This document shows positions 1 to 64,000 of a stretch of DNA of 64,000 nt, one piece after another. Numbering within the stretch: position 1 is the stretch's first letter; each line of letters opens with the position of its first letter. Below the pieces are notes generated by a model that was not told where the DNA came from, did no database searches, and saw only the letters and a list, made by a program, of their open reading frames with translations. The DNA comes from Chloroherpetonaceae bacterium (lineage in GTDB: Bacteria; Bacteroidota; Chlorobiia; Chlorobiales; Thermochlorobacteraceae), in assembly GCA_033763895.1 (NCBI GenBank), contig JANRJQ010000009.1:1-64000 (forward strand), written 5' to 3'. The position numbers and the translations under genes were made by a program.

Positions 1-448
1 TGCGAGCTTGACGAGCATCATAAAAGTCTCGAAATGACAAGGAGTGAGGTCATTGATCCTGTCGAAATGACCGTGTCGTTTGTGCGGGTGTTTCGACAAG
101 CCGTGGCCACCTCATCTATCGCGTGCAGGATTCCGAACGCGCTTCGCTTGTCGGAATGACATGCTTAATCCTGTTCATCATTTTAATCCCATAAATCATA
201 GTTCAGACAGTGGTTTCGGCAGGCTCAACACCTTAAATTGGTGCATGTGGAAGGCCAGAGATTTCTCGCTTCGCGCTTGACGAGCATCATAAAAGCCTCG
301 AAATGACAAAGTGCAAGGTCACCGATTCGACCAATTCGCCTGCAAGTTGCTGTTTTAAGGAAGAAAAAACATTGCCAAGCATCCTCAATTCGCTTAACTT
401 CACCTGTCTTGCAAAGTGCAAGAAAACACTTATGAAAAGGAGATAAAA
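1..448. repeat. Intergenic block of dispersed palindromic repeats
   Basis: No convincing gene lies here. The stretch contains at least two repeat types that recur elsewhere in the window. Positions 48-72 form a hairpin with arms GGTCATT/AATGACC around a GATCCTGTCGA core. Positions 121-161 carry a unit with the GGATTCCGAACGCG core and a TTGTCGGAATGACA end, matched almost exactly at 63771-63811. The string GACGAGCATCATAAAAG near positions 10 and 278 is also repeated. Short open frames here (66 and 84 codons) run through the repeats and look spurious. Confidence 0.7.
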
Positions 449-691
449 ATGACAAAGTTTGGAGAACTCCTGAAACCAAAACGCCTCAAACTCGCTGATG
501 TGGCCGAAAGAACCGGATTCACCGAGGCGTATTTGAAAACCCTAATTGACTCCTCAACCGAATCATTGACAGTGAAAGAGGCCACAATATTAGCGCATCT
601 GATTGATATGCCTTCGGATGAATTTATGAAAGCTGTGAAACCATCGCTGATTAAAACCCCACCGGCTTTGCGTTCAATTCAAAAATCATAA
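449..691 (+). CDS. Small HTH/XRE-like protein (80 aa)
   Basis: Short soluble protein whose sequence resembles a Cro/C1-type helix-turn-helix domain: a run LADVAERTGFTEAYLKTLID followed by a second helix pair around VKEATILAHLIDM. The start at 449 is chosen because AAAAGGAG lies seven bases upstream, a strong Shine-Dalgarno for this genome. The longer in-frame start at 416 adds a non-conserved 11-residue leader. It is probably a DNA-binding regulator or an orphan antitoxin-like protein, but no partner toxin is adjacent and the domain match is by eye only. Confidence 0.6.
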   Translation: MTKFGELLKPKRLKLADVAERTGFTEAYLKTLIDSSTESLTVKEATILAHLIDMPSDEFMKAVKPSLIKTPPALRSIQKS

Positions 692-758
692 ACGTGGTTT
701 GGCATACAGGTGTTTTGAAAAAATATTTTGAGAAAAGTCAACTGTTTTGGAGGTGTTT

Positions 759-923
759 ATGGCGGAGAGTCGTTTAGCAAAAGTCTTGCTGTTCATTTCT
801 GCAATCTATGTGATTTCGCAAGTGGTGTTACTCTTGACGCTCGGCGCAAATCTGCTTTGGATTATGCTTTCGCTCGGTCTTTTTTTGGCTTCTCTCGTCA
901 TCAGCACAATGGCGATTGTTTGA
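759..923 (+). CDS. Small two-helix membrane protein (54 aa)
   Basis: This short frame begins with ATG preceded by TTGGAGGTG, a good ribosome-binding site. It encodes an almost wholly hydrophobic peptide starting MAESRLAKVLLFISAIYVIS and ending LFLASLVISTMAIV, which fits two transmembrane helices. It lies inside a longer open frame (728-1717), but that frame's first 65 residues have no protein-like character, so this frame is the likelier coding one. Its TGA stop overlaps a TTG codon in the downstream frame (TTGA at 920-923), so the two may be translationally coupled, or a -1 shift could fuse them. Function unknown. Confidence 0.6.
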   Translation: MAESRLAKVLLFISAIYVISQVVLLLTLGANLLWIMLSLGLFLASLVISTMAIV

Positions 924-955
924 AACCCGGCAGACCCGTCATTGAAAGCGTTTCG

Positions 956-1717
956 ATGCGGCGTGCGATGCGCTCGAAAGAGGATCAAGAGCGAATGATT
1001 CGTGAGGGATATGAAATTGATGATGAATTTTTAGGAAACGGGGTTTCAAAAAAAGTTAAGTCTGTTTCAAAAGCCCGTTCGCAAAGCGCGGTTTCCGATT
1101 TCTCTTTGCCCGACGCCCCGCTGTTTGAACTTCCTGAATCCACCGCGCTTCAAACAAAGTCCAATCAGCTCTTAACAAAAGAGCGCGAGATGCAAATGAA
1201 GCTTTTGGCCCAAGCCCCAATGTTTGGCGGTGTTGAGAAGATGTCGGCAATGCTCGCCAATATTGACGATAAAAAACTTTCCGCAATGCTAAAGAATATG
1301 GGGTATGAAGAGATTGAACCCCTTGCGGTGCGAAATGCCGTGCAATCGTTGGTTCAAATCAAAGAAGAAGGAAAAATTGAAACGGTGACACAGGGCAGTG
1401 CGATTCCAAAAACATCCTTAGATACAGACGGCTTTTACGACTACATTCGCCGCTGTATGAAAAGTGATGAAGCCGGAGCGCGAGCAGAAGCACCAAAAAT
1501 TATTGATACCGCCAATTTATTGAGCCTAAGCGCCGGTAGTTCAGGGCTTTCTCCAAGAGCCTTAAAAGTAATGAAAGGTGTTCACACGGCTTATGGCGAG
1601 CGAAAGTGCGCCAATTGTGTTGCCTTTAACCAATCAGCGAAATTGTGCGGGAAACTTTCCATAGCTGTTGAAGTTGCCGATGTCTGCGATGGCTGGGAGC
1701 GTGGGTCTTATTATTGA
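956..1717 (+). CDS. Hypothetical protein with C-terminal Cys-rich motif (about 254 aa)
   Basis: Not a family I can name. The N-terminal third is charged and low in complexity. The middle is helical, with MQMKLLAQAPMFGGVEKM followed by repeated SAML segments. The C-terminal 40 residues carry a Cys pattern (KCANC, LCGK, ADVCDGWE) that could bind a metal or iron-sulfur centre; that is inference. Start choice is uncertain. The frame is open from 728, but its upstream part overlaps the better-supported 54-aa membrane peptide. Candidates are TTG at 920, overlapping that peptide's stop, or ATG at 956 or 965. It may work with the small membrane peptide just upstream. Confidence 0.6.
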   Translation: MRRAMRSKEDQERMIREGYEIDDEFLGNGVSKKVKSVSKARSQSAVSDFSLPDAPLFELPESTALQTKSNQLLTKEREMQMKLLAQAPMFGGVEKMSAMLANIDDKKLSAMLKNMGYEEIEPLAVRNAVQSLVQIKEEGKIETVTQGSAIPKTSLDTDGFYDYIRRCMKSDEAGARAEAPKIIDTANLLSLSAGSSGLSPRALKVMKGVHTAYGERKCANCVAFNQSAKLCGKLSIAVEVADVCDGWERGSYY

Positions 1718-1735
1718 TTCAATGAACCTAAGCTT

Positions 1736-2557
1736 ATGAAAGCAGCGCTCAGTCTAGCAAAGCGCAAAGTTTACTCTCGCTTATCGGAAAAAAAATTTCG
1801 CTTGACCTCAGGTCTATTCTTAGCCGAAGGCGAACGCACTGTGATGCAGCTTGTTTCCAACTTGCCTTCACCCGATTTCTTGGAAGCAATCATCCTACGC
1901 GAAACTTCGCCCGAATCCATTCATCACATCGCTCCGCCCGCCAAGCGATTTCACCTTGAAAACATCCCAAACGACCTGCATTCAAAAGTATATTGGGCAA
2001 CGAAGGATGAATTTGATCTCATCGCAACGACCGAAGAGCCGCAATTTATGATAGGTATATTTCGAGAACCCAAGTGGGTGATGGAAGCCTTCCTGCAAAA
2101 CCCCAATCGCAGCCCATTCATCGTGGCTTTAGACGGCGTTCAAGACCCCGGCAATGCCGGAACAATTCTTCGAACGGCGGCTTGGTTTCGAGCCACCGGT
2201 GTTATTGGTGGGGAAGGCACTGTTGACTTTTATAATCCGAAAACCGTTCGCTCATCGGCCGGGGCGCTTTATTCCATCCCCAATCTTCGTGTTCAAAATC
2301 TTGAAGAAACCGTAAAAAGTTTAAAGCAGAACGGGTATAAAGTTTACGCAGCCGATATGCACGGAGAAGCGTATCGCACGGTTTCAATTGAGGCGAAATC
2401 GCTCTTGGTCATCGGGAACGAAGGCAACGGGATTTCCGAAACGATTCTGAGCCAAGCCACCCGGCTTTCAATTTCAGGGGATGCGAACGCAGTGGAATCG
2501 CTCAATGCCGGGGTTTCTGCTGCAATTTTAATCGCTCATTTTGCACGGGCGTATTGA
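1736..2557 (+). CDS. TrmH/SpoU-family RNA 2'-O-methyltransferase
   Basis: Cytoplasmic SAM-dependent enzyme of the SPOUT superfamily, which methylates the ribose 2'-OH of rRNA or tRNA. The three SpoU motifs are visible: motif 1 at about residues 126-145 (LDGVQDPGNAGTILRTA), motif 2 at about 222-232 (VIGNEGNGIS) and motif 3 at about 251-262 (ESLNAGVSAAI). The N-terminal 120 residues match the substrate-binding domain of RlmB/TsnR-like members (KFRLTSGLFLAEGERTV). Length (273 aa) is normal. It starts 18 bases after the preceding stop, so co-transcription is possible. The exact target nucleotide cannot be read from sequence. Confidence 0.93.
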   Translation: MKAALSLAKRKVYSRLSEKKFRLTSGLFLAEGERTVMQLVSNLPSPDFLEAIILRETSPESIHHIAPPAKRFHLENIPNDLHSKVYWATKDEFDLIATTEEPQFMIGIFREPKWVMEAFLQNPNRSPFIVALDGVQDPGNAGTILRTAAWFRATGVIGGEGTVDFYNPKTVRSSAGALYSIPNLRVQNLEETVKSLKQNGYKVYAADMHGEAYRTVSIEAKSLLVIGNEGNGISETILSQATRLSISGDANAVESLNAGVSAAILIAHFARAY

Positions 2558-2586
2558 GAATATTTCTTGAGCGTTATTCCAGAGGG

Positions 2587-3240
2587 TTATTTTAACGGGG
2601 GATAAAGGTAGTGCCCAATAATTTTGAAATCGAAAAGGCAATCCTCAATTACTTGTCCTCTCCCAATGTTGTGAATAATTTTATAGCCTTGATGCTTATC
2701 TGAACGAACGGCGGAAACAAGCCCAATGTGGGTTATCGCGCCGCCTAAATTCCAACAGACAATATCGCCGGGCTGGTAATCAAGGGCGGATAAAGTAATG
2801 GGTTTTTCAATTCCTTTTCTGGCGAAGAACCGCATCAAATTGGGTACCCTTCGGTGGTCGATATTTTTATCCGGCTTTTTCAATCCCCATAGCTTTGGAT
2901 AACGACTAAAATTTTCTTTGATGTCAAGATGAACTTCTCGTTGCAGATCGATTTGGAACATTCGATAGGCACGAATCACGACATCGGTGCAAACGCCCTT
3001 ATTAGGAGGAAGGTCGCCATTGGGATATGAAAGGACATAGTATGCGGGGTCGTAGTGGACTTTCGTGAGCGTTAATCGAAAAGCAGAATCGGCGAGTGCC
3101 TTTTGAAATGGGGCTTGTGCGGCCACAGTTTGATAAAAAGCGAGGATGAATAAAAGAATTGTGCCGTGCAAAATCAAACGGTACATTTCTAAGAGGAGGC
3201 TGAATCGGAGGGCGTGTAAGCCGTGGTCAATTGTTTTCAT
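2587..3240 (-). CDS. DUF1287 family secreted protein (NlpC/P60-like fold)
   Basis: The core shows the DUF1287 signature: a segment around YVLSYPNGDLPPNKGVCTDV with the conserved Cys, then VIRAYR, HRRVPNL, and YQPGDIVCWNL followed by a His in ITHIGLVS. Cys and His would be the papain-like catalytic pair. A hydrophobic stretch near residues 15-40 that ends in AQA fits a signal peptide, so the protein is probably periplasmic and may act on peptidoglycan or peptide bonds, though DUF1287 members are poorly characterised. It is convergent with the methyltransferase gene; only 29 bases separate the stops. Confidence 0.85.
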   Translation of the reverse strand: MKTIDHGLHALRFSLLLEMYRLILHGTILLFILAFYQTVAAQAPFQKALADSAFRLTLTKVHYDPAYYVLSYPNGDLPPNKGVCTDVVIRAYRMFQIDLQREVHLDIKENFSRYPKLWGLKKPDKNIDHRRVPNLMRFFARKGIEKPITLSALDYQPGDIVCWNLGGAITHIGLVSAVRSDKHQGYKIIHNIGRGQVIEDCLFDFKIIGHYLYPPLK

Positions 3241-3429
3241 GAAACGATGAAGTCTTGTAAAAGCCTTGCACGAAGAAATGTTTGCTTAAAAACAAGTGTT
3301 CATTATATCACACGAATTAAGGTAAGAATGAAGTAACTTTCAATTAGGATATAGATTTTCATCTCTGCGTATTATGAAGAATGTCCTCAAGACTTAAATC
3401 AGAGGCATAAAATATTTGAAATCACTTCA

Positions 3430-4482
3430 ATGCAAAATTCTCATATGATATTAAAATTTCTCTCGATGAGAGGTGTTTTTTTGTTCACTATTGTGTTTTT
3501 CATTTTTGCAAAAAATGTATTCTCACTTGAATTCAAGTCAAGTCATGTGCTTACACCGCATGAAGTTGAATTTTCGGAAATGATTGACACGGCGAAAACA
3601 AAGAAAAAAAACTCCCCCAAAAAAGCAACATCCAAAACTAAGGTTTCATCTCCCGCGAAAGTAACCAAAGAACCCAAAGCGCAAACAAAGGGAAGTTCGG
3701 TTGAATCAAAACCGATAGCCCCTCAAAGTGCTCCGATTCCGCAGGAAGTGAAATCCAAAGACGTGACACCGAGTCAAAATTCTTTAGAAATGCCTACGAA
3801 AGAGCCGATTCCGATTGAAGCGCCCAAAAAAGAAGTCGCTCCTAAATTTGGTTCTTTAACAGGAACAGTCAAATTACCAACAGCAACTCGAGGGAAGCGG
3901 GTTTTCCGTGGAAGTGCCTACCGTAGCCGCCTCTCTTCAACGAATGAATCGTGCTGCGGCTCCGAATCTGATGGAGAGTCGAAAGCGTCATTTGATGTGG
4001 TCGTGAGTGCTCATCCGTTGTCATTCAAGGTTGAAACCGAACCAACGACGGTTCAAATGAAACAAAAGAATGCGGTCTTTGTGCCACATGTTTTGCCCGT
4101 AACTCCGGGTACAACCGTAGAGTTTATCAATAACGACGGGTTTTATCATAATGTCTTCAGTAAAACACCCGGAAATACATTTAACATTGGACGTCGAGCA
4201 ACGGGAGAGGTGGTATCGAAAACCATCGCTAAACAAAAAATTGTGGGAGCAGGAGAGGTGAAAATATTCTGCGATATTCACGCTCAAATGAATGCCGTGA
4301 TTCTCTCTTTGGAAACCCCTTACTTTACTAAGCCCTCGGATAATGGTACTTTTGAATTAAAAAATCTTCCCCCGGGGAAATATGAAATTCGCTTGTATCA
4401 TCCTGATTTTACAGAGGTTCGAGAAGAACTTGTGATTGAACCCGGCCGTGCCACGCGCCGCGATTTCCAATTTTCAAATTAA
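3430..4482 (+). CDS. Secreted cupredoxin-domain protein
   Basis: Signal-anchored protein of 350 aa. Residues 1-35 are hydrophobic. Residues 50-145 are a Lys/Pro/Ser-rich linker with Lys-rich repeats. About 200-295 is a plastocyanin-like domain. Copper ligands can be read as His240 (DGFYHNVF) and Cys281, His284 and Met287 (FCDIHAQM), the usual type-1 copper set. The last 50 residues (FELKNLPPGKYEIRLYHPDF) look like a carboxypeptidase-regulatory-type beta sandwich. It probably binds copper for electron transfer or redox sensing in the periplasm. It is followed at 27 bases by an adenylate cyclase on the same strand. An upstream gap of 190 bases is AT-rich and may hold the promoter. Confidence 0.85.
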   Translation: MQNSHMILKFLSMRGVFLFTIVFFIFAKNVFSLEFKSSHVLTPHEVEFSEMIDTAKTKKKNSPKKATSKTKVSSPAKVTKEPKAQTKGSSVESKPIAPQSAPIPQEVKSKDVTPSQNSLEMPTKEPIPIEAPKKEVAPKFGSLTGTVKLPTATRGKRVFRGSAYRSRLSSTNESCCGSESDGESKASFDVVVSAHPLSFKVETEPTTVQMKQKNAVFVPHVLPVTPGTTVEFINNDGFYHNVFSKTPGNTFNIGRRATGEVVSKTIAKQKIVGAGEVKIFCDIHAQMNAVILSLETPYFTKPSDNGTFELKNLPPGKYEIRLYHPDFTEVREELVIEPGRATRRDFQFSN

Positions 4483-4508
4483 TTGACTTAAGAAGATTAC
4501 ACCAAAGA

Positions 4509-6221
4509 ATGAGAATTACCATTCAAACCAAGCTTTTCTTGCTCACTTTTGGAATCACGACCGTTGTATTGCTTGCGGTGGTTTTCTCGGTGAATTATGT
4601 TCAAACAAAAACTATTGAGGCCAAAATCTCTCGTGATTTCTCCCAAACCCAAGCCGTTTTTAATCAAGCGCAAAGCCTTCGGTACGAACGCCTTGTCGAA
4701 TCCGCTTATCTGATCAGTGAAAATTCACTCTTCAAAGCCAATGTTGAATTGCGCGACCCCGCGTCAGTGTATTTTAGCATTGAAGAATTTTCAAAGTTTT
4801 TGAAAGTGGATGTGTTTTTTGTAACTGACCCCGATGGGAATCTCTTGGCTTTTTTGGGAGACACCTCGCGGCACGGCGTTGATTTCAGTTTCGCACCAAC
4901 TGTTCAAAAAGCCCTTCGCGGGGAAGACCCCGAAATCAACCCCACTTTACCCGATTTATGGAGCATCGGAATCGATACAATTTTTCAAATCGTTACGGTT
5001 CCTATTTTTACTGCAAATGATAATCGCTTGTTAGGAACTACAACGCTTGGCATCAAACTAACACAATTTGAAGCAAAACAATTGAAAGGAAATTCAAACA
5101 TTGATATCACATTTTTCTTAGGCAATGTTTTGGTTGCAAGCACGATTGATTCACTCAAAAAGGAAGATGCGAGAAATTTTTATTCTTCTTTTGAAAAGGA
5201 GGTTCAAGTGAATATGAGTCAATTGAAGGCAAGTGATGTGTTTGAATCAAGTCTTTTTAACGAAATTCAATACACCTTTATTTCGCCACTCGGAAGAGGC
5301 GCGCCGGGGTATTATGTCGCAACAGTGAAGAAATCGCAAGAGCTTCAAATTCTAACCACGCTTCGCGAAACCATTTTATATGTGGCAGGAATCAGCTTAT
5401 TACTAACCATCGTATTTGCGGTTTTAATGGGAAGATTGCTCTCAAAGCCAATTGTAACCCTTTCCGGCGCAATGACTCGTGTTCAAAATGGCGATTTGGG
5501 TGTTGAAGTAACTCCCACGACAAAAGATGAAATCGGTCAGCTTTCTATTGACTTTAATAAGATGATTGTTGGGCTGCGCGAGAGAATGCAACTTCAGCGA
5601 TATGTAGGAAGTCATACGCTTGAAATGATTCAAAAAACCTCCGGTTCGTCGGAAAACAACCAAACAATGCTGGGAGGTTTGAGAGAAGAAATCACGATGC
5701 TTTTCTCTGATATTCGTGGCTTTACTTCATACAGCGAATCTCGCTCACCCGAAGAAGTCATTGGAATGCTCAATCGCTACCTTGGGTTTCAAGCAGATTT
5801 AGTGAGTGACTTTGGCGGCTCTGTCGATAAATTTGTGGGAGACGAAATGGTGGCACTTTTTGCCGGAAAAGATGGCTTAAAGCGTGCTTTGCAGTGTGCT
5901 ATTGAGATTCAAAAAAGGAAACAAATTGAACGTTCAAAAAACCCTAACGATTCAATGATTGACATTGGAATTGGTGTTAATTTTGGTGCGGTGGTCTTAG
6001 GAAATATGGGCGCACAAGACCGAATGGATTATACTGTAATCGGCTCAGCCGTCAATCTTTCTGCGCGGCTTTGTTCTGCGGCCAAAGGCGGTCAAATTCT
6101 TGTGCGAAAAGATTTATTGCGGTTGCTCGAACTTGAACGGAATTTTCAGATTGGAACCATCGAATCAATGACATTCAAGGGAATTTCAACACCGTTGGAA
6201 ATCGCAGAGATTCGCTATTAA
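4509..6221 (+). CDS. Membrane-bound adenylate cyclase with Cache-type sensor and HAMP
   Basis: 570-aa class III nucleotidyl cyclase making a cyclic nucleotide, probably cAMP. Layout: TM helix at 8-30, extracytoplasmic sensor (dCache-like, with VDVFFVTDPDGNLLAFLGD) to about 285, second TM at about 287-310, HAMP at about 310-365, and catalytic domain at about 395-560. Metal-binding Asp residues are in LFSDIRGFTS and FVGDEMVALF, the Lys in VDKFVGDE and Asp in MDYTVIG suggest adenine specificity, and the transition-state Asn and Arg are in VNLSARL. All catalytic positions look intact. It lies between a cupredoxin gene and an outer-membrane barrel gene on the same strand, suggesting a periplasmic redox or ligand signal; that link is inference. 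Confidence 0.92.
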   Translation: MRITIQTKLFLLTFGITTVVLLAVVFSVNYVQTKTIEAKISRDFSQTQAVFNQAQSLRYERLVESAYLISENSLFKANVELRDPASVYFSIEEFSKFLKVDVFFVTDPDGNLLAFLGDTSRHGVDFSFAPTVQKALRGEDPEINPTLPDLWSIGIDTIFQIVTVPIFTANDNRLLGTTTLGIKLTQFEAKQLKGNSNIDITFFLGNVLVASTIDSLKKEDARNFYSSFEKEVQVNMSQLKASDVFESSLFNEIQYTFISPLGRGAPGYYVATVKKSQELQILTTLRETILYVAGISLLLTIVFAVLMGRLLSKPIVTLSGAMTRVQNGDLGVEVTPTTKDEIGQLSIDFNKMIVGLRERMQLQRYVGSHTLEMIQKTSGSSENNQTMLGGLREEITMLFSDIRGFTSYSESRSPEEVIGMLNRYLGFQADLVSDFGGSVDKFVGDEMVALFAGKDGLKRALQCAIEIQKRKQIERSKNPNDSMIDIGIGVNFGAVVLGNMGAQDRMDYTVIGSAVNLSARLCSAAKGGQILVRKDLLRLLELERNFQIGTIESMTFKGISTPLEIAEIRY

Positions 6222-6249
6222 ATTCTTCACTCAATTGATTAGAAATTTT

Positions 6250-7470
6250 ATGAACAAAAGAATCTTGATTTTAGGGTTACTCTTTCTCATCGCTCTCCAA
6301 AATAAATCCCTCCACGCCCAAGTGGAAATTGGGGGAGAGGCTGTTTTTGAAATCTCGAAGGGCGGGAATCAATCAAATTTCATCTACAATGAAATCCCAA
6401 ACGAATTCCGAAATTGGCACCCTTCAATCACGCAATTCAATCTCTTCGTGAATGCACTGATTGGTGAGAGTTTTGAATTCAACGGTCGCGTTCTTTTTGA
6501 TACTTGGGGCACTGGTCGGTTGAATTCACCTCGCATCGCGCTTGCTTCGCTAAATTGGATTATCTCAGATGATTTATCCGCCTCCTTTGGAAGAATCCTA
6601 AGCCCAATTGGGTTATTTCCTCGTCGGCAACTATTAAGCCAAAGCCTTTTTGCGAATTCACCCTTGACTTATAATTATCATACAAAAATTTCAGATCAAC
6701 GCGGGTTTTGGGGAGCCGCCGGTACCAGTGGCACTGCTTACACGACGGATGATGTTGGAACCACCACTTTGAATTTCGCTGCATACACCACAGGTGCTTC
6801 AATCAATCTACGTCTCATTTCTGATGCGATGAACCTTGAATTGGCTGTCCTTGCCGCGTCTGCTAATCAATCTCTTTATACTAACCTAGCTAATTTCGCT
6901 GTTGCCGGACGTTTAGGTGTATCACCCTTTATCTTTTGGCAACAAGGGTTTTCTGCAAGTTATGGTGGATTTATGCAAGGAAGCGGGGTCAATGCGATTG
7001 CAAGAGAGAATCGGGCGTTTGAAAATTATCGTCAATTGACAGTTTCTACCGATATTACGCTTGCATATTCTTATTTTGAACTCACCGGTGAAGCATTTTA
7101 CTCAAAATGGAATGTTCCAAGATTCACTAACGCAGCTGGCTTTGAAACGAATGCTGCTGGAAATTTGGTTGAATACTCGCTTGAAAATATTAGCGGCTAT
7201 GTTGACTTTAAGTATGAGCCTGATTTTTTTACCGGAAGTTTCATCGCAGTTCGATATGAAAAAATGATTTTCCCGAAGTACACTCATCCAACCACGGCAC
7301 TTAAGGAGACTTGGGATACGGATATTCAACGCATCTCAATGGCAATTGGGTATAAACTCACACGCGGGGTTTTGCTCAAAGTCGCTGTTTCAGATCAAGC
7401 GCTTAGTGGTCAAACTTGGCAAAGTATTGATGATTACACTTTTCGAGCAATGATTATCGCAACGTTTTAA
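6250..7470 (+). CDS. Outer-membrane beta-barrel protein
   Basis: About 406 aa with a clear signal peptide (hydrophobic run LILGLLFLIALQ, cleavage near SLHAQ) followed by alternating, aromatic-rich strands and a C-terminal strand ending in Phe (MIIATF), as expected for an outer-membrane barrel. The ATG at 6250 is preferred because the signal peptide begins there; a TTG at 6235 is in frame but adds only five residues. It resembles phosphate-selective or OprO-like porins in overall look, but no diagnostic motif is visible. It sits 28 bases after the adenylate cyclase and five bases before a peroxiredoxin, so it is likely co-transcribed. Confidence 0.75.
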   Translation: MNKRILILGLLFLIALQNKSLHAQVEIGGEAVFEISKGGNQSNFIYNEIPNEFRNWHPSITQFNLFVNALIGESFEFNGRVLFDTWGTGRLNSPRIALASLNWIISDDLSASFGRILSPIGLFPRRQLLSQSLFANSPLTYNYHTKISDQRGFWGAAGTSGTAYTTDDVGTTTLNFAAYTTGASINLRLISDAMNLELAVLAASANQSLYTNLANFAVAGRLGVSPFIFWQQGFSASYGGFMQGSGVNAIARENRAFENYRQLTVSTDITLAYSYFELTGEAFYSKWNVPRFTNAAGFETNAAGNLVEYSLENISGYVDFKYEPDFFTGSFIAVRYEKMIFPKYTHPTTALKETWDTDIQRISMAIGYKLTRGVLLKVAVSDQALSGQTWQSIDDYTFRAMIIATF

Positions 7471-7475
7471 TTAAT

Positions 7476-7922
7476 ATGATTTCAATAGGAACAAAAGCAC
7501 CTGATTTTTCACTTCCAGATTCATTTGGAAAAATGATTTCTCTTTCAGCATTTGCCGGAAAATATGTATTGCTCGTTTTTTATCCCGGCGATAATACTCC
7601 GGTTTGCACTGCTCAGCTTTGCGGCTACAGAGAAAATTTTTCAGCGTTTACAGAAAAGGGGATTGAAGTGCTTGCGATTAGTACAGATAGTGTGGCTTCT
7701 CACGAGAAGTTTTCAACTCAATACAGTTTTCCATTTCCTCTTTTAAGCGATGAGAAAAGAGAAGTTTCTCGTCTTTATGATGCTTTATCTTTTTTGGGGA
7801 TTTCACAACGGGCGTATGTGCTCATAGGAAAAGATGGTTTTGTGAAGTTTTCTTTGAGCGAAGTCCTGCCGCTCTTTCATCATAATGCAACTGAACTGCT
7901 ATCCAAAATTTCGCTTGATTAG
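7476..7922 (+). CDS. bcp: Peroxiredoxin, Bcp/PrxQ type
   Basis: 148-aa AhpC/TSA-family thiol peroxidase that reduces hydroperoxides. The active-site segment YPGDNTPVCTAQLCGYREN places the peroxidatic Cys at 44 and a resolving Cys at 49, the spacing of the atypical 2-Cys Bcp/PrxQ group; Thr41 and Pro42 of the catalytic loop are present. No signal peptide, so cytoplasmic. The N-terminal KAPDFSLPDSFG is the usual family opening. The gene follows the barrel gene by five bases and its stop abuts the next gene's start. Confidence 0.92.
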   Translation: MISIGTKAPDFSLPDSFGKMISLSAFAGKYVLLVFYPGDNTPVCTAQLCGYRENFSAFTEKGIEVLAISTDSVASHEKFSTQYSFPFPLLSDEKREVSRLYDALSFLGISQRAYVLIGKDGFVKFSLSEVLPLFHHNATELLSKISLD

Positions 7923-7923
7923 G

Positions 7924-8769
7924 ATGATTCAAGACAAGCTTTTCTTTTTCCGCTTTAATAAAATTAAATCTTTCCCTTACCGCTTTCTGTGTGCAATTTT
8001 CTTAGTTCATGCTTTTTTTTGTGCCTTCACAGTTCAAGCACAGCATGTACTTCAACATCAAATTGATTCCCTTACTTCAAGTTTCAATCATGAATTCGCA
8101 CTTCTTGAGGCGGCAAGCCCTCAGGGAGATTCAACTTCTGCGAAATTAACGGGCAACTTGATTGATCTGACCTCCAAACTCGCAAAGTCTTATTGGATGC
8201 TTTCCTATTCCTTTTCAACACCAAATGAACGAAAAGAAACCCTTGAAAAAGGGATAGCCATTTTGGAAAAAACAAAGAAGCTAAAGAATAATGAATTAAT
8301 TCGGGGATTAATTTCGCTTCTTGAAGTTGAACGGCTTCCTCTAATTGGCTTTGAGGAAAAGTTTACTAAAATTCCTCTCCTAAAATCAGAGATTCAAAAT
8401 TTGGTTTTTCAATACCCGCATCAAAATGAAGGGAATATTGCGTACTCATTGCTTTTCCAACATATCAGTCAACTGAATTTTTTTGAACGCGCTCTCGCCA
8501 AATATTGGTATAAAGTTCAATTGCCTGAACCTGTTAGCCCTGATATTGAAATTATATTCTTGTTGCAAGCCAAAGTCGATGGTGCATATCCGGCTTTTGT
8601 TCACTATAAACTGGCAGAAACTTATATAAAGCTCTATAATTTTCTTGGTATAGAAGAATCTTTGAATCAAGTTCTATCAGTACCAAATGAGTATCCTTAT
8701 TTGGATGACCATTATAAAAAACTTGCGTTCGATTTAAAGGCATATTATAAAACCCGGGGTGCTCGGTAA
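7924..8769 (+). CDS. Hypothetical secreted helical protein
   Basis: Not recognised as a named family. The product (about 281 aa from ATG 7924) has a hydrophobic N-terminal segment (FLCAIFLVHAFFCAFTVQAQ) fitting a signal peptide. The rest is alpha-helical with TPR-like character (for example YKLAETYIKLYNFLGIEESL). The open frame begins at 7885 within the peroxiredoxin gene; ATG 7924, one base past that gene's stop codon, is preferred because the hydrophobic leader follows. The stop overlaps the start of the next gene (TAATG), so translational coupling with the prenyltransferase is likely. Confidence 0.65.
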   Translation: MIQDKLFFFRFNKIKSFPYRFLCAIFLVHAFFCAFTVQAQHVLQHQIDSLTSSFNHEFALLEAASPQGDSTSAKLTGNLIDLTSKLAKSYWMLSYSFSTPNERKETLEKGIAILEKTKKLKNNELIRGLISLLEVERLPLIGFEEKFTKIPLLKSEIQNLVFQYPHQNEGNIAYSLLFQHISQLNFFERALAKYWYKVQLPEPVSPDIEIIFLLQAKVDGAYPAFVHYKLAETYIKLYNFLGIEESLNQVLSVPNEYPYLDDHYKKLAFDLKAYYKTRGAR

Positions 8770-9725
8770 TGTCACAAGGTTCGATCATCATTTCGCCGCT
8801 ACCGAATCCGTTTTTACGCGCGTTAGATTACTTTTTTTTACTCCGACCGACTCAATTTTTTCCACTGTGGACAACCGTTTTAGCTGGCTATATTTTATCA
8901 TTAAACCTCCCGATTTTTTCATTTCCTATGTTCCCCATAATGGCATTTACAATGCTCACCTTGAATTATGCGGGGATATTTGTCCTCAATCAGATTGTCG
9001 ATCGAGAAACTGATCGAATTAATAACAAGTGTTTCATTGTCTCTCACGAGATGATTTCTCTTTGGTCTGCGTGGGTTATCGGAATTGGTATCACCACGAT
9101 TCCACTTGTATGGGCATTGATGAATTCCAAACCTTTATTATGGGTCATGATTTCGTGGACGGTTGCCGGCGTATTATACAACTTTGTTGGGTTCATGAAT
9201 CAACCTGTGTTAGGCGCATTAACAAACGGTTGGCTTGGGTTTACATCGTTTTTTGGAGGTGTTTATTTGAACCCTGAGTTTCAAGGCCCTTCAGCGGGGC
9301 TTGTGTTTCTTTATGCTGCACCCTATGGGCTTGCGTGGCTTGCCGTTCATTTTTTAGTCACAATTCCAGACGCAACAGGAGATAAGAAATCTCAAAAAAA
9401 TACTTTCGCGGTGCGCTATGGAATGAAAGCGACTGCAGCGGCGGCATTTGTAACAGATGCAATCTGCTTGCTGATTTCACTTTCTATTCAAGAGTGGATT
9501 GTAGGTTCGGTTGCGTTAATTTCACTTCCTTTCTTTTTTATTGCTTATAAGGCAAAAACGTCTGAGAAGATTTTTCTGCCCGTAAAGCTTTCGATCATCC
9601 TGCTTTCACTCGGGGTAATGCTATTTATTCCGCTATATGCCTTGGGTTTTATCCTGATTTACTTCTTATCAAAATTTTATTACAAAAAAAGGTTGAATCT
9701 CAACTACCCATCACTAAAGCCTTAA
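8769..9725 (+). CDS. UbiA-family prenyltransferase
   Basis: 318-aa integral membrane protein with eight or nine hydrophobic helices. The first Asp-rich motif, NQIVDRETD at residues 74-82 (NxxxDxxxD), binds prenyl diphosphate through magnesium. The second motif is IPDATGDKKSQKNT near residue 200 (DxxxD type with basic residues). Members transfer prenyl chains to quinone precursors, chlorophyllides, homogentisate or haem; which one applies is not readable here. It closes the plus-strand run beginning with the cupredoxin and is convergent with trpC, with only seven bases between stops. Confidence 0.88.
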   Translation: MSQGSIIISPLPNPFLRALDYFFLLRPTQFFPLWTTVLAGYILSLNLPIFSFPMFPIMAFTMLTLNYAGIFVLNQIVDRETDRINNKCFIVSHEMISLWSAWVIGIGITTIPLVWALMNSKPLLWVMISWTVAGVLYNFVGFMNQPVLGALTNGWLGFTSFFGGVYLNPEFQGPSAGLVFLYAAPYGLAWLAVHFLVTIPDATGDKKSQKNTFAVRYGMKATAAAAFVTDAICLLISLSIQEWIVGSVALISLPFFFIAYKAKTSEKIFLPVKLSIILLSLGVMLFIPLYALGFILIYFLSKFYYKKRLNLNYPSLKP

Positions 9726-9732
9726 CCCAAAG

Positions 9733-10533
9733 TTATTCTCGGAATCGCCAAGGGTAATGAAAAAGTGATTCCTCGAGTGGAAGGTTTTTCGTAAGTCCTT
9801 CTCCAATCAAAACGGCATCGAAACCCGCTTCTTCCATCAGGCGAACATCATTTGCACAATTTAGCCCGCTTTCTGAAACTGTTACAATACCATTTGGCAA
9901 TTTTGATTTTAACTTAAGTGATAAATCAATATTTACTGAGAAATCTCTCAGGTTTCGATTATTGATGCCGATAATATCCGCCCCAACGGATATCGCTCGG
10001 GAAAGCTCTGTTTCATCATGAATTTCAGTTAAAACAGCAAGTTGGAGTGTTTTTGCTAATCGAAGCAATCGATACAGTTGCTCATCGCCCAAGGCTGCTA
10101 CGATTAAGAGAATCGCATCTGCGCCATAAAGCCGCGATTGATAAACTTGTAATTCATCAATGATAAAATCCTTTCTTAAAATGGGCAATTGAATCTGATT
10201 CTTGATGAGTTGGAGATAAGATAAGTGCCCTTGAAAAAATTGTTCATCTGTAAGAATAGAAAAGGCACTCGCGCCAATTTTCTCGTAAGTCTCTGCTCGG
10301 GAGAGGGGATCAAAATCCTTAACGATCACCCCTTTTGAAGGAGAAGCCTTCTTTATTTCTGCAATCAACCGAATTGAATCGGGAGCATGTCGCTTTAAGC
10401 TCTCATGAAATTTTCGTGGCGCAGAAAGAAAGGGTAGGGAAGCCTCATATTGGGAAATAATGTTCGATTTTGATAGCTCAGAAACTTCACTTCGCTTTTC
10501 TTCTAAAATGACATCCAAATAGGTCGTGTTCAT
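9733..10533 (-). CDS. trpC: Indole-3-glycerol phosphate synthase
   Basis: 266-aa TIM-barrel enzyme of tryptophan biosynthesis that closes the indole ring from carboxyphenylamino-deoxyribulose phosphate. Family motifs visible: EIKKASPSKGVI with the catalytic Lys, SILTDEQFFQGHL, LPILRKDFIID, GINNRNL and VSESGL. Length is normal and no partner domain is fused. It is the last gene of a minus-strand operon; its ATG overlaps the stop of the ABC ATPase gene (ATGA at 10530-10533). No other trp gene is nearby, so the tryptophan genes are scattered or the remainder lies elsewhere. Confidence 0.97.
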   Translation of the reverse strand: MNTTYLDVILEEKRSEVSELSKSNIISQYEASLPFLSAPRKFHESLKRHAPDSIRLIAEIKKASPSKGVIVKDFDPLSRAETYEKIGASAFSILTDEQFFQGHLSYLQLIKNQIQLPILRKDFIIDELQVYQSRLYGADAILLIVAALGDEQLYRLLRLAKTLQLAVLTEIHDETELSRAISVGADIIGINNRNLRDFSVNIDLSLKLKSKLPNGIVTVSESGLNCANDVRLMEEAGFDAVLIGEGLTKNLPLEESLFHYPWRFRE

Positions 10534-11207
10534 AGCGCAGGCTCGCTTTGCGGCTTTTGTATGATTGTTTTAAGATTAAGTTGGGTTGGAAATCGTTCGG
10601 CGACTTCTTTTTCGTGCGTGACTAAAATTAAGGTTCTATCGGTTTGCGCAGTTAAGTTAAAAAGTAACTCAAGAACAATTCTTGTGTTTTCTTCATCTAA
10701 ATTTGCGGTGGGTTCATCGGCTAAGATGATTTTGGGATCATTGGCAATAGCGCGAACAATCGCAACCCGTTGCTGCTCGCCGACACTGAGTTCACGGGGT
10801 TTTTTATCAGCTTTATCGGATAAGCCAACCGTATCAAGTAACAACGCTGCTTTCTCCGATTTGTTTTTTTCATTGGAGCCGAATTTCATCGCTAAAAGGA
10901 TGTTTTCTTTAGCACTGAAACCTTGCAGAAGATTAAAAGACTGGAAAACATACCCAATTGACTTTGCACGGAAGGCGTCTCTTTGAGATTCGCTGAGAGA
11001 TGTAATTTCTTCATTCAGTACCTTGATGGTTCCTTCGGTGGGTTTCAAAATCCCCGCAATCAAGTTGAGTAGCGTTGATTTCCCCGAACCGGAGCGACCA
11101 ACCAACGCAATTTTAGCCCCCGATTCAATTGAAAACTGAGGAATCTTTAGCAATGGCTCACGGCTTTGATGATACTTCATTACCACATTGTTGATTTCAA
11201 TAGACAT
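10530..11207 (-). CDS. ABC transporter ATP-binding protein, LolD/MacB type
   Basis: 225-aa nucleotide-binding subunit. Walker A is VGRSGSGKSTLLNLIAG, the Q-loop is YVFQSFNLLQ, the signature is LSVGEQQRVAI (Val instead of the common Gly second position), Walker B is IILADEPTANLD and the H-loop is VTHEKE. The sequence groups with the LolD/MacB/FtsE class that extracts lipoproteins or drives mechanotransmission. No FtsX- or LolC-like permease is adjacent; the gene upstream encodes a one-helix membrane protein of unknown family. It overlaps trpC by four bases. Confidence 0.9.
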   Translation of the reverse strand: MSIEINNVVMKYHQSREPLLKIPQFSIESGAKIALVGRSGSGKSTLLNLIAGILKPTEGTIKVLNEEITSLSESQRDAFRAKSIGYVFQSFNLLQGFSAKENILLAMKFGSNEKNKSEKAALLLDTVGLSDKADKKPRELSVGEQQRVAIVRAIANDPKIILADEPTANLDEENTRIVLELLFNLTAQTDRTLILVTHEKEVAERFPTQLNLKTIIQKPQSEPAL

Positions 11208-11221
11208 ATCGATTGAGTTTG

Positions 11222-12178
11222 TTAATCAATTGGAATTTCTTCGCTTAAAATCCTTTCAATATTGAGTGCTAAACTTCGGCGTATTGAAAGATAATCTTTC
11301 GGTTGAAATGAAATTTCATCTTCAAAGGTCGGTGCCGAAAACCGTTGTGATAAAAGATGAAGCGAGGGTAGTGGAAGTTTTCGAAGTGAATCCGGATTGC
11401 AGTCGATTTTCCGGCGAAATCCGATTCCTTCTACTTCATAAAGTACACCACGCCACTTTAAAAATTCCATTAACTCATGATTCGATGCAATCTCGAATTC
11501 AGATGTTAATTTTTCACCATAAAGCCTTGCTTTAGTTGTTGAAGTGGCGTATGCAAAATAAAAATAAGCCAAACGATTGGCTGATAGTGATCGAATATTT
11601 TTCTCGTCTTTGTCAAAAATGGAGGCATTAAGATCAGATGTTTCGATTTCATCAATTGAGAAAAAGGTTAGGGTTGAGTTTGAAGGAACTTTTTTCTTCA
11701 CCCATCGACCATTAAAGCCTAAATACCGTTCCGATTGCAGTTGTTTCGATACAGGAAAGCACTCAACCCACACTTCATTCTTTTGAGGAAAAACCCTTTC
11801 AAGGCAATTAATTAGCTGTGTCAATTCATCATTATGAAAGGAAGCGGAACTCCCGATATAAATCCAAACCTCACGAGCCTCGTTTGACGCGATTGCGTCA
11901 CGAGAGTAATCTGAAAATAAAGATTGAATCTCAAGAATAGCTTTAAGTGTATCATCCGGGAGATACGAAAGTGACTCAAGTGAAGGCTTATGTGAAGTTG
12001 CCGCATTAAGCAGCGCACTATCAACCAAAGACTTGAACCAAAAGTAAGTCGTCCCTAAAATGAGAAGAATCAAAAGGAGGAGAAATCCCGTTTGAGATGC
12101 AGGAAGCCGAACGGGAAATCGCTTTGAAAACCAACTTCGACGGCGTCTTTTTAAGCTGCGATTTTCCTGACTGCTCAT
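11222..12178 (-). CDS. Hypothetical single-pass membrane protein
   Basis: 318 aa, not assigned to a family. The N-terminus is very basic (KRRRRSWFSKR) followed by one strong transmembrane helix (GFLLLLILLILGTTYFW), so the bulk is probably periplasmic. The rest is a mixed alpha/beta region with no catalytic motif I recognise. It lies between riboflavin synthase (three bases upstream) and an ABC ATPase (14 bases downstream) in what looks like one operon. It could be an accessory subunit for the ATPase, but this rests on position only. Confidence 0.65.
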   Translation of the reverse strand: MSSQENRSLKRRRRSWFSKRFPVRLPASQTGFLLLLILLILGTTYFWFKSLVDSALLNAATSHKPSLESLSYLPDDTLKAILEIQSLFSDYSRDAIASNEAREVWIYIGSSASFHNDELTQLINCLERVFPQKNEVWVECFPVSKQLQSERYLGFNGRWVKKKVPSNSTLTFFSIDEIETSDLNASIFDKDEKNIRSLSANRLAYFYFAYATSTTKARLYGEKLTSEFEIASNHELMEFLKWRGVLYEVEGIGFRRKIDCNPDSLRKLPLPSLHLLSQRFSAPTFEDEISFQPKDYLSIRRSLALNIERILSEEIPID

Positions 12179-12181
12179 TGA

Positions 12182-12847
12182 TTAATAACCGCTTTCTTTG
12201 AATCCTGATTTGACAAGCGAATCGAGCGTTATTGCCGTTGAAGGTTCTTGCGAAAAGTAAGATGCCGTAATTTTTTCAATGTATTTCCCTACGATGTCAA
12301 ATTCTAAGTTAACAACTTCCCCGGCTTTTTTGTGTTTAAGTATAGTATTGGCGTAGGTGTAAGGAATGATTGCAACTTCAAAGGTATTATCTTTGATTGA
12401 AGCAACCGTTAAGCTAATCCCGTCAATACAAATCGACCCTTTCGCAACTATCCAATTTTTGAATTTAAGGTCAAATGAAATCTGAAATCGCCAACTATTT
12501 CCTTCTTCAATCACAGAAAGAATTTTCCCGATGGTATCCACATGACCTTGAACAATATGGCCGCCAAAACGCTCGGTAGCCAGCATCGCCCGCTCGATAT
12601 TAACTTCATCTCCAACTTTAAGGTGACCTAAAGTGGATTTCATGAGCGTTTCTTCAACAGCGTCAAAAGTAACTCTCGATTTTGAAACATTGGTTACCGT
12701 AAGGCAAACTCCATTGATTGCAATACTTTCATCAACACGAAAGGGTTCATCATTTTTTGGAACAATATCAACGGCAATCACCATCGATTTTCCCTTCTTT
12801 TCTAAAGAATTCACTTTCCCGATTGCTCGGATTAACCCGGTAAACAT
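12182..12847 (-). CDS. ribE: Riboflavin synthase alpha chain
   Basis: 221 aa from the conserved start MFTGLI. The enzyme dismutates two 6,7-dimethyl-8-ribityllumazine molecules to riboflavin. It has two lumazine-binding repeats: the first opens MFTGLIRAIGKV with SIAINGVCLTV, the second has GHIVQGHVDTIGKI with ICIDGISLTVA. The open frame extends 26 residues upstream to 12925 but MFTGLI is the universal family N-terminus, so 12847 is the start. It heads a minus-strand operon to trpC. The 104-base gap to the divergent lipoprotein gene is too short for an FMN riboswitch, and none was seen. Confidence 0.97.
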   Translation of the reverse strand: MFTGLIRAIGKVNSLEKKGKSMVIAVDIVPKNDEPFRVDESIAINGVCLTVTNVSKSRVTFDAVEETLMKSTLGHLKVGDEVNIERAMLATERFGGHIVQGHVDTIGKILSVIEEGNSWRFQISFDLKFKNWIVAKGSICIDGISLTVASIKDNTFEVAIIPYTYANTILKHKKAGEVVNLEFDIVGKYIEKITASYFSQEPSTAITLDSLVKSGFKESGY

Positions 12848-12951
12848 CGTTTTATTATTGATTGATGAAAAATAACGATTAAATTCAATCGTTAATTCAA
12901 CAAGGGATATTTTCAGCCTTGTCAAAAAATAAAATAACCTTCGAAGTAATT

Positions 12952-13566
12952 ATGAACATCTCTGTGAAATTCGCAGTGCTGTTGTTTTTCTCTGTTCTCG
13001 TTCAATCCTGCGTCAAAAAGCCAATTGATATTTCGGGCACGGTATCAATGGAATATGCCGGAACGCAAATATCAACGACAAAAGAGAGTTTTGTTTTCTT
13101 ACTTCATGACTCCATTGCAACTCCCTATTTGAACAAACGAAGAAAAGAATTCCAAGAAGAATTGGAAAGAATGAAAATCGTTCAAAGTGAAATTTTCGCA
13201 AAGTTTGATTCTCTTAAGTCGGCGATTTCAAACAAAGAAGTCAAAGCCCTTCACCTACAACTTGATTCCATACAAAGTTCCGCCGTCGAAATCAAAAAGC
13301 GAATCAATGAATTCAAACACGATTATGTCGTTTTCACAGCGAAAGAACTTGCAAAAAAAGCGATTCTAACCGCAAAGACAGCAGAGAACGGCGTATTTGG
13401 TTTTGATCAAATTTCCATCGGGAAATATGTCCTCATCAGTATCTATGAAGAAAAAGATCATAGTGGATTTCTGATTTCCACCGTTGAATTCACTGGAAAA
13501 CCAATCAATGTACGCTTAGAAAATCATTCAATCGAGCCCGTATTAATTTATGAGCCCGAAAAGTAA
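12952..13566 (+). CDS. Putative lipoprotein with coiled coil
   Basis: About 204 aa from ATG 12952. A lipobox (VLVQSC) ends a short hydrophobic leader, so the protein is probably lipidated at Cys and membrane-anchored. Residues about 55-120 (RKEFQEELERMKIVQSEIF and following) are strongly helical and likely coiled coil. The C-terminal part (FGFDQISIGKYVLISIYEEK) resembles a small beta-sandwich of the prealbumin-like type. The start at 12919 in the same frame lacks a signal at its head. Its 3' end overlaps the next lipoprotein gene by 17 bases. Function unknown. Confidence 0.75.
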   Translation: MNISVKFAVLLFFSVLVQSCVKKPIDISGTVSMEYAGTQISTTKESFVFLLHDSIATPYLNKRRKEFQEELERMKIVQSEIFAKFDSLKSAISNKEVKALHLQLDSIQSSAVEIKKRINEFKHDYVVFTAKELAKKAILTAKTAENGVFGFDQISIGKYVLISIYEEKDHSGFLISTVEFTGKPINVRLENHSIEPVLIYEPEK

Positions 13567-13939
13567 ATACCGTTATCTGAAAGTCACGTTTCTGATTCTC
13601 CCATTGCTTTTGGCATGTGAAAAGAAATCGGACCTTCGGCGTCTTATTCCAGAAGAGACATTTGTAAAGCTGTATATCGATCTTGAGTTTGCCAAAGTTG
13701 ATTTTCTTTCTAAACCGGATTCATTGAAAGATACCATTGCATTTCAAGATTCTTTGGTCTATCTCTTTAAGGCCTATCAAGTATCACCCAAAGCTTATCA
13801 AGAACAATTGAACGCCTATGCTGTTCATCCTTTAGAATGGCAAGCTGTACAAAATATTGCCAATACTCAAATTCGAAAGTTGCGAGAGGAACAAGATTCA
13901 ATCAAGAAAAGTCGAGAAATGCGGTATCGAATTGAGTAA
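13550..13939 (+). CDS. DUF4296-like lipoprotein
   Basis: 129 aa. The leader FLILPLLLACEKK contains a lipobox with Cys. The region RLIPEETFVKLYIDLEFAKVD matches the DUF4296 pattern (IPExxFxxxxxDxxxAx) seen in Bacteroidota lipoproteins. The end is charged and helical. It begins inside the preceding lipoprotein gene and is followed by coaE after 17 bases, so the three genes probably form one transcript. No biochemical role is known for the family. Confidence 0.78.
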   Translation: MSPKSKYRYLKVTFLILPLLLACEKKSDLRRLIPEETFVKLYIDLEFAKVDFLSKPDSLKDTIAFQDSLVYLFKAYQVSPKAYQEQLNAYAVHPLEWQAVQNIANTQIRKLREEQDSIKKSREMRYRIE

Positions 13940-13956
13940 ATAAATAGATTGAACCA

Positions 13957-14556
13957 ATGATAAAACTTGGAGTAACTGGCGGAATTGGAACCGGAAAAAC
14001 CACCGTTTGCGAAATTTTGAAAGAATTTGGCTGTTTTATCTTTTCTGCGGATTCTATTGCAAAAGAAGTTCAAGAAAAAAATCCAACCGTGATTCTTGAA
14101 ATGAAAAAACTTTTTGGTGATGCGATTTATCAAAATGGTGTTCCTAATCGAAAGAAAATTGCAGAAGTTGTATTTGCTGATAAAACCCAATTGCACCGAC
14201 TCAATGCAATCATTCATCCAGTGGTGACAAAGGCATTTGAGGACGCTGTTTATGAAGCCTTTATGGCCGGTTACCAAGTCATCGTAAAGGAAGCAGCAAT
14301 TATGTTTGAATCAGGAAGTGACAAAGGTCTTGATGCTATTTTGGTCGTTGCGTCAAGTTTAGAAACCCGTCTGAAAAGGCTTGAAGGAAGAGGAATTTCC
14401 AAAACTGATGCTTTAAAAAGAATTGAGCATCAACTCTCTCAAGAGACGTTATTGGAAAAATCAAAGTTCGTGATTTGGAACGATGGAACTATAGCAGAAC
14501 TTCGCAAGAAAACTCAAGAAGTTTATAATGGGGTTATTGATCGTTTGAAACAATAG
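13957..14556 (+). CDS. coaE: Dephospho-CoA kinase
   Basis: 199-aa enzyme performing the last step of coenzyme A synthesis, phosphorylation of the 3'-OH of dephospho-CoA. The P-loop is GVTGGIGTGKTTVCEIL at residues 5-21. The helical CoA-binding region includes FSADSIAKEV and the conserved NAIIHPVV. LVVASSLETRLKRLEGRG carries the lid arginines. Length is typical. It follows two small lipoprotein genes on the plus strand and is convergent with a glycosyltransferase gene. Confidence 0.96.
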   Translation: MIKLGVTGGIGTGKTTVCEILKEFGCFIFSADSIAKEVQEKNPTVILEMKKLFGDAIYQNGVPNRKKIAEVVFADKTQLHRLNAIIHPVVTKAFEDAVYEAFMAGYQVIVKEAAIMFESGSDKGLDAILVVASSLETRLKRLEGRGISKTDALKRIEHQLSQETLLEKSKFVIWNDGTIAELRKKTQEVYNGVIDRLKQ

Positions 14557-14576
14557 CACTTTTTCAGTCATTGCTT

Positions 14577-15923
14577 CTAATACACCGTAATCATTTGCCC
14601 CAATTCTTTCGAAAGTTGCTCAGCTAATCGTTTCCGATTGTACTTTTGAACGGTATCTTCTGATGGTCTTGGCAAATGACCCTTTTTCCACAAGTCAAAA
14701 AGAATTTCGAGTTTGGCGGCAATTTCGAGTGGTTTATCCGGAGCGGCAATAAACCCGTTCGCTTCACGAATAAAGAGGGCGGAAGCACCATCAGGCATAA
14801 TCCCAAAGATGGTGCGGTTGCAAGCAACATATTCAAAAAGCTTTCCAAGAGTAATGCAATCATTGTTTTTAGCCTTTCCAAGCGTTGCCCAGAGAACATC
14901 TGCTTTTAAGTTTTCAAGAATCGCTTCTTGATGAGATACATAGCCTTTAGTTGTAATTAACCCATCCAGACCGGCATTTTTAGACTGCTTGAAATACTCA
15001 TTTGGAAAAATTCCTGTGAAACTGAGTTCGATAAAATCCTTGATTTCAGGTCTTTTTTGGATTAACGCTTTTAACCCTTGAAAAAGAGGGACTGGTGTAC
15101 GGTCATCTCGAAATACCCCTGAATAAGTCAGTCGAAATTTGTTTCCCTTGATATAACTCCGGTCAAGCCCTTGAAAATCTTCTTCGTCAAAGCCGTGAGG
15201 TATAATTGAAACATCAGTATGCTTTAGTTTCCCGTGATACTTTTTCACCAACAATTCTTTCAGGGTGCGATTCACAGAAACAACCTTATCTGCGGTTAAA
15301 ACCACGGTTTCCTCAAGTGCTGCGTGCTTTCGCTTGTGAAATGGCGTAAGATAAAAATGCGACGGGTTATCTACCCAAGGATCACGAAATTCAACCGCTG
15401 TGGGTAATTGATACTTTCGCCGAAGCTCAAGGGCAATAAGATGAGAACTGAAGGGTGGAGCGGTTGAAAAAATTACTTCGATATCGCCGTTTTTCTCTAT
15501 GATTTCTGATGCCTTTTGAATCGCAAAGCTATTCCAACCGATTTTATTATCCGGAATAAAAAAGGATTGACTAATCATGCTCATAAAACGGCGGGTGTTT
15601 TCGGCAGGCATCTTAAACTCGCGCTTACCGCTTGCCCGTGCAGCAGCTTTTGTAATATCTCGGGTGTCGGTACGATGGATTTCAACAGGCAATCCCTCAA
15701 GTTCATTCAATAGGGTTTCATCGTAAGCATAATAGGCAGTTGGGGAAATCGTCAAAACAATCGGTTTCCAGCCGAATTGCGGCAAATATTTCACAAACTT
15801 TAACGTTCTCTGAACGCCGGAAAGTCCCATCGGCGGGAAGTAATACGCTAAAATTAGAACCTTTTTTAATCCGCTTTCCAAAACGGGTTCATTTTTTTCG
15901 AATAGGGTAAATGATGGTGTCAC
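14577..15923 (-). CDS. Glycosyltransferase family 4-like protein
   Basis: 448 aa with two Rossmann-like halves (GT-B). The N-terminal acceptor half opens KVLILAYYFPPMGLSGVQRT, typical of glycan-assembly GT4-type enzymes, and contains VEFRDPWVDNPSH. The C-terminal half contains FRLTYSGVFRDDRTP and a donor-site-like segment LGKLFEYVACNRTIFGI with the usual E-containing loop. No signal peptide or membrane helix, so it probably acts at the cytoplasmic face on surface polysaccharide or lipid glycan. It is a single gene with convergent and divergent neighbours. A perfect 9-bp-arm palindrome lies 21 bases before its start. Confidence 0.85.
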   Translation of the reverse strand: MTPSFTLFEKNEPVLESGLKKVLILAYYFPPMGLSGVQRTLKFVKYLPQFGWKPIVLTISPTAYYAYDETLLNELEGLPVEIHRTDTRDITKAAARASGKREFKMPAENTRRFMSMISQSFFIPDNKIGWNSFAIQKASEIIEKNGDIEVIFSTAPPFSSHLIALELRRKYQLPTAVEFRDPWVDNPSHFYLTPFHKRKHAALEETVVLTADKVVSVNRTLKELLVKKYHGKLKHTDVSIIPHGFDEEDFQGLDRSYIKGNKFRLTYSGVFRDDRTPVPLFQGLKALIQKRPEIKDFIELSFTGIFPNEYFKQSKNAGLDGLITTKGYVSHQEAILENLKADVLWATLGKAKNNDCITLGKLFEYVACNRTIFGIMPDGASALFIREANGFIAAPDKPLEIAAKLEILFDLWKKGHLPRPSEDTVQKYNRKRLAEQLSKELGQMITVY

Positions 15924-15943
15924 AGGTGAAAAAATACGCGTTG

Positions 15944-15962
15944 ATTACGGGATTCCCGTAAT
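15944..15962. promoter_or_regulatory. Perfect inverted repeat upstream of the glycosyltransferase
   Basis: ATTACGGGA-T-TCCCGTAAT is a perfect palindrome with 9-base arms and one central base, starting 21 bases before the minus-strand glycosyltransferase start. It could be an operator for a dimeric repressor or a 5' leader hairpin. No run of T follows on the minus strand, so it is not a good terminator. The role is inference. Confidence 0.4.
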
Positions 15963-16105
15963 GGAAATTCATTTATTAACTAACTGGGTGTTTTGTGATG
16001 ATTGTAAGGCAAAGATACGAAATCTTTAGGTCACAAGTTTTTAGAAGACGTGATTTAAAGCACTTGAAGATATTCAGAAAATATTAACACATTTAACAAT
16101 GTTGA

Positions 16106-17641
16106 TTAAAAACGTAAATCAAACCGATACTCCACAATATCTTTTCCATAGTCATTGTGTTTGCGTTCATCTGTTTTTTTAAAACTATAAGACTCATAAA
16201 GTTTGATCGCATCGGCTTGGTCAGCCAAAACCCACCCATAAATAAAAGGGAGTTTTGCCATCTGTGCAAATTGAATGGCGGATTCCAACAGATTTCTCCC
16301 AATGCCTTTTGAACGACTTGTCGGATGAACAATGAACCATTTTAACTCCGTGCCCCAAGGCAATTGCCCGCTGACAATCAATGAACCCATTATCCGTTGA
16401 TTTTGCTCTGCCACAAAAATTCGATCGCGATGAGGATTGTAATTTTGAACAAATTGACCAATTTTTACAGCGCACTGTGCTTCAAAAACCATATTAAATT
16501 GATATTCTCGGGCATAAATCGCCCCGTGTAAGAAGATGATATGTCCAATGTCACCGGATTTGAATTCACTTCTGATAATTAATTGAGGATCTGAAATGTC
16601 AGGCTTGATAGTCTTTATTGGAGAATTTTCATTGGTAGAATCCATCCCTCGAACAAAACTAAAGTCTTGCTTTGAATCATTTAGAACAGACTTATTCCCT
16701 ATTTTCAAATCTTTTTTTGAACTAGTAACCGTTTTTAACCAATCTTTTTGGGGTGAGCCAACCCATATTTCAGTACGAATTTTGTTATCGATTTCAATAA
16801 TCTCCTCCGGATGAAAGTGCACTGCCTGAATAGGTTCGTTTAGCCCAAGATGTTTCCAAAAATGACTAACTGAAAGCAAAGAATCGCCAAAATGTCTGAA
16901 TTCCACCCAACCGTGACATTCAAACCCCGTCAATGATTCCCAATCGGCAAAAAAAACAGTCGTTGGAGAAGGAAGTGATAAGTTGAAATAGGTCTTATTT
17001 TTTGATTGATCTCCCCAAAGCAGATAGTTATCGTGTAAATCGAGAATGAAGCGAGGACTTAGATTCGGGGTTCCGTTCGCTTCAAGAGTTCCAATAAAAC
17101 CGGGGAATTTTTTCTGAAATAGGTTTTTGATTAAAATCGAAAGAGGCGTTTTGACATAGTTAAACTTTTTAGGTTCTGATGTTGGTAAAGTAAAGGACGG
17201 ATACTCGATAAGTAAATTTTGAAGTGGGTTCAACAATTCAGGATTTGCCCAAATCGGCTCAATCAATTTGTTTTCTTTTGTCAGAAGATCAAACACTTGG
17301 GCTATCTGTAATTCAAAAACTTGCTTTCCCTCTGAGCGGCAATCATCATAAAGTAAATGTCCTTCTTCAGTTACAGGATCAAATGAATTGATTGCTTTTG
17401 TGAGTCCTTTGACTTGAAAACCGTGAAAATTAAGGGGATTAAGAAACGAAAGGGCAGCTTTTGGGTTAATTAATATATTTTCTTGTATCGGTGAATTGCA
17501 GCGGTCAGAAAAAACGATAGAAGTAGGGGTGATGTCTATAAGAGTAACAATCGATATCTGAACTAATCCCTTTGAATTTACTGTTGCTATAAAGCCTATA
17601 CGGGCTGCCTCGTCGGCAGCAGCGCGCAGTGTGTCGTGCAT
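16106..17641 (-). CDS. Tandem pyridoxamine-phosphate-oxidase-like domains fused to GNAT acetyltransferase
   Basis: 511 aa, three domains. Residues about 1-165 and 165-310 are each split-barrel flavin-binding-like domains of the PPOX type (for example GFIATVNSKGLVQISIVTLI and GFIGTLEANGTPNLSPRFIL, both reading as the beta-strand pair that holds FMN). Residues about 345-510 are a GNAT fold with the acetyl-CoA loop VHPTSRSKGIGRNLLESAI and a final YESYSFKKTDER segment. The combination suggests a flavin or F420-like redox barrel coupled to N-acetylation, substrate unknown. No membrane segment. The upstream gap of about 105 bases separates it from a divergent TPR gene. Confidence 0.8.
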   Translation of the reverse strand: MHDTLRAAADEAARIGFIATVNSKGLVQISIVTLIDITPTSIVFSDRCNSPIQENILINPKAALSFLNPLNFHGFQVKGLTKAINSFDPVTEEGHLLYDDCRSEGKQVFELQIAQVFDLLTKENKLIEPIWANPELLNPLQNLLIEYPSFTLPTSEPKKFNYVKTPLSILIKNLFQKKFPGFIGTLEANGTPNLSPRFILDLHDNYLLWGDQSKNKTYFNLSLPSPTTVFFADWESLTGFECHGWVEFRHFGDSLLSVSHFWKHLGLNEPIQAVHFHPEEIIEIDNKIRTEIWVGSPQKDWLKTVTSSKKDLKIGNKSVLNDSKQDFSFVRGMDSTNENSPIKTIKPDISDPQLIIRSEFKSGDIGHIIFLHGAIYAREYQFNMVFEAQCAVKIGQFVQNYNPHRDRIFVAEQNQRIMGSLIVSGQLPWGTELKWFIVHPTSRSKGIGRNLLESAIQFAQMAKLPFIYGWVLADQADAIKLYESYSFKKTDERKHNDYGKDIVEYRFDLRF

Positions 17642-17746
17642 TTTCTAAATCGGTTACAAACTTATTGTGTTTTGGTTCTGATTCTTACAGATAATAACAT
17701 CAAAAATATTTAGGTTCAAATAAATTGGAAAATACTTGTTGCAAAA

Positions 17747-19036
17747 ATGACTTACTTATCCCATCAACTCTATAAAGTGCGCTTCACGCTTCAAGATAAA
17801 GCTGCAATGCGGTTTCCCTTCATGCTTCTTTTAATCACTTCAGTCATCGGTCTTTGTGGAATGCCATCGAAGATGATTGCTCAGCAGGTTACAAATTTTT
17901 CACAACGGCGTTCTTCTCAAACCATTCTGCCCTTTGATACCGAGATTCGACAAGGGATTGAATACATATATAATCTTGAATTTGAAAAGGCCGATAACTT
18001 ATTTGTGACCATCAATAAGGATCATAATAATCCGGCAGGAAAGTTTTTTATTGGAATGGTGACTTGGTGGAAGATTATGATGGACATTGATAACACATCG
18101 CTTGATGAGCAGTTTTCTAATCAAATGGACGAAGTGATTGACCTATGCGATGAACGCTTGGAGCGTGATGATCGTGATATTCAAGCATTGTTCTTTAAAT
18201 GCGCTGCCTTGGGTTTCCGGGGCCGACTTCGCGCCAATCGCGGAAGTTGGCTAAAAGCCGCCAATGATGGCAAAGATGCTCTTCCACTTATCTCAAAGAT
18301 TCGAAAGCTTGACGATGCCAATTATGACATGCAATTTGGGCTTGGGCTTTATAATTACTATGCAGAAGCGGTTCCTGATAAATTTCCTGCAACAAAACCG
18401 CTAACCATTTTTTTTCCAAAAGGAAATAAGAAAGAAGGAATTCGTCAACTGGAGCTCGCAGCCGATAGCGCTCGATATGCTGCTGCAGAGTCGCTCTACT
18501 TTCTGCTGCAAATCCACTATGTTTATGAAAAGAATTTCAACAAAGCAATTGAGTATGCCAAGCGGCTTCACAACCGATTTCCCAACAATCCATTTTTCTA
18601 TGCTTATTTAGGTCGATGCTTTTATGCCGGTGGTTTTTGGAAAGAAGCTGAAACATTGTATTTCGATATTCTTCAAAAAGCCAAGTCGAAATCGCTTTAC
18701 ACCTCAGCCCGGTGGGAGCGTGAAGCCCATTATTATATTGGATTAATTAAAATGCATCAGCGAAATAATGCCGAGTCTTTTGCACATTTCATCAACGCCT
18801 ATCAACTTGAAAAGCAAGTAGAACCCACTGAAGGCGAGCCTTCCGCATTTTATACCTTAACACATCTTCGTTTAGGTATGCTCTACGACCTTCAAGGGAA
18901 TCGACAAAAAGCACTCGAACACTATAAAGTTGTACTCAATACAAAGGACTATAACAACGCCCAACAGCATGCAAAGAATTATATGAATTCACCTTACACT
19001 GGTGCAGCGCTTGATCAAACTTCAAATTCGCAATGA
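17747..19036 (+). CDS. Secreted TPR-repeat protein
   Basis: 429 aa with a hydrophobic leader beginning MRFPFMLLLITSVIGLCGM (at ATG 17807) and a likely signal cleavage after MIAQQ; the upstream ATG at 17747 adds 20 residues and is less likely. The body contains several helical repeats, for example LYFLLQIHYVYEKNFNKAIE, then YAYLGRCFYAGGFWKEAE and LGMLYDLQGNRQKALEHYK, the TPR pattern. It is probably periplasmic, or an assembly or scaffold protein. It ends overlapping the EVE-domain gene (ATGATT at 19033). Confidence 0.75.
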   Translation: MTYLSHQLYKVRFTLQDKAAMRFPFMLLLITSVIGLCGMPSKMIAQQVTNFSQRRSSQTILPFDTEIRQGIEYIYNLEFEKADNLFVTINKDHNNPAGKFFIGMVTWWKIMMDIDNTSLDEQFSNQMDEVIDLCDERLERDDRDIQALFFKCAALGFRGRLRANRGSWLKAANDGKDALPLISKIRKLDDANYDMQFGLGLYNYYAEAVPDKFPATKPLTIFFPKGNKKEGIRQLELAADSARYAAAESLYFLLQIHYVYEKNFNKAIEYAKRLHNRFPNNPFFYAYLGRCFYAGGFWKEAETLYFDILQKAKSKSLYTSARWEREAHYYIGLIKMHQRNNAESFAHFINAYQLEKQVEPTEGEPSAFYTLTHLRLGMLYDLQGNRQKALEHYKVVLNTKDYNNAQQHAKNYMNSPYTGAALDQTSNSQ

Positions 19037-19038
19037 TT

Positions 19039-19431
19039 ATGGCTTATTTTCTTCTTAAAACAGAACCTTCAGATTACAATCTTGATCTTTTAGAAAAATC
19101 AAAAACAGCTTTTTGGGATGGTGTCGCGAATAATCTCGCGATTAAACACCTAAAGACAATCCAAAAAGGGGATTTGTGTTTCATTTATCATACCGGAAAC
19201 GAGAAGGCAATCGTTGGTTTAGCGAAGGCCATATCGCTACCAAAGGAAGATGAAGCAAAAGGGTGGGGCGTTGATGTCAGCTTTGAAAAACGGTATTCTA
19301 AACCCATTACACTCAGCGAAATCAAGGCGGATAAGAATTTTGAAGGTTTTGATTTAGTCCGCAACTCACGACTCTCCGTTATGCCGGTGCCCCCGCCTTA
19401 CTTGGAAGTATTGCTAAATAAGTATTTGTGA
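19039..19431 (+). CDS. EVE-domain protein
   Basis: About 130 aa, the complete EVE (PUA-like) fold. Visible motifs are AYFLLKTEPSDYNLDLLEK, then TAFWDGVANNLAIKHLK, GDLCFIYHTGNEKAIVGLA and VRNSRLSVMPV near the end. EVE domains bind modified bases (5-methylcytosine or related) in DNA or RNA and often occur near modification-dependent restriction systems. Here the neighbours are TPR proteins, so no such link is visible. The start is taken at ATG 19039 (MAYF), the family N-terminus; ATG 19033 is also possible. Confidence 0.9.
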   Translation: MAYFLLKTEPSDYNLDLLEKSKTAFWDGVANNLAIKHLKTIQKGDLCFIYHTGNEKAIVGLAKAISLPKEDEAKGWGVDVSFEKRYSKPITLSEIKADKNFEGFDLVRNSRLSVMPVPPPYLEVLLNKYL

Positions 19432-19432
19432 T

Positions 19433-20305
19433 GTGAAAATTTCCGCTTCAAATTTAGATGCATACTGGCGAAAGTATAAGAACAAACTCTCGAAACAAAG
19501 TACCACTCAAGCTTCAAAAACCTTTGAATTATTAGAGAAAGCTTTTGAAATTGGCTTTGCTATCATTGAGCGAGAGAGACAAAATGCGAAGTTGTGTATT
19601 CAATATATCAAAGAAGCTGAGGCATTAAACGACAGGTATCCGTCTCATTTTATTTCTGCGAAAATAAGCTTTTACAAAGGGCGATATCACTCCGAGCATG
19701 ATGAAACTGAAGAGGGAATTCAATGTCTTGAAGAGGCTCTAAAAAGTTTATCCCAAGTTGATTCGAGAGACAAGCATATTGAACAAATTGAATTTGTAGC
19801 TGCTGCTATATATGTTGAGTTAGGGATTGCGAATGGGAAATTAAGCCGTTATGAAAAAACGGTTGAATACAATCGGCAAGCAATTCAGATTTATGAAAAC
19901 TCAGGTCCATTCATGATGAAACCGTGGTTTTTCCTATCTCGAATATCGGGAATGTTTATTTTGCTCAAAGTGATTATCAAAATGCTGCCCGCAACTACCG
20001 AGAAGCACTACGGGGATTAAAACGACCGGATCATCTAAAAACCATTGCCTTATTATCAGATAACCTTGGCCAATGCATTATAAAATTGGGCGATTTCACC
20101 TCGGCCGCAGGGTTGTTTCAAACTTCTCTCAAAATTTCTCATCAAATAGGTTTAGCATTTGCAGAAGGGAGTTCTTATCAAGCTCTGGGAGATTTGTATC
20201 GAGAATTGCATGATTTCGAAGAGTCTGAAAAGGCACTTCAAATGAGTCTTTTCATTCGCAAACGAATTGGAGATCTTCGCGGTCAAGCCCATTCTCTTGA
20301 AGCAG
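19433..20305 (+). pseudogene. Broken TPR-repeat protein gene (frameshifted)
   Basis: Starts with GTG one base after the EVE gene stop. The first frame (to stop at 20020) codes for TPR-type helices such as YVELGIANGKLSRYEKTVEY and then, after about position 19905, an unrelated tail. TPR homology continues in another frame from about 19905 (NIGNVYFAQSDYQNAARNY, then YQALGDLYRELHDFEESEK) to about 20305. This is what a one-base insertion or deletion near 19900-19910 would give. The TPRs resemble those of cytosolic TPR sensor kinases, such as the one at 40535. After 20305 the sequence changes abruptly to a secreted-protein tail. Confidence 0.7.
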
Positions 20306-21462
20306 TTCGCTCTGTTAAATTATTCGGTAATCAGTTGGTCGTTGGTGGCGATTTCACTTCTGTTGGTTCATCTTTACCCGCCAATCGACTCGCAATTCTT
20401 AACACCACCAATAATTCTTGGAGTTTACTCGGAACAAATTCAGCCAATGGTGTTAATGGAAGAGTAACAAGTATTGAAGGTGGTTCTGCTTCAAGATTTG
20501 CAGTCGGAGGTGCTTTTACCTCAGCAAATGCCGAACTTGGAAACCTTAATGTCAATCGCATCGCGATATTCTCGAAGGAGATTGGACTTACCCAATGGAA
20601 ACCAATTGGCTTTTCTGATGCGGAGGGAACAAATGATACCGTAAGATCAATCGCGTATTTCGATGGAAACTATTGGGCTGGGGGGAAGTTTTCAGAAGTT
20701 GGAATCGGAAACAATGAGTTTTCATCCGGTTTTGGCAGTTGGGAAGATCAAAATAACCACTATAAAATTATGGCAGCCTCGTTACCGATTTCACCAATTG
20801 CTTTCACGGGAACTTCGTCAGCTGTGGGAATTTCAAATGGTGGAAGTGGTACGATATCTGTCCGTTTCTTTCCCACAAAACCAATAAATCCAGAGGATAT
20901 TCCAATCAATGTGTCACCATACCGATGGGTCATTTCACAATCAGGATTTGATTTAACTTTTGGCGGACAATTTTTTGTTAATCTATCTCAATTACCAAAC
21001 AATGGAATCACCGGACCTGCTTCGATAAAGATTTTTCAGAGAAGGACAATTGGTGTTGGCGGTTTTAATGAACTTTCAACAACATATTTGGAATCAACGG
21101 CACAACTGCGTGCAAATTTTTCAGGGGATGGAGAGTTTGCACTAGGTGGGCTACCCGGTTCTGTTCTCTCATCACCCGAGTTAAACAGCCCTCGGGGTTT
21201 TCAACTTGATCAAAACTATCCTAATCCTTTTAATCCTGAAACACGGATTCAATACCAATTGCCCGCATCATCCTTTGTTACTCTTGAAGTTTTTGATGTA
21301 TTGGGGAGGAAAATTGTAACCCTGCTTAATCAGAACCAAAAGGAAGGGAACTACTCGATTCGTTTTAATGCGTCTCAATTCCTATTGACAAGTGGTGCTT
21401 ATTTTTATCGGCTAAAAGCAGGAAACTATGTAGAAACCAAAAAAATGGTTTTAGTAAAATAA
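20306..21462 (+). pseudogene. C-terminal fragment of a T9SS-secreted protein, fused to TPR remnant
   Basis: About 385 residues in the second frame of the preceding element. They contain beta-rich repeats such as LFGNQLVVGGDFTSVGSS and SRFAVGGAFTSANAEL, a pattern seen in delta-60/kelch-like secreted proteins. They end in a classic T9SS sorting domain: DQNYPNPFNPETRIQYQLPA, then VFDVLGRKIVTLL and KMVLVK. No signal peptide lies upstream, because the frame runs straight from TPR sequence. The C-terminal signal is therefore unusable and the element looks like a deletion-derived or mis-assembled chimera. Confidence 0.65.
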
Positions 21463-21537
21463 ATGATGAATTGATTCGGCAATAAGATTACTTCGGATTT
21501 TAGAAATACTTGATTTGCGTATTGTCAAATTCGACGA

Positions 21538-21567
21538 AGGGCTCGAAAAAATCCGAGCCCTTTTTTC
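21538..21567 (+). terminator. Rho-independent terminator after the chimeric gene
   Basis: Stem GGGCTCG (21539-21545) pairs with CGAGCCC (21554-21560) around an A-rich loop and is followed by TTTTTT (21561-21566). Well placed to stop transcription before the HipBST-like genes. Confidence 0.8.
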
Positions 21568-21645
21568 GTTTTCCTGATTTCTTTGGTAAAGAATTTTTTT
21601 TCATTTATATTTAAACTTAACAAAGAAATCACATCTTAATCAGTT

Positions 21646-21903
21646 ATGACCGTTAAAGAATTAGGTGAATCCATAAAAATCAGGAGAAAATCGCTAAAAA
21701 TCACTCAACCGGATTTATCAGAGCTTGCAGGGATTAGCCCCAATACTTTATATAAGTTGGAATGTGGCCTCACAAACCCCTCAATGGATGTTGTTTCTAA
21801 AGTTGCCGATATTTTGGGTTTGGAACTGACTTTGATTCCAAAAGTAAAATCAATGCAAGAATCAATTAATGAAAGTAATGAAGATTTGGTTTCACGATCA
21901 TGA
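21646..21903 (+). CDS. HipB-like XRE-family antitoxin/regulator
   Basis: 85 aa with a typical helix-turn-helix: IRRKSLKITQPDLSELAGIS followed by TLYKLECGLTNPSMDVVSKV and the LGLELTL strand. The residue after the domain is a charged tail. It is the first gene of a three-gene unit: its stop overlaps the start of the next gene (ATGA at 21900-21903), and the following HipA-like genes are the partners. By analogy to HipB it should repress its own operon and help neutralise the toxin. The AT-rich gap upstream (after the 21567 terminator) would hold the promoter and operators; none could be defined by eye. Confidence 0.88.
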   Translation: MTVKELGESIKIRRKSLKITQPDLSELAGISPNTLYKLECGLTNPSMDVVSKVADILGLELTLIPKVKSMQESINESNEDLVSRS

Positions 21904-22259
21904 GTGATAGAATTAAACCTAGAAAAGCCGCTGTTTATTTCCGAGATGATTTCGCAGGAATACTGAGTGAAACTGCAAATGGATTTTCATTTCGATATCT
22001 TGACTTATATTATTTTGATTCTTCAAAACAGGCAATTAGTCTAACCCTCCCCAAAAATCAACAAGAATATCAAAGCACCATTCTCTTTCCATTTTTTATT
22101 TCGCTTTGCAGTGAGGGCGCAAACCTAAAAAGACAACTCCTTTATGCCGCTGTTGAAGAAACTGATTTTTTTGGATTGCTTTTAGCCACAGCCGGTTATG
22201 ATACCATCGGTGCCGTTACGATCTCTCCGTTTGAAAAAGACATTTCTGTCACATTTTAG
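21900..22259 (+). CDS. HipA N-terminal-domain protein (HipS-like)
   Basis: 119 aa. The sequence matches the N-terminal HipA subdomain found as a separate small gene in split HipBST systems: AAVYFRDDFAGILSETANG, then FPFFISLCSEGANLKRQLLY, and GFLLATAGYDTIGAV-like helices near the end. In HipBST the small HipS protein, rather than HipB, can act as the antitoxin for the HipT kinase. It overlaps the upstream hipB-like gene by four bases and precedes the kinase by six bases, so stoichiometric expression is expected. Confidence 0.82.
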   Translation: MSDRIKPRKAAVYFRDDFAGILSETANGFSFRYLDLYYFDSSKQAISLTLPKNQQEYQSTILFPFFISLCSEGANLKRQLLYAAVEETDFFGLLLATAGYDTIGAVTISPFEKDISVTF

Positions 22260-22265
22260 AATAAG

Positions 22266-23456
22266 ATGGAAAACGGGCAGAAGAATGAAGGAATCCTTCA
22301 CGACAATCGATTGATGGATCATACACCGCATCTTTTTGAAAATGTTGAGAGTAAGCAAGAGTTTAAACCGGTACACAAAACAATTTCAAAAAAACATCAA
22401 GATCAAACCCTAAAAATTCTTGCTGAGAAAGGGGTTTGCCCCGGTTCTTTAGCAGAAGAAAAAACAGGTTATGGAATAAGTACATTGAGGTCTGTTTTTT
22501 TTGGGAAAAAAGTTAAACCAATTTTACCTTTTCCTTCGCCACTTGTCAATGAAAGATCCGCAGAGCGATTTCTACAAAATCGAAAATCAATTTCGATTCC
22601 GGGCGTTCATGAAAAGGTGAGTTTGATTCAAGAAAAGAATCGATTGCGACTTACAGAACCGAATGAATTCGGTACTCATCTCTTAAAACCTATCCCGCGC
22701 GATCTCTTGCGTGCTGATCAAGTTCCCGCCAACGAATCGCTTACGCTTCAGATCGCGAAGCAAGTTTATGGAATTGCTATTGCTGAATGTGCTCTCATAT
22801 TTTTTGAGAATGAAGTCCCCGCGTTCATCACCAAACGATTTGACCAAATGGCAACTATCGAAACTCTCTCGGATGAAAAGAGGTCAGTTCGTGATCAAAA
22901 ACTTGCGGTGGAAGATTTCACTTCGCTTTTGGGGCTTTCACCACTCACGCACGGGAATAACTATAAACGCGAATCGAGCTATGAAACTGTTGGGAAAACA
23001 CTCAAGAAATATGTCCCTGCTTGGCGTATTGAAATCGAGAAGCTTTTTCAACGAATTTTGTTTTCATTTCTTTTTTCTAACGGCAATTTTCATCTGAAAA
23101 ATATTTCGTTGATTGAAACTACATCAGGCGATATGATTCTTTCACCAGCCTATGACATTAAGAATACCGAGTTACACGAAGAAACGCCTGTGCTCTCACT
23201 TCAAGGCGGGCTTTTTGATGATCACTTTAAAAGCCTCGATTATGAGCATTTTGGATACCCATCGAAAATTGATTTCGTTGAACTTGCAAGACGATTTGAA
23301 ATTCCAGAATCACGAATTCATAAAATACTTGCACCTTTTATCACAAAGCAACCAGAAGTAAAATCACTCATCGATCGCTCTTTCCTCAAAGAAGAAGTAA
23401 AGAAACTTTATTATGTTCATTATCTAACACGGCTGAACTACCTTGAAGGAACTTAA
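22266..23456 (+). CDS. HipT-like kinase-fold protein, catalytic Asp replaced by Asn
   Basis: 396 aa of the HipA C-terminal kinase family, which phosphorylates translation factors such as GltX or TrpS. Residues about 50-85 (the CPGSLAEEKTGYGISTL region) are the N-lobe entry. About 110 to 165 includes IPGVHEKVSLI and the Lys segment GTHLLKPIP. The catalytic loop at 272-279 reads NGNFHLKN; active members have Asp where residue 274 is Asn here. The metal-binding Asp297 (AYDIKNT) is retained. The kinase may therefore be inactive or weak, acting as a bound regulator. The N-terminal 50 residues are an extension. It is the last gene of the unit. Confidence 0.85.
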   Translation: MENGQKNEGILHDNRLMDHTPHLFENVESKQEFKPVHKTISKKHQDQTLKILAEKGVCPGSLAEEKTGYGISTLRSVFFGKKVKPILPFPSPLVNERSAERFLQNRKSISIPGVHEKVSLIQEKNRLRLTEPNEFGTHLLKPIPRDLLRADQVPANESLTLQIAKQVYGIAIAECALIFFENEVPAFITKRFDQMATIETLSDEKRSVRDQKLAVEDFTSLLGLSPLTHGNNYKRESSYETVGKTLKKYVPAWRIEIEKLFQRILFSFLFSNGNFHLKNISLIETTSGDMILSPAYDIKNTELHEETPVLSLQGGLFDDHFKSLDYEHFGYPSKIDFVELARRFEIPESRIHKILAPFITKQPEVKSLIDRSFLKEEVKKLYYVHYLTRLNYLEGT

Positions 23457-23518
23457 ACATTTAACATAAACACGGTCTTGATACAAAATGTCTTTGTTTT
23501 TTTCACTCGTTCACTTTG

Positions 23519-24739
23519 TTAACGGGTTATCCAAACAAGTTTGCGGTTAGTTTTATCAATTTTCTTGACAGTAAAATCAACCCGACCAAGCAGAAAGCCG
23601 TCTTCAGTCATAATGTCCACTTCCCAAGGTCCTTCAAAAACAACTCTTTTGTAAGTAAATCCACGGAAACCGGTCTCGCGCCCACCTGTGAGTTGATATG
23701 AGAGGGAATCTGTTTGAACCCAACCCCTTTTGGAATCTTTGTAACGCCAAGCATGATACACTCTTTTTTTTAATTCGGTTGGCGCAAAAACAGACGCAAA
23801 GCAAAAAATGGTATCACCCTCTTGATATAAAAAGGTTTTGTTCGTTTTTCGCCAAAATTCCCATTTAACAGGGTTTGCTTCGTAGGCCAATTGGTATTTA
23901 TCTCCGGATTTGATTGCTGTATGAAAAACGCCTGCAAAACGTATTGCAATTGGAACCGGTGGAATGATATTAAATTGATAGAGAAGCACTTTAAGGGCAA
24001 ATAAAACTGCAATTGAAGAAAGAATGATTCCAAATCGGGGTTTTAACGAATATTGTTTTTTCCACAACACCATTACCCAAAGGATAAAAACATAAATAAA
24101 ACATAACCCAAAAGCAATAAGGCCACCCAAAAAAAATTGATCCTTCGTCATTTTTTTGGTGAGAATTGGGATGAAAAAAGTAAAAAAAGAGAATAATGCG
24201 AGAAAGTACAAAGGGAGTTGAAACGCACTTCGGCTAATTCTTCTCTTAAAAACTTCAGCCAAATACGCTGCTCCCGTAAGAATACCCATAAAGGCAAATG
24301 TTTTAAAGAGAACCGCACTCTGAAAATAAAACTCTAAATTTTTGCTGAACAACCCCCCTAAACAAAATTGAGCGGCAAATTGAATTCCGTTTTTGAACTT
24401 CAATAGCTTTTCAGATTGAATGGTGTGGTGCTCAAAAAGGGCACTCATCAGCACAAAGATTCCTCCAAAAATTGCAAAAAATGCTGTTAAAACAGTGCTT
24501 TTTAAATCGTCAATTCGTCTTGCAGTTAAAGCATTAAGAAGAAATCCGGCAATAAAAATGATTGACCAAAGCCAAAGGGAATAGGCACTTTGATCAAATC
24601 GTTGATATGCTGCTCCCGCCTTTTTGCCAAGGTTTTTTCCGGCATCAAGAAGTTTTTTTTGAATTTTGTGAGGATTGACTTCTGGTTGGTTTTGATTCTC
24701 TTGGGTTTGAGTGGGATTTTGTTTTGACTTTTCGGTCAT
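23519..24739 (-). CDS. Multi-pass membrane protein with DUF2914 domain
   Basis: 406 aa. Residues about 1-50 are polar and Gln/Lys/Pro-rich. About 55-260 hold roughly six transmembrane helices (for example LWSIIFIAGFLLNAL and FGLCFIYVFILWVMVLW). The C-terminal 140 residues match DUF2914: DTIFCFASVFAPTELKKRVY, then HAWRYKDSKRGWVQ, and FEGPWEVDIMTEDGFLLGRV. The domain is likely periplasmic. Function unknown. It is convergent with the HipT-like gene and separated by two bases from the upstream barrel gene on the same strand. Confidence 0.8.
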   Translation of the reverse strand: MTEKSKQNPTQTQENQNQPEVNPHKIQKKLLDAGKNLGKKAGAAYQRFDQSAYSLWLWSIIFIAGFLLNALTARRIDDLKSTVLTAFFAIFGGIFVLMSALFEHHTIQSEKLLKFKNGIQFAAQFCLGGLFSKNLEFYFQSAVLFKTFAFMGILTGAAYLAEVFKRRISRSAFQLPLYFLALFSFFTFFIPILTKKMTKDQFFLGGLIAFGLCFIYVFILWVMVLWKKQYSLKPRFGIILSSIAVLFALKVLLYQFNIIPPVPIAIRFAGVFHTAIKSGDKYQLAYEANPVKWEFWRKTNKTFLYQEGDTIFCFASVFAPTELKKRVYHAWRYKDSKRGWVQTDSLSYQLTGGRETGFRGFTYKRVVFEGPWEVDIMTEDGFLLGRVDFTVKKIDKTNRKLVWITR

Positions 24740-24741
24740 AA

Positions 24742-25644
24742 CTAAAAAAGTGTTCCGAAAGTCAAATTAAGTGAAATGCTCCCAAAAAAGGTTAATGCTC
24801 CTTTACTTTCAAGCATTTGAACACCTGCAGGTAAATAGCTAAATTGGTACCTAACGGAAAGACCCTGAAGCATAAGCGGATTTGCTCCGAAATAAGCGCC
24901 TGCTCCAACTTGACCGTTAAACCCCAACGCAATGTAACCTTTAGAAAAATCAAAGAAGCCGGAGAGCCAATTATATACATAGCCAAATGTAGGACCTGCA
25001 CCAAATTCAATAAAGGGCCTAAAAGAGCGTGTAATTTCATTGCGAAATAGGCGATGTTGAAATGTCGCGGTTAAAGGGAACATCATCAAACTGTTTAGTT
25101 TTGGTCGAAATGGGGGTCTTCCAAGTGGTGCGCTTGGGTCTGGAGAATCCGGATCATAAATCCAATTCTGACCCGTAAAAAAGTCAAATGATTGACGCTC
25201 ATTGGGGTCATTATCACTGGTTACGCCAAAAGACAGTACAAACATCCAATCAGGGTCAAAGCTTTTCACATAATTGAAATTCACCGCATAACTTCGAGAA
25301 GTTAACCCCAAGCTTCCTGAAAAGCCGGTTCTCGTAGTAAAATTTGGCCCATAGTATTCATCATCCGCTTCGATTTCAATTTCTTCAACGGGTTTGGGCT
25401 TCTTTGACTGTGCTGCCAAATTAGTCATACCGAATGTGAAGTAAGAAAATGATAAGAGAAGAGCCATCATGAAGCTTTTCGAACAAATTAGGGAATAAAT
25501 TGTACGATCAAATGAAAGAGGAGAAAAACGATAAGGCATGATGAATAACAATTTTTTGAATACTGGTTCCAAAATGCGACTTATGGGCGATGCGAAATTC
25601 ATATGAATTTGCGAACCTAAGATATTGGATTTCATAGACTTCAT
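24742..25644 (-). CDS. Outer-membrane beta-barrel protein
   Basis: Up to 300 aa. After an N-terminal region ending in a signal-like stretch (MMALLLSFSYFTFGMTNLAAQ) there is an acidic linker, then Gly/aromatic-rich strands such as YAVNFNYVKSFDPDWMFVLS and ALGFNGQVGAGAYFGANP, ending GSISLNLTFGTLF. This fits an eight- to ten-strand outer-membrane barrel. The start is uncertain: ATG at 25644, 25539 or 25470 are all in frame and the signal peptide is near the last two. It is co-oriented with the DUF2914 gene and divergent from a methyltransferase gene. Confidence 0.7.
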   Translation of the reverse strand: MKSMKSNILGSQIHMNFASPISRILEPVFKKLLFIMPYRFSPLSFDRTIYSLICSKSFMMALLLSFSYFTFGMTNLAAQSKKPKPVEEIEIEADDEYYGPNFTTRTGFSGSLGLTSRSYAVNFNYVKSFDPDWMFVLSFGVTSDNDPNERQSFDFFTGQNWIYDPDSPDPSAPLGRPPFRPKLNSLMMFPLTATFQHRLFRNEITRSFRPFIEFGAGPTFGYVYNWLSGFFDFSKGYIALGFNGQVGAGAYFGANPLMLQGLSVRYQFSYLPAGVQMLESKGALTFFGSISLNLTFGTLF

Positions 25645-25737
25645 TTTCTTGGATAAGTTTTACTTTACATAATTTATCTTATACAACAAAAATTGGAATC
25701 GACGGCAACATTGTGTATAATAGCCAAAAATTAAGAT

Positions 25738-26466
25738 ATGAACCTAGATCATAACCCTAAAAGCGGCTCATTATTTGGCGTTTCAGCCTCAGATTATGAT
25801 AAATTATCTGAGTTACGACCTGAATTTCTTGAACGATTTTCAATATGGGAAAAACATATCTCATTAACATTCCCGAACCAACGGAATCTTAAGGCTTTAG
25901 ACCTTGGATGCGGTAACGGATATATAACACTTACTTTAGCAAAACTCGGATATCAAGTTGTCTCCATAGACGGAGATCAAGAAATGCTGAAACTTACAAG
26001 AAATAAACTTGAAAACGAAAAGTTAATCGGTTCAGTTTCGCTTGGTCATTACTTTTTACCCTTACCTGACCAATTTGTCACTGAACATGAGAATCATTTT
26101 GACTTAATCGTTCTTTCTAGTGTGATTGAGTACATTGAAAAATCTGATCAACTACTTAAACAATGTCAACTCTTACTGAAACCTGACGGATATTTAATGA
26201 TTTCTTTTCCTAACAAAAAATCAATCTATAGACTGTTAGAACGACTTTTAAAGAACACTCCAATATTTAAGAACTCTTATGTAAGATTTCAAAAAAAGCA
26301 ATATGATCTTTCAGACATTAATTTCATTTCAATATCAAATAACTTCACAATCGAATTTACAAAATACTACGCTTTGCCATTTCAACGTTATCTAAAGTAT
26401 TTCACTAAATCCAATTCGATTGATTGGCTTTCAACTCTTATTTTAGTAAAATTTAAGAAAAAGTAA
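25738..26466 (+). CDS. Class I SAM-dependent methyltransferase
   Basis: 242 aa. The AdoMet-binding motif I is ALDLGCGNGYITLTLAKLG, the acidic motif II end is VVSIDGDQEMLKL, and post-motif segments include FDLIVLSSVIEYIEKSDQLL and KPDGYLMISFPN. This is the UbiG/Coq5-type small-molecule or glycan methyltransferase layout; the acceptor cannot be told. The gene is strongly AT-rich relative to the upstream barrel gene, as is its neighbour, so the pair may have been acquired. The next gene follows after 26 bases. Confidence 0.9.
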   Translation: MNLDHNPKSGSLFGVSASDYDKLSELRPEFLERFSIWEKHISLTFPNQRNLKALDLGCGNGYITLTLAKLGYQVVSIDGDQEMLKLTRNKLENEKLIGSVSLGHYFLPLPDQFVTEHENHFDLIVLSSVIEYIEKSDQLLKQCQLLLKPDGYLMISFPNKKSIYRLLERLLKNTPIFKNSYVRFQKKQYDLSDINFISISNNFTIEFTKYYALPFQRYLKYFTKSNSIDWLSTLILVKFKKK

Positions 26467-26492
26467 TATTTATCGTAGCACAAATCAAAGAT

Positions 26493-26954
26493 ATGAAATC
26501 AAAGATATTTTACTTGTTATTCATGCTGAATTTCATGATTTTGAACGATAAAGTAACTTTGAAATATTTCTCTATTGATCGGCATTCATTAATCATTCAT
26601 GAAATAGAATCAGATAGTTCAAAATTCACAACTTTAGAACCCGACTCTCTAGAATCTTTTCTTTTTTCAAACAAAGAATGCGTTATTCTTGATGTTCGCA
26701 CCAAAGAAGAATTTGAAGGGAAAAGCTCTCCAAATTTAGGAACATTAAAAAATGCAATTCACATCCCCTATCAAGATTTAGAAACAAGATCGGTAGAATT
26801 AGAAAAGTATAAAAATCAAACCATTTTAGTTTATTGCGCAAGAAGTCGCCGTAGCCTTATTGCTGCCGAAATACTCTCGAAAAAAGGGTTCAAAAAGATT
26901 ATCAACCTTAACGGAGGGATTCAGATGATAAAAAACAAAAAACTTAAAAAATAG
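26493..26954 (+). CDS. Secreted rhodanese-domain protein
   Basis: 153 aa. A hydrophobic leader (FYLLFMLNFMILN) suggests export or anchoring. The rhodanese domain spans about 55-150: VILDVRTKEEFEGK at the start, then AIHIPYQDL, and the active-site loop VYCARSRRSLIAAEIL with catalytic Cys in CARSRRS. It may transfer sulfane sulfur or act as a phosphatase-like sensor in the periplasm. It follows the methyltransferase gene and is convergent with the jacalin gene; the intergenic space is about 30 bases. Confidence 0.88.
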   Translation: MKSKIFYLLFMLNFMILNDKVTLKYFSIDRHSLIIHEIESDSSKFTTLEPDSLESFLFSNKECVILDVRTKEEFEGKSSPNLGTLKNAIHIPYQDLETRSVELEKYKNQTILVYCARSRRSLIAAEILSKKGFKKIINLNGGIQMIKNKKLKK

Positions 26955-26986
26955 CCTCACAATATAAATTTGTCTAATCCAATTAG

Positions 26987-29020
26987 TTACTTGCAATATT
27001 CACCATAAAGCCGATCCAAAACAAGGCTTGGAACTCCATTAAGGTTCGGTGAATACCTCAAAATAAAACATTGAGAATATTCAGAATCATCTATAGTTTG
27101 CTGCCCTAAACTTTTCCAAATTCCATTATCCAAATAAAATACATTTACTTGAACCGACGCCGCATCTCTTGGCAATTTCAAACTGTGTTTCTTTTTTGTA
27201 TTGAAATCCCTCAAATGTAGCTTTTTTAATAAATTTCCTTGATTGTATTCAATAACGGCCTCAACTGAATTTGAAGTTTGGTTGTCAATAAAAATCATTT
27301 CCCTAGATTTCGCCTTAGGATTCGATGGGCTGCAATCATTGTTGTTTCCCTCAAGACTAAATGGATGATCAACCCAAGCCGACCAAGAGCCATTGATTTG
27401 CGCTCGAACCCTCCAATGCCAATTCGAGAGCTTTTGATTGTCAACAAATCCGGTTGTGTTAAATGAGAAAAAATTGGAATGTAATTTGGTTTCGCTAATC
27501 GTTGGCGGTTCTCCCTCACGATAAACCTCAAAATGATAAATTGCGGCATTATCAGTAGGGTTCCATTGAAAAAACCAGTCCATTGGATCTTCCCTATTGT
27601 TACATCCGTTATCTAAAACCGAATTCGCAAGTGGGAAAAGACTTGTAATCGCAGGTGAAGGAACGGGTTGTTGAAAAATTGGCTTCCCGGTGGTTGGCAA
27701 CCCTTGGGTTATGGGAGCGCTCGGTTCAGAAGGGTTATTCCCACAGTCGTTATTCGGCGGTTCAATCGAAAAGAAAGATTTAGGGCTCCAAACTGACCAT
27801 TCACCTCCAATTTGAGCACGAATTTGCCACGACCAGTTGTAAAGCATGCTTTGTTCAACCGGAAGCGCTTGAGAATAAACAAAAGTAGGAGAAGTCAGCG
27901 CTTGCTCATTCAAAATCAAATTTTGTTTTGTATCAAAGACCTGTAAATGGTAAAGCGTTGCTCCGGTTTTGAATTCCCAAGCAAACATCCATTCTAATTT
28001 ATCCCGACCTTCGGTGCAAGCATTATCTAATACTTCATTTGGTTTCGGTTGAAATTGAATAGGATGTTGAATCATAGCGGGTACAGGCTTGATTGGAGCA
28101 GGCGGCTCGGGTTCATAAACCAAACCCAAGGCATCGATGTATTTACCGACTCTACCTGTAAATCCCGTGATTAAAAAGCCTGCCGGAACTTGGATTTCTT
28201 TCTTTTGCTTCCCTGTTAATTTTCCATACACCGGCGAGTTCCTGAGATTGGTATGAATTTGAAGATTGTGAATATAATTTCCGCCTTTTCCATCGAAGCT
28301 TAGGGATACTCGCGTAATTCTCTCTTGAGCTTGAAGGATAAATCGTTGAAGCGATCCTCCATTTCCCCCGAAAGATTTGCTTTCACCCTTCGCATTAAGT
28401 ATCGAAATGCCATCAATCCAATCTCCTGCGCGAATTTGTATTTCTGTTACGCTGGGTAAAATCGCTTGAAATGGATTTCCAGACTTGCCTCCGAAAATTT
28501 CTGATTGAGGCTTTTTTTCACCAAATTCTTCCATCACGACCCCAATCCCATTAAGAGATAGGGATGAACGACCATAGAAGCCGAGAAAACGATAACCTTC
28601 CGGAATGACAATTGAAAAGGGTTCCCTACCCTTTTTTTTTCCATATTCTGGAGATTGACGCTTATTCGTTATAAATTGGATGGATTCGACGGAAGCAATC
28701 TGGCTACCGCTCAAAGTTCCTTTTACTTCGATAAGATTTTCATCAGGGTCTAACTCAAATCGATGAATGGTTGAAATCAGATTGCCTTTTTCATTAGCAG
28801 CCAACGCTCTATCACAAAAGACTTTGATTCCTTCAAGCCAAACCCCAGTTTTAACTTGGATTTCGACGACAGATTGGCATGTGGTTTCGAAATCATTTCC
28901 TTGATTTCCACCATACATTGGTGTTGTTTTTATTTGTGCGTAAAGATGGGTTGGAAAGGTTATGAGAAGAACCGCGATACTTAAGCTGCAAAAAAGAAAC
29001 GAATTGAATCCCACTTTCAT
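26987..29020 (-). CDS. Secreted protein with two jacalin-like lectin domains and two Ig-like repeats
   Basis: 677 aa with signal peptide (FLFCSLSIAVLLITFPTHLYA). Two beta-prism jacalin-like domains follow: one from about 33 (MYGGNQGNDFETTCQSVVEI) and a second from about 175 (IFGGKSGNPFQAILPSVTEI, then YIDALGLVYEP). Then two repeats of about 110 residues share the pattern VLDNxC...W...F.W, ending ...W.W..RAQI.G.WS.W, each ending near NNDC; these are fibronectin-like. A final 110-residue domain has no family I recognise. It probably binds glycans at the surface. No T9SS tail is visible, so export may be by another route. Neighbours: nitroreductase upstream, rhodanese downstream. Confidence 0.8.
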   Translation of the reverse strand: MKVGFNSFLFCSLSIAVLLITFPTHLYAQIKTTPMYGGNQGNDFETTCQSVVEIQVKTGVWLEGIKVFCDRALAANEKGNLISTIHRFELDPDENLIEVKGTLSGSQIASVESIQFITNKRQSPEYGKKKGREPFSIVIPEGYRFLGFYGRSSLSLNGIGVVMEEFGEKKPQSEIFGGKSGNPFQAILPSVTEIQIRAGDWIDGISILNAKGESKSFGGNGGSLQRFILQAQERITRVSLSFDGKGGNYIHNLQIHTNLRNSPVYGKLTGKQKKEIQVPAGFLITGFTGRVGKYIDALGLVYEPEPPAPIKPVPAMIQHPIQFQPKPNEVLDNACTEGRDKLEWMFAWEFKTGATLYHLQVFDTKQNLILNEQALTSPTFVYSQALPVEQSMLYNWSWQIRAQIGGEWSVWSPKSFFSIEPPNNDCGNNPSEPSAPITQGLPTTGKPIFQQPVPSPAITSLFPLANSVLDNGCNNREDPMDWFFQWNPTDNAAIYHFEVYREGEPPTISETKLHSNFFSFNTTGFVDNQKLSNWHWRVRAQINGSWSAWVDHPFSLEGNNNDCSPSNPKAKSREMIFIDNQTSNSVEAVIEYNQGNLLKKLHLRDFNTKKKHSLKLPRDAASVQVNVFYLDNGIWKSLGQQTIDDSEYSQCFILRYSPNLNGVPSLVLDRLYGEYCK

Positions 29021-29116
29021 CTTTGGAATATTTTGATTTAAAAAGAGGGATGTAAAAATTAACCTTGAAGTCAGAATCTAAAGAAATTATATGAATCGTA
29101 AATGATGTTTATTCCG

Positions 29117-29935
29117 TTACTTTTTAGGAATCCACGGCTTGCCAAATTGCTCTTCAAATACAAATTTCGAAACAACTTTACGCTGCGTGCTTGACCAATC
29201 AATCGTCGGGCGTTTTGATTTCGAATCGATATACCCGAACCTAAATAAGGCAATAAGTTCGAAATTATCCGGAGGACTGATGGAATCAATACATTTTTGC
29301 CAAAATTCTCCGCCTGCTTCCATCGGGAGAGAAATAAATTGAACACCGATGCCAAGCGAAGTAGCAGTCAACCAAATATTCTCGATTGCCATACCCAAAG
29401 CCAGCAGCGAATACATCCCCGAGTTTTCAGTTTTTTTGTATTCTTCTTTGGTGAGTAATACCCCAAGAATCAGGGGCGATTTCGAAACTAATTTTTTTGA
29501 ATCGATGGCTAAAATCCAAGGGACACGAAGTTTATTCATGACTTCTCCGCCCTTTTCAGAAAAAATGAAGCGAATAAACGGTCTCAATGGGGCAGGCATA
29601 TTATCAATATGAATTCCATCGCCCAATTTATCAGTTTCCTCCTTGGAAAATCGGAAATATTTAAGATAACGCCTCCAAAAATCTCCTTTTTCCATCACAA
29701 CCCTCATCGACTGACCTGCAATTTTGCCCAATTCATTTCTTTTTTCAGAATCACGAATGAGAACAAATCGCCAAGGCTGAGAATTAAAATGACTTGGCGC
29801 GTGACTTGCAGCCTCCATCAGCATTTTAATATGTTCTTCAGATAAAGGCTTGGGGTCAAAGTGACCATTGGTGGTTCGTCTATTTCGAATCGCTTCAAAA
29901 AGCGACATCGTTGGGGCTGAGTGCGATGTATTCAT
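29117..29935 (-). CDS. Nitroreductase-family FMN oxidoreductase
   Basis: 272 aa. Family signature at the N-terminus: SLFEAIRNRRTTNGHFDPKP with the two arginines contacting FMN, then PSHFNSQPWRFVLIRD, and near the end GIGVQFISLP with the phosphate-binding region. Such enzymes reduce nitro groups, quinones or flavins using NAD(P)H. It starts nine bases after a small membrane protein gene and lies two genes from a type III polyketide synthase and an ICMT-family methyltransferase, so it might act on their phenolic product; that is inference from position. Confidence 0.9.
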   Translation of the reverse strand: MNTSHSAPTMSLFEAIRNRRTTNGHFDPKPLSEEHIKMLMEAASHAPSHFNSQPWRFVLIRDSEKRNELGKIAGQSMRVVMEKGDFWRRYLKYFRFSKEETDKLGDGIHIDNMPAPLRPFIRFIFSEKGGEVMNKLRVPWILAIDSKKLVSKSPLILGVLLTKEEYKKTENSGMYSLLALGMAIENIWLTATSLGIGVQFISLPMEAGGEFWQKCIDSISPPDNFELIALFRFGYIDSKSKRPTIDWSSTQRKVVSKFVFEEQFGKPWIPKK

Positions 29936-29944
29936 AGCGGTGAA

Positions 29945-30292
29945 TTATAAAGTAAAGATATAAACCATCAAACAGGAATAGCTGAAAAGCGAAAACAGCG
30001 CATAAGGAATATGACCCTTAGATTTTGCCGGAAATCGGGTCATCAATAAAAGGATAATCAGCTGCACCAAAAAAAGCCCACCTAAACTTAGGTTGCTCAC
30101 GCTCGCGGTAATGAGAGAGACCGTTACAGAAAGGATGACGAAAAAATACAAAATGTGATGGAACGGTCGCCATTTATGCGAACGGAAAAACCCAAACCGT
30201 ACTGCATTCCCAAAAAAGAAAGTGAGCCAAAATAACCCGTATCCTACCAAATAAACAGTTCCTGAAAAATTGGTGAATGGAATAAGCGTCAC
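29945..30292 (-). CDS. Small multi-pass membrane protein
   Basis: 115 aa with about four hydrophobic helices (VYLVGYGLFWLTFFFGNAV, HHILYFFVILSVTVSLITAS, LFLVQLIILLLMTRF and a final YALFSLFSYSCLMVYIF). Conserved-looking polar pairs HKWRPFHH lie in a loop. I do not recognise the family. The next gene (nitroreductase) begins nine bases after its stop, and the ICMT gene stops 120 bases upstream of its start. Confidence 0.65.
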   Translation of the reverse strand: MTLIPFTNFSGTVYLVGYGLFWLTFFFGNAVRFGFFRSHKWRPFHHILYFFVILSVTVSLITASVSNLSLGGLFLVQLIILLLMTRFPAKSKGHIPYALFSLFSYSCLMVYIFTL

Positions 30293-30412
30293 TTTCTACA
30301 AAATTTTGATTTAATAAATTACTTTATGTAAAGTATATATTTCCTAAAATCCTTTCAAATGTTTACCATTTGAAAGAGAAATTGAAAAAGGAACGCTTTC
30401 TTAAAAATATTT

Positions 30413-30937
30413 TCATTTTTCACTCAAAGTTGCCAAAGCCTTCTCCTCTTCTTCTATTCTGACATTCAATAACCATACATTCAAGATTGTGAAAATAATT
30501 GAAGTTATGTAAAGTTTAAATAAAATCGGGAAAAACAAAATTTCCATTCGAACAATCCAATAATTTGGGTGGCGTACAAAGCGATAGATGCCACTTTGGA
30601 TTGGTCGTGAACCGGGCAAAACAATAATCTTCGTATTCCAAAACTCACCAAGAGATTTTATGACATAATACCTTACAATCTGCAAAAACAGCAAAAATGT
30701 AAGCAAACTTCCCCAAAATGGAAAAATCGAAGGTTTCAAAAGAATAAATTCTGTAATCATACCGACAAACCAGCCCAAATGCAAAAGGACCATCCATTTG
30801 TAGTGGCTTTCGCCGTATTCAATTGCCCCTTTCGCTTTAAGCTGTGTTTCGTTATGCCTTGATACCATTAGCTCCATCAAACGCTGAACAGCCAGCAAAA
30901 TAATAAGATACAGAAAATACTCTTTTGTTAAGTCCAT
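30413..30937 (-). CDS. Isoprenylcysteine carboxyl methyltransferase-family protein
   Basis: 174-aa integral membrane methyltransferase of the ICMT/PEMT fold with four or five helices. The C-terminal signature reads IQSGIYRFVRHPNYWIVRME, with RHPNY the SAM-binding motif; the preceding GEFWNTKIIVLPGSRPI is typical. It begins 21 bases after the type III polyketide synthase stop on the same strand. In Streptomyces the SrsA-SrsB pair combines a type III PKS with an ICMT-like O-methyltransferase that methylates alkylresorcinol; this pair has the same make-up, so an alkylresorcinol or alkylpyrone methylation role is likely. Confidence 0.88.
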   Translation of the reverse strand: MDLTKEYFLYLIILLAVQRLMELMVSRHNETQLKAKGAIEYGESHYKWMVLLHLGWFVGMITEFILLKPSIFPFWGSLLTFLLFLQIVRYYVIKSLGEFWNTKIIVLPGSRPIQSGIYRFVRHPNYWIVRMEILFFPILFKLYITSIIFTILNVWLLNVRIEEEEKALATLSEK

Positions 30938-30958
30938 TAGTAAAGTTATTCGATTTGA

Positions 30959-32062
30959 CTAAAATTGGAGCAGAAGTAGTTCAGAACTAAATCCGGGGCC
31001 TAATGCTCCCAAAATGGCGTAATCCCCGGAAATCTGATTTGCATTTGATAAATGTTGCTCCAGAATAAAAAGAACTGTTGGAGCAGACATATTTCCAAAA
31101 TTTGTTAAAACATGATATGCGTATCGAAGTTGCTCCCTATTGATGCCTAAACTTGATTCATAAGCCTCTAAAACCTTTGCACCGCCCGGGTGAGTAATAA
31201 AAAAGCGAATATCGCTTTGATCTAAGTGTCGTTTTTTCAATAACTTAGCTACACCCTCTTTCATAAAAGTTTTCACAATTGTGGGAACATCTTTCGAAAG
31301 AACAACATGAAGCCCCTTTTCTGTGAAATTCCAACCCATTACTTCAAGCGAATCAGACATTGTTTCCGTTTGTGACTCTAATAAGAAAACCGGCAAATTC
31401 TTAAGAGGTTTGGGAGCATTTACTTCTTTTCCTACAATAATTGCACTCGCAGAACCATCACCAAATAGAGCGGTAGAAATTATCGCCGCTTTTCCAATAT
31501 CCTCGCGCTGAAAAGTTAAACCACAACATTCTGTTGCAACCACTAAAATGATACTGTTATGCTCCGCAAGTGCCAAAGAACGGGCTAATGAAATCGCACC
31601 TGCTCCCCCACCGCATCCTAACCCCCAAAGCGGAAACCGTTTAATATTTTTTCTAAAGGGGAGCAAATGAATCAGTTTTGCATCGATTGAGGGGGTCGAA
31701 AACCCCGTCGTCGAGGTGAATACAATCGCATCAATATCAGAATAGTCAAAGCCTGTCGTATGCATTACACTTTCAATTGATCGCTTCGAAAGCTCTAAAG
31801 CGCTATCTTGATATAATTTATTCTTCGATTCAAATGTATGGTCCTTACCAAACCACTCCATTGGTGCTGAAAAATAGCGTTCTTTAACTTCCGAGTGATC
31901 AAATACCGTGAGAAGTCGTTCAATTTCCTGACCAAGCCTTTTTCCATAAACAAACCGAGCAAATTCCTTAACATCCTTTTGTTCTAATTTGTATGGCGGT
32001 AAAGCCGTACCAACACCAATGAGTTTTGGAAAGTCAGCTTTATTTTTGAATTGAGAATTCAT
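30959..32062 (-). CDS. Type III polyketide synthase (chalcone/stilbene synthase family)
   Basis: 367-aa thiolase-fold enzyme that condenses malonyl-CoA onto an acyl starter. Catalytic Cys150 is in WGLGCGGGAGAI, the catalytic His is in FITHPGGAKVLE, and Asn in YHVLTNFGNMSAPTVLF. Other marks: GFDYSDIDAIVFTSTTGF and FGDGSASAIIVG. It is most like bacterial alkylresorcinol or alkylpyrone synthases in setting, because an ICMT-type methyltransferase follows. Product class is inference. Divergent from the dihydrolipoamide acyltransferase gene; the roughly 300-base gap between them would hold both promoters. Confidence 0.94.
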   Translation of the reverse strand: MNSQFKNKADFPKLIGVGTALPPYKLEQKDVKEFARFVYGKRLGQEIERLLTVFDHSEVKERYFSAPMEWFGKDHTFESKNKLYQDSALELSKRSIESVMHTTGFDYSDIDAIVFTSTTGFSTPSIDAKLIHLLPFRKNIKRFPLWGLGCGGGAGAISLARSLALAEHNSIILVVATECCGLTFQREDIGKAAIISTALFGDGSASAIIVGKEVNAPKPLKNLPVFLLESQTETMSDSLEVMGWNFTEKGLHVVLSKDVPTIVKTFMKEGVAKLLKKRHLDQSDIRFFITHPGGAKVLEAYESSLGINREQLRYAYHVLTNFGNMSAPTVLFILEQHLSNANQISGDYAILGALGPGFSSELLLLQF

Positions 32063-32369
32063 ATCAATTGATTCAATTGGAAGAAAGAAAAGAAATTTTG
32101 GGAATAGTGTTTTTTCTATATATTTGCATTCCTCTAAAACTGTTTAGAAGCATGTTAGAAATCTTGAAACGCTTAGTATTGACAAGGGATTTCATCTATT
32201 GCACCCTATCGAGTCATTTTTTTGGAAAATGGTTCTTACAATCAAATTGTGTGTTCAAGTTGCCAATGTCACCGACCTTTTTGGTTATGCACCTTCGATT
32301 TAATCCTCCTATTCTTAAAGAATCTCAATATTCAAATCGTTTATTCAACTTACAATCAATAAAAAAGTA
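32063..32369. other. Divergent intergenic region between the PKS and E2 genes
   Basis: About 307 bases between two divergent genes. A 100-codon open frame on the plus strand (32068-32370) ends exactly at the E2 start, but its composition looks like AT-rich non-coding sequence and it has no recognisable domain, so I do not call it a gene. A TTGACA hexamer at about 32179 is the only promoter-like string noticed. Nothing else is supported. Confidence 0.5.
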
Positions 32370-33701
32370 ATGGCCAAAATTGACGTTGTGATGCCCAAAA
32401 TGGGTGAAAGTATTATGGAAGGTACGATTCTCAAATGGCGAAAGCAACCCGGAGAAAAAGTTCAAAAAGACGAAAATATTCTTGACATATCGACCGATAA
32501 AGTCGATGCCGAGGTACCCGCAACAGAGGCAGGCATTTTGGTAGAGACCCTCTTTAAAGAAGGCGATGTCGTGGCTGTTGGTAAAGTTATTGCTCGAATC
32601 GAAACAGATGCTGCCAACGCAGTGGTAGCTTCTCCGGAATCCGCTCCTCCTTCTCCTGCGAAATCAGAATCAGCACCTGCTCCTAAATCCGTTCCAGAAG
32701 TTTCTGTGACAAAACCAGCTGTATCACAAGATGAATTGGCTACTTCATCCTCCGACCGTTTTTATTCACCAGTTGTTTTGAATATTGCTCGGACAGAAGG
32801 AATTTCGATGGCTGAATTAGAGACTCTCGCAGGAACCGGCCAAGGTGGCAGAGTTACCAAAACAGATGTCTTAAATTATGTAAAAAACCGCGGAAGTAAA
32901 CCAGCGCCGCAGGTTCAGGCCGCTCCAAAGTCTGAAAGTCTTCCAAAACATTCATCTGCTCCCGTTGTTTATGACGCCAGCCGATCAACCGTTGTCCCAA
33001 TGGATAACATGCGTAAGCTTATTGCAGAGCATATGGTTCGCTCAAAACAAACATCAGCACATGTGACATCCGTTTCTGAAGCCGATGTTACCGGTCTTGT
33101 GAAACTCGTGAAGTCCAAAAAAGCTGCTTTTGAAGCTGCAAATGGTGTAAAATTGACATTTACTCCATTTTTTGTTGAAGCAGTTGTCAATTCGTTGAAA
33201 GAGTATCCAATGCTCAACGCTTCTGTAGATGGGGATAAGATTATTATCAAAAAATATATTAATGTTGGAGTTGCGGTCGCTTTGGGTGAAAAAGGAGATG
33301 GAGGACTCATCGTTCCTGTTGTTAAAAATGCGGATGAGAAAAATTTGGTTGGGATTGCTCGTTCGGTTCAGGATTTGGCTGCGAGGGCAAGAACGAAAAA
33401 ATTACTACCCGATGATATCCAAGGCGGAACTTTTACCCTCACCAATTATGGAACTGCCGGAAATCTTTTCGGTGCGCCTATTATCAATCAACCTCAAGTT
33501 GCAATTTTAGGTACAGGAGCTATTGTTAAGCGACCGGTTGTTAAAACCCTAGAGGATGGAAGCGATACCATCGTGATTCGCTCGATGATGTATCTTTCAC
33601 TTTCTTATGATCACAGAATAGTTGACGGAGCATTGGCAGGGTTCTTTTTACAAACCTTAACCAATCATCTTGAATCGTATAACGAAAAGAGTTCAATTTA
33701 A
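32370..33701 (+). CDS. 2-oxoacid dehydrogenase E2 component (dihydrolipoamide acyltransferase)
   Basis: 443 aa with a lipoyl domain (lipoyl Lys44 in DISTDKVDAEVP), an Ala/Pro-rich linker (about 85-125), a peripheral-subunit binding domain (about 130-170, YSPVVLNIARTEGISMAELE), a second linker, and an acyltransferase domain to the end with catalytic His and Asp in SYDHRIVDGALAGFF. One lipoyl domain and the linker favour a branched-chain or 2-oxoglutarate-type E2 (BkdB/SucB), but which substrate is not certain. No E1 or E3 gene is adjacent. Lipoyl synthase lies two genes downstream on the same strand, which would supply its cofactor. Confidence 0.94.
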   Translation: MAKIDVVMPKMGESIMEGTILKWRKQPGEKVQKDENILDISTDKVDAEVPATEAGILVETLFKEGDVVAVGKVIARIETDAANAVVASPESAPPSPAKSESAPAPKSVPEVSVTKPAVSQDELATSSSDRFYSPVVLNIARTEGISMAELETLAGTGQGGRVTKTDVLNYVKNRGSKPAPQVQAAPKSESLPKHSSAPVVYDASRSTVVPMDNMRKLIAEHMVRSKQTSAHVTSVSEADVTGLVKLVKSKKAAFEAANGVKLTFTPFFVEAVVNSLKEYPMLNASVDGDKIIIKKYINVGVAVALGEKGDGGLIVPVVKNADEKNLVGIARSVQDLAARARTKKLLPDDIQGGTFTLTNYGTAGNLFGAPIINQPQVAILGTGAIVKRPVVKTLEDGSDTIVIRSMMYLSLSYDHRIVDGALAGFFLQTLTNHLESYNEKSSI

Positions 33702-33710
33702 TCATGTAAG

Positions 33711-33738
33711 AAAGGGAGCAAATGCTCCCTTTTTTTTA
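33711..33738 (+). terminator. Rho-independent terminator after E2
   Basis: GGGAGCA (33714-33720) pairs with TGCTCCC (33723-33729) and is followed by eight T. This clean hairpin sits just after the E2 stop codon at 33701. Confidence 0.88.
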
Positions 33739-33754
33739 ACCAAATGTTTTAATT

Positions 33755-34093
33755 ATGGGGATTTGGGGTGGCGATTTTTTCGATAACGATGCGGGTTCTG
33801 CCGCAAAAGCTATATTTGATGTGGCAATTGCTGACGGTTTAAACGCAGCGGATGCTGCCAAAGAAGTATTAAGCGAACTCGATACAATGGCAAAAGATGA
33901 GGGTTTGGGTAGCGTGATTTATGTTGCGCTTGCTGCCCTTCTCTTAGATCAAAATGCATTAAGCGAAGATATCCGTTTGAAAGCGAAAGAGTCCATAGCT
34001 ACCGGAGCAGCCTTAAAACCTTGGGAAAGTTCTGAATCTGCTTGGTTTTCGGATCGCAAAAATAAATTAAATGACCTCCTCAGTCGTTTATAA
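33755..34093 (+). CDS. DUF4259-like protein
   Basis: 112 aa. The opening MGIWGGDFFDNDAGSAAKAI matches the DUF4259 pattern (MGxWGxxxFDND). The middle is a helical segment (VIYVALAALLLDQNAL) and the end carries WFSDRKNKLNDLLSRL. Proteins of this family are small, soluble and uncharacterised, common near diverse metabolic genes. It begins after the E2 terminator and ends 17 bases before lipA, so it may share the lipA transcript. Confidence 0.82.
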   Translation: MGIWGGDFFDNDAGSAAKAIFDVAIADGLNAADAAKEVLSELDTMAKDEGLGSVIYVALAALLLDQNALSEDIRLKAKESIATGAALKPWESSESAWFSDRKNKLNDLLSRL

Positions 34094-34110
34094 GCCAAAA
34101 TCTCATAACA

Positions 34111-35013
34111 ATGCTTACATTCAAAGAATTAAAAGTTATTTCTTCACCCGAGCCCATAAAAAACAGCCCAAAAACGCCTCGACCGGATTGGCTAAAAGTT
34201 ACGATTCCTTCAAGTGAGGGCTATTTTCGATTAAAAAAGCAAGTTGACCAGCATAAGCTTCATACAGTATGCGAAGAAGCGCGTTGCCCAAACATTTCGG
34301 AATGTTGGGCTTCAGGTACCGCTACCATTATGATTCTAGGAGATACTTGCACCCGATCCTGTGGTTTTTGCGCAGTAACCACCGGAAAACCTCCGGTACT
34401 TGACAAGGAAGAACCAAAGCGAGTAGCTGAAATGGTGCGTATTATGAATCTTAAACATACGGTGATTACCAGCGTGAATCGAGATGAATTAAAGGACGGC
34501 GGAGCTACAATTTGGGCTGAAACAATTCGCGAGGTTCGAAAATCGCTCCCGACCACGAGAATTGAAGTACTAATCCCTGATTTTCAGGGAGATAAAACGG
34601 CAATGGATCTCGTTTTTCATGAAAAACCAGATATTTTGAACCATAACACTGAAACAGTTCCAAGACTGTATCGAATCGTCCGTCCGCAAGCCAAGTACCA
34701 ACGAACACTTGATTTGTTAAGGTACGCGAAAGAAGCCTTCGATTTGGTAACAAAATCAGGATTAATGGTGGGAATCGGGGAAAACTCAGAGGAAGTTGAA
34801 GAAGTGATGTCTGATTTGCGAGCCCATAAGTGTGATATTCTTAGCATCGGTCAGTATCTCCAACCGACAAAGCTTCATTTGCCAGTTGACCGTTTTGTCC
34901 CACTGGAAGAATTTGAGCATTATCGGCATTTGGGTAAGAAAATGGGTTTTAGACATGTTGAATCCGGTCCATTAGTTCGTAGTTCTTATCATGCCGAAAA
35001 GCAAGCTGAATAG
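34111..35013 (+). CDS. lipA: Lipoyl synthase
   Basis: 300-aa radical-SAM enzyme that inserts two sulfur atoms into octanoyl-protein to make the lipoyl group. Two iron-sulfur clusters are visible: the auxiliary CEEARCPNISEC (CxxxxCxxxxxC) and the radical-SAM CTRSCGFC (CxxxCxxC). The C-terminus contains the conserved SSYHAEKQ segment (the cluster-binding Ser region, VRSSYHAEK). Length is normal. The nearby E2 protein at 32370 is a natural substrate. Start chosen at ATG 34111; the first 25 residues are poorly conserved. Confidence 0.98.
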   Translation: MLTFKELKVISSPEPIKNSPKTPRPDWLKVTIPSSEGYFRLKKQVDQHKLHTVCEEARCPNISECWASGTATIMILGDTCTRSCGFCAVTTGKPPVLDKEEPKRVAEMVRIMNLKHTVITSVNRDELKDGGATIWAETIREVRKSLPTTRIEVLIPDFQGDKTAMDLVFHEKPDILNHNTETVPRLYRIVRPQAKYQRTLDLLRYAKEAFDLVTKSGLMVGIGENSEEVEEVMSDLRAHKCDILSIGQYLQPTKLHLPVDRFVPLEEFEHYRHLGKKMGFRHVESGPLVRSSYHAEKQAE

Positions 35014-35046
35014 AATCATTTAATTTAGAACTTAGCCTTATAGATT

Positions 35047-35646
35047 ATGTTAGTGGTTTTATACTGGTTTTTGGGTGCATTGTGCCTGATATTCTTTCTT
35101 TCTGAAGAATTTCAATCATTTAATAAAAAGTTTGATACCAAGCGCTCACTTATTTTTGGTGCCGCTTTTATCATCGTGATTTTCAATTTATTTGTTTACA
35201 ACAAGTCGACTGATTTTGGTAACCGCCCTTTCGACCCCATCTCATTCGTGATTTTTGGGCTTTTTAATGGAGTCCTTGAAACTGCTTTATTCCTTACAGC
35301 TTTCAAGCTTGGGGAAATGTTTATGTCAAATTATACACAAAACAAGTGGCTTTTGTTTTTTGCGGGATTGTTAATGTTTATGGTTTATGGCGGAATATCA
35401 CACGGTGGATTCTGGCTTTATGAATTTCCTCCCCATTTGCCTGCCGACCCGTCAAAAATGACATATAAAGTGTTTTTTATGCCGGTTCAATTGGCACTTA
35501 CGATAAGTTGGTCTGTGATGTATTTTCTTTATCGAGATTTTTGGGGGATTTCTTTTCTACATATTTTGGTTGATTTGAATGTGGTTTACTCAATACACTA
35601 TTCCATTTTTTCAAAAAGTCTTTCTTTTCAACATTATTTCGGATAG
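35047..35646 (+). CDS. Hypothetical multi-pass membrane protein
   Basis: 199 aa with about six hydrophobic helices. Polar residues within helices include NGVLETALF and HILVDLNVVYSIHYSIF, a spacing of Glu and His that loosely recalls CPBP-type membrane proteases, but the EExxxR motif is absent, so I do not make that call. It follows lipA by 33 bases on the same strand and precedes a hairpin terminator at 35682. Confidence 0.6.
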   Translation: MLVVLYWFLGALCLIFFLSEEFQSFNKKFDTKRSLIFGAAFIIVIFNLFVYNKSTDFGNRPFDPISFVIFGLFNGVLETALFLTAFKLGEMFMSNYTQNKWLLFFAGLLMFMVYGGISHGGFWLYEFPPHLPADPSKMTYKVFFMPVQLALTISWSVMYFLYRDFWGISFLHILVDLNVVYSIHYSIFSKSLSFQHYFG

Positions 35647-35679
35647 GAATGGAATTCTATAAAAAGCTATACTTTCATA

Positions 35680-35703
35680 AGCGCCCCTTAGGGGCGTTTC
35701 TAA
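35680..35703 (+). terminator. Probable terminator hairpin
   Basis: CGCCCC (35682-35687), loop TTA, GGGGCG (35691-35696) followed by TTTCTAATTT. The T tract is imperfect, so strength is uncertain. Confidence 0.65.
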
Positions 35704-35726
35704 TTTAGTTTCGAATCGAAAAAACT

Positions 35727-36413
35727 ATGAAATACGAAGGAAAAGTTTTCGTTGCAGGTGCAAGCGGAAGAACCGGCTTATGGGTAATTAAACGGTTAAC
35801 ACACTACGGAATCCCATCAAAAGCATTCACAAGAAAGAAAGATTTTGATGCCGGCAGCTCGCTTTGTGAAGTTTCATTTGGAAAAATTCAAGATAAAGAC
35901 AGCATAAAAAGGGGCTTAGAAGGCGTTAATGCCGTAATTTGTACTGTTGGCGCGTCGAGCCTTTTTGGGGAATCCTCCCCTTCAGAAGTTGATGGTGAAG
36001 GGATTATTTCGCTTGTCAATCAAGCAAAAGAAGCAAAAGTAAAAAAGTTCATTTTGGTGAGTACAATCGCCGTGACCAAACCTTTTCATCCTTTGAATCT
36101 TTTCGGCGGTGTTTTGAATCAAAAACTTCGATCTGAAAATCACCTTAGACAAGAATACTCCGAAGAAGATTTCAGCTACACCATCATTCGCCCCGGAGGC
36201 CTAAAAGATGGGCCGCCGTTAAGTTATGCCTTAAAAGTTGATACAGGAGATAAGATTATGGGGATGGTTGATCGCTCTGATGTTGCTGAACTTTGTGTCC
36301 TTTCCTTAGAAAGTCCTTTCGCCCATAGAAAAACCTTTGAAGTAATTCGAACTGAGCTAAAGATACAAACGGATTTGAATGCCTGCCTTTCTGATCTGGA
36401 GCATTTAACTTGA
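35727..36413 (+). CDS. NAD(P)-binding atypical short-chain dehydrogenase (SDR-a5/NmrA-like)
   Basis: 228 aa with an N-terminal Rossmann motif VAGASGRTGLWVIKRL and strands AVICTVGASS and FILVSTIAVTK. FSYTIIRPGGLKDGP is the typical near-C-terminal block. Atypical SDRs of this kind include flavin/biliverdin reductase B-like and chlorophyll-related epimerase proteins; the catalytic YxxxK is not obvious, so it may be a redox sensor. It begins after a terminator hairpin. A 250-base AT-rich gap follows before mutY. Confidence 0.87.
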   Translation: MKYEGKVFVAGASGRTGLWVIKRLTHYGIPSKAFTRKKDFDAGSSLCEVSFGKIQDKDSIKRGLEGVNAVICTVGASSLFGESSPSEVDGEGIISLVNQAKEAKVKKFILVSTIAVTKPFHPLNLFGGVLNQKLRSENHLRQEYSEEDFSYTIIRPGGLKDGPPLSYALKVDTGDKIMGMVDRSDVAELCVLSLESPFAHRKTFEVIRTELKIQTDLNACLSDLEHLT

Positions 36414-36663
36414 CATAATGTTGATTATTCACTCAATTAATTGAATACAAGCTCCATAATTTTTTGTGTTTCAATTAAGAGTCTGCTCCGAAAAATATTA
36501 AGAAAATTATTTGAAAAGAAATCGAAAAAAGAGTCTCAATACTGATTAATGAAGCATAAATTGTTAACCTAATTCTGACTCTTCTCGAATATAAATTTCC
36601 TATTTATATATTAAAAAAAATATCAACTATAGCTGTCTAAATTATTTAATTATTGATACTTAA

Positions 36664-37725
36664 TTGAGTTTAAATAAATTTTTACTTAAGTGGTTTCGTG
36701 AAAATAAGCGGAATCTTCCTTGGAGGTTAGAGAGAAATCCTTACAAGATTTGGATTTCAGAAGTGATGCTCCAACAAACACAAGTATCCACTGTTATCCC
36801 CTACTATCTTCGTTTTTTAGAGCGATTTCCTACAATAGATGCCTTGGCAAATGCTCCAATCAATGATTTGATGAAACTCTGGGAAGGGTTAGGGTACTAT
36901 TCAAGAGCAAAAAATCTAAAGTTGGCAGCACAAGCGATTATCGAAAAATACGGCGGTAATCTACCTCAATCAAAAAATGAACTTTTGAACTTAAAGGGTT
37001 TTGGAGACTACACGAGTGGCAGTGTGGCAAGCATTGCGTTTGGGGAAAGATGTACAGCAATTGATGGAAATGTACTTCGTGTAATCTCACGATTATTTGA
37101 AATTCGAACGGATATTACAAAGCCTGAAACAAAACATCAAATTGAGAAAATCGTTTACGATTTGTTACCGGCCCGAAATCCGGGCGAATTTAATGAAGCT
37201 TTAATGGAATTCGGGGCTTTGATTTGTACCCCAAAAAAACCAAACTGCATTGGTTGTCCGCTTCGAGTCTATTGTAAAGCGTATGAATCAGCAAGTGTGG
37301 GAGAATTGCCCTTTAAGCCAAAAAAGCCCAAAATCCCACACAAGGAAATCGCTGTCGCGGTAGTTAAAAAGGGAGAGAAAGTTCTTATAGCAAAGCGACC
37401 GGAGGGCGGATTACTTCCAAATTTGTGGGAATTTCCGGGCGGGAAAATTGAGCCCAACGAAACAGCAGAAGCATGTTGTCAACGCGAATTGCTAGAAGAA
37501 ACGGGATTGACGATTGAGGTTCAAGATAAAATTACTTCGGTTAAGCATAGCTACACTCATTTTAAGATCACCCTTCATGCGTTTTGGGCAACGGTCATCA
37601 AAGGAACGGCAAGAGCAAAAGCAAGCCAAGAGATTCGATGGGTTAAACTTACAGAACTCAATCTTTTTGCCTTTCCTAAAGCAAATCAAGAAGTTCTAAA
37701 AAAAATTCTTGATCAAAAGGGTTAG
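36664..37725 (+). CDS. mutY: A/G-specific adenine glycosylase with intact C-terminal Nudix box (MutY-MutT fusion)
   Basis: 353 aa. It removes adenine opposite 8-oxoguanine. HhH-GPD domain motifs: ISEVMLQQTQVSTVIP with the catalytic Glu, IDGNVLRVISRL with the catalytic Asp, and the iron-sulfur loop CTPKKPNCIGCPLRVYC. The C-terminal Nudix-fold half holds a complete box at 260-282 (GKIEPNE then RELLEETGL), whereas E. coli MutY's C-terminal domain has lost these residues. The start is TTG at 36664, which gives the family opening LLKWFRENKRNLPWR; no ATG precedes the motif. An OGG1-type glycosylase follows on the same strand. Confidence 0.95.
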   Translation: MSLNKFLLKWFRENKRNLPWRLERNPYKIWISEVMLQQTQVSTVIPYYLRFLERFPTIDALANAPINDLMKLWEGLGYYSRAKNLKLAAQAIIEKYGGNLPQSKNELLNLKGFGDYTSGSVASIAFGERCTAIDGNVLRVISRLFEIRTDITKPETKHQIEKIVYDLLPARNPGEFNEALMEFGALICTPKKPNCIGCPLRVYCKAYESASVGELPFKPKKPKIPHKEIAVAVVKKGEKVLIAKRPEGGLLPNLWEFPGGKIEPNETAEACCQRELLEETGLTIEVQDKITSVKHSYTHFKITLHAFWATVIKGTARAKASQEIRWVKLTELNLFAFPKANQEVLKKILDQKG

Positions 37726-37788
37726 TTCTTTCAAGATCATTTTCGAGGTTTGTAATTTTGAGTTTTTTTATAATTTTTCTTATGTAAA

Positions 37789-38778
37789 GTGAATTCATCG
37801 AATTCGTCGCCTTTTCTTTTGCAGGGTACCTATTTTTCAGGTGAAATATCATTCCTATCTGATTTTGATTTGGAATCGACACTTTTTTGCGGGCAAGCTT
37901 TTCGGTGGCAGCGTTTCTTCAGAAATTCAGAGATCATTTATGCTGGGGTTTTAGATGAGGCAGTGGTTTGGGTACATGCGATTTCCCCAAAAAGGATTCG
38001 GTTTGACTCAACGAAAGCTACTCTTTATTTTCGGCCGTGTAACGAGTTTCTTGAACATTATTTTGGAAAAAACGATCAACCCAAGGATTTTCTTCCAGCG
38101 CATTTTGAAGAAAAATATCCTCATTTATCCTTGATTTTCAATGAATTTGGAGGCCTTCATCTCCTTCGACAACCGCTCTATGAAACACTGATTTCATTCA
38201 TGTGCGCACAGGGTGTTGGAATTACCCTTATACGCCGCCAAGTTTCAAGACTTGCTGACCTTTCAGGCCAGACTCTTCAGAATGCGGATTTTGTTGCCTC
38301 CCGATTTCCTACCCCGTCTCAACTCGCGTCATTTACTTTACATAAAATTACTTATTGCACAAACAATAACAGAATTCGGGCCAAAAACATTTTAGCAATA
38401 TCTCAAGCTATTGCTGAAGGACGATTGAATTTGGATTATTATGAAAACTTGAGCCGCTCACCAATCCGGTTGAAAAAGGAACATTACCATCAATTACGTG
38501 AAGACTTGCTTCGTTTTGATGGAATTGGTGAAAAAATTGCGGATTGTGTTTGCCTTTTTGGGCTAGGCGCTTGGCACGCATTTCCAATCGATACCCACGT
38601 TCGGCAGTTTATGATTGAATGGTTTGGAATTCGGATGAAAGGGAAAACCATTAGTGCTAAAAATTATGCAAAAATTCAAAAAAAAGCGTGGAAAGAATTA
38701 GGTGAAAATGCAGGTTATCTTAGCCAAATTCTTTTCCATTATTGGCGCACAAAAATAAGAGGATTGGGGGTTGAGTAA
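37789..38778 (+). CDS. ogg: 8-oxoguanine DNA glycosylase, OGG1 type
   Basis: 329 aa, starting at GTG 37789. The N-terminal domain carries LESTLFCGQAFRWQRF, the OGG1 signature for reading the base. The helix-hairpin-helix loop is FDGIGEKIADCVC with the catalytic Lys at 249, and Asp268 is in FPIDTHVRQFM; these are the two catalytic residues of the family. It excises 8-oxoguanine paired with C. It lies 63 bases after mutY, so the two would complement each other in the GO defence. No separate mutT or mutM is nearby; MutT activity may lie in the MutY fusion. Confidence 0.92.
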   Translation: MNSSNSSPFLLQGTYFSGEISFLSDFDLESTLFCGQAFRWQRFFRNSEIIYAGVLDEAVVWVHAISPKRIRFDSTKATLYFRPCNEFLEHYFGKNDQPKDFLPAHFEEKYPHLSLIFNEFGGLHLLRQPLYETLISFMCAQGVGITLIRRQVSRLADLSGQTLQNADFVASRFPTPSQLASFTLHKITYCTNNNRIRAKNILAISQAIAEGRLNLDYYENLSRSPIRLKKEHYHQLREDLLRFDGIGEKIADCVCLFGLGAWHAFPIDTHVRQFMIEWFGIRMKGKTISAKNYAKIQKKAWKELGENAGYLSQILFHYWRTKIRGLGVE

Positions 38779-38789
38779 ATTCCTTTTCC

Positions 38790-40454
38790 TCAAGACCCTT
38801 TTCTAATTGAGATTTCAACTTTCTTTCTGAAAGCAATTTCCATCATTTCGGTCATTCTCATCGCCGCCCAAATTTCAATTTCAGGGTCAGAAAGCGCCGC
38901 AATTCTGAAAATGATGCGCTTTTCTTCAATACGGATTCCTTCCACTGCGATATTCTGTCGATGTGTTCGGTCAAATGCATTGGCGAGCCTAAGAATAGAG
39001 GCTAAAACTGTGACCACCCGTTTGGCCTTTGGGCTGAGCATCTCAAAATGCTCATGCTCCGGTTTTGGAAGCGATTTTCGATGGTATCTTGCCACATTAG
39101 CCATAATTTGAATCTCTTCAGGTTGAAAACCTCGCAATTCGCCGTTCAAAATTATGTAATGACTGTGCTTGTGGTGGGAAGATGCAGAAATAAAATACCC
39201 GATATTATGCAAAAAAGCAGCATATTCAAGTAGTTCCCTCTCAACTTGCGAGAATCCGTGTAATCTTTTGAGCAAATCAAACATCCTCACCGAAAGCCCG
39301 GCAATGTGTTTGGAGCGGGCTTCATCCCAATAACATCGTTTAGCTAATTCCACCACGCTTCTTCTCCGAACATCAGGATATTCATAAGCAAGCCGAAATT
39401 CTTCTAAATGTCCTGAAAGGTAATCAATCACAATCCCTTCACGAAGCGCAAAATCGGAAATAACCATTGTTTTTAGGTTAAAAAGCTCAAAAACAACTTG
39501 AAAAAGTAAAATGCCCGGAATGATTAAATCTCCGCGTTTTGGATCTAAGCCGGGCATTGCTCGGCGGGCGTCGCTTCGAGCGGCAAGAATCTTCTCCGTT
39601 AATCGTTCAAGATCCTTTTTTTCGATTTTAGGTGCAGAATTTTGCGGATCAAGCGTCAAGCCTTTATCTGCAAGAATCATTGCAGCAATATTTTGTGCGG
39701 TTCCAGATGATGCAATTGCAAGCTCAAATCCAATTTTTTTTGCTTCTATGGCGATCGGTTTTATTTCGTCCTTCAGATGTTTCCTAAGTCGCCTTTCCTC
39801 GGCTTTTGAAATAGGGTCTGTTGAGATAAATCGCTCAAACATTCGCGCGACACCCAGTTTTTTGCTTACAGCGAGTTTTAATTCGGTCGCATTGCCTACG
39901 ATAAACTCCACAGAGCCTCCTCCGGCATCCACAATCAGCGCTTTTCTTTTGCCAAATTCAACTGCATTACGAACGCCGAGATAAATGAGTCGTGCTTCCT
40001 CTTCACCGGAAATGATTTTGGTGCGAATTCCTACCGTATTCGTCACCCGCTCCATAAAATCCCCACCGTTTTTAGATTCTCGAATGGCACTTGTTGCAAA
40101 TGCTACAATATGATAAGGTTCAACGCCCCGCTGCTCCGCAAGTTTTCGAAATCGGAGCAAGGTTTCAATCCCAGAATTCATTGCTTCATCCGAAAGGAGC
40201 TTGGTGGTGATGCTCCCATCGCCAATTCGAATCATTTCTTTGGCTCTATCAATGGTCAGGAAATTCATATCCTCTTGCAACTCAACTATAATCATGTGAA
40301 ACGAGTTGGTGCCAAGATCAATTGCTGCTAATCGGAGCGGGTTTTTTTGCAAAAAAGAAGTGTTGGGAGCATGTGATTTCAGAGAACTCGAGGTCGTTGT
40401 TTTTTTTGAAAGCACATTTGAAGGAGATGCTTGCTTTTTGTATTGATTTTGCAT
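38790..40454 (-). CDS. Ppx/GppA phosphatase family protein
   Basis: 554 aa. After a Lys/Ser-rich 45-residue N-terminal extension the actin-like ATPase fold begins with LAAIDLGTNSFHMIIVE. The second phosphate loop is ALIVDAGGGSVEFIVGNATE and SSGTAQNIAAM follows. The C-terminal HD-like helical domain contains YAAFLHNIGYFISAS and HHKHSHYII. Such enzymes hydrolyse polyphosphate or pppGpp; which one applies is uncertain. The HD pair reads HN here, which is common in the family. It is co-oriented with the TPR kinase gene upstream (81 bases) and convergent with ogg. Confidence 0.9.
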   Translation of the reverse strand: MQNQYKKQASPSNVLSKKTTTSSSLKSHAPNTSFLQKNPLRLAAIDLGTNSFHMIIVELQEDMNFLTIDRAKEMIRIGDGSITTKLLSDEAMNSGIETLLRFRKLAEQRGVEPYHIVAFATSAIRESKNGGDFMERVTNTVGIRTKIISGEEEARLIYLGVRNAVEFGKRKALIVDAGGGSVEFIVGNATELKLAVSKKLGVARMFERFISTDPISKAEERRLRKHLKDEIKPIAIEAKKIGFELAIASSGTAQNIAAMILADKGLTLDPQNSAPKIEKKDLERLTEKILAARSDARRAMPGLDPKRGDLIIPGILLFQVVFELFNLKTMVISDFALREGIVIDYLSGHLEEFRLAYEYPDVRRRSVVELAKRCYWDEARSKHIAGLSVRMFDLLKRLHGFSQVERELLEYAAFLHNIGYFISASSHHKHSHYIILNGELRGFQPEEIQIMANVARYHRKSLPKPEHEHFEMLSPKAKRVVTVLASILRLANAFDRTHRQNIAVEGIRIEEKRIIFRIAALSDPEIEIWAAMRMTEMMEIAFRKKVEISIRKGS

Positions 40455-40534
40455 TGATTGGGTAGATTTCAGCGTTATTTCTCAAACAGTTAATCAGTAA
40501 AAGAACCAACTTAATTTTGAAAGATGCTCCCGTG

Positions 40535-42820
40535 TTAAACGTTTCTCTCAAGCAACGGCAATTCAACATTCACGGTTGTTCCCTGATTTCGGCCGGGGCT
40601 TTCAACCCATACTTTTCCATTATGAAGTTCAACCAATTCTTTGACAATCGACAACCCAAGTCCGGTACTATTTTCTCCTTCAGTCGGCGAGCTGGTTAGC
40701 TTTGAAAATCGTTGGAAAAGAAGGGCGAATTCGTCTTCCAAAATTCCTTGCCCCTCATCGCGAACCGAAAGTCGCACGGCAAATTGTGTTTGATGAAGGT
40801 CGTCATTCGCTAAAAGCGTGTGATCCAAAATGGGTTGTGATTGAAATGATTGAACTCTCAAGACTGAAATGTCTATTGATTTTCCCCTTTCCGTAAACTT
40901 TACCGCGTTGAGAACCAAATTGTTTACGACTTCTCTAAGTCTCTCCTCATCGCCGAAAACCATACAAGTTTCATCGATATTCAGTGTAAGGCTCTGCTCT
41001 TTACGCTTTGCCCATTCTTGATATGTGATAGAAAGGACTTGAACCAATTGCCCAAAATTTATGGGACGCTTTTTTACTGATATTTGACCGGTTTCAAGGG
41101 CGGCGTTACTTAATAAATCGTTCAGAAGGGTTACCATTCTGTTGGAGAGATCAACAATGATATTCAGATACTGCCTATCTTGATTGGAACGACCATCTTT
41201 TCTTTCGAGCAGTAATTTTGCAAAATTGGCAATGCTTCCCAATGGGTACTTCAGGTCGCTGGCAGCAACACCCAAAAGCTTGGTTTTCATTGCATTCGCA
41301 GAACTGAGTGCCTCATTCATCGCAGACATTTCAGAATTTTTCAAGCGATAAATATCCGCCTCGGCTTTTCGCAGCTCGGCCTCTTTTCTGGCTTGCTCCA
41401 ATTGATAAAGCACTTCAATACTTTTCAACCTTTTGGTACTTTCTTCACTAAATACTTCCTCTTTGATCTTTTGAAATAGCTTATAGTGATGAAAAGCGAG
41501 GCTAATATTGAGCATTCGTTCAAAAACTTCGCTCAAAACAAAGTGTGAGTGATAAATTTCCGCTCTTGCTTTAAGAGATTCAGCAATTGAAAGTGCTTTT
41601 TGTGCGAATGACAGCGCTTCATCAAAACGCCCAACTTTAGATAATGACCCCGCAAGAAGCCTGCAACAAGATGCCGCTACAATGCGATCTTCCATCATCT
41701 CACGTAATTTGAGCGATTCCTCATAGAAGCGAATCGCTTCTTGAATGTTTCCGGCCTTTTCATAAACCCCGCCGATTTCTGCGAGCGATGATGCCCTCCC
41801 CCAAAGATCTCCAATTCGATCCTGAATTTCGAGACCCTTATTCAAAAAAGAGAGTGCATTTTCAAGATCATTGAGATGAAAATACTGAGACCCAATCGCA
41901 TGCAACGACTCTGCCTCACCCCGTGTATCACCCGTATTCCGCCGTAAAATCAAGGCTTTCTTGAAAAACTCAAGGGCTTCTTTATGATTGCCAAGTGCAT
42001 TTTGAACAATCCCGATTCCGTGCAAAGAAAGTGCTTCCCCATTGATATCGTCACACGATTTCCGAAGTGCTAAAGCTTGATGCAAAAATTCATTTGCACC
42101 GGCATAATCACCCAGATTTAAATGAATGAAACCAATGTTATTTATCGCATTGGCCTGACCGGAGAGCTCTTGAACATTGAAAAATAACTCTGATGCTCTG
42201 TTGTAGTGTTTTAAGGCGTTGGTGTAATCGCCCTTGTGAAAAGCAACATTTCCTAATCCGGTTTCTGCATAAGCAACACCATAATCAACATCATGTTGAA
42301 GAAAAATTTGATGTGATTCTGAAAAAAACTGATAAGCAACTTTATAATCGCCTTTGCTATAATAAACATAGGCTTTTCGGTAAATCAAATTGCCAACGCC
42401 CTCATCAAACTTAATGTCAATTGCGTTCTGAAGCGCGCTTTCAATACGTGTCAACGCTTCTTCATACTTCCCTTTTTTTTCTTCGGAGGTGGACATTAAG
42501 ATATGCGCCCAAATGACACCTCGCTCGTCTTTTGTTGACTGAAAAAGCTTTTCCGCTTTTAAAGCTAATTCAAATGAATCCGTGAAATCCGAAAAACGAA
42601 TTCTGCAATAAGCAAGAGTTAGCAATAAACGCGGGTAAAGCGGGTTATTATGAAAATTAGATTGAGGAAGGTTTTTTTCGATTGTCGACAATAATGACGT
42701 GGCGATTTGAAACGAACGCTTGGGGTCTGCAAATCGAATATCCCAAGCTAATGTGGTTTGTGATTCAAGCGTTTCTAAATTGAAATCTGTCTTATTATAC
42801 TCTTGTTCCAAAAAGTTCAA
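40535..42820 (-). CDS. TPR-containing sensor histidine kinase homologue lacking the phospho-accepting His
   Basis: 761 aa. Residues about 80-480 are twelve or so TPR-type helical repeats (for example GVAYAETGLGNVAFHKGDYT). A coiled coil at about 455-510 leads to the dimerisation H-box. The H-box, at 519-526, reads AASDLKYP where active kinases read AxHDLKNP, so the His is Ser521 and the following Asn is Tyr525. The ATPase part is intact: N-box EVVNNLVLNAVKFTE, G1 VRDEGQGI, G2 STGLGLSIVKELVELHNGKV. No receiver or transmembrane segment. It may sense or regulate through ATP binding but cannot autophosphorylate at this His. Confidence 0.88.
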   Translation of the reverse strand: MNFLEQEYNKTDFNLETLESQTTLAWDIRFADPKRSFQIATSLLSTIEKNLPQSNFHNNPLYPRLLLTLAYCRIRFSDFTDSFELALKAEKLFQSTKDERGVIWAHILMSTSEEKKGKYEEALTRIESALQNAIDIKFDEGVGNLIYRKAYVYYSKGDYKVAYQFFSESHQIFLQHDVDYGVAYAETGLGNVAFHKGDYTNALKHYNRASELFFNVQELSGQANAINNIGFIHLNLGDYAGANEFLHQALALRKSCDDINGEALSLHGIGIVQNALGNHKEALEFFKKALILRRNTGDTRGEAESLHAIGSQYFHLNDLENALSFLNKGLEIQDRIGDLWGRASSLAEIGGVYEKAGNIQEAIRFYEESLKLREMMEDRIVAASCCRLLAGSLSKVGRFDEALSFAQKALSIAESLKARAEIYHSHFVLSEVFERMLNISLAFHHYKLFQKIKEEVFSEESTKRLKSIEVLYQLEQARKEAELRKAEADIYRLKNSEMSAMNEALSSANAMKTKLLGVAASDLKYPLGSIANFAKLLLERKDGRSNQDRQYLNIIVDLSNRMVTLLNDLLSNAALETGQISVKKRPINFGQLVQVLSITYQEWAKRKEQSLTLNIDETCMVFGDEERLREVVNNLVLNAVKFTERGKSIDISVLRVQSFQSQPILDHTLLANDDLHQTQFAVRLSVRDEGQGILEDEFALLFQRFSKLTSSPTEGENSTGLGLSIVKELVELHNGKVWVESPGRNQGTTVNVELPLLERNV

Positions 42821-42966
42821 TGATGATTTATTCTCCTTTTTTGGCGACTTTATGAATTGGTTTAAAAACGACTGAAAGTTAACAAATATTTTTAATCCAT
42901 TTGATTTCTTAAAAAAAAATCAAACTTTTTCTCCTATTTTCTTAAAATTTTTTGAATAATGAATCA

Positions 42967-43998
42967 ATGAAAGAGGATCAACAAACTAAAGAAAACGGTC
43001 AATTTCCTGTGATTAAAGTCAACGGACTTAAGACCTACTTTAGAACTGAAAATGGACTTGCGAAAGCCGTTGATGATGTTTCCTTCTCGGTATTTGAAGG
43101 GGAAACGCTTGGATTAGTGGGCGAATCCGGTTGTGGAAAGTCTGTAACGGTGATGTCGATTCTCGGGCTTCTGCCGAAGCCACCTGCCGAGATTGCCGGT
43201 GGCACCATCTATTTTGAGGGAAAAGATATTCTATCAGCTACAGAAGACGAACTGAGAAGAATTCGCGGAAAGAAAATCTCAATGATTTTTCAGGAACCAA
43301 TGACTTCGCTCAACCCCGTACAAACCTGTGGCAGTCAAGTGGCTGAGGTATTGCAATTGCACTTGAAAATGACAAAAAGTGAGGCTAAAACCGCTTCGAT
43401 AGACCTATTAAGAAAAGTGGGAATTCCCTTACCCGAGCAGCGTTTTAATGAATATCCGCATCAACTTTCGGGCGGGATGCGGCAGCGCGTGATGATCGCA
43501 ATGGCCTTGGCTTGCCGCCCGAAGGTCTTGCTTGCCGATGAACCCACAACGGCGCTTGATGTCACGGTACAAGCGCAAATCTTAAAGCTAATTAAAGAAC
43601 TTCAAAAGGACATTGGCATGAGTATGGTCCTTATTACACACGACCTTGGCGTTATCGCAGAAACTTGCGATCGTGTGGCAGTGATGTATGCGTCGAAAAT
43701 TGTTGAAACGGCAAGCGTTAAAATGCTCTTTCAATCTCCGCGACACCCCTATACGATTGGTCTTCTTCGTGCAATTCCAAAAATGAATGAAAATGCCGAT
43801 CGATTATACACCATTGAAGGTACTGTTCCTCAACCGACAAACTACCCAAAAGGTTGCCATTTTTGCACACGCTGCGACTATGCCGATTCAAAATGCTGGA
43901 CAGAAAAACCACCGCTTGAAACCGTAACCGAAGGCCACCAAGTAGCGTGTTGGAAAACCAAAGAAATCAATGCGTTCCTAAAAATGGCAACTACTTAA
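42967..43998 (+). CDS. Oligopeptide/dipeptide ABC transporter ATP-binding protein (DppD/OppD type)
   Basis: 343 aa from ATG 42967; a TTG at 42952 adds five residues. Walker A is [19 protein letters not shown], signature [16 protein letters not shown], Walker [15 protein letters not shown], and H-loop [11 protein letters not shown]. The C-terminal oligopeptide-transporter extension is present, with [14 protein letters not shown] and a four-Cys cluster ([15 protein letters not shown]) that binds an iron-sulfur centre in Dpp/Opp ATPases. No permease or second ATPase is adjacent. It overlaps the end of the convergent sugar dehydrogenase gene by eight bases. Confidence 0.93.
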
Positions 43999-45457
43999 TC
44001 AAAACCATTTTTTTGGTTTGAAGGAAACCTCCGGCACGCAATTGATAAAAGTAAATTCCACTCGATTGGTCACGTGCATCAAATGTCACCGAATACCTTC
44101 CTGCTTCTTGCCTTGCAGAGACAAGCGTTGAAACTTTTCTACCCAACACATCAAAAACATTGAGCTCGATTTCGCCTGCTCGTGCAAGGGTGTAATTTAT
44201 TTGCGTGGTTGGGTTAAATGGATTCGGGAAGTTATCCTCCAATTCAAACATGAGATTGTTTGAACTTCTTGGTGTTGAAAGCAATAGCCCCGTCAGGCGA
44301 AACACTCTGCCATTGTTTACATTCGCGACATACATTTCACCCGTGTTATCGAAACCGAACGTTGAAAGTGAAAACGATTGTGAGAGCTGAACTAAAAACG
44401 TAACTGTGGGTGAACTCGAAGGGTTTCGTCTCAAACTCCATATTCTCCCTGATCCATAATCGCCGAAGATGTATGCGCCGGAAAGTGATGGGATTTGCGT
44501 TCCTCGGTACACATATCCTCCAGTGATGGAGAGGTTATTATTTTCGTGGCTATAACTATGCAGGGGAAAAACAGCATCTGGAATAACCGGGTCATTGGTG
44601 TTATAGGTGAGTGTGCCTTCGTATTTTCGCCATCCATAATTCTTTCCGTTTTCAATGATGTTCACTTCTTCGCGCTGCCCTTGCCCGACATCGCCGGCCC
44701 AGATTTCCCCTGTGGTATCTACACTAAACCGCCATACATTTCTTAAACCCCAAGCGAAAATCTCTTTTCGATTTGTTGGATGTGAAGCGAAGGGATTACT
44801 TGTTGGAATAGCGTACTCTAAACCCGAATCTTTTTGGTTAACATCGATGCGCATCATTTTGCCGTGATAGTTCGTCAAATTTTGCGCATTGTTTTGTGGG
44901 TCTCCGCTTCCACCGCCATCGCCAATTGTGAAGTAAAGAAATCCATCTTTTCCGAAAGCGATTGCGCCGCCATTATGATTTGTGTTGTTTTGATTTTTTG
45001 AGGTGCTGAACAAAATGAGTTCGCTGTTGGAATCTGCAGAATCGGGGTTTGAGGTTACGCTAAATCGTGAGACAACAATACGAAGTGGGTTCGTTTGATT
45101 TGTAGGGTTTGAACTGTTTCCACGCGTTGTAAAAACGTAAAAAAAGCCATTTGAAGTATAATTTGGGTGAAATGCCAAGCCCAATAAACCCAATTCCCCA
45201 CCTGAGGTGATGCGAGCGCGAATGTCTAAAAATGTTTTGCGTAGCGTTGGCGCATTTCGATCAACGATGTAAATAATCCCATTTTGAGAGACGATAAATA
45301 GCCGAGAATCTCCGCAGTTTTGAATATCGACGGGGTTCCCGAAGGTGAGTGATGAAAATGGCTCGGTGAGTGTTACTTGCCCGTTTACACAGATTCGGGT
45401 GAAGAATGTAAAGGAAATCAAGAAAAGAAGTTTTATCGTGTGAATTTTCATCCTCAA
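43991..45457 (-). CDS. T9SS-secreted PQQ-dependent sugar dehydrogenase-like protein
   Basis: 488 aa. Signal peptide at residues 1-25 (LLFLISFTFFTRICVNGQ). The six-bladed beta-propeller core (about 30-400) shows soluble glucose/sorbosone dehydrogenase marks: GLLGLAFHPNYTSNGFFYVF, NHNGGAIAFGKDGFLYFTIG with DGGG, and FAWGLRNVWRFSVDT. The last 80 residues are a T9SS sorting domain (NFPNPFNPTTQINYTL, VFDVLGRKVSTLV, SGIYFYQLRAG, KKMVLIK). It would oxidise aldoses or bind sugars at the surface. It is divergent from a GH53 galactanase gene, consistent with plant or algal polysaccharide use. Confidence 0.92.
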   Translation of the reverse strand: MRMKIHTIKLLFLISFTFFTRICVNGQVTLTEPFSSLTFGNPVDIQNCGDSRLFIVSQNGIIYIVDRNAPTLRKTFLDIRARITSGGELGLLGLAFHPNYTSNGFFYVFTTRGNSSNPTNQTNPLRIVVSRFSVTSNPDSADSNSELILFSTSKNQNNTNHNGGAIAFGKDGFLYFTIGDGGGSGDPQNNAQNLTNYHGKMMRIDVNQKDSGLEYAIPTSNPFASHPTNRKEIFAWGLRNVWRFSVDTTGEIWAGDVGQGQREEVNIIENGKNYGWRKYEGTLTYNTNDPVIPDAVFPLHSYSHENNNLSITGGYVYRGTQIPSLSGAYIFGDYGSGRIWSLRRNPSSSPTVTFLVQLSQSFSLSTFGFDNTGEMYVANVNNGRVFRLTGLLLSTPRSSNNLMFELEDNFPNPFNPTTQINYTLARAGEIELNVFDVLGRKVSTLVSARQEAGRYSVTFDARDQSSGIYFYQLRAGGFLQTKKMVLIK

Positions 45458-45547
45458 TGATTTTGGTTTAGAATTTATATCTTTATAACAACAACGGCCG
45501 TGTTTCGTTTCTGATAGAATATTTGATTGATCACTTTTACGACCTTC

Positions 45548-46678
45548 ATGAACTCCTTAATTAAAATGATTCCTCGAAAACCCTTATTACATCTGCTTTT
45601 CTTAGTGGTTGTATTTTCTTTAATGGGGTGCAACATTGATTTTACTAATTTCCTTGAACCTTTCCCACCCGAAATCAATTTGCGAATCAGACCCGCAATT
45701 CAATTGCGCGGTGCCGACCTTTCACTCCTTCCTGAAGTTCGCAAAAGCGGGATTACGCTTAAAAATGCCGCCGGGAAAAATGAAGATATGTTCAAAACAC
45801 TTCTTGACTCGGGGATGAACTTTGTTCGCCTTCGGCTGTTTCATTCCCCAACCGATTCCGTCTCAACCCTTGAACAAGTTCGCGCTTTCAAAGAAGAAAT
45901 AAACAGCCTTGGCCGAGGAACAAGCATTTTACTCGCGGTTCACTTTTCAGATACTTGGGCAGACCCGAGCCAACAAACCTTGCCAAAAGCGTGGGAATCG
46001 CTTTCGTTTGAACTTTTGGGCGATAGTCTTGAAGCATACACGGAGCGCGTCTGCCGAGAAATTGAGCCAAGAATCATTCAGATTGGAAATGAAATCAATG
46101 GTGGCTTTCTTTGGCCTCACGGCAGTCTTCAAAATCCAAGCCGATTTCGCGAATTGATGAATCGCGGGATTGCAGCCGTAAGACGCGCATCGCCTAAAAC
46201 AATGATTATGCTTCATCATGCCAGCCCACAAGGCGCAGCGTGGTTTTTAGAGATGGTATCGCCTCTCGATTACGATCTGATTGGGTTTAGCTATTACCCA
46301 ATGTGGCACGGGAAATCGCCTTCACTCGCAATCAGAACCTTTGATTCACTTGCCACGATTCACAACCGAAATTATATGGTTGTTGAAACTTCCTATCCAT
46401 TTACGCTTCAGTGGAATGATTGGACGAATAACATCGTGGGGTTGGAATCGCAGCTTGGAGATGGCTTCCCGGCTACGCCTAAGGGACAAGCCGCGTTTCT
46501 CAAAACCGTGAAAAATCTGGTGTTTGAATCTCGAATGGGGCTTGGGATTTGCTATTGGGGCGGGGAATGGGTGAGTTTCAAAGGCGCACAAGCCACAAAC
46601 GGCTCGCCGTATGAAAATCAAGCGCTATGGGATTTTCAGAATCGTGCCCTGCCGGCAATTCGAGAATTGGGGTGGTAA
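45548..46678 (+). CDS. GH53 endo-beta-1,4-galactanase lipoprotein
   Basis: About 376 aa from ATG 45548. The leader LLHLLFLVVVFSLMGCNIDF has a lipobox with Cys. The TIM-barrel motifs are RGADLSLLPEVRKSGI, DSGMNFVRLRLFHSP and AVHFSDTWADPSQQTLPKAW, with the acid/base Glu in IQIGNEINGG and the nucleophile Glu in YMVVETSYPF. Arabinogalactan and pectic galactan are the family's substrates. It sits divergent to a secreted sugar dehydrogenase gene. The stop is followed by about 200 bases with no gene before the endonuclease. Confidence 0.95.
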   Translation: MNSLIKMIPRKPLLHLLFLVVVFSLMGCNIDFTNFLEPFPPEINLRIRPAIQLRGADLSLLPEVRKSGITLKNAAGKNEDMFKTLLDSGMNFVRLRLFHSPTDSVSTLEQVRAFKEEINSLGRGTSILLAVHFSDTWADPSQQTLPKAWESLSFELLGDSLEAYTERVCREIEPRIIQIGNEINGGFLWPHGSLQNPSRFRELMNRGIAAVRRASPKTMIMLHHASPQGAAWFLEMVSPLDYDLIGFSYYPMWHGKSPSLAIRTFDSLATIHNRNYMVVETSYPFTLQWNDWTNNIVGLESQLGDGFPATPKGQAAFLKTVKNLVFESRMGLGICYWGGEWVSFKGAQATNGSPYENQALWDFQNRALPAIRELGW

Positions 46679-46875
46679 CTAAGGTGAAAGATCGAAATCT
46701 TGCTCAAAACCTAATACCTGATAGACTTATAATGGAAAATGATTAATAAATGCAGGATTTTATAGCACTTCCCTTGCCTTACGCACAAAGTTTATAGAAA
46801 GCACCAGAGCCAAAATTACGTACATTAGCCCGCCTTTTCGCAAACATAATGTTGGTGGCAGGCGCTTTTGTTTCT

Positions 46876-47649
46876 CTACTTGAATTTTTTGAAATACGCA
46901 TCTATTTCCTGTTGCATTTCTAAACCCACCAATTCAAAACAGTCTAACAAGTCTTCAAAAGCACCCGCACCACCCAAATAATTCCAAAATTCTTCGGCTA
47001 CTTTCAACTCTTGCGATAGGTCTAACATTCCTTTTAATGTCCAACGCTGATAAGGTTCGGGGTAGTACGGATTGTAAGGAATAGCAACATAAGAATGAAC
47101 TTTTGCACTCGAATTTTGTGCTAAAATGATAGCAACCCACTCTAATAATGTCCTTTTGAAGTCCTTAAAATTACTGATGTTTGGCTTTGCGGTTTTTAGG
47201 TCAAACAAATGTATTTCAGAATTTTGGGTTTCCAAATACAAATCTACTTTTACCGTTTTAAGTTTTTGCATTGTTCCTTTTTGGCATACTTGGCGTATTC
47301 TTTCTGTCTCTTGCTCTTTATCGGGTTCTGCACCCATAGAAAGGTCGTTGATGATAGTTTGAATTTCCTTTTGGGCAAATTCGCTAATTTCACTGCCTAC
47401 TACAAACTGAGCTTTGGCTGTTTTGAAATTACCTGCCGATAAAGCCACTGCCACAGGTTCAAAAATGGAACTACCGAAAGTAGTATTTAAAGATTGTATG
47501 AACGAAAACAAAGCCATTCTATCCTTGCCCAATAAGGCGTGATGAAAAGGCATATAATTGCTTTCAGGTTTGTAGTTTTTGAACTTGTTTCGTAAGCAAG
47601 TTTTGATAACTTCCTGAATTTGAAGTTTTTGAGTGTTGGATAAAGCCAC
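46876..47649 (-). CDS. TdeIII-family type II restriction endonuclease
   Basis: 257 aa. The N-terminus (QKLQIQEVIKTCLRNKFKNY) and a PD-(D/E)xK-like core with VKVDLYLE followed by HLFDLKTAKPN support the assignment; the catalytic Asp and Lys are visible in FDLKTAK. It resembles TdeIII (Pfam RE_TdeIII), a family I recall as cutting GGNCC; specificity here is not established. It is the last gene of a minus-strand block with a DNA methyltransferase, a 62-aa protein, a PemK-type toxin and a Panacea-domain protein. The gap from the 62-aa gene is one base. Confidence 0.82.
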   Translation of the reverse strand: MALSNTQKLQIQEVIKTCLRNKFKNYKPESNYMPFHHALLGKDRMALFSFIQSLNTTFGSSIFEPVAVALSAGNFKTAKAQFVVGSEISEFAQKEIQTIINDLSMGAEPDKEQETERIRQVCQKGTMQKLKTVKVDLYLETQNSEIHLFDLKTAKPNISNFKDFKRTLLEWVAIILAQNSSAKVHSYVAIPYNPYYPEPYQRWTLKGMLDLSQELKVAEEFWNYLGGAGAFEDLLDCFELVGLEMQQEIDAYFKKFK

Positions 47650-47650
47650 T

Positions 47651-47839
47651 TTATTTCTGAATATTGTTGAAAATAGCCATACTTATTATGTTGTACCAAT
47701 CAACATAATCTCCGATTTTATCTTCCAAAAGTTTAATTTCTTCTTCTGTTAAATCTAGGTTGAGTTCGTCATTGGCTACAATTTGTAAATCTTCAACAGT
47801 AAGTTGATAGATGATTTTGTCAAGGTCTTGTTTTTGCAT
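47651..47839 (-). CDS. Small acidic hypothetical protein between the methyltransferase and the endonuclease
   Basis: 62 aa, strongly acidic, helical: LTVEDLQIVANDELNLDLTE and EIKLLEDKIGDYVDWYNII. It has no HTH and is not a typical C (controller) protein. Its start is two bases after the methyltransferase stop and its stop is one base before the endonuclease start, so it is almost surely translated in the same transcript. It may help the methyltransferase or delay or inhibit the endonuclease; this is a guess from location. Confidence 0.7.
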   Translation of the reverse strand: MQKQDLDKIIYQLTVEDLQIVANDELNLDLTEEEIKLLEDKIGDYVDWYNIISMAIFNNIQK

Positions 47840-47841
47840 AA

Positions 47842-49428
47842 TTATTTTGCTTTCAAGTGAAAAATAATTTCTGAATACGCCCCTTTGTCTTTTTCGGTTC
47901 GGTTCAATACGGGACGTTTGTATTGATTCACAATTTGCATACCTGACATTTCTGAAATTTGGGGATATAAATTGTTTTTGTCATTTGCTACTAGGAAAAT
48001 ATCGTAATCATCAGCTAAAAATCTTTTGCAGTTGTTCAAAACATTTGCGATGCCTTTTACGTAATCTTGTTGGGCTTGTTTGGTTTGCTTTTTAGACAAA
48101 GAGCCAATTTCTTGCTCGTCTTTTCGTTCGAAACCGAACAAATCATAGGCGTAGGCGTGTTGTTCGTGATAATCAATCAAACCCACATAAGGAGGACTTG
48201 AAAAAATGCCTTTTATTTTTTTTTGTTGGGCTAATTCGTAAAATACAGGATATTTTTTTTCTAATTCCTTTAAAATATCTATAGTTTCGGAATTACCATT
48301 TAAGCAATATTGAAACGTATTTGTTCGCAATTTTGAAAATTCAGCATATCGTTGAATCGTATCTTTGCAATACCTTTCCCACCACGAAACCATAGAAAAC
48401 AAAGGCTTGCAAATTTTTCCGTGTTTGGCACAATAGTATGTAGTGGTTACAGGTTCTACCAAAGTTGCTAAATCTGCGTGTGTAGTTGCCCTGCAACTGC
48501 GAATTGTACGGCTCAAAATCACGGTAAGCACTTTTTTTGTGTGTGGATTTTGTACGTTTTTGATTTTTTCAAATACAAAATCAATCTCATTGCGAACCGT
48601 TTGTAAATACCACTTGCCTAAAAAAGTGTTTTGTTCGTCTTGACGAATTTTTATTTGGTATTTGGCTACCAACTCATTGAATTTTTCTAAAACAACTTTT
48701 TCGTGTGCTTCTGAGTAGGTTTTCTCGTCAATTTCTTTTTTTCTTACTTTAATTTTAAATTCAGGTGAAGGGAAATATTTTTTATCGTATTCGGTTAAAA
48801 AGTCAGCAAGTTCCTTCTCAAAAGCAAGGTGCGGCGAATTTGTAACAAACTTTTTTATGGCTTTACTTATCTGTTCTGTTTCTTGGTAAAGGTTCGCCAA
48901 ATCCACTTTTGAAACTTTTACATTGCTAATCAAAGCATTAAAAGCCGAAACATCTATTCCAATGGCGTGTATGCCTAATTCGTTAGCTTGTACTAAGGTT
49001 GTTCCACTGCCACAAAAAGGGTCAAGCACAATATCACCTTCTTTGAAAAAGGTTTGTATTTTAAATTCGTCAGTGTGGTCGTCCAAAAAATATTCTACTA
49101 ATTGTGGAATATATTTGCCTTTGTAAGGGTGCAAACGGTGTACATGCTTTGTGGTTTCAGCTTCTTTCAAGTGTTCAAAACTCAAAGCCCAATTCAAATC
49201 ACTACCTAATTTATTTTTCCAATCCAACTCACGACTTCCATAATAGCCTTGGTAGTAGTTGATAAGCTCTTGTTTATCGATTAAAACTGTTCCATTGTTC
49301 CCTGTTTTGGCTATTCTACCATAGTTTACCAAGTAGGAAATGTTGGAAGTCGTTACGTTTTTGCTGATATGTTGACTTGCAAACTCGGCTGCTTCTTTAA
49401 GAGTTAGCAAATTTGTTTTTGCAATCAT
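47842..49428 (-). CDS. DNA methyltransferase with N-terminal HTH
   Basis: 528 aa. Motif I DPFCGSGTTLVQ is at residues 136-147 and motif IV SPPY at 411-414. SPPY is typical of N4-cytosine or some N6-adenine methylases, and the FxGxG-before-DPPY order with a long spacer fits the alpha class. Residues about 8-60 (LTLKEAAEFASQHISKNV) form a MerR/HTH-like domain that could read DNA and regulate the operon, as in some N4mC enzymes. It is the protector for the TdeIII-like nuclease. No membrane segment. Confidence 0.9.
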   Translation of the reverse strand: MIAKTNLLTLKEAAEFASQHISKNVTTSNISYLVNYGRIAKTGNNGTVLIDKQELINYYQGYYGSRELDWKNKLGSDLNWALSFEHLKEAETTKHVHRLHPYKGKYIPQLVEYFLDDHTDEFKIQTFFKEGDIVLDPFCGSGTTLVQANELGIHAIGIDVSAFNALISNVKVSKVDLANLYQETEQISKAIKKFVTNSPHLAFEKELADFLTEYDKKYFPSPEFKIKVRKKEIDEKTYSEAHEKVVLEKFNELVAKYQIKIRQDEQNTFLGKWYLQTVRNEIDFVFEKIKNVQNPHTKKVLTVILSRTIRSCRATTHADLATLVEPVTTTYYCAKHGKICKPLFSMVSWWERYCKDTIQRYAEFSKLRTNTFQYCLNGNSETIDILKELEKKYPVFYELAQQKKIKGIFSSPPYVGLIDYHEQHAYAYDLFGFERKDEQEIGSLSKKQTKQAQQDYVKGIANVLNNCKRFLADDYDIFLVANDKNNLYPQISEMSGMQIVNQYKRPVLNRTEKDKGAYSEIIFHLKAK

Positions 49429-49480
49429 TTTTAATAATTTTGTCTTTAAGGAAAGTAATTGTTTTTAGTATGAATTTCTT

Positions 49481-49879
49481 TTAATAATTTCCAACAATAT
49501 TATCTATTGCTGAATAAGTAACATCATCAATTGTTCCCACACAAACATCGAAATATTTTCTCTCAATTGGTTGGTAAAATTGAATTAAGGCAGCTGAATT
49601 TTCATTTGGTGAAAAATCTTTCACAATTTCTTTGTATCCTTTATGAATTGGGAAGGTTACTGAATCAAATCTTTTTGCTGACGCCGTTAATGGAATACAA
49701 TTGATAATATGGGAAGTGTTTTCAATTGCCTTTTTAGACATTAACACTAAAACCGGCCTTTTTATCTTGTCTTTCCTTTTATCACTATGAAGAACAACTT
49801 CTGAATCGGCCACAAGCCAGACTTCTTTTGGCTTTATAAGTCTATATTTTTGAAGTTGCTCTTTAAGACTCTGATTCAT
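49481..49879 (-). CDS. PemK/MazF-family toxin
   Basis: 132 aa. The PemK-like barrel is seen in KEVWLVADSEVVLHSDKRKD, RPVLVLMSKKAI, IINCIPLTASAKRFD and SAALIQFYQPIERKYFD, ending in CVGTIDDVTYSAIDN. Members are ribosome-dependent or free-standing mRNA endoribonucleases. The gene overlaps the Panacea-domain protein by 17 bases, so the latter is its probable antitoxin. It is followed by the restriction-modification genes after 52 bases on the same strand. Confidence 0.83.
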   Translation of the reverse strand: MNQSLKEQLQKYRLIKPKEVWLVADSEVVLHSDKRKDKIKRPVLVLMSKKAIENTSHIINCIPLTASAKRFDSVTFPIHKGYKEIVKDFSPNENSAALIQFYQPIERKYFDVCVGTIDDVTYSAIDNIVGNY

Positions 49880-50513
49880 ATTTGGGGCGAAGCAGCGCTA
49901 ATGGAGCAAGTTCTTGAGCATAAAAATCTTGTAATTCATTATTTGGAAATGGATACTTTTTGAGGTGCTCTAATGCCAGTTTTTTACCTTGAATTCTATC
50001 ATTTTTCAACGCATTTTTTACTGTAGTTGTGTCTAAAACTTCCACTCCAATTGATTTTTTTTCTTTGGTTCCTTCGTTTTGTGTAATTCTTAACATTGGC
50101 TCGGTTTGATAAACGACATTTTCTAATTGACTTGCACTTAATTTTGCATAACGATTTAGCATTTGTGATAAAAGCTTAACCGCATCTTCATCTTCCACAA
50201 GAAAATTCTTTGAATCACTTGTAGGCTCAATCCAAATTGGTTTGAGAGAATTATCATCAACACTTCGTTTTTGATTAAGCTGCGTTACATCAACTTTCAA
50301 GAGATTTTCTTCAAAAAGAAGTTCAATTTGCTTTTTGTAATTATTGATTACAGGGCCGTTTGGAAGCTTAATAAATCGTTCGTTGGTATAACGCACTCCA
50401 AAGTTCTTAATGTAGATATACTCAAAGAGGTACGCCAATTTGTTGTAATGAAACACACCGACCTTACCTAAAGTCTCAACGATGCTTACGGTTAAACGAT
50501 TGAGGCGATTCAT
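49863..50513 (-). CDS. Panacea-domain antitoxin-like protein
   Basis: 216 aa from ATG 50513 (GTG at 50537 adds eight residues). The Panacea/SocA-like (DUF4065-type) pattern is visible in HYNKLAYLFEYIYIKNFG, then RFIKLPNGPVINNYKKQI, where NGPV is the family hallmark. The C-terminal half (about 100-216) is variable, as expected for a toxin-specific region. Panacea domains neutralise diverse toxins in PanAT systems. It precedes and overlaps a PemK-type toxin gene, a pairing of this kind. Upstream lies a 60-base gap to the end of the NamZ gene on the same strand. Confidence 0.8.
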   Translation of the reverse strand: MNRLNRLTVSIVETLGKVGVFHYNKLAYLFEYIYIKNFGVRYTNERFIKLPNGPVINNYKKQIELLFEENLLKVDVTQLNQKRSVDDNSLKPIWIEPTSDSKNFLVEDEDAVKLLSQMLNRYAKLSASQLENVVYQTEPMLRITQNEGTKEKKSIGVEVLDTTTVKNALKNDRIQGKKLALEHLKKYPFPNNELQDFYAQELAPLALLRPKYESES

Positions 50514-50574
50514 ACTCGTGAAGAAATAATTTGACACAAAAATAAAGGATTCAATATGATTTTCATAAAAACCT

Positions 50575-51783
50575 TTATTCCTGAATCACTTCTTCCCTAA
50601 TCTTCTTTGTTCCGGCGAGCCTGTCGAAAAACTTACCGCTATCGGGAAATGAAAATGCAGGATAAGTTGATTTCAAGGCTTTGAGCAGCTTGAGAGCAAG
50701 GTCGAAGGGTTTGTAAGCCTTGCGGTCGGTGATGGAAAAACGCACGCCCGTACACATCGTATCGCGATACTTCGGCGACTCCGCCTTCCCCGCAATCACG
50801 CGCGGCGTAAAAGATACCGTATCAATCACCACACCCGAAATTTTCGAATCCAATAGTTTGCGTTTAAGCACCGCGGCATCAAGTTTGGGTGCGCCAATTT
50901 GTTCAAAAGGCCACAGCGTGCCACGGCCTTCGCTGATGTTGGTGCCTTCAATCAAAACGGTGGCTGGATAGATCAAGGCGGTTTCAAGGGTGGTGATGTT
51001 TGGCGAAGGGGGAATAAAGGGCAAGCCCATTTCGTCGTAAAATTTCGTTTTATCGTAGCCTTTCATCGGCACTACGGTGAGTTTTGCCTTTGGAAATTCC
51101 GTTTGCTGAATGACCTTTGCGATCTCCCCCACCGTCCTAGCGTGAACAAAAGGCACAGTAACTCTCCCAACAAATGACCGCAATTCAGGCTCAAGCTGCG
51201 GCCCTTGCGCAGGAATTGGCGCAATGGGGTTGGGCCGATCAAAAACCAAGAGCGGCTTCTTTGCTTCCGCCGCCGCTTCTATTGCTAAGGCTAAAGTGCT
51301 GATGTAAGTGTAGGTTCGCGTGCCGATATCAAAAATATCAAAGATGAGCACATCGATTTCAGCCATCATTATGGGTGTTGGCTTGCGGGTTTTGCCGTAG
51401 AGCGAGTAAATGGAGAGTGTGCCAAGCGTGGAGTCTTTTACCTTTGCACCGGCTTCAAGATTGCCGCTAAACCCGTGCTCCGGCGCAAAGATGGCGGTGA
51501 GATTGACTCCGGCAGCTTTAAGGCGTTCGTAATTCGGAATGCCTTTGGAATCAATGCCGGTGTGATTGGTGATAAGTCCGAATCGTAATGCTGGGCTTGG
51601 ATTTGCAGCTTTTTTCCTTCTTGAATTTGATTTTTTAATTGGTGGTGCAAAGGCTTTGTAAGTTGTGTTTAGTTCCTCCAAAAAAACTTCAAGCCCAAGT
51701 TTGACGGTGGGTTTCGGGGATTGCGACATCGCAAGCGAGGCCGTGACAATAGGCAAAAAAAAGAAAAACCAAACTTTGCGCAT
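50575..51783 (-). CDS. NamZ-like exo-beta-N-acetylmuramidase (DUF1343)
   Basis: About 402 aa from ATG 51783, giving a signal peptide (VWFFFFLPIVTASLAMSQS); the open frame's longer start at 51828 begins inside the next gene. DUF1343 marks: RFGLITNHTGIDSKGIPNYE, FAPEHGFSGNLEAGAKV, LIFDIFDIGTRTYTYISTL, LLVFDRPNPIA and TNISEGRGTLWPF. The family hydrolyses non-reducing terminal N-acetylmuramic acid from peptidoglycan fragments. The protein is periplasmic or outer-membrane-exposed. It is downstream of a DUF4149-like protein gene on the same strand. Confidence 0.93.
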   Translation of the reverse strand: MRKVWFFFFLPIVTASLAMSQSPKPTVKLGLEVFLEELNTTYKAFAPPIKKSNSRRKKAANPSPALRFGLITNHTGIDSKGIPNYERLKAAGVNLTAIFAPEHGFSGNLEAGAKVKDSTLGTLSIYSLYGKTRKPTPIMMAEIDVLIFDIFDIGTRTYTYISTLALAIEAAAEAKKPLLVFDRPNPIAPIPAQGPQLEPELRSFVGRVTVPFVHARTVGEIAKVIQQTEFPKAKLTVVPMKGYDKTKFYDEMGLPFIPPSPNITTLETALIYPATVLIEGTNISEGRGTLWPFEQIGAPKLDAAVLKRKLLDSKISGVVIDTVSFTPRVIAGKAESPKYRDTMCTGVRFSITDRKAYKPFDLALKLLKALKSTYPAFSFPDSGKFFDRLAGTKKIREEVIQE

Positions 51784-51808
51784 TCGTCTTATTGAATTAA
51801 CATTAGGT

Positions 51809-52303
51809 TCAAGTTCCCTTTTTGCCAAACACTGTTAGAGCGGCGTAAATGATATTCAATAGGAGATTGATTGAAACAAGCGTGGTGTAGCGTTTATGAA
51901 GCACATTGAATTCATCGCGAAAGGCTTGCTTTGTGGTATCGAAATTATCGAAATCCACAATCTCCACAACCCGTAAATGCTCTAATCGATTGGTCACCAC
52001 AACGCCATAATAAAACACCAATGCGAGCATTGTAAGCGAAAGCCCAAGCTTGATGTAGCGTGTGGTTTCGCGCTCATCGGGGCTAAAAGCAAGAAGCGCA
52101 AGGCTTGAAAGGATGAGCAGTGCAGCCGCCGAAAATTCAATTTTATTAAGCTTTTGCAATACCACGCCGTTCAAATGCCCGGCGAGATTGATGCTGCCGG
52201 CTTCGCGAAAAACCGTACCTGCAACGGCAAATGCAAACATGATGATAGCGCCCATCCAGACGGCATTGGCGAGGTATTCGAGTAGGAAAAAGAGTCGTGA
52301 CAT
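51809..52303 (-). CDS. DUF4149-like membrane protein
   Basis: 164 aa with four predicted helices (YLANAVWMGAIIMFAFAVAG, AAALLILSSLALLAF, GLSLTMLALVFYYGVVV and LVSINLLLNIIYAALTVF). The pattern with a conserved charged loop matches DUF4149/TMEM205-like proteins, whose function is unknown. The NamZ gene follows on the same strand with 25 bases between the genes. Confidence 0.78.
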   Translation of the reverse strand: MSRLFFLLEYLANAVWMGAIIMFAFAVAGTVFREAGSINLAGHLNGVVLQKLNKIEFSAAALLILSSLALLAFSPDERETTRYIKLGLSLTMLALVFYYGVVVTNRLEHLRVVEIVDFDNFDTTKQAFRDEFNVLHKRYTTLVSINLLLNIIYAALTVFGKKGT

Positions 52304-52368
52304 TTGTTGAAATAAGAGTTTTGAATAATTAGTTATGAGTTATACACTATTAATTTCCAATAAAATGC

Positions 52369-52433
52369 GAGGTCATTGAGCCTGTCGAAATGACTGAGCG
52401 CCCGACACGGTGGTTTCGACAGGCTCAACCACC
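52369..52433. repeat. Two intergenic hairpin repeat units
   Basis: Two 25-base hairpin units lie end to end between the DUF4149 gene and the TauE/SafE stop. Unit A (52371-52395) has arms GGTCATT/AATGACT around GAGCCTGTCGA. Unit B (52409-52433) is the reverse-complement type, arms GGTGGTT/AACCACC around TCGACAGGCTC. Related units occur at 1-160, 60883-61092 and 63667-63890. The two arm sequences differ while both remain self-complementary. Confidence 0.85.
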
Positions 52434-53282
52434 TCAAATCTGAATCATTACCTTCAAAGTATCAAACCCGAACTTGAGAATAATCGCTGCCATTACGCCC
52501 AAAAAGAGAACGCGAATAAATCCGCTGCCCTTCAATACCGCCAGTTTTGTTCCTAACACTGCACCGGCAATGTTGCAAAGTCCCATCGGAATGGCAATGT
52601 GGTAGAATATCTTTTGAGTAAAGGCGAAGAAGAGAACGGCGGAGAGATTTGTTGAAAAATTTACCACTTTCGCTGTGGCACTCGCACGAAGAAAATCAAA
52701 CCCAAAAATTCCAATGAAGATGAAAATTAGAAAGCTCCCTGTTCCGGGGCCGAAAAACCCATCATAAAACCCAATCACAACACCTAAAATGATGGCATAC
52801 GGGACTTCACGGTTGTGCGGCAGCTCCGGTGCGTGAATCGAGCCGAAGTCTTTCTTAAATGCGGTGTAAATAAACACCGCGATGAGCAATGTGAGAATCA
52901 CCGGTCGCAAGGCGTCTTTCGGGAAGTAGCTCACCGAGCGTGCGCCTAAAAACGAAAAGATAAACGCTGCACCGGCTGCCCAAAGCGCGATACGCCACGG
53001 GATTTCAACCGTGCGCGAGAAGCGATAAGTCGCGATGCTGGTGCCTGAAATCGATGAAAATTTATTAGTTCCGAAGATAGGAATCGGGTCCACATTGGGG
53101 TAGCATATCAGCAGCGCAGGAAGCTGAACCAATCCCCCGCCGCCGACGATGGAATCAATGAATCCGGCAAGAAACGCAAAAAAACACACCGCCAAAAGTT
53201 CCGGCGAAAAAAGGTCTTGAAGCGATGGCTCAACCGATAAAATTTGAATTTGTGAAAAAATCTCTTGAATGAAGGCAATCAT
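52434..53282 (-). CDS. TauE/SafE (TSUP) family membrane transporter
   Basis: 282 aa with about eight helices. The conserved N-terminal motif is FLAGFIDSIVGGGGLVQLPALL and the mirrored motif is GVVIGFYDGFFGPGTGSFLI, typical of the sulfite/sulfonate/organic acid exporter family (YfcA-like). Substrate unknown. The gene's stop sits in a repeat (52409-52433 ends at the stop codon). A non-coding 790-base region precedes it. Confidence 0.93.
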   Translation of the reverse strand: MIAFIQEIFSQIQILSVEPSLQDLFSPELLAVCFFAFLAGFIDSIVGGGGLVQLPALLICYPNVDPIPIFGTNKFSSISGTSIATYRFSRTVEIPWRIALWAAGAAFIFSFLGARSVSYFPKDALRPVILTLLIAVFIYTAFKKDFGSIHAPELPHNREVPYAIILGVVIGFYDGFFGPGTGSFLIFIFIGIFGFDFLRASATAKVVNFSTNLSAVLFFAFTQKIFYHIAIPMGLCNIAGAVLGTKLAVLKGSGFIRVLFLGVMAAIILKFGFDTLKVMIQI

Positions 53283-54071
53283 TGAAGAAAGGAATTAGTT
53301 GACTGAAACGGGCGTGAAGTTACATTTTTTCACTCTTCTTAATTTGAAAATTTCTCGCATACATGCCTTATCTCCGTGAAAGTCGCGGTCTTTCTTTGTG
53401 ACCTTTGCGGTTGAAAATCGAGAATCTAATTTTCTCAATAACCCCGATTTGCTCAATAAATTTTTATAAACCATTTGGAACTTGATTCAAAAACGCTTAA
53501 ACTCAATTTATACCAAGAAGAACTTTCGGAAACCTCAAATTTCCATTGGTTCTTCCCCGTTCTCTCCAAAATTTGATTTTTGTTGTTCGATTTTAGAATG
53601 CAACGGAACAATAATCCGAAACAAAATAACCGACAAAGACTGCCAAAAGTATTACCAAAAGTAATATTTCTGGGCAAAAAGTGAAGAATGCATTGGTTTT
53701 GACGATGAAAACAAGCTTGGTTTTAACGGTAAGAATGCAGCACAATCACGGTAAGAATGCAGCATAATCTCGGTAACAATGCAGCATAATCACGGCAACA
53801 ATGCAGCATAATCGTGGTGAGAAGGCTGCATCGTGACGGTGAAAATGAAGCGTTTTCGCGGAGGTTGTAAATCTCTAACTTTTGTATTTTTAATAAGCCC
53901 GATAAGAAAAAAAACAACCCTGATTTGAAAAGAAAATGATCAAAATCAAAAATCCTACTTATAAAAATTCTTATTAAATTGATATTATTTTTGGTCATTA
54001 AGCCCATTAGACTGTTGAGAAATCGTGACCAAATTACTAAATTATCCAAAACGAGATAAATAAAATAGCAA
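53283..54071. other. Non-coding region with tandem repeat
   Basis: About 790 bases with no credible gene. It is AT-rich and contains the 22-bp tandem repeat at 53725-53856. A reverse-strand 131-codon frame (53723-54118) runs across the repeat and overlaps the transglutaminase start. Its sequence is Cys/Leu-rich repeat translation and is not protein-like. A 74-codon frame (53453-53677) also looks spurious. Confidence 0.6.
53725..53856. repeat. Tandem 22-bp repeat (six units)
   Basis: Six consecutive 22-base units: 53725-53746, 53747-53768, 53769-53790, 53791-53812, 53813-53834 and 53835-53856. The consensus begins CACGGTAAGAATGCAGC and ends ATAAT. Units 1-4 match at 18 or more positions; units 5 and 6 are more diverged. 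A further diverged copy may lie just before (53703-53724). The 22-base period is not a multiple of three, so it is not a protein repeat. Confidence 0.85.
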
Positions 54072-55268
54072 ATGAAACTTATTATCTTAATCCTATTGAT
54101 TTTTTTTACCGCTGTCAATGGTTTTTCTCAAAAATCTTCAGAAAATGATTTTAGATTAATTGACAAAAGAGCATTGCAAATCCCTGATTCGCTAACGAAG
54201 ACAACGTCACAAATTGCAACTTTTTTTAACAATGAATTTTCTTCTGAAAAAGAGAGAGTCCGAGCCATCTTTATTTGGGTTGCAAGCAACATTCAATATG
54301 ATGTTGAGAATATGTTTGCAATTAACTTTAATGAGAAAAATGAGGATAGAGCTGCAAAAGCCCTCACGACTAGAAGAGGAATATGTAGCAATTATGCGGC
54401 ATTGTTTACTGAAATTTGTCTTAAATCAGGGATCAAAGCAGTCATTGTAGAAGGTTACACCAAGCAAAATGGTTTCGTTGACTATATTCCACACGCGTGG
54501 AGTGCCGCACTCATCGAAGGGAATTGGTTTTTATTTGATCCAACGTGGGGTTCTGGTTATATGTCAGGCGGGAAATTTATGAAAAAAATTAACAACAAAT
54601 ACTTTAAGGTACAACCTTCGATATTAATTCAATCCCATATCCCATTTGATTACTTGTTGCAATTCCTCAATTATCCTATAACAAATCATGAGTTTTATCT
54701 TGGTAAAACAAAGGAAAATAAGTCAAAACCATTTTTCAATTTTATTGATTCACTTAAATTCTTTGAGCAACAAACACTAATCGATCAACTTTTATCAACC
54801 GCTTATCGAGTTGAAAAAAACGGTTTGAAGAATTCAATTATTTTTGATAGACTTCGGCAGCTTAAAATGGAAATCGAAGTATATCGGCAGAATAAAGTAG
54901 TGAATTTGTTCAACACCGCTTCATTTGAGTATAATGAAGGAATAAGGGTTTATAATGATTTCATTAATTTCAGAAACAAACAGTTTAATCCTAAGAGATC
55001 AGATGAAGAAATTCAAAGCATGCTTGACTCTGTGGAAACGAAACTAAATAGCGCCAAGTTAAAATTGAATCAAATCTCAAGTTCTGAAGGTACTACAATA
55101 AATTCAAATAACTTAAATTTGGTTAAACAGCTTAGCAAATCAATAGAAGATGCTCAGTTTCAATTAAAAGAACAGCAAGATTGGCTTAGGTTATATTTAA
55201 GTAAAGGTGAATCTGGAAGAGACGGAATGTTTAATAAGCGGACAATTTTTGGTATTCCAATTAATTGA
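54072..55268 (+). CDS. Secreted transglutaminase-like (cysteine-protease-fold) protein
   Basis: 398 aa with signal peptide (IILILLIFFTAVNGFSQ). The transglutaminase-like core has catalytic Cys105 (RRGICSNYA), His141 (IPHAWSAAL) and Asp156 (LFDPTWGSG), the standard triad. Residues about 240-380 are mostly helical (DFINFRNKQFNPKRSDEEI and LKLNQISSSEG). The substrate is unknown; such proteins may be peptidases or crosslinking enzymes in the periplasm. It follows the non-coding repeat region and precedes a barrel gene after about 125 bases. Confidence 0.87.
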   Translation: MKLIILILLIFFTAVNGFSQKSSENDFRLIDKRALQIPDSLTKTTSQIATFFNNEFSSEKERVRAIFIWVASNIQYDVENMFAINFNEKNEDRAAKALTTRRGICSNYAALFTEICLKSGIKAVIVEGYTKQNGFVDYIPHAWSAALIEGNWFLFDPTWGSGYMSGGKFMKKINNKYFKVQPSILIQSHIPFDYLLQFLNYPITNHEFYLGKTKENKSKPFFNFIDSLKFFEQQTLIDQLLSTAYRVEKNGLKNSIIFDRLRQLKMEIEVYRQNKVVNLFNTASFEYNEGIRVYNDFINFRNKQFNPKRSDEEIQSMLDSVETKLNSAKLKLNQISSSEGTTINSNNLNLVKQLSKSIEDAQFQLKEQQDWLRLYLSKGESGRDGMFNKRTIFGIPIN

Positions 55269-55393
55269 TAGTTGTATAATTGTCATACAATAGTGGTGCA
55301 GTTTTTATTAATTTTTATGATGATTAAATTTTAGTATTACTTTTTATTCATCCGTAACTTATTCATTAATTTATTTAATAAACTGATTTTAAC

Positions 55394-56146
55394 ATGAAAC
55401 TCCTTCTCTTCTCATTCCTAATCTTATTTTCTTCTTTAGCCTTCGCTCAAAACCAATCTCAAGATGTGGTTTATTTGAAAAATGGAAGTATTATTCGCGG
55501 TTCAATAATTGAGCTAATTCCGGAAAAGACCATAACAATAGAAACAATTGATGGAAGTAAATTCATCTTTAAGATGGCTGAAGTTGAAAAAATTACAAAA
55601 GAAGACACGCGAGGTGATAATGCATCTCAAAATCAATCCACCAAAAAAACTGGATATTTGGGGCTAACACTTGGGCCTTCTATCCCGGTTGGTGATTTCG
55701 CTGAGCGAAGTAACGGCTTAGCCACAACCGGCCTACAATTAAACCTCATCAATATGGGGTATCTGTTCACAAGGAATTATGGCATTGCTGGAATTTGGTT
55801 TGGCGGTGCTAACCCTTTAGGCGTAAGCGGATTTGACCCGTGGTCTTATGGGGGACTTGTGGTTGGTCCGATGGTATCATTTCCAATAGGAAAAAGAATT
55901 GAGTGGGATTTTCGTGCAATGGTGGGTTCAAGTTTAACCACTTTGCCGAATATCGGAGCTGGTGAAGAAGATGCTTATTCATTTGCCTTTAGCCTTGGCG
56001 CTGTACTTCGTATAAATATTGGTGAAAATTTCGCTCTAATGAGTAATATCGACTATTTTAGTACTTCCCCGAAATTTGAAAGACTGCGAATAGAGCAAAA
56101 AATCACAACGGTTTCTATTTGCTTTGGTTTAGCGTATCGGATTTAA
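55394..56146 (+). CDS. Outer-membrane beta-barrel protein
   Basis: 250 aa. Signal peptide (LLLFSFLILFSSLAFAQNQ), then a short beta domain (VVYLKNGSIIRGSIIELIPE and IETIDGSKFIFKMAEVEKIT, as in many Bacteroidota barrel proteins with an SH3-like plug). The body is Gly- and aromatic-rich (LGLTLGPSIPVGDFAERSN, YGGLVVGPMVSFPIGK, SFAFSLGAVLRINIG) and the C-terminus ends LAYRI. It probably sits in the outer membrane. No partner is obvious. Confidence 0.75.
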   Translation: MKLLLFSFLILFSSLAFAQNQSQDVVYLKNGSIIRGSIIELIPEKTITIETIDGSKFIFKMAEVEKITKEDTRGDNASQNQSTKKTGYLGLTLGPSIPVGDFAERSNGLATTGLQLNLINMGYLFTRNYGIAGIWFGGANPLGVSGFDPWSYGGLVVGPMVSFPIGKRIEWDFRAMVGSSLTTLPNIGAGEEDAYSFAFSLGAVLRINIGENFALMSNIDYFSTSPKFERLRIEQKITTVSICFGLAYRI

Positions 56147-56293
56147 CAAACAATCAATTTTTTTTTTTGATCTTTCAGATAAATCCTCAACGATTATTTT
56201 ATTCTCCTTCTCCAAAATTTAATTATATTTTTTTTATATTATTTTTTATGTTACGAATGAAGTTTTCCTTTAAATAAGCTTTCTATCAAATCC

Positions 56294-57508
56294 GTGGTTA
56301 TATCCGTACTTGGTGCCGGAATTCAAGGCACATTAGTTGCCTTAGCATTAGCTCAAAAAGGACATTCAGTGACTTTAATCGATAAGTCTCCAAGAGCACT
56401 ATTTCGGGCGAGCTTGAGAAACGAAGGAAAAATTCATCTTGGGTTTATTTATGCAAAAGATAAAAGTTATCGAACTTCATCATTAATGCTCAAAAGCGCG
56501 ATACGATTTGCGCCAATTGTTGACGAAATTTTAGAACGACAACTTCCTTGGGAAAATATGCGTTCGTTACCTTTCGTTTATGTTATTTCAAAAGAATCGA
56601 TGCTCGCCCCCGACGAATTAATAAAGGTATATTCAAATTTAGACAAAGATTATCAAGAGCAAAAAGGCGATGCGTCAGTGCATTATCTTGGATTAAAACC
56701 CGAAAACTTATTTCGTTTAAGCACATCAAAAAATCACTTTAATTGGATTTCACCTCAATTTGCTCAACAATTTGTTGAAACTAATGAATATTCGCTTGAT
56801 CTTGTTCAGTTTCAATCCCATTTATCAAATTCACTCGAGATATCCTCCATTCATCAACGATTTAATCATACAATAAATGAAGTCGTCAGAACCTCAAGTG
56901 GGTTTCGGTCGGTCTGTAACAATGAAACCGGAAGTAAAACCGAAATTCGCTCAGAAATTGTCATCAATTGCTTATGGGAAGGTCGATTATTGATTGATCA
57001 ACAATTGGGAATCACTCCGTTGCATCAATGGGTTTATCGATTAAAATACCGATATATGGCAAAAAGGTTGTCACTTCCTCCAGATTTATCTTCTTATACA
57101 TTTGTATTAGGTGCTTATGGTGATATTGTCTCATACCCAAATTCCGATTATTACCTCTCGTGGTATCCGATAGGAATGAAGGGCTGGTCAAGCGAAATTT
57201 CAACCCCGCAGGAATGGGAAACTCCTTGCTACGGTGAAATAAATCCGGAAGTTCAAAAAAATTACTTTCATGAATCAATTAAAGAATTTCAAAAAATTGT
57301 TCCAATATTACATAAAGCAGAAATGTCCTATGTGGATGCGGGAATTATTATGACTTGGGGCGATACCGATATTACTGACCCGAATAGCAAATTACATGAA
57401 CGGTGGGAGGTGGGAATCAATCATTATGATGGATATTTTACTGTTGATTGTGGGAAATTTACTTGCGCTCCCTATTTTGCAAAAGAATTGGTTACAAAAT
57501 ACTTATGA
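56294..57508 (+). CDS. FAD-dependent oxidoreductase (DAO family)
   Basis: 404 aa starting at GTG 56294. The N-terminal dinucleotide motif SVLGAGIQGTLVALALAQKG is present, followed by VTLIDKSPRALFRASLRNEG with the conserved NEGKIHLGF flavin contact of the DAO family. The rest matches amine/hydroxyacid oxidase layout without clear substrate marks. Its stop codon overlaps the start of a GT2 glycosyltransferase (ATGA at 57505-57508), which suggests a joint role, for example in synthesis of an unusual surface sugar. Confidence 0.87.
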   Translation: MVISVLGAGIQGTLVALALAQKGHSVTLIDKSPRALFRASLRNEGKIHLGFIYAKDKSYRTSSLMLKSAIRFAPIVDEILERQLPWENMRSLPFVYVISKESMLAPDELIKVYSNLDKDYQEQKGDASVHYLGLKPENLFRLSTSKNHFNWISPQFAQQFVETNEYSLDLVQFQSHLSNSLEISSIHQRFNHTINEVVRTSSGFRSVCNNETGSKTEIRSEIVINCLWEGRLLIDQQLGITPLHQWVYRLKYRYMAKRLSLPPDLSSYTFVLGAYGDIVSYPNSDYYLSWYPIGMKGWSSEISTPQEWETPCYGEINPEVQKNYFHESIKEFQKIVPILHKAEMSYVDAGIIMTWGDTDITDPNSKLHERWEVGINHYDGYFTVDCGKFTCAPYFAKELVTKYL

Positions 57509-58524
57509 GATCGCCAGTTTTTAGTGTTGGAGTCCCTCTATATAAATCAAATCGGTTTCTTCATATTATCCTTGATAATATCGAGTCAATCCTCTCCTCC
57601 ACTTCAGAACCCATTGAATTTATTTTTTCCGATAGACATTGCCTTGATGATTGTGTAGAAAAGTTAAAATCTATTTTAATCCCCCACGCCAATGATGAAC
57701 GAACCTTTAAATTTATTTCCGCATCCGACGAAGTGAATTGGGTAGAAAACTGTAATCTTTTGATGCGACAGGCAAAAGGCACTTATTTTATGTGGATGAT
57801 GCACGACGATACCTTCTCAGGGAATTATTTAAATCAATTAAAACTCACCTTAGACCAATATCCTGATGCACTGCTTGCCTATAGCTCTCGGCTTAATATA
57901 ACAGACGAAGGCCTGCCTTACGATAAATTCATTCTTATGAAACCAGTTGAGTTTACTGAAAAATGGAGTGCACGAAATCGGTTGCAGATGCTTTACGAAT
58001 CAAATTTTGGCCCGTCTTTTCGTGGACTTTATCGGATAAAGACTGTTCTTAAAAATCACGGAACAATTCGGCAAAATTATGAGAATGTCCTACCTGAAAT
58101 CACTTGGCTTTTTGGACTTTCTGCTTTAGGGAGAATTGTTTATTCCGATAAAACTTATTGTGTAAAACGGCATTACGAAGGAAGCGTTCAAGCCAATTGG
58201 GAAAAAACCACACGACATGCACTAAGCTGGTATTTTGGAATGATTTTCCAAATTATTTACCATCCTTCAAATTTCATTGAAAATCTTTATCTCTTTTGGG
58301 GAATTTCGATTTGGATCATCAAAAGAAGGGTTGAAAAATATTCGTATATCCCGTTTTTTTCTAAAATAAATTATTCGGTAAAAAGCATTTTTAGAAAATC
58401 TTGCGGTTTAGAAAAATCTGAAATTCTCATTTTTCCGGAAGTTCATCTAAGAGATTTCGAAAAAAGGCAGGAGAGAATTCGCTTCTTTCAATCTAAAAAC
58501 AATCCTTTAATTATTTTTGAATAG
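57505..58524 (+). CDS. GT2 family glycosyltransferase
   Basis: 339 aa from ATG 57505 (longer frame start at 57448 lies in the upstream gene). GT2 marks: FSVGVPLYKSNRFLHIILDN at the start, the donor DxD-like HDDTFSGNY near 100, and a later LPEITWLFGLSALG. One hydrophobic helix (FIENLYLFWGISIWIIKRR) may act at the membrane. The ATGA overlap with the oxidoreductase gene implies coupled translation. A surface-polysaccharide role is likely but unproven. Confidence 0.86.
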   Translation: MRSPVFSVGVPLYKSNRFLHIILDNIESILSSTSEPIEFIFSDRHCLDDCVEKLKSILIPHANDERTFKFISASDEVNWVENCNLLMRQAKGTYFMWMMHDDTFSGNYLNQLKLTLDQYPDALLAYSSRLNITDEGLPYDKFILMKPVEFTEKWSARNRLQMLYESNFGPSFRGLYRIKTVLKNHGTIRQNYENVLPEITWLFGLSALGRIVYSDKTYCVKRHYEGSVQANWEKTTRHALSWYFGMIFQIIYHPSNFIENLYLFWGISIWIIKRRVEKYSYIPFFSKINYSVKSIFRKSCGLEKSEILIFPEVHLRDFEKRQERIRFFQSKNNPLIIFE

Positions 58525-58759
58525 TCTTCAATATTCCTAAGCTATTTTCAAATGATTTCAAAAAACCGATACTCTATCCTTTAGGTCTTTAGGCCGAGAT
58601 TCTACAAGATCGGCAAAATTTAAAACCCTCAAACATTTAATTTTTCCTTAACGGACGATTCTCTATCTTTACGGCAGTTGTTAGTTGCCCAAAACAGACG
58701 GGAATCATTCCCTCCTGTGACGGCAGATTCGAATTCGAAATTCTGTTAAATCTAGAAAA
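58525..58759. other. Intergenic region, no gene seen
   Basis: About 235 bases. It has modest GC and a weak inverted string near AGGCCGAGATTC, but no terminator or gene that I can support. It should include the promoter of the large secreted protein gene that follows. Confidence 0.4.
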
Positions 58760-60862
58760 TTGACTCACCGAAAGCCACTTTTCAAATTCCGCTTCCTTTC
58801 GCTGTTCTGCATTGGAGCCTTTTGCATGTTCATTGCCTTGGCTTCACTGAACGCGCAATCATTTACACAATTTGACGACCGCCAAACGACCGACATCGGT
58901 AATATTCGCCTTGGAATGACAAATTACGGCGTCATTGGCAATGCCAATCGTTATTTTCAAAATGGCGTTCCCTCGTGCGAATACCCAAAAGGCTCCGGCA
59001 TCGAGCATCTCTTTAATGGCGGTTTGTGGATTGGAGCCATTCAACAAGGTCAAATCAAAGTCACGACTGCCGCGAATGTTGAAACCGGCAATAGCAACGG
59101 CGACCCTAGCGCGCGCGATTATGAATTCTCCGCCACTTCCGGCGTCTCGACCCGCTCTTCACTTTTGAATAGTGCGGTTTTTGACCCACGCGCGATTAGC
59201 CATCAAGATTTTCTCGCGGAAATGACCGATTCGCTCATTTTTCGCCCTATTTCGAACGCACAAATAGCAAATCACAATCCGCTCAAAGTTCAAGTACGCT
59301 TTGCCGGTTACTCTTGGAACTTCGTCTTTGCTGATATGTTTGTAATACTTAATTACACCATCATCAATCGCAGTTCCGATTCACTCACCCAATTGCATGC
59401 GGGGATGTTCACCAATGCCGTGGTACGAAATAACCGAGTCACGCCACCCGGTAGCGGCGGAACAAATTACTACAATAAAGGCGCAGGTGGTTTTATCGAT
59501 TCGCTTTACGCCCTCTACAAATATGATAAAGCCGGCGAACCCGACCGCACCCAAAGTTATTTTTCAGTTCGTTATCTCGGCGGCATCTTTCAAAATGATT
59601 TGTACAACCCTGCCATTCGCAGCGGATTTAATGTCAATTACCAATCGTGGCAATTTACAGGAACACAGTTACCACGCCCTATCAACGATTTCGAGCGGTT
59701 TGATCGAATGCGCACCACCATTGGCCCCTCTTCCTCCCTTCGAGCACTCATCAGCGGTGTCGCCGATAACCGCGTTGAACTGATTGCCGCAGGGCCTTTT
59801 CCAAGTCTTGCCCCCGGCGATTCCGTTACGGTTTCATTTGCCATCGTTTGTGCACGTGCAACCGGCGGTGTCAATGAATACATCAATGACTCAACCTCCG
59901 CTAAAACCACATTAATCCAAAATCTAGCTCTTGCCCAACAAACCTTCAACGGCGAAGACCGCAACAGCAACGGCGTACTTGACTTAGGCGAAGACCTCAA
60001 TAACAACGGCCGACTTGATCGCTTTATTCTGCCTTCCCCGCCGCCGATTCCACGTTTTCGTGTGGTGCCTGAAGATAAAAAAGTAACCCTATATTGGGAT
60101 AACAGTGCCGAAACCGCGATTGACCCACTTTCTAACCTTCGCGACTTTGAAGGGTATAGAATTTACCGAACCAATGCAGGCGATGATTTCCGTGATGGGC
60201 TCTCGCTTTCGCTTCGCTTTACCAGCCAATTTGACATCTCCGGTAATCGAATTGGATTTGATAATGGGTTTAATTCGATTCGCCTCCCTTCACCCATTCA
60301 ATTCAATGGTGACACAACCAAATATGTTTATCGGTACATATTTGATAATCTGCTCAATGGCTGGCAGTATGGTTTCAGTGTAACATCTTTCGACTCCGGT
60401 AACGGGTCAATCGGACTTGCTCCGTTAGAATCTGCGCCGCTTGCCAATTTGGTAGCGGCCTTCCCCGGAAAAATCGCTGTTGCTGACGGAAATACCGAAA
60501 CAAAAATCGGGGTTTATCCAAACCCATATTACAGCAAAGCCCTCTGGGACGGAAGTGGAACGAGAGATCGAAAAATTTACTTCACCAATTTACCCGAAGA
60601 ATGTGAAATCACAGTTTTCACTGTGGCTGGTGATATCATCGACCGTTTTACATTCAATAGCCGCACATACGCCGGTGGACAAACATCGTGGAATCGAAAG
60701 TTTGGGAATCAAGCGAATACCAAAGCGTATTCTGGCGGTGAAGTTGCGTGGGATTTTATCAGCCGCAGTGATCAGGCGATTTCTTCGGGATTGTATGTTG
60801 TTTCAGTCAGAAACCTGAGAAGCGGCGAGATTAAAACGGCACGCTTTGCGGTGGTGAAGTAA
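58760..60862 (+). CDS. Large secreted protein with Ca-binding-type DxNxNG repeats and T9SS-like end
   Basis: 700 aa, starting at TTG 58760; a signal peptide follows (FLSLFCIGAFCMFIALASLN). The body has several beta-rich segments without a family I recognise. At about residue 395-420 there are two tandem DxNxNGxLD-type motifs (EDRNSNGVLDLGEDLNNNGR), the EF-hand/dockerin-like calcium pattern. A fibronectin-like part follows (KKVTLYWDNSAETAIDPLS). The last 90 residues (YPNPYYSKALWDG, SGLYVVSVRN, ARFAVVK) form a T9SS-like tail. Likely cell-surface or secreted. The TTG start is not well supported but is the only one that gives the signal. Confidence 0.8.
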   Translation: MTHRKPLFKFRFLSLFCIGAFCMFIALASLNAQSFTQFDDRQTTDIGNIRLGMTNYGVIGNANRYFQNGVPSCEYPKGSGIEHLFNGGLWIGAIQQGQIKVTTAANVETGNSNGDPSARDYEFSATSGVSTRSSLLNSAVFDPRAISHQDFLAEMTDSLIFRPISNAQIANHNPLKVQVRFAGYSWNFVFADMFVILNYTIINRSSDSLTQLHAGMFTNAVVRNNRVTPPGSGGTNYYNKGAGGFIDSLYALYKYDKAGEPDRTQSYFSVRYLGGIFQNDLYNPAIRSGFNVNYQSWQFTGTQLPRPINDFERFDRMRTTIGPSSSLRALISGVADNRVELIAAGPFPSLAPGDSVTVSFAIVCARATGGVNEYINDSTSAKTTLIQNLALAQQTFNGEDRNSNGVLDLGEDLNNNGRLDRFILPSPPPIPRFRVVPEDKKVTLYWDNSAETAIDPLSNLRDFEGYRIYRTNAGDDFRDGLSLSLRFTSQFDISGNRIGFDNGFNSIRLPSPIQFNGDTTKYVYRYIFDNLLNGWQYGFSVTSFDSGNGSIGLAPLESAPLANLVAAFPGKIAVADGNTETKIGVYPNPYYSKALWDGSGTRDRKIYFTNLPEECEITVFTVAGDIIDRFTFNSRTYAGGQTSWNRKFGNQANTKAYSGGEVAWDFISRSDQAISSGLYVVSVRNLRSGEIKTARFAVVK

Positions 60863-60882
60863 CTACCGTTACTTACTTTTTT

Positions 60883-61092
60883 GAGGTGGTTGAGCTTGTC
60901 GAAACCACCGTGTCGGTACCCTTTCAGTCATTCCCGCAAGTCACGAAGTGACGCGTCGGGAATCTGTGGTGAGCACAAAAAATGAGGTCATTGAGCCTGT
61001 CGAAATGACCGAGGAGTATGCCAGTGGTTTCGACAAGCTCAACCACCGCCTAATTTCAGCGTGCAGGATTCCGGACAAGCCGGAATGACATA
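60883..61092. repeat. Block of palindromic repeats between secreted-protein genes
   Basis: The 98 bases 60883-60980 match 63667-63764 at 94 positions. Within it are a GGTGGTT...AACCACC-type hairpin and the unit with TCACGAAGTGACGCGTCGGGAAT. Then 60986-61092 has a GGTCATT...AATGACC unit and a GTGCAGGATTCCGGACAAGC unit. The block fills nearly the whole gap between two genes for secreted proteins. Confidence 0.88.
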
Positions 61093-61155
61093 CAAAAAGA
61101 AATTTTTCAAGAATTCAAACCAGAACATTTTTTTCTTAACCTAAATACAGTCATC

Positions 61156-63504
61156 ATGAAAAGAATCTTTACACTGCTTTTTGTGCTTACGGTTGCTTTG
61201 AGCTTTACAGGCAGCCTTTCTGCACAATTAAACCGTGGCGAAGTTCGCATCAGCGCAACCAAGCAAACCAACCGCGACTCACTCGCACGGCGTTTTACAC
61301 GCAGCCCGTTTACACCGGGTACAGCTACAAGCAACAACGGCGATACCGTCACCGTAGTTGGCCAAGTCATTTGGTCGCCATCGACTTCATTTGCCAATAC
61401 CAACGGTCGTATTTTGCTGCACTTGCAAGACACCGCTCGTGGTGCAAACGGCGAATTTTTACCCTACAGTGCACTTACTTTAAGCGACGCCGTCGGTGCA
61501 GGGGCAACACTCGATTCGACCTTAGCCAATTTAGATACCGGCTTTGTGGTTAAAGTAACCTTGCAAACCCGCCACGCGTTTGGTGCCGGTTTCCAAGGCA
61601 GCTATGTTGCTTCAACTGAATTTGATAAAATCAATGCACTTTCATATGAAATCATTGATCAACGCCCGATGCCCGCACCGGTGGTCGTTCCAGCAGAGTC
61701 GCTCTTTCACCCGCAAACCATCACCGATGTTCGCTTTAATCCGAACGGCACTGCTCAACCGGCCGGTGCTGTAAATTACATGAATGGCGATCAATATGAT
61801 GGCATGCTCGTTACCATTCCCGGCCCATTTGTTTTAGAAGCGACATCTCGCGTTTTGGCATCAAATGGCCGATATCCCACCTTCTACTTCCGCAAGGGCA
61901 ATATTCGTATTCCCTTTGGCGATAACAGCAAGTTTTTAAGAGGGGTGAATACTTCATTTACGAACAATCCCGGCGGTGTCTTAACCATCAATGATTCTAT
62001 TCCTGCAAATGGCTCGATAGTTGAAAGCATTACCGGCGTGGTTGGAAAAGTTCGTTTAGACGGTATTCCCGATGACGGATACCTTGGTAGAACTTCACTT
62101 GGTGTGGCCTACCGAATTCACCTCCGCACAAGAGATGATATTAAGCTTTCAACCGAAGCACTTCCGCCTGTCGTAAACCGCATTGAGCGTCCGCTCGCAG
62201 CGCCTATTGGGCAGCCCACTGCATTTAGCATCATTACGCGCGATCAAAATCAAGGCGGCGCTGTGAATTCGGTGAAGTTGTTTTTCAATACAACCTTAGA
62301 TCCAAATTCAAATTTCTTTGGACCATACGACAGCACCAGTGCCACACAATCCAACGATAGCACTTGGGCAGTCAATCTTCCGGCGCTTTTATCAAATCAA
62401 TATGCCAATTACTTTGTCAAGGTGACGAATACCGCAGGGAAAGTGGCCGTATTCCCCGATACCACCTTGCCTTTCCGCCCGATTATTCGTGGTGCAGCAA
62501 GCGGTAACATTTCAGACATTCAATACACACCTTACACCGATAAACGCTCACCACTTTTAGGTTCAACCGTTACCATTACCGGAACAGTGACTTCCGACTC
62601 AGCCGACGCTGTTTATGGAAACTATCGTTCTTATTTCATTCAAGATTCAAATTCAGATCTCGGATGGGGTGGAATTCAAGTGATTGTGAATAACACCATT
62701 TCAGGTGTAACCCGCGGAACAGTGCTCAATGTTACCGGAACTGTAGTTGAAGCAGACTTAACCGGCGGTGCAGAAGATTTGAATTTGCGGAACGCGGATG
62801 CGACCACATCGATTGATGCACGCGGTGGAAGTGTTACCGTGAACGCACAAGCAACTCCTCTTTCTGTTGTTCCTGTGGTTGCCTTACCAAATCTGAGTGC
62901 TAATACTTCCGAAGCACTTGAAAGCATGCTTGTGCGTTTCAATAATGTTTATGTCATTGCTAATAACAACGGTTTTGGAGAGTTTACACTTTCGCAAGAT
63001 AGCCTTGGAACGCTTCAAGGGTATCGTGTGGATGATCTTTCTGGCCACGAGTATAAAGGTACCGGAACTGGTCGCAATCCATCAGCCGTTACAGTCCTTA
63101 ATGGTGATTTCTTTACCTCGGTCACGGGTGTGAATTACTTTGCACGCAGCACTTTCCGCTTGCTTCCAAGAAAATCGGGTGATTTCACAGGCTATCGCTC
63201 CGGTGGTACATCCAATGTTCGAGAGCCCGGTGTGATTCCAACCCGTTTCGACTTGGCTCAGAATTTTCCGAATCCATTTAACCCAACCACAAGCATTCGT
63301 TATCAATTGGCCTCTCCAAGCGATGTTCGTTTGGAAGTCTTTGATCTCTTGGGTCGCCGTGTGGCCACTTTAGCCAATACGCGTCAAGTTGCCGGTTCTT
63401 ATACCGTTAATTTTAACGCTGCGCAACTTTCTTCAGGCGTGTATTTCTATCGCTTGCAAGCCGGAACCAACATCTTTACAAAGAAGATGCTTTTGGTGAA
63501 GTAA
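61156..63504 (+). CDS. Large T9SS-secreted protein with OB-fold-like domains
   Basis: 782 aa. Signal peptide (IFTLLFVLTVALSFTGSLSA). At least two OB-fold/nucleic-acid-binding-like beta regions can be seen: GDTVTVVGQVIWSPSTSFAN near residue 60 and LLGSTVTITGTVTSDSADAV near 470 (YFIQDSNSDLGWGGIQVIVN follows). The C-terminal 90 residues are a classic T9SS sorting domain (AQNFPNPFNPTTSIRYQLA, VFDLLGRRVATLAN, SGVYFYRLQAG, KKMLLVK). Likely exported to or through the outer membrane. I cannot assign a function. Confidence 0.9.
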   Translation: MKRIFTLLFVLTVALSFTGSLSAQLNRGEVRISATKQTNRDSLARRFTRSPFTPGTATSNNGDTVTVVGQVIWSPSTSFANTNGRILLHLQDTARGANGEFLPYSALTLSDAVGAGATLDSTLANLDTGFVVKVTLQTRHAFGAGFQGSYVASTEFDKINALSYEIIDQRPMPAPVVVPAESLFHPQTITDVRFNPNGTAQPAGAVNYMNGDQYDGMLVTIPGPFVLEATSRVLASNGRYPTFYFRKGNIRIPFGDNSKFLRGVNTSFTNNPGGVLTINDSIPANGSIVESITGVVGKVRLDGIPDDGYLGRTSLGVAYRIHLRTRDDIKLSTEALPPVVNRIERPLAAPIGQPTAFSIITRDQNQGGAVNSVKLFFNTTLDPNSNFFGPYDSTSATQSNDSTWAVNLPALLSNQYANYFVKVTNTAGKVAVFPDTTLPFRPIIRGAASGNISDIQYTPYTDKRSPLLGSTVTITGTVTSDSADAVYGNYRSYFIQDSNSDLGWGGIQVIVNNTISGVTRGTVLNVTGTVVEADLTGGAEDLNLRNADATTSIDARGGSVTVNAQATPLSVVPVVALPNLSANTSEALESMLVRFNNVYVIANNNGFGEFTLSQDSLGTLQGYRVDDLSGHEYKGTGTGRNPSAVTVLNGDFFTSVTGVNYFARSTFRLLPRKSGDFTGYRSGGTSNVREPGVIPTRFDLAQNFPNPFNPTTSIRYQLASPSDVRLEVFDLLGRRVATLANTRQVAGSYTVNFNAAQLSSGVYFYRLQAGTNIFTKKMLLVK

Positions 63505-63513
63505 TTGTTTTGA

Positions 63514-63549
63514 AGAGGCGAAAGCGTTTCGGCGCTTTCGCCTTTTTTG
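63514..63549 (+). terminator. Rho-independent terminator after the last secreted protein
   Basis: AGGCGAAAGCG (63516-63526) pairs with CGCTTTCGCCT (63533-63543), loop TTTCGG, then a run of T (63543-63548). Strong, well placed. Confidence 0.92.
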
Positions 63550-64000
63550 TTTGTTAGTCATTTCGGACGGAGCGTAGCGAAGTGAGAAATCTCAGGTTAT
63601 CGGACAGTCGGAGATTTCTCAACGCGAGCTTGACGAGCTTAAGAAATTAACGGAATGACATATTGAGAGGTGGTTGAGCCTGTCGAAACCACCGTGTCAG
63701 TAGCCTTTCTGTCATTCCCGCAAGTCACGAAGTGACGCGTCGGGAATCTGTGGTGAGCACAAAATTTTTCGCGTGTAGGATTCCGAACGCGTTTCGCTTG
63801 TCGGAATGACAAAGAACGAGGTCATTGAGCTTGTCGAAATGACTGAATTTTGTGCCAGTGGTTTCAGGAGGCTCAACCACAACGAAGGTTTTAAGTTTGA
63901 GGAAGGTCAGAGATTTCTCGCTGCACTCGAAATGACAATTTTGTAAATCAGTATTCTCTTTCATTTAACCAAACCCATCGAAAGATGGCCAATCATAAGA
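63550..64000. repeat. Terminal block of dispersed palindromic repeats
   Basis: After the terminator no gene is visible to the window end. 63556-63666 has a TCATTTCGG...GAAATCTC-type unit and a second AGATTTCTC copy. 63667-63764 repeats 60883-60980 (94/98 identity). 63771-63814 repeats 121-164. 63820-63890 has GGTCATT and GTGGTT-type units. An open frame at 63725-63964 crosses the repeats and is spurious. The rest, to 64000, shows nothing further. Confidence 0.8.

Follow-up and report, generated by a model that had tools for sequence, protein, structure and literature searches.

The GO system of Escherichia coli consists of three enzymes, MutT, MutY and MutM. The C-terminal domain of MutY is said to have been proposed as a MutT descendant by Noll et al. 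in 1999, and the NCBI domain note for MutY, to our knowledge, gives the Nudix motif as absent. Our search of the open-licence literature turned up no MutY described as having an intact or active Nudix box. A/G-specific adenine glycosylases are stated to lack the canonical Nudix box in the portion of PMC5389931 that treats them, human MutY among them, and the MutY NUDIX domain is termed non-catalytic in the corresponding portion of PMC9266487. Set against a family described in these portions as having no box or as non-catalytic, the MutY class presented here, whose members keep an intact Nudix box, appears to be new. It came to our attention in a stretch of 64,000 nucleotides (the window) on contig C9 of a 3.55 Mb genome with 14 contigs and a completeness of 99.09%. 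The source organism belongs to the order Chlorobiales.

The window encodes two neighbouring genes on the plus strand, namely mutY (36664-37725) for an A/G-specific adenine glycosylase of 353 aa with a C-terminal Nudix domain and a TTG start, and ogg (37789-38778) for an OGG1-type 8-oxoguanine DNA glycosylase of 329 aa with a GTG start, spaced by 63 nt. The pair is preceded by a gene for an NAD(P)H-binding protein (35727-36413) and converges with a Ppx/GppA gene (38790-40454). The only terminator-like site between 36300 and 39000 lies within mutY and none was found between mutY and ogg; the scan yielded eight promoter-like sites against 7.0 expected and one terminator-like site against 2.3 expected. 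Further genes in the window include a type III polyketide synthase of the chalcone/stilbene synthase family (30959-32062, minus strand), which adjoins an isoprenylcysteine methyltransferase-family gene (30413-30937), a single protein in which many TPR repeats precede histidine kinase and ATPase domains (40535-42820, minus strand), and a protein containing an N6/N4 DNA methylase domain (47842-49428, minus strand).

MutY scored 325.2 bits on NCBIfam TIGR01084 mutY, over the cut-off of 286.5, and is 57% and 55% identical to two relatives (L041 and L042, respectively). Sequence alignment revealed the catalytic residues E33 and D134, which we take to correspond to E37 and D138 of E. coli MutY. The [4Fe-4S] cysteines C188-X6-C195-X2-C198-X5-C204 (37225-37275, plus strand) are invariant in three aligned sequences and were also found in the complete fused MutY relatives. 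Catalytic Glu and Asp, FeS cysteines and the 8-oxoG-reading hairpin loop are common to the window MutY and the MutYs of E. coli (b2961) and Geobacillus (1rrq/6u7t), and Geobacillus MutY also has the GLLxNLWEFP stretch, whereas the canonical box that is complete in the window protein is absent from both in the alignment. The reading loop is H-S-Y-T-H (H-x-Y-T-H type), in which Y297-T298-H299 (37552-37560, plus strand) align with the FSH loop of Geobacillus and E. coli MutY. Loops of this FSH type read 8-oxoG (PMC10993402, PMC11078426), and a Thr in place of the Ser is frequent (PMC11078426), according to the portions of these papers that deal with the loop.

The C-terminal MutT-like Nudix domain (37339-37707, plus strand) was recognised by PF14815 and PF00293 over their cut-offs and by TIGR00586 mutt at 94.0-96.6 bits, just below the cut-off of 97.9. 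MutY residues ~229-347 scored 108.4 bits for NUDIX_4 and 71.2 bits for NUDIX. A complete Nudix box had been claimed for this domain in the preliminary description, and our analysis bears this out, with residues 260-282 (GKIEPNETAEACCQRELLEETGL; 37441-37509, plus strand) matching GX5EX7REUXEEXGU and aligning with E. coli MutT. From the domain scores and the conservation of the box we judge that it is not a chance match. Specifically, R23, F35, G38, K39 and E44 of E. coli MutT align with R245, F257, G260, K261 and E266 of the window MutY, and R52, E53, E56, E57 and N119 with R274, E275, E278, E279 and N341 (the last at 37684-37686, plus strand). N119, which presumably has a role in 8-oxoG recognition by MutT, is kept in 49/50 of the class described below. 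The complete box and the equivalents of R23, F35, K39 and N119 are thus common to the domain and to E. coli MutT (b0099, TIGR00586). Unlike E. coli MutT, the window domain is fused to a glycosylase, has THFK, part of the H-x-Y-T-H reading loop, in place of PDRH, and lacks the fourth acidic residue, with A320 at the position of E98. As an isolated sequence the domain is closer to solved MutT/CTP pyrophosphohydrolases (best E 8.1e-22) than to solved MutYs (best E 6.8e-11). The structure model of MutY (AlphaFold, three sequences) has a mean pLDDT of 56.5, with most of the Nudix domain below 50. MutY contacts 8-oxoG via its loop in a mode quite unlike that of MutT, as described in the relevant portion of PMC9266487, and because the two modes of contact differ, both functions could in principle coexist in one domain.

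The intact-box MutY is a widespread variant in the phylum and no private invention of the window. Searching 247 genomes of the phylum with the window MutY gave 128 matches at E <= 1e-60, which fall on either side of a gap from 1.9e-91 to 4.0e-79: 72 strong matches, seven of them in Chlorobiales, and 56 weak ones. From these we examined 43 of the 65 strong matches outside Chlorobiales, 20 from the weak group of 56 and, in addition, 10 complete Chlorobiales copies. The glutamates and the arginine of the box are retained in 53/53 MutYs of the strong (intact) class, which is enriched for the box by construction since the query itself has it, versus 0/20 with the box in the weak (degenerate) class. 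The box is likewise kept in two more copies from Chlorobiales, of which one is a fragment at a contig end and the other a split gene. The nine residues equivalent to MutT R23, G37, G38, K39, E44, R52, E53, E56 and E57 are identical in all 53 intact-class proteins while the mean frequency of the commonest residue over the 125 columns of the alignment is 0.61, and this identity is therefore not explained by the query-driven construction of the class. The box as a one-off oddity of the window was ruled out by this phylum-wide class. Ser or Thr and His of the MutY loop occur in 53/53 and the last Gly of the box in 45/53 of the intact-class proteins, and the position of MutT E98 is mostly Ser, Ala or Thr (37/51), as against Glu in 6/6 aligned separate MutTs of Chlorobiaceae. 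Among MutYs borne on plasmids none of eight has the box (eight examined of 20 listed, from 56 records; four from Bacillota, three from Alphaproteobacteria and one from Bacteroides, a member of the same phylum). In one Chlorobiales genome (G004, C9:3280-4310; L017/L164) mutY, intact in relatives, occupies two overlapping frames, and the split could be a sequencing error.

A tree of the N-terminal part grouped the 53 intact-class proteins with E. coli MutY, apart from the 20 degenerate proteins (support 0.98). In the tree of the C-terminal domains, one side of a split (support 0.70) held the intact class and seven MutTs and the other held every degenerate domain, that of E. coli MutY among them; the seven MutTs formed one group (0.94) nested within the intact class. 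This pattern fits the retention of an ancestral domain that would be active, and a long-branch effect or a re-fusion is also possible. A recent swap-in of the C-terminal domain from a free MutT is unlikely because the domain retains the loop of MutY and the GLLxNLWEFP stretch; the tree is equivocal on this point.

Since the catalytic residues are invariant over such a wide class, the Nudix box is probably more than a relic. We lean, with moderate confidence drawn from sequence comparison, towards a bifunctional MutY that would also hydrolyse 8-oxo-dGTP and would be paired with an OGG replacing MutM, the two together covering the three GO functions. MutY would be a true adenine glycosylase with a dual-purpose C-terminal domain: the beta-hairpin loop H-x-Y-T-H would read 8-oxoG opposite A in DNA, like other MutYs, and the retained MutT-type pocket (the Nudix glutamates with R245, K261 and N341) would hydrolyse 8-oxo-dGTP to the monophosphate. 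The OGG1-type glycosylase from the next gene would remove 8-oxoG from DNA and substitute for MutM, and both genes may be co-transcribed.

The box might instead serve to bind metal and phosphate when DNA or the lesion is recognised, in a domain as non-catalytic as that of E. coli MutY. The description of the MutY NUDIX domain as non-catalytic and of a contact with DNA phosphate in the pertinent portion of PMC9266487 would agree with this, as would the constant co-occurrence of box and MutY loop (53/53). We nevertheless consider it rather unlikely, as the fixed Nudix glutamates, R23, K39 and, in nearly all proteins, N119 would exceed the needs of a phosphate site. Furthermore, the 20 degenerate-class MutYs have no box but keep a loop of the x-L-S/T-H type, and DNA recognition therefore seems independent of the box. 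A Nudix site that works as a pyrophosphohydrolase on a nucleotide other than 8-oxo-dGTP, e.g. a cytidine substrate, appears quite unlikely. The isolated domain does match both MutT and chains named CTP pyrophosphohydrolase (3gwy, 2rrk), it scores 75.3 bits on the NCBIfam model PRK10546 for a pyrimidine nucleoside triphosphate diphosphatase, and E98 of MutT is not kept. However, the MutT model scores higher (94.0 bits), N119 is almost always retained, and the position of the domain on MutY would argue for 8-oxoG as the ligand. A recent relic, inactive and about to degenerate, is highly improbable, for although the E98 position is already variable, the nine catalytic and pocket residues are fully invariant across 53 sequences of which the other 52 are 40-61% identical to the window MutY.

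A bifunctional MutY can be set beside the other repair genes of these genomes. In the window genome we found three Nudix genes including the MutY domain, and the two others, as far as their sequences tell, resemble ADP-ribose-type hydrolases and do not appear MutT-like. The same genome, which is 99% complete, gave no match to Fpg/MutM (PF01149). A separate Nudix-type mutT or a mutM elsewhere in it was ruled out by the genome searches for Nudix, TIGR00586 and PF01149, an outcome in favour of the proposal in the preliminary description. Profile searches covered 61 Chlorobiales genomes, 12 of them with a fused MutY; ten of these 12 are at least 95% complete, G007 and G008 are 84% and 81% complete, and G006 is 13% contaminated. 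The MutY domain was the best TIGR00586 match in 12/12 (95.0-105.8 bits), over the cut-off in nine of the 12 and in nine of the 11 fused relatives of the window MutY, and other TIGR00586 matches in these genomes reached at most 39.1 bits among the matches listed. The other 49 Chlorobiales genomes showed no full-length match to the window MutY. None of the 12 genomes with fused MutY has a separate MutT-like ORF scoring at least 65 bits, against 28/49 of the others (Fisher 2e-4), and outside Chlorobiales one at E <= 1e-12 was present in 6/43 intact-class versus 8/20 degenerate-class genomes (Fisher 0.047); both contrasts ignore relatedness and may reflect few evolutionary events. With TIGR00586 at E 1e-12 outside Chlorobiales, the MutY domain itself was matched in 43/43 intact-class genomes (32 over the cut-off) and in 0/20 of the degenerate class. 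The absence of a separate MutT is weak evidence when taken alone, because 12 of the 20 degenerate-class genomes also had no match to the MutT model at E 1e-12 and six of the 43 intact-class genomes do have a separate one. Fpg (PF01149) was matched in 0/61 Chlorobiales genomes, with hits in 8/14 in the control search, and in 8/43 intact-class and 7/20 degenerate-class genomes among the 63 outside Chlorobiales. Since many genomes of both these classes gave no Fpg match either, its absence is not special to Chlorobiales. As a separate observation, members of family f4 (probably Chlorobiaceae; L019-L036) encode a MutY-like HhH protein in frames of 277-342 residues with SE[VI]MLQQT and VDTN; the 18 examined, each the best match to the window MutY in one of the 49 genomes, have neither the FeS cysteines nor a Nudix domain, and their genomes are without a full-length MutY match.

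The second gene had been taken for an OGG1-like glycosylase with K249 and D268, an assignment that our searches support. The protein matches OGG_N (PF07934, E 9.5e-11), its HhH-GPD score is borderline (25.5 bits as a protein with a Pfam cut-off of 26.2, and 27.2 bits in the genome search), and on TIGR00588 ogg it reaches 113 bits, below the cut-off of 397.85. Its best solved relative is the C. acetobutylicum OGG 3f0z (E 1.3e-25), also the best Foldseek match (TM 0.74/0.84) of a structure model with a pLDDT of 89.6; OGG_N domain, HhH, K249, D268 and the fold are common to both. In the catalytic segment from K249 to D268 (38533-38592, plus strand; own numbering, by alignment) K249 is invariant and D268 nearly so among 18 aligned sequences, and the protein thus combines OGG_N and HhH with the catalytic Lys and Asp of OGG1. 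It also has what we take to be the equivalents of G42, C253, Q315 and F319 in human OGG1 numbering.

Judged from its residues, this OGG is a Chlorobiales variant without most of the human residues that read the opposite cytosine. Of N149, R154, Y203 and R204 the window OGG retains only the equivalent of R204 (R197). The estranged-base loop is altered to CAQGVGITL (38203-38229, plus strand), with human N149 replaced by G142 and R154 by L147 when aligned via N127 and M132 of CacOGG1, and CTNNNRIR (38356-38379, plus strand) contains a two-residue insertion with NNN and has lost the Y203/F179 aromatic. All 37 distinct Chlorobiales OGGs that we aligned have changes at the positions of N149, R154 and Y203, the NNN insertion and the kept R204, and share CAQGxGxx[L/I]IR and C-x-NNN-xx-RA. 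These changes and the insertion set them apart from the bacterial OGG1 branch, as in the 23 Clostridia OGGs R154 and an aromatic residue at 203 are present throughout and N149 in 22. The portion of PMC3397491 on the estranged-base residues describes their roles, and reports that C. acetobutylicum OGG, with Met at 154 and Phe at 203, accepts any opposite base. From the rebuilt pocket and this precedent a relaxed choice of the opposite base is predicted for the Chlorobiales OGG. OGG_N was matched in 60/61 Chlorobiales genomes, and in the exception (G058) the window OGG is matched in part by a sequence at the start of a contig. Against the 247 genomes of the phylum the window OGG gave 61 matches at E <= 1e-10, a limit that would miss more distant OGGs, and all were in Chlorobiales; among the non-matching genomes listed, G235 is a Chlorobiales member and the rest are of other orders.

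The pairing of the two genes is probably old in Chlorobiales but not fixed. On one strand mutY and ogg abut in four of the 12 genomes with fused MutY (G000, G001, G009 and G010, from three families), and in three of these four the open frames touch or overlap. In G012 two short ORFs separate them over ~0.8 kb, and of the other seven genomes G003 and G007 have them at a distance of ~11 kb and the remainder on separate contigs. The proposal of the preliminary description, that two adjacent genes supply the GO functions, gains from the invariant box residues and from searches that matched no Fpg or MutT-type Nudix gene; it is weakened by the limited adjacency and by the change of MutT Glu98 to Ala.

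If true, two neighbouring genes would cover a repair job that is spread over three in E. coli, and a single protein may guard DNA and the nucleotide pool alike against one and the same lesion, in genomes where the searches matched no separate MutT or MutM. More tentatively, it is possible that a broad bifunctional MutY class in many families of the phylum keeps the ancestral state, in which a MutT was fused to a glycosylase and gained 8-oxoG reading with the hydrolase unlost, and that Chlorobiales added an OGG with a rebuilt opposite-base pocket to obtain the whole GO system from two proteins. The proposed step from MutT to the MutY domain becomes testable with a living class that unites active-site residues of MutT with the reading loop of MutY. 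Another gene neighbourhood was seen in Clostridia, where 11 of 23 loci (L049, L050, L052, L053, L055-L058, L061, L063 and L067) have an endonuclease III-sized frame almost directly after OGG; these frames comprise 209-250 residues and match the MutY query.
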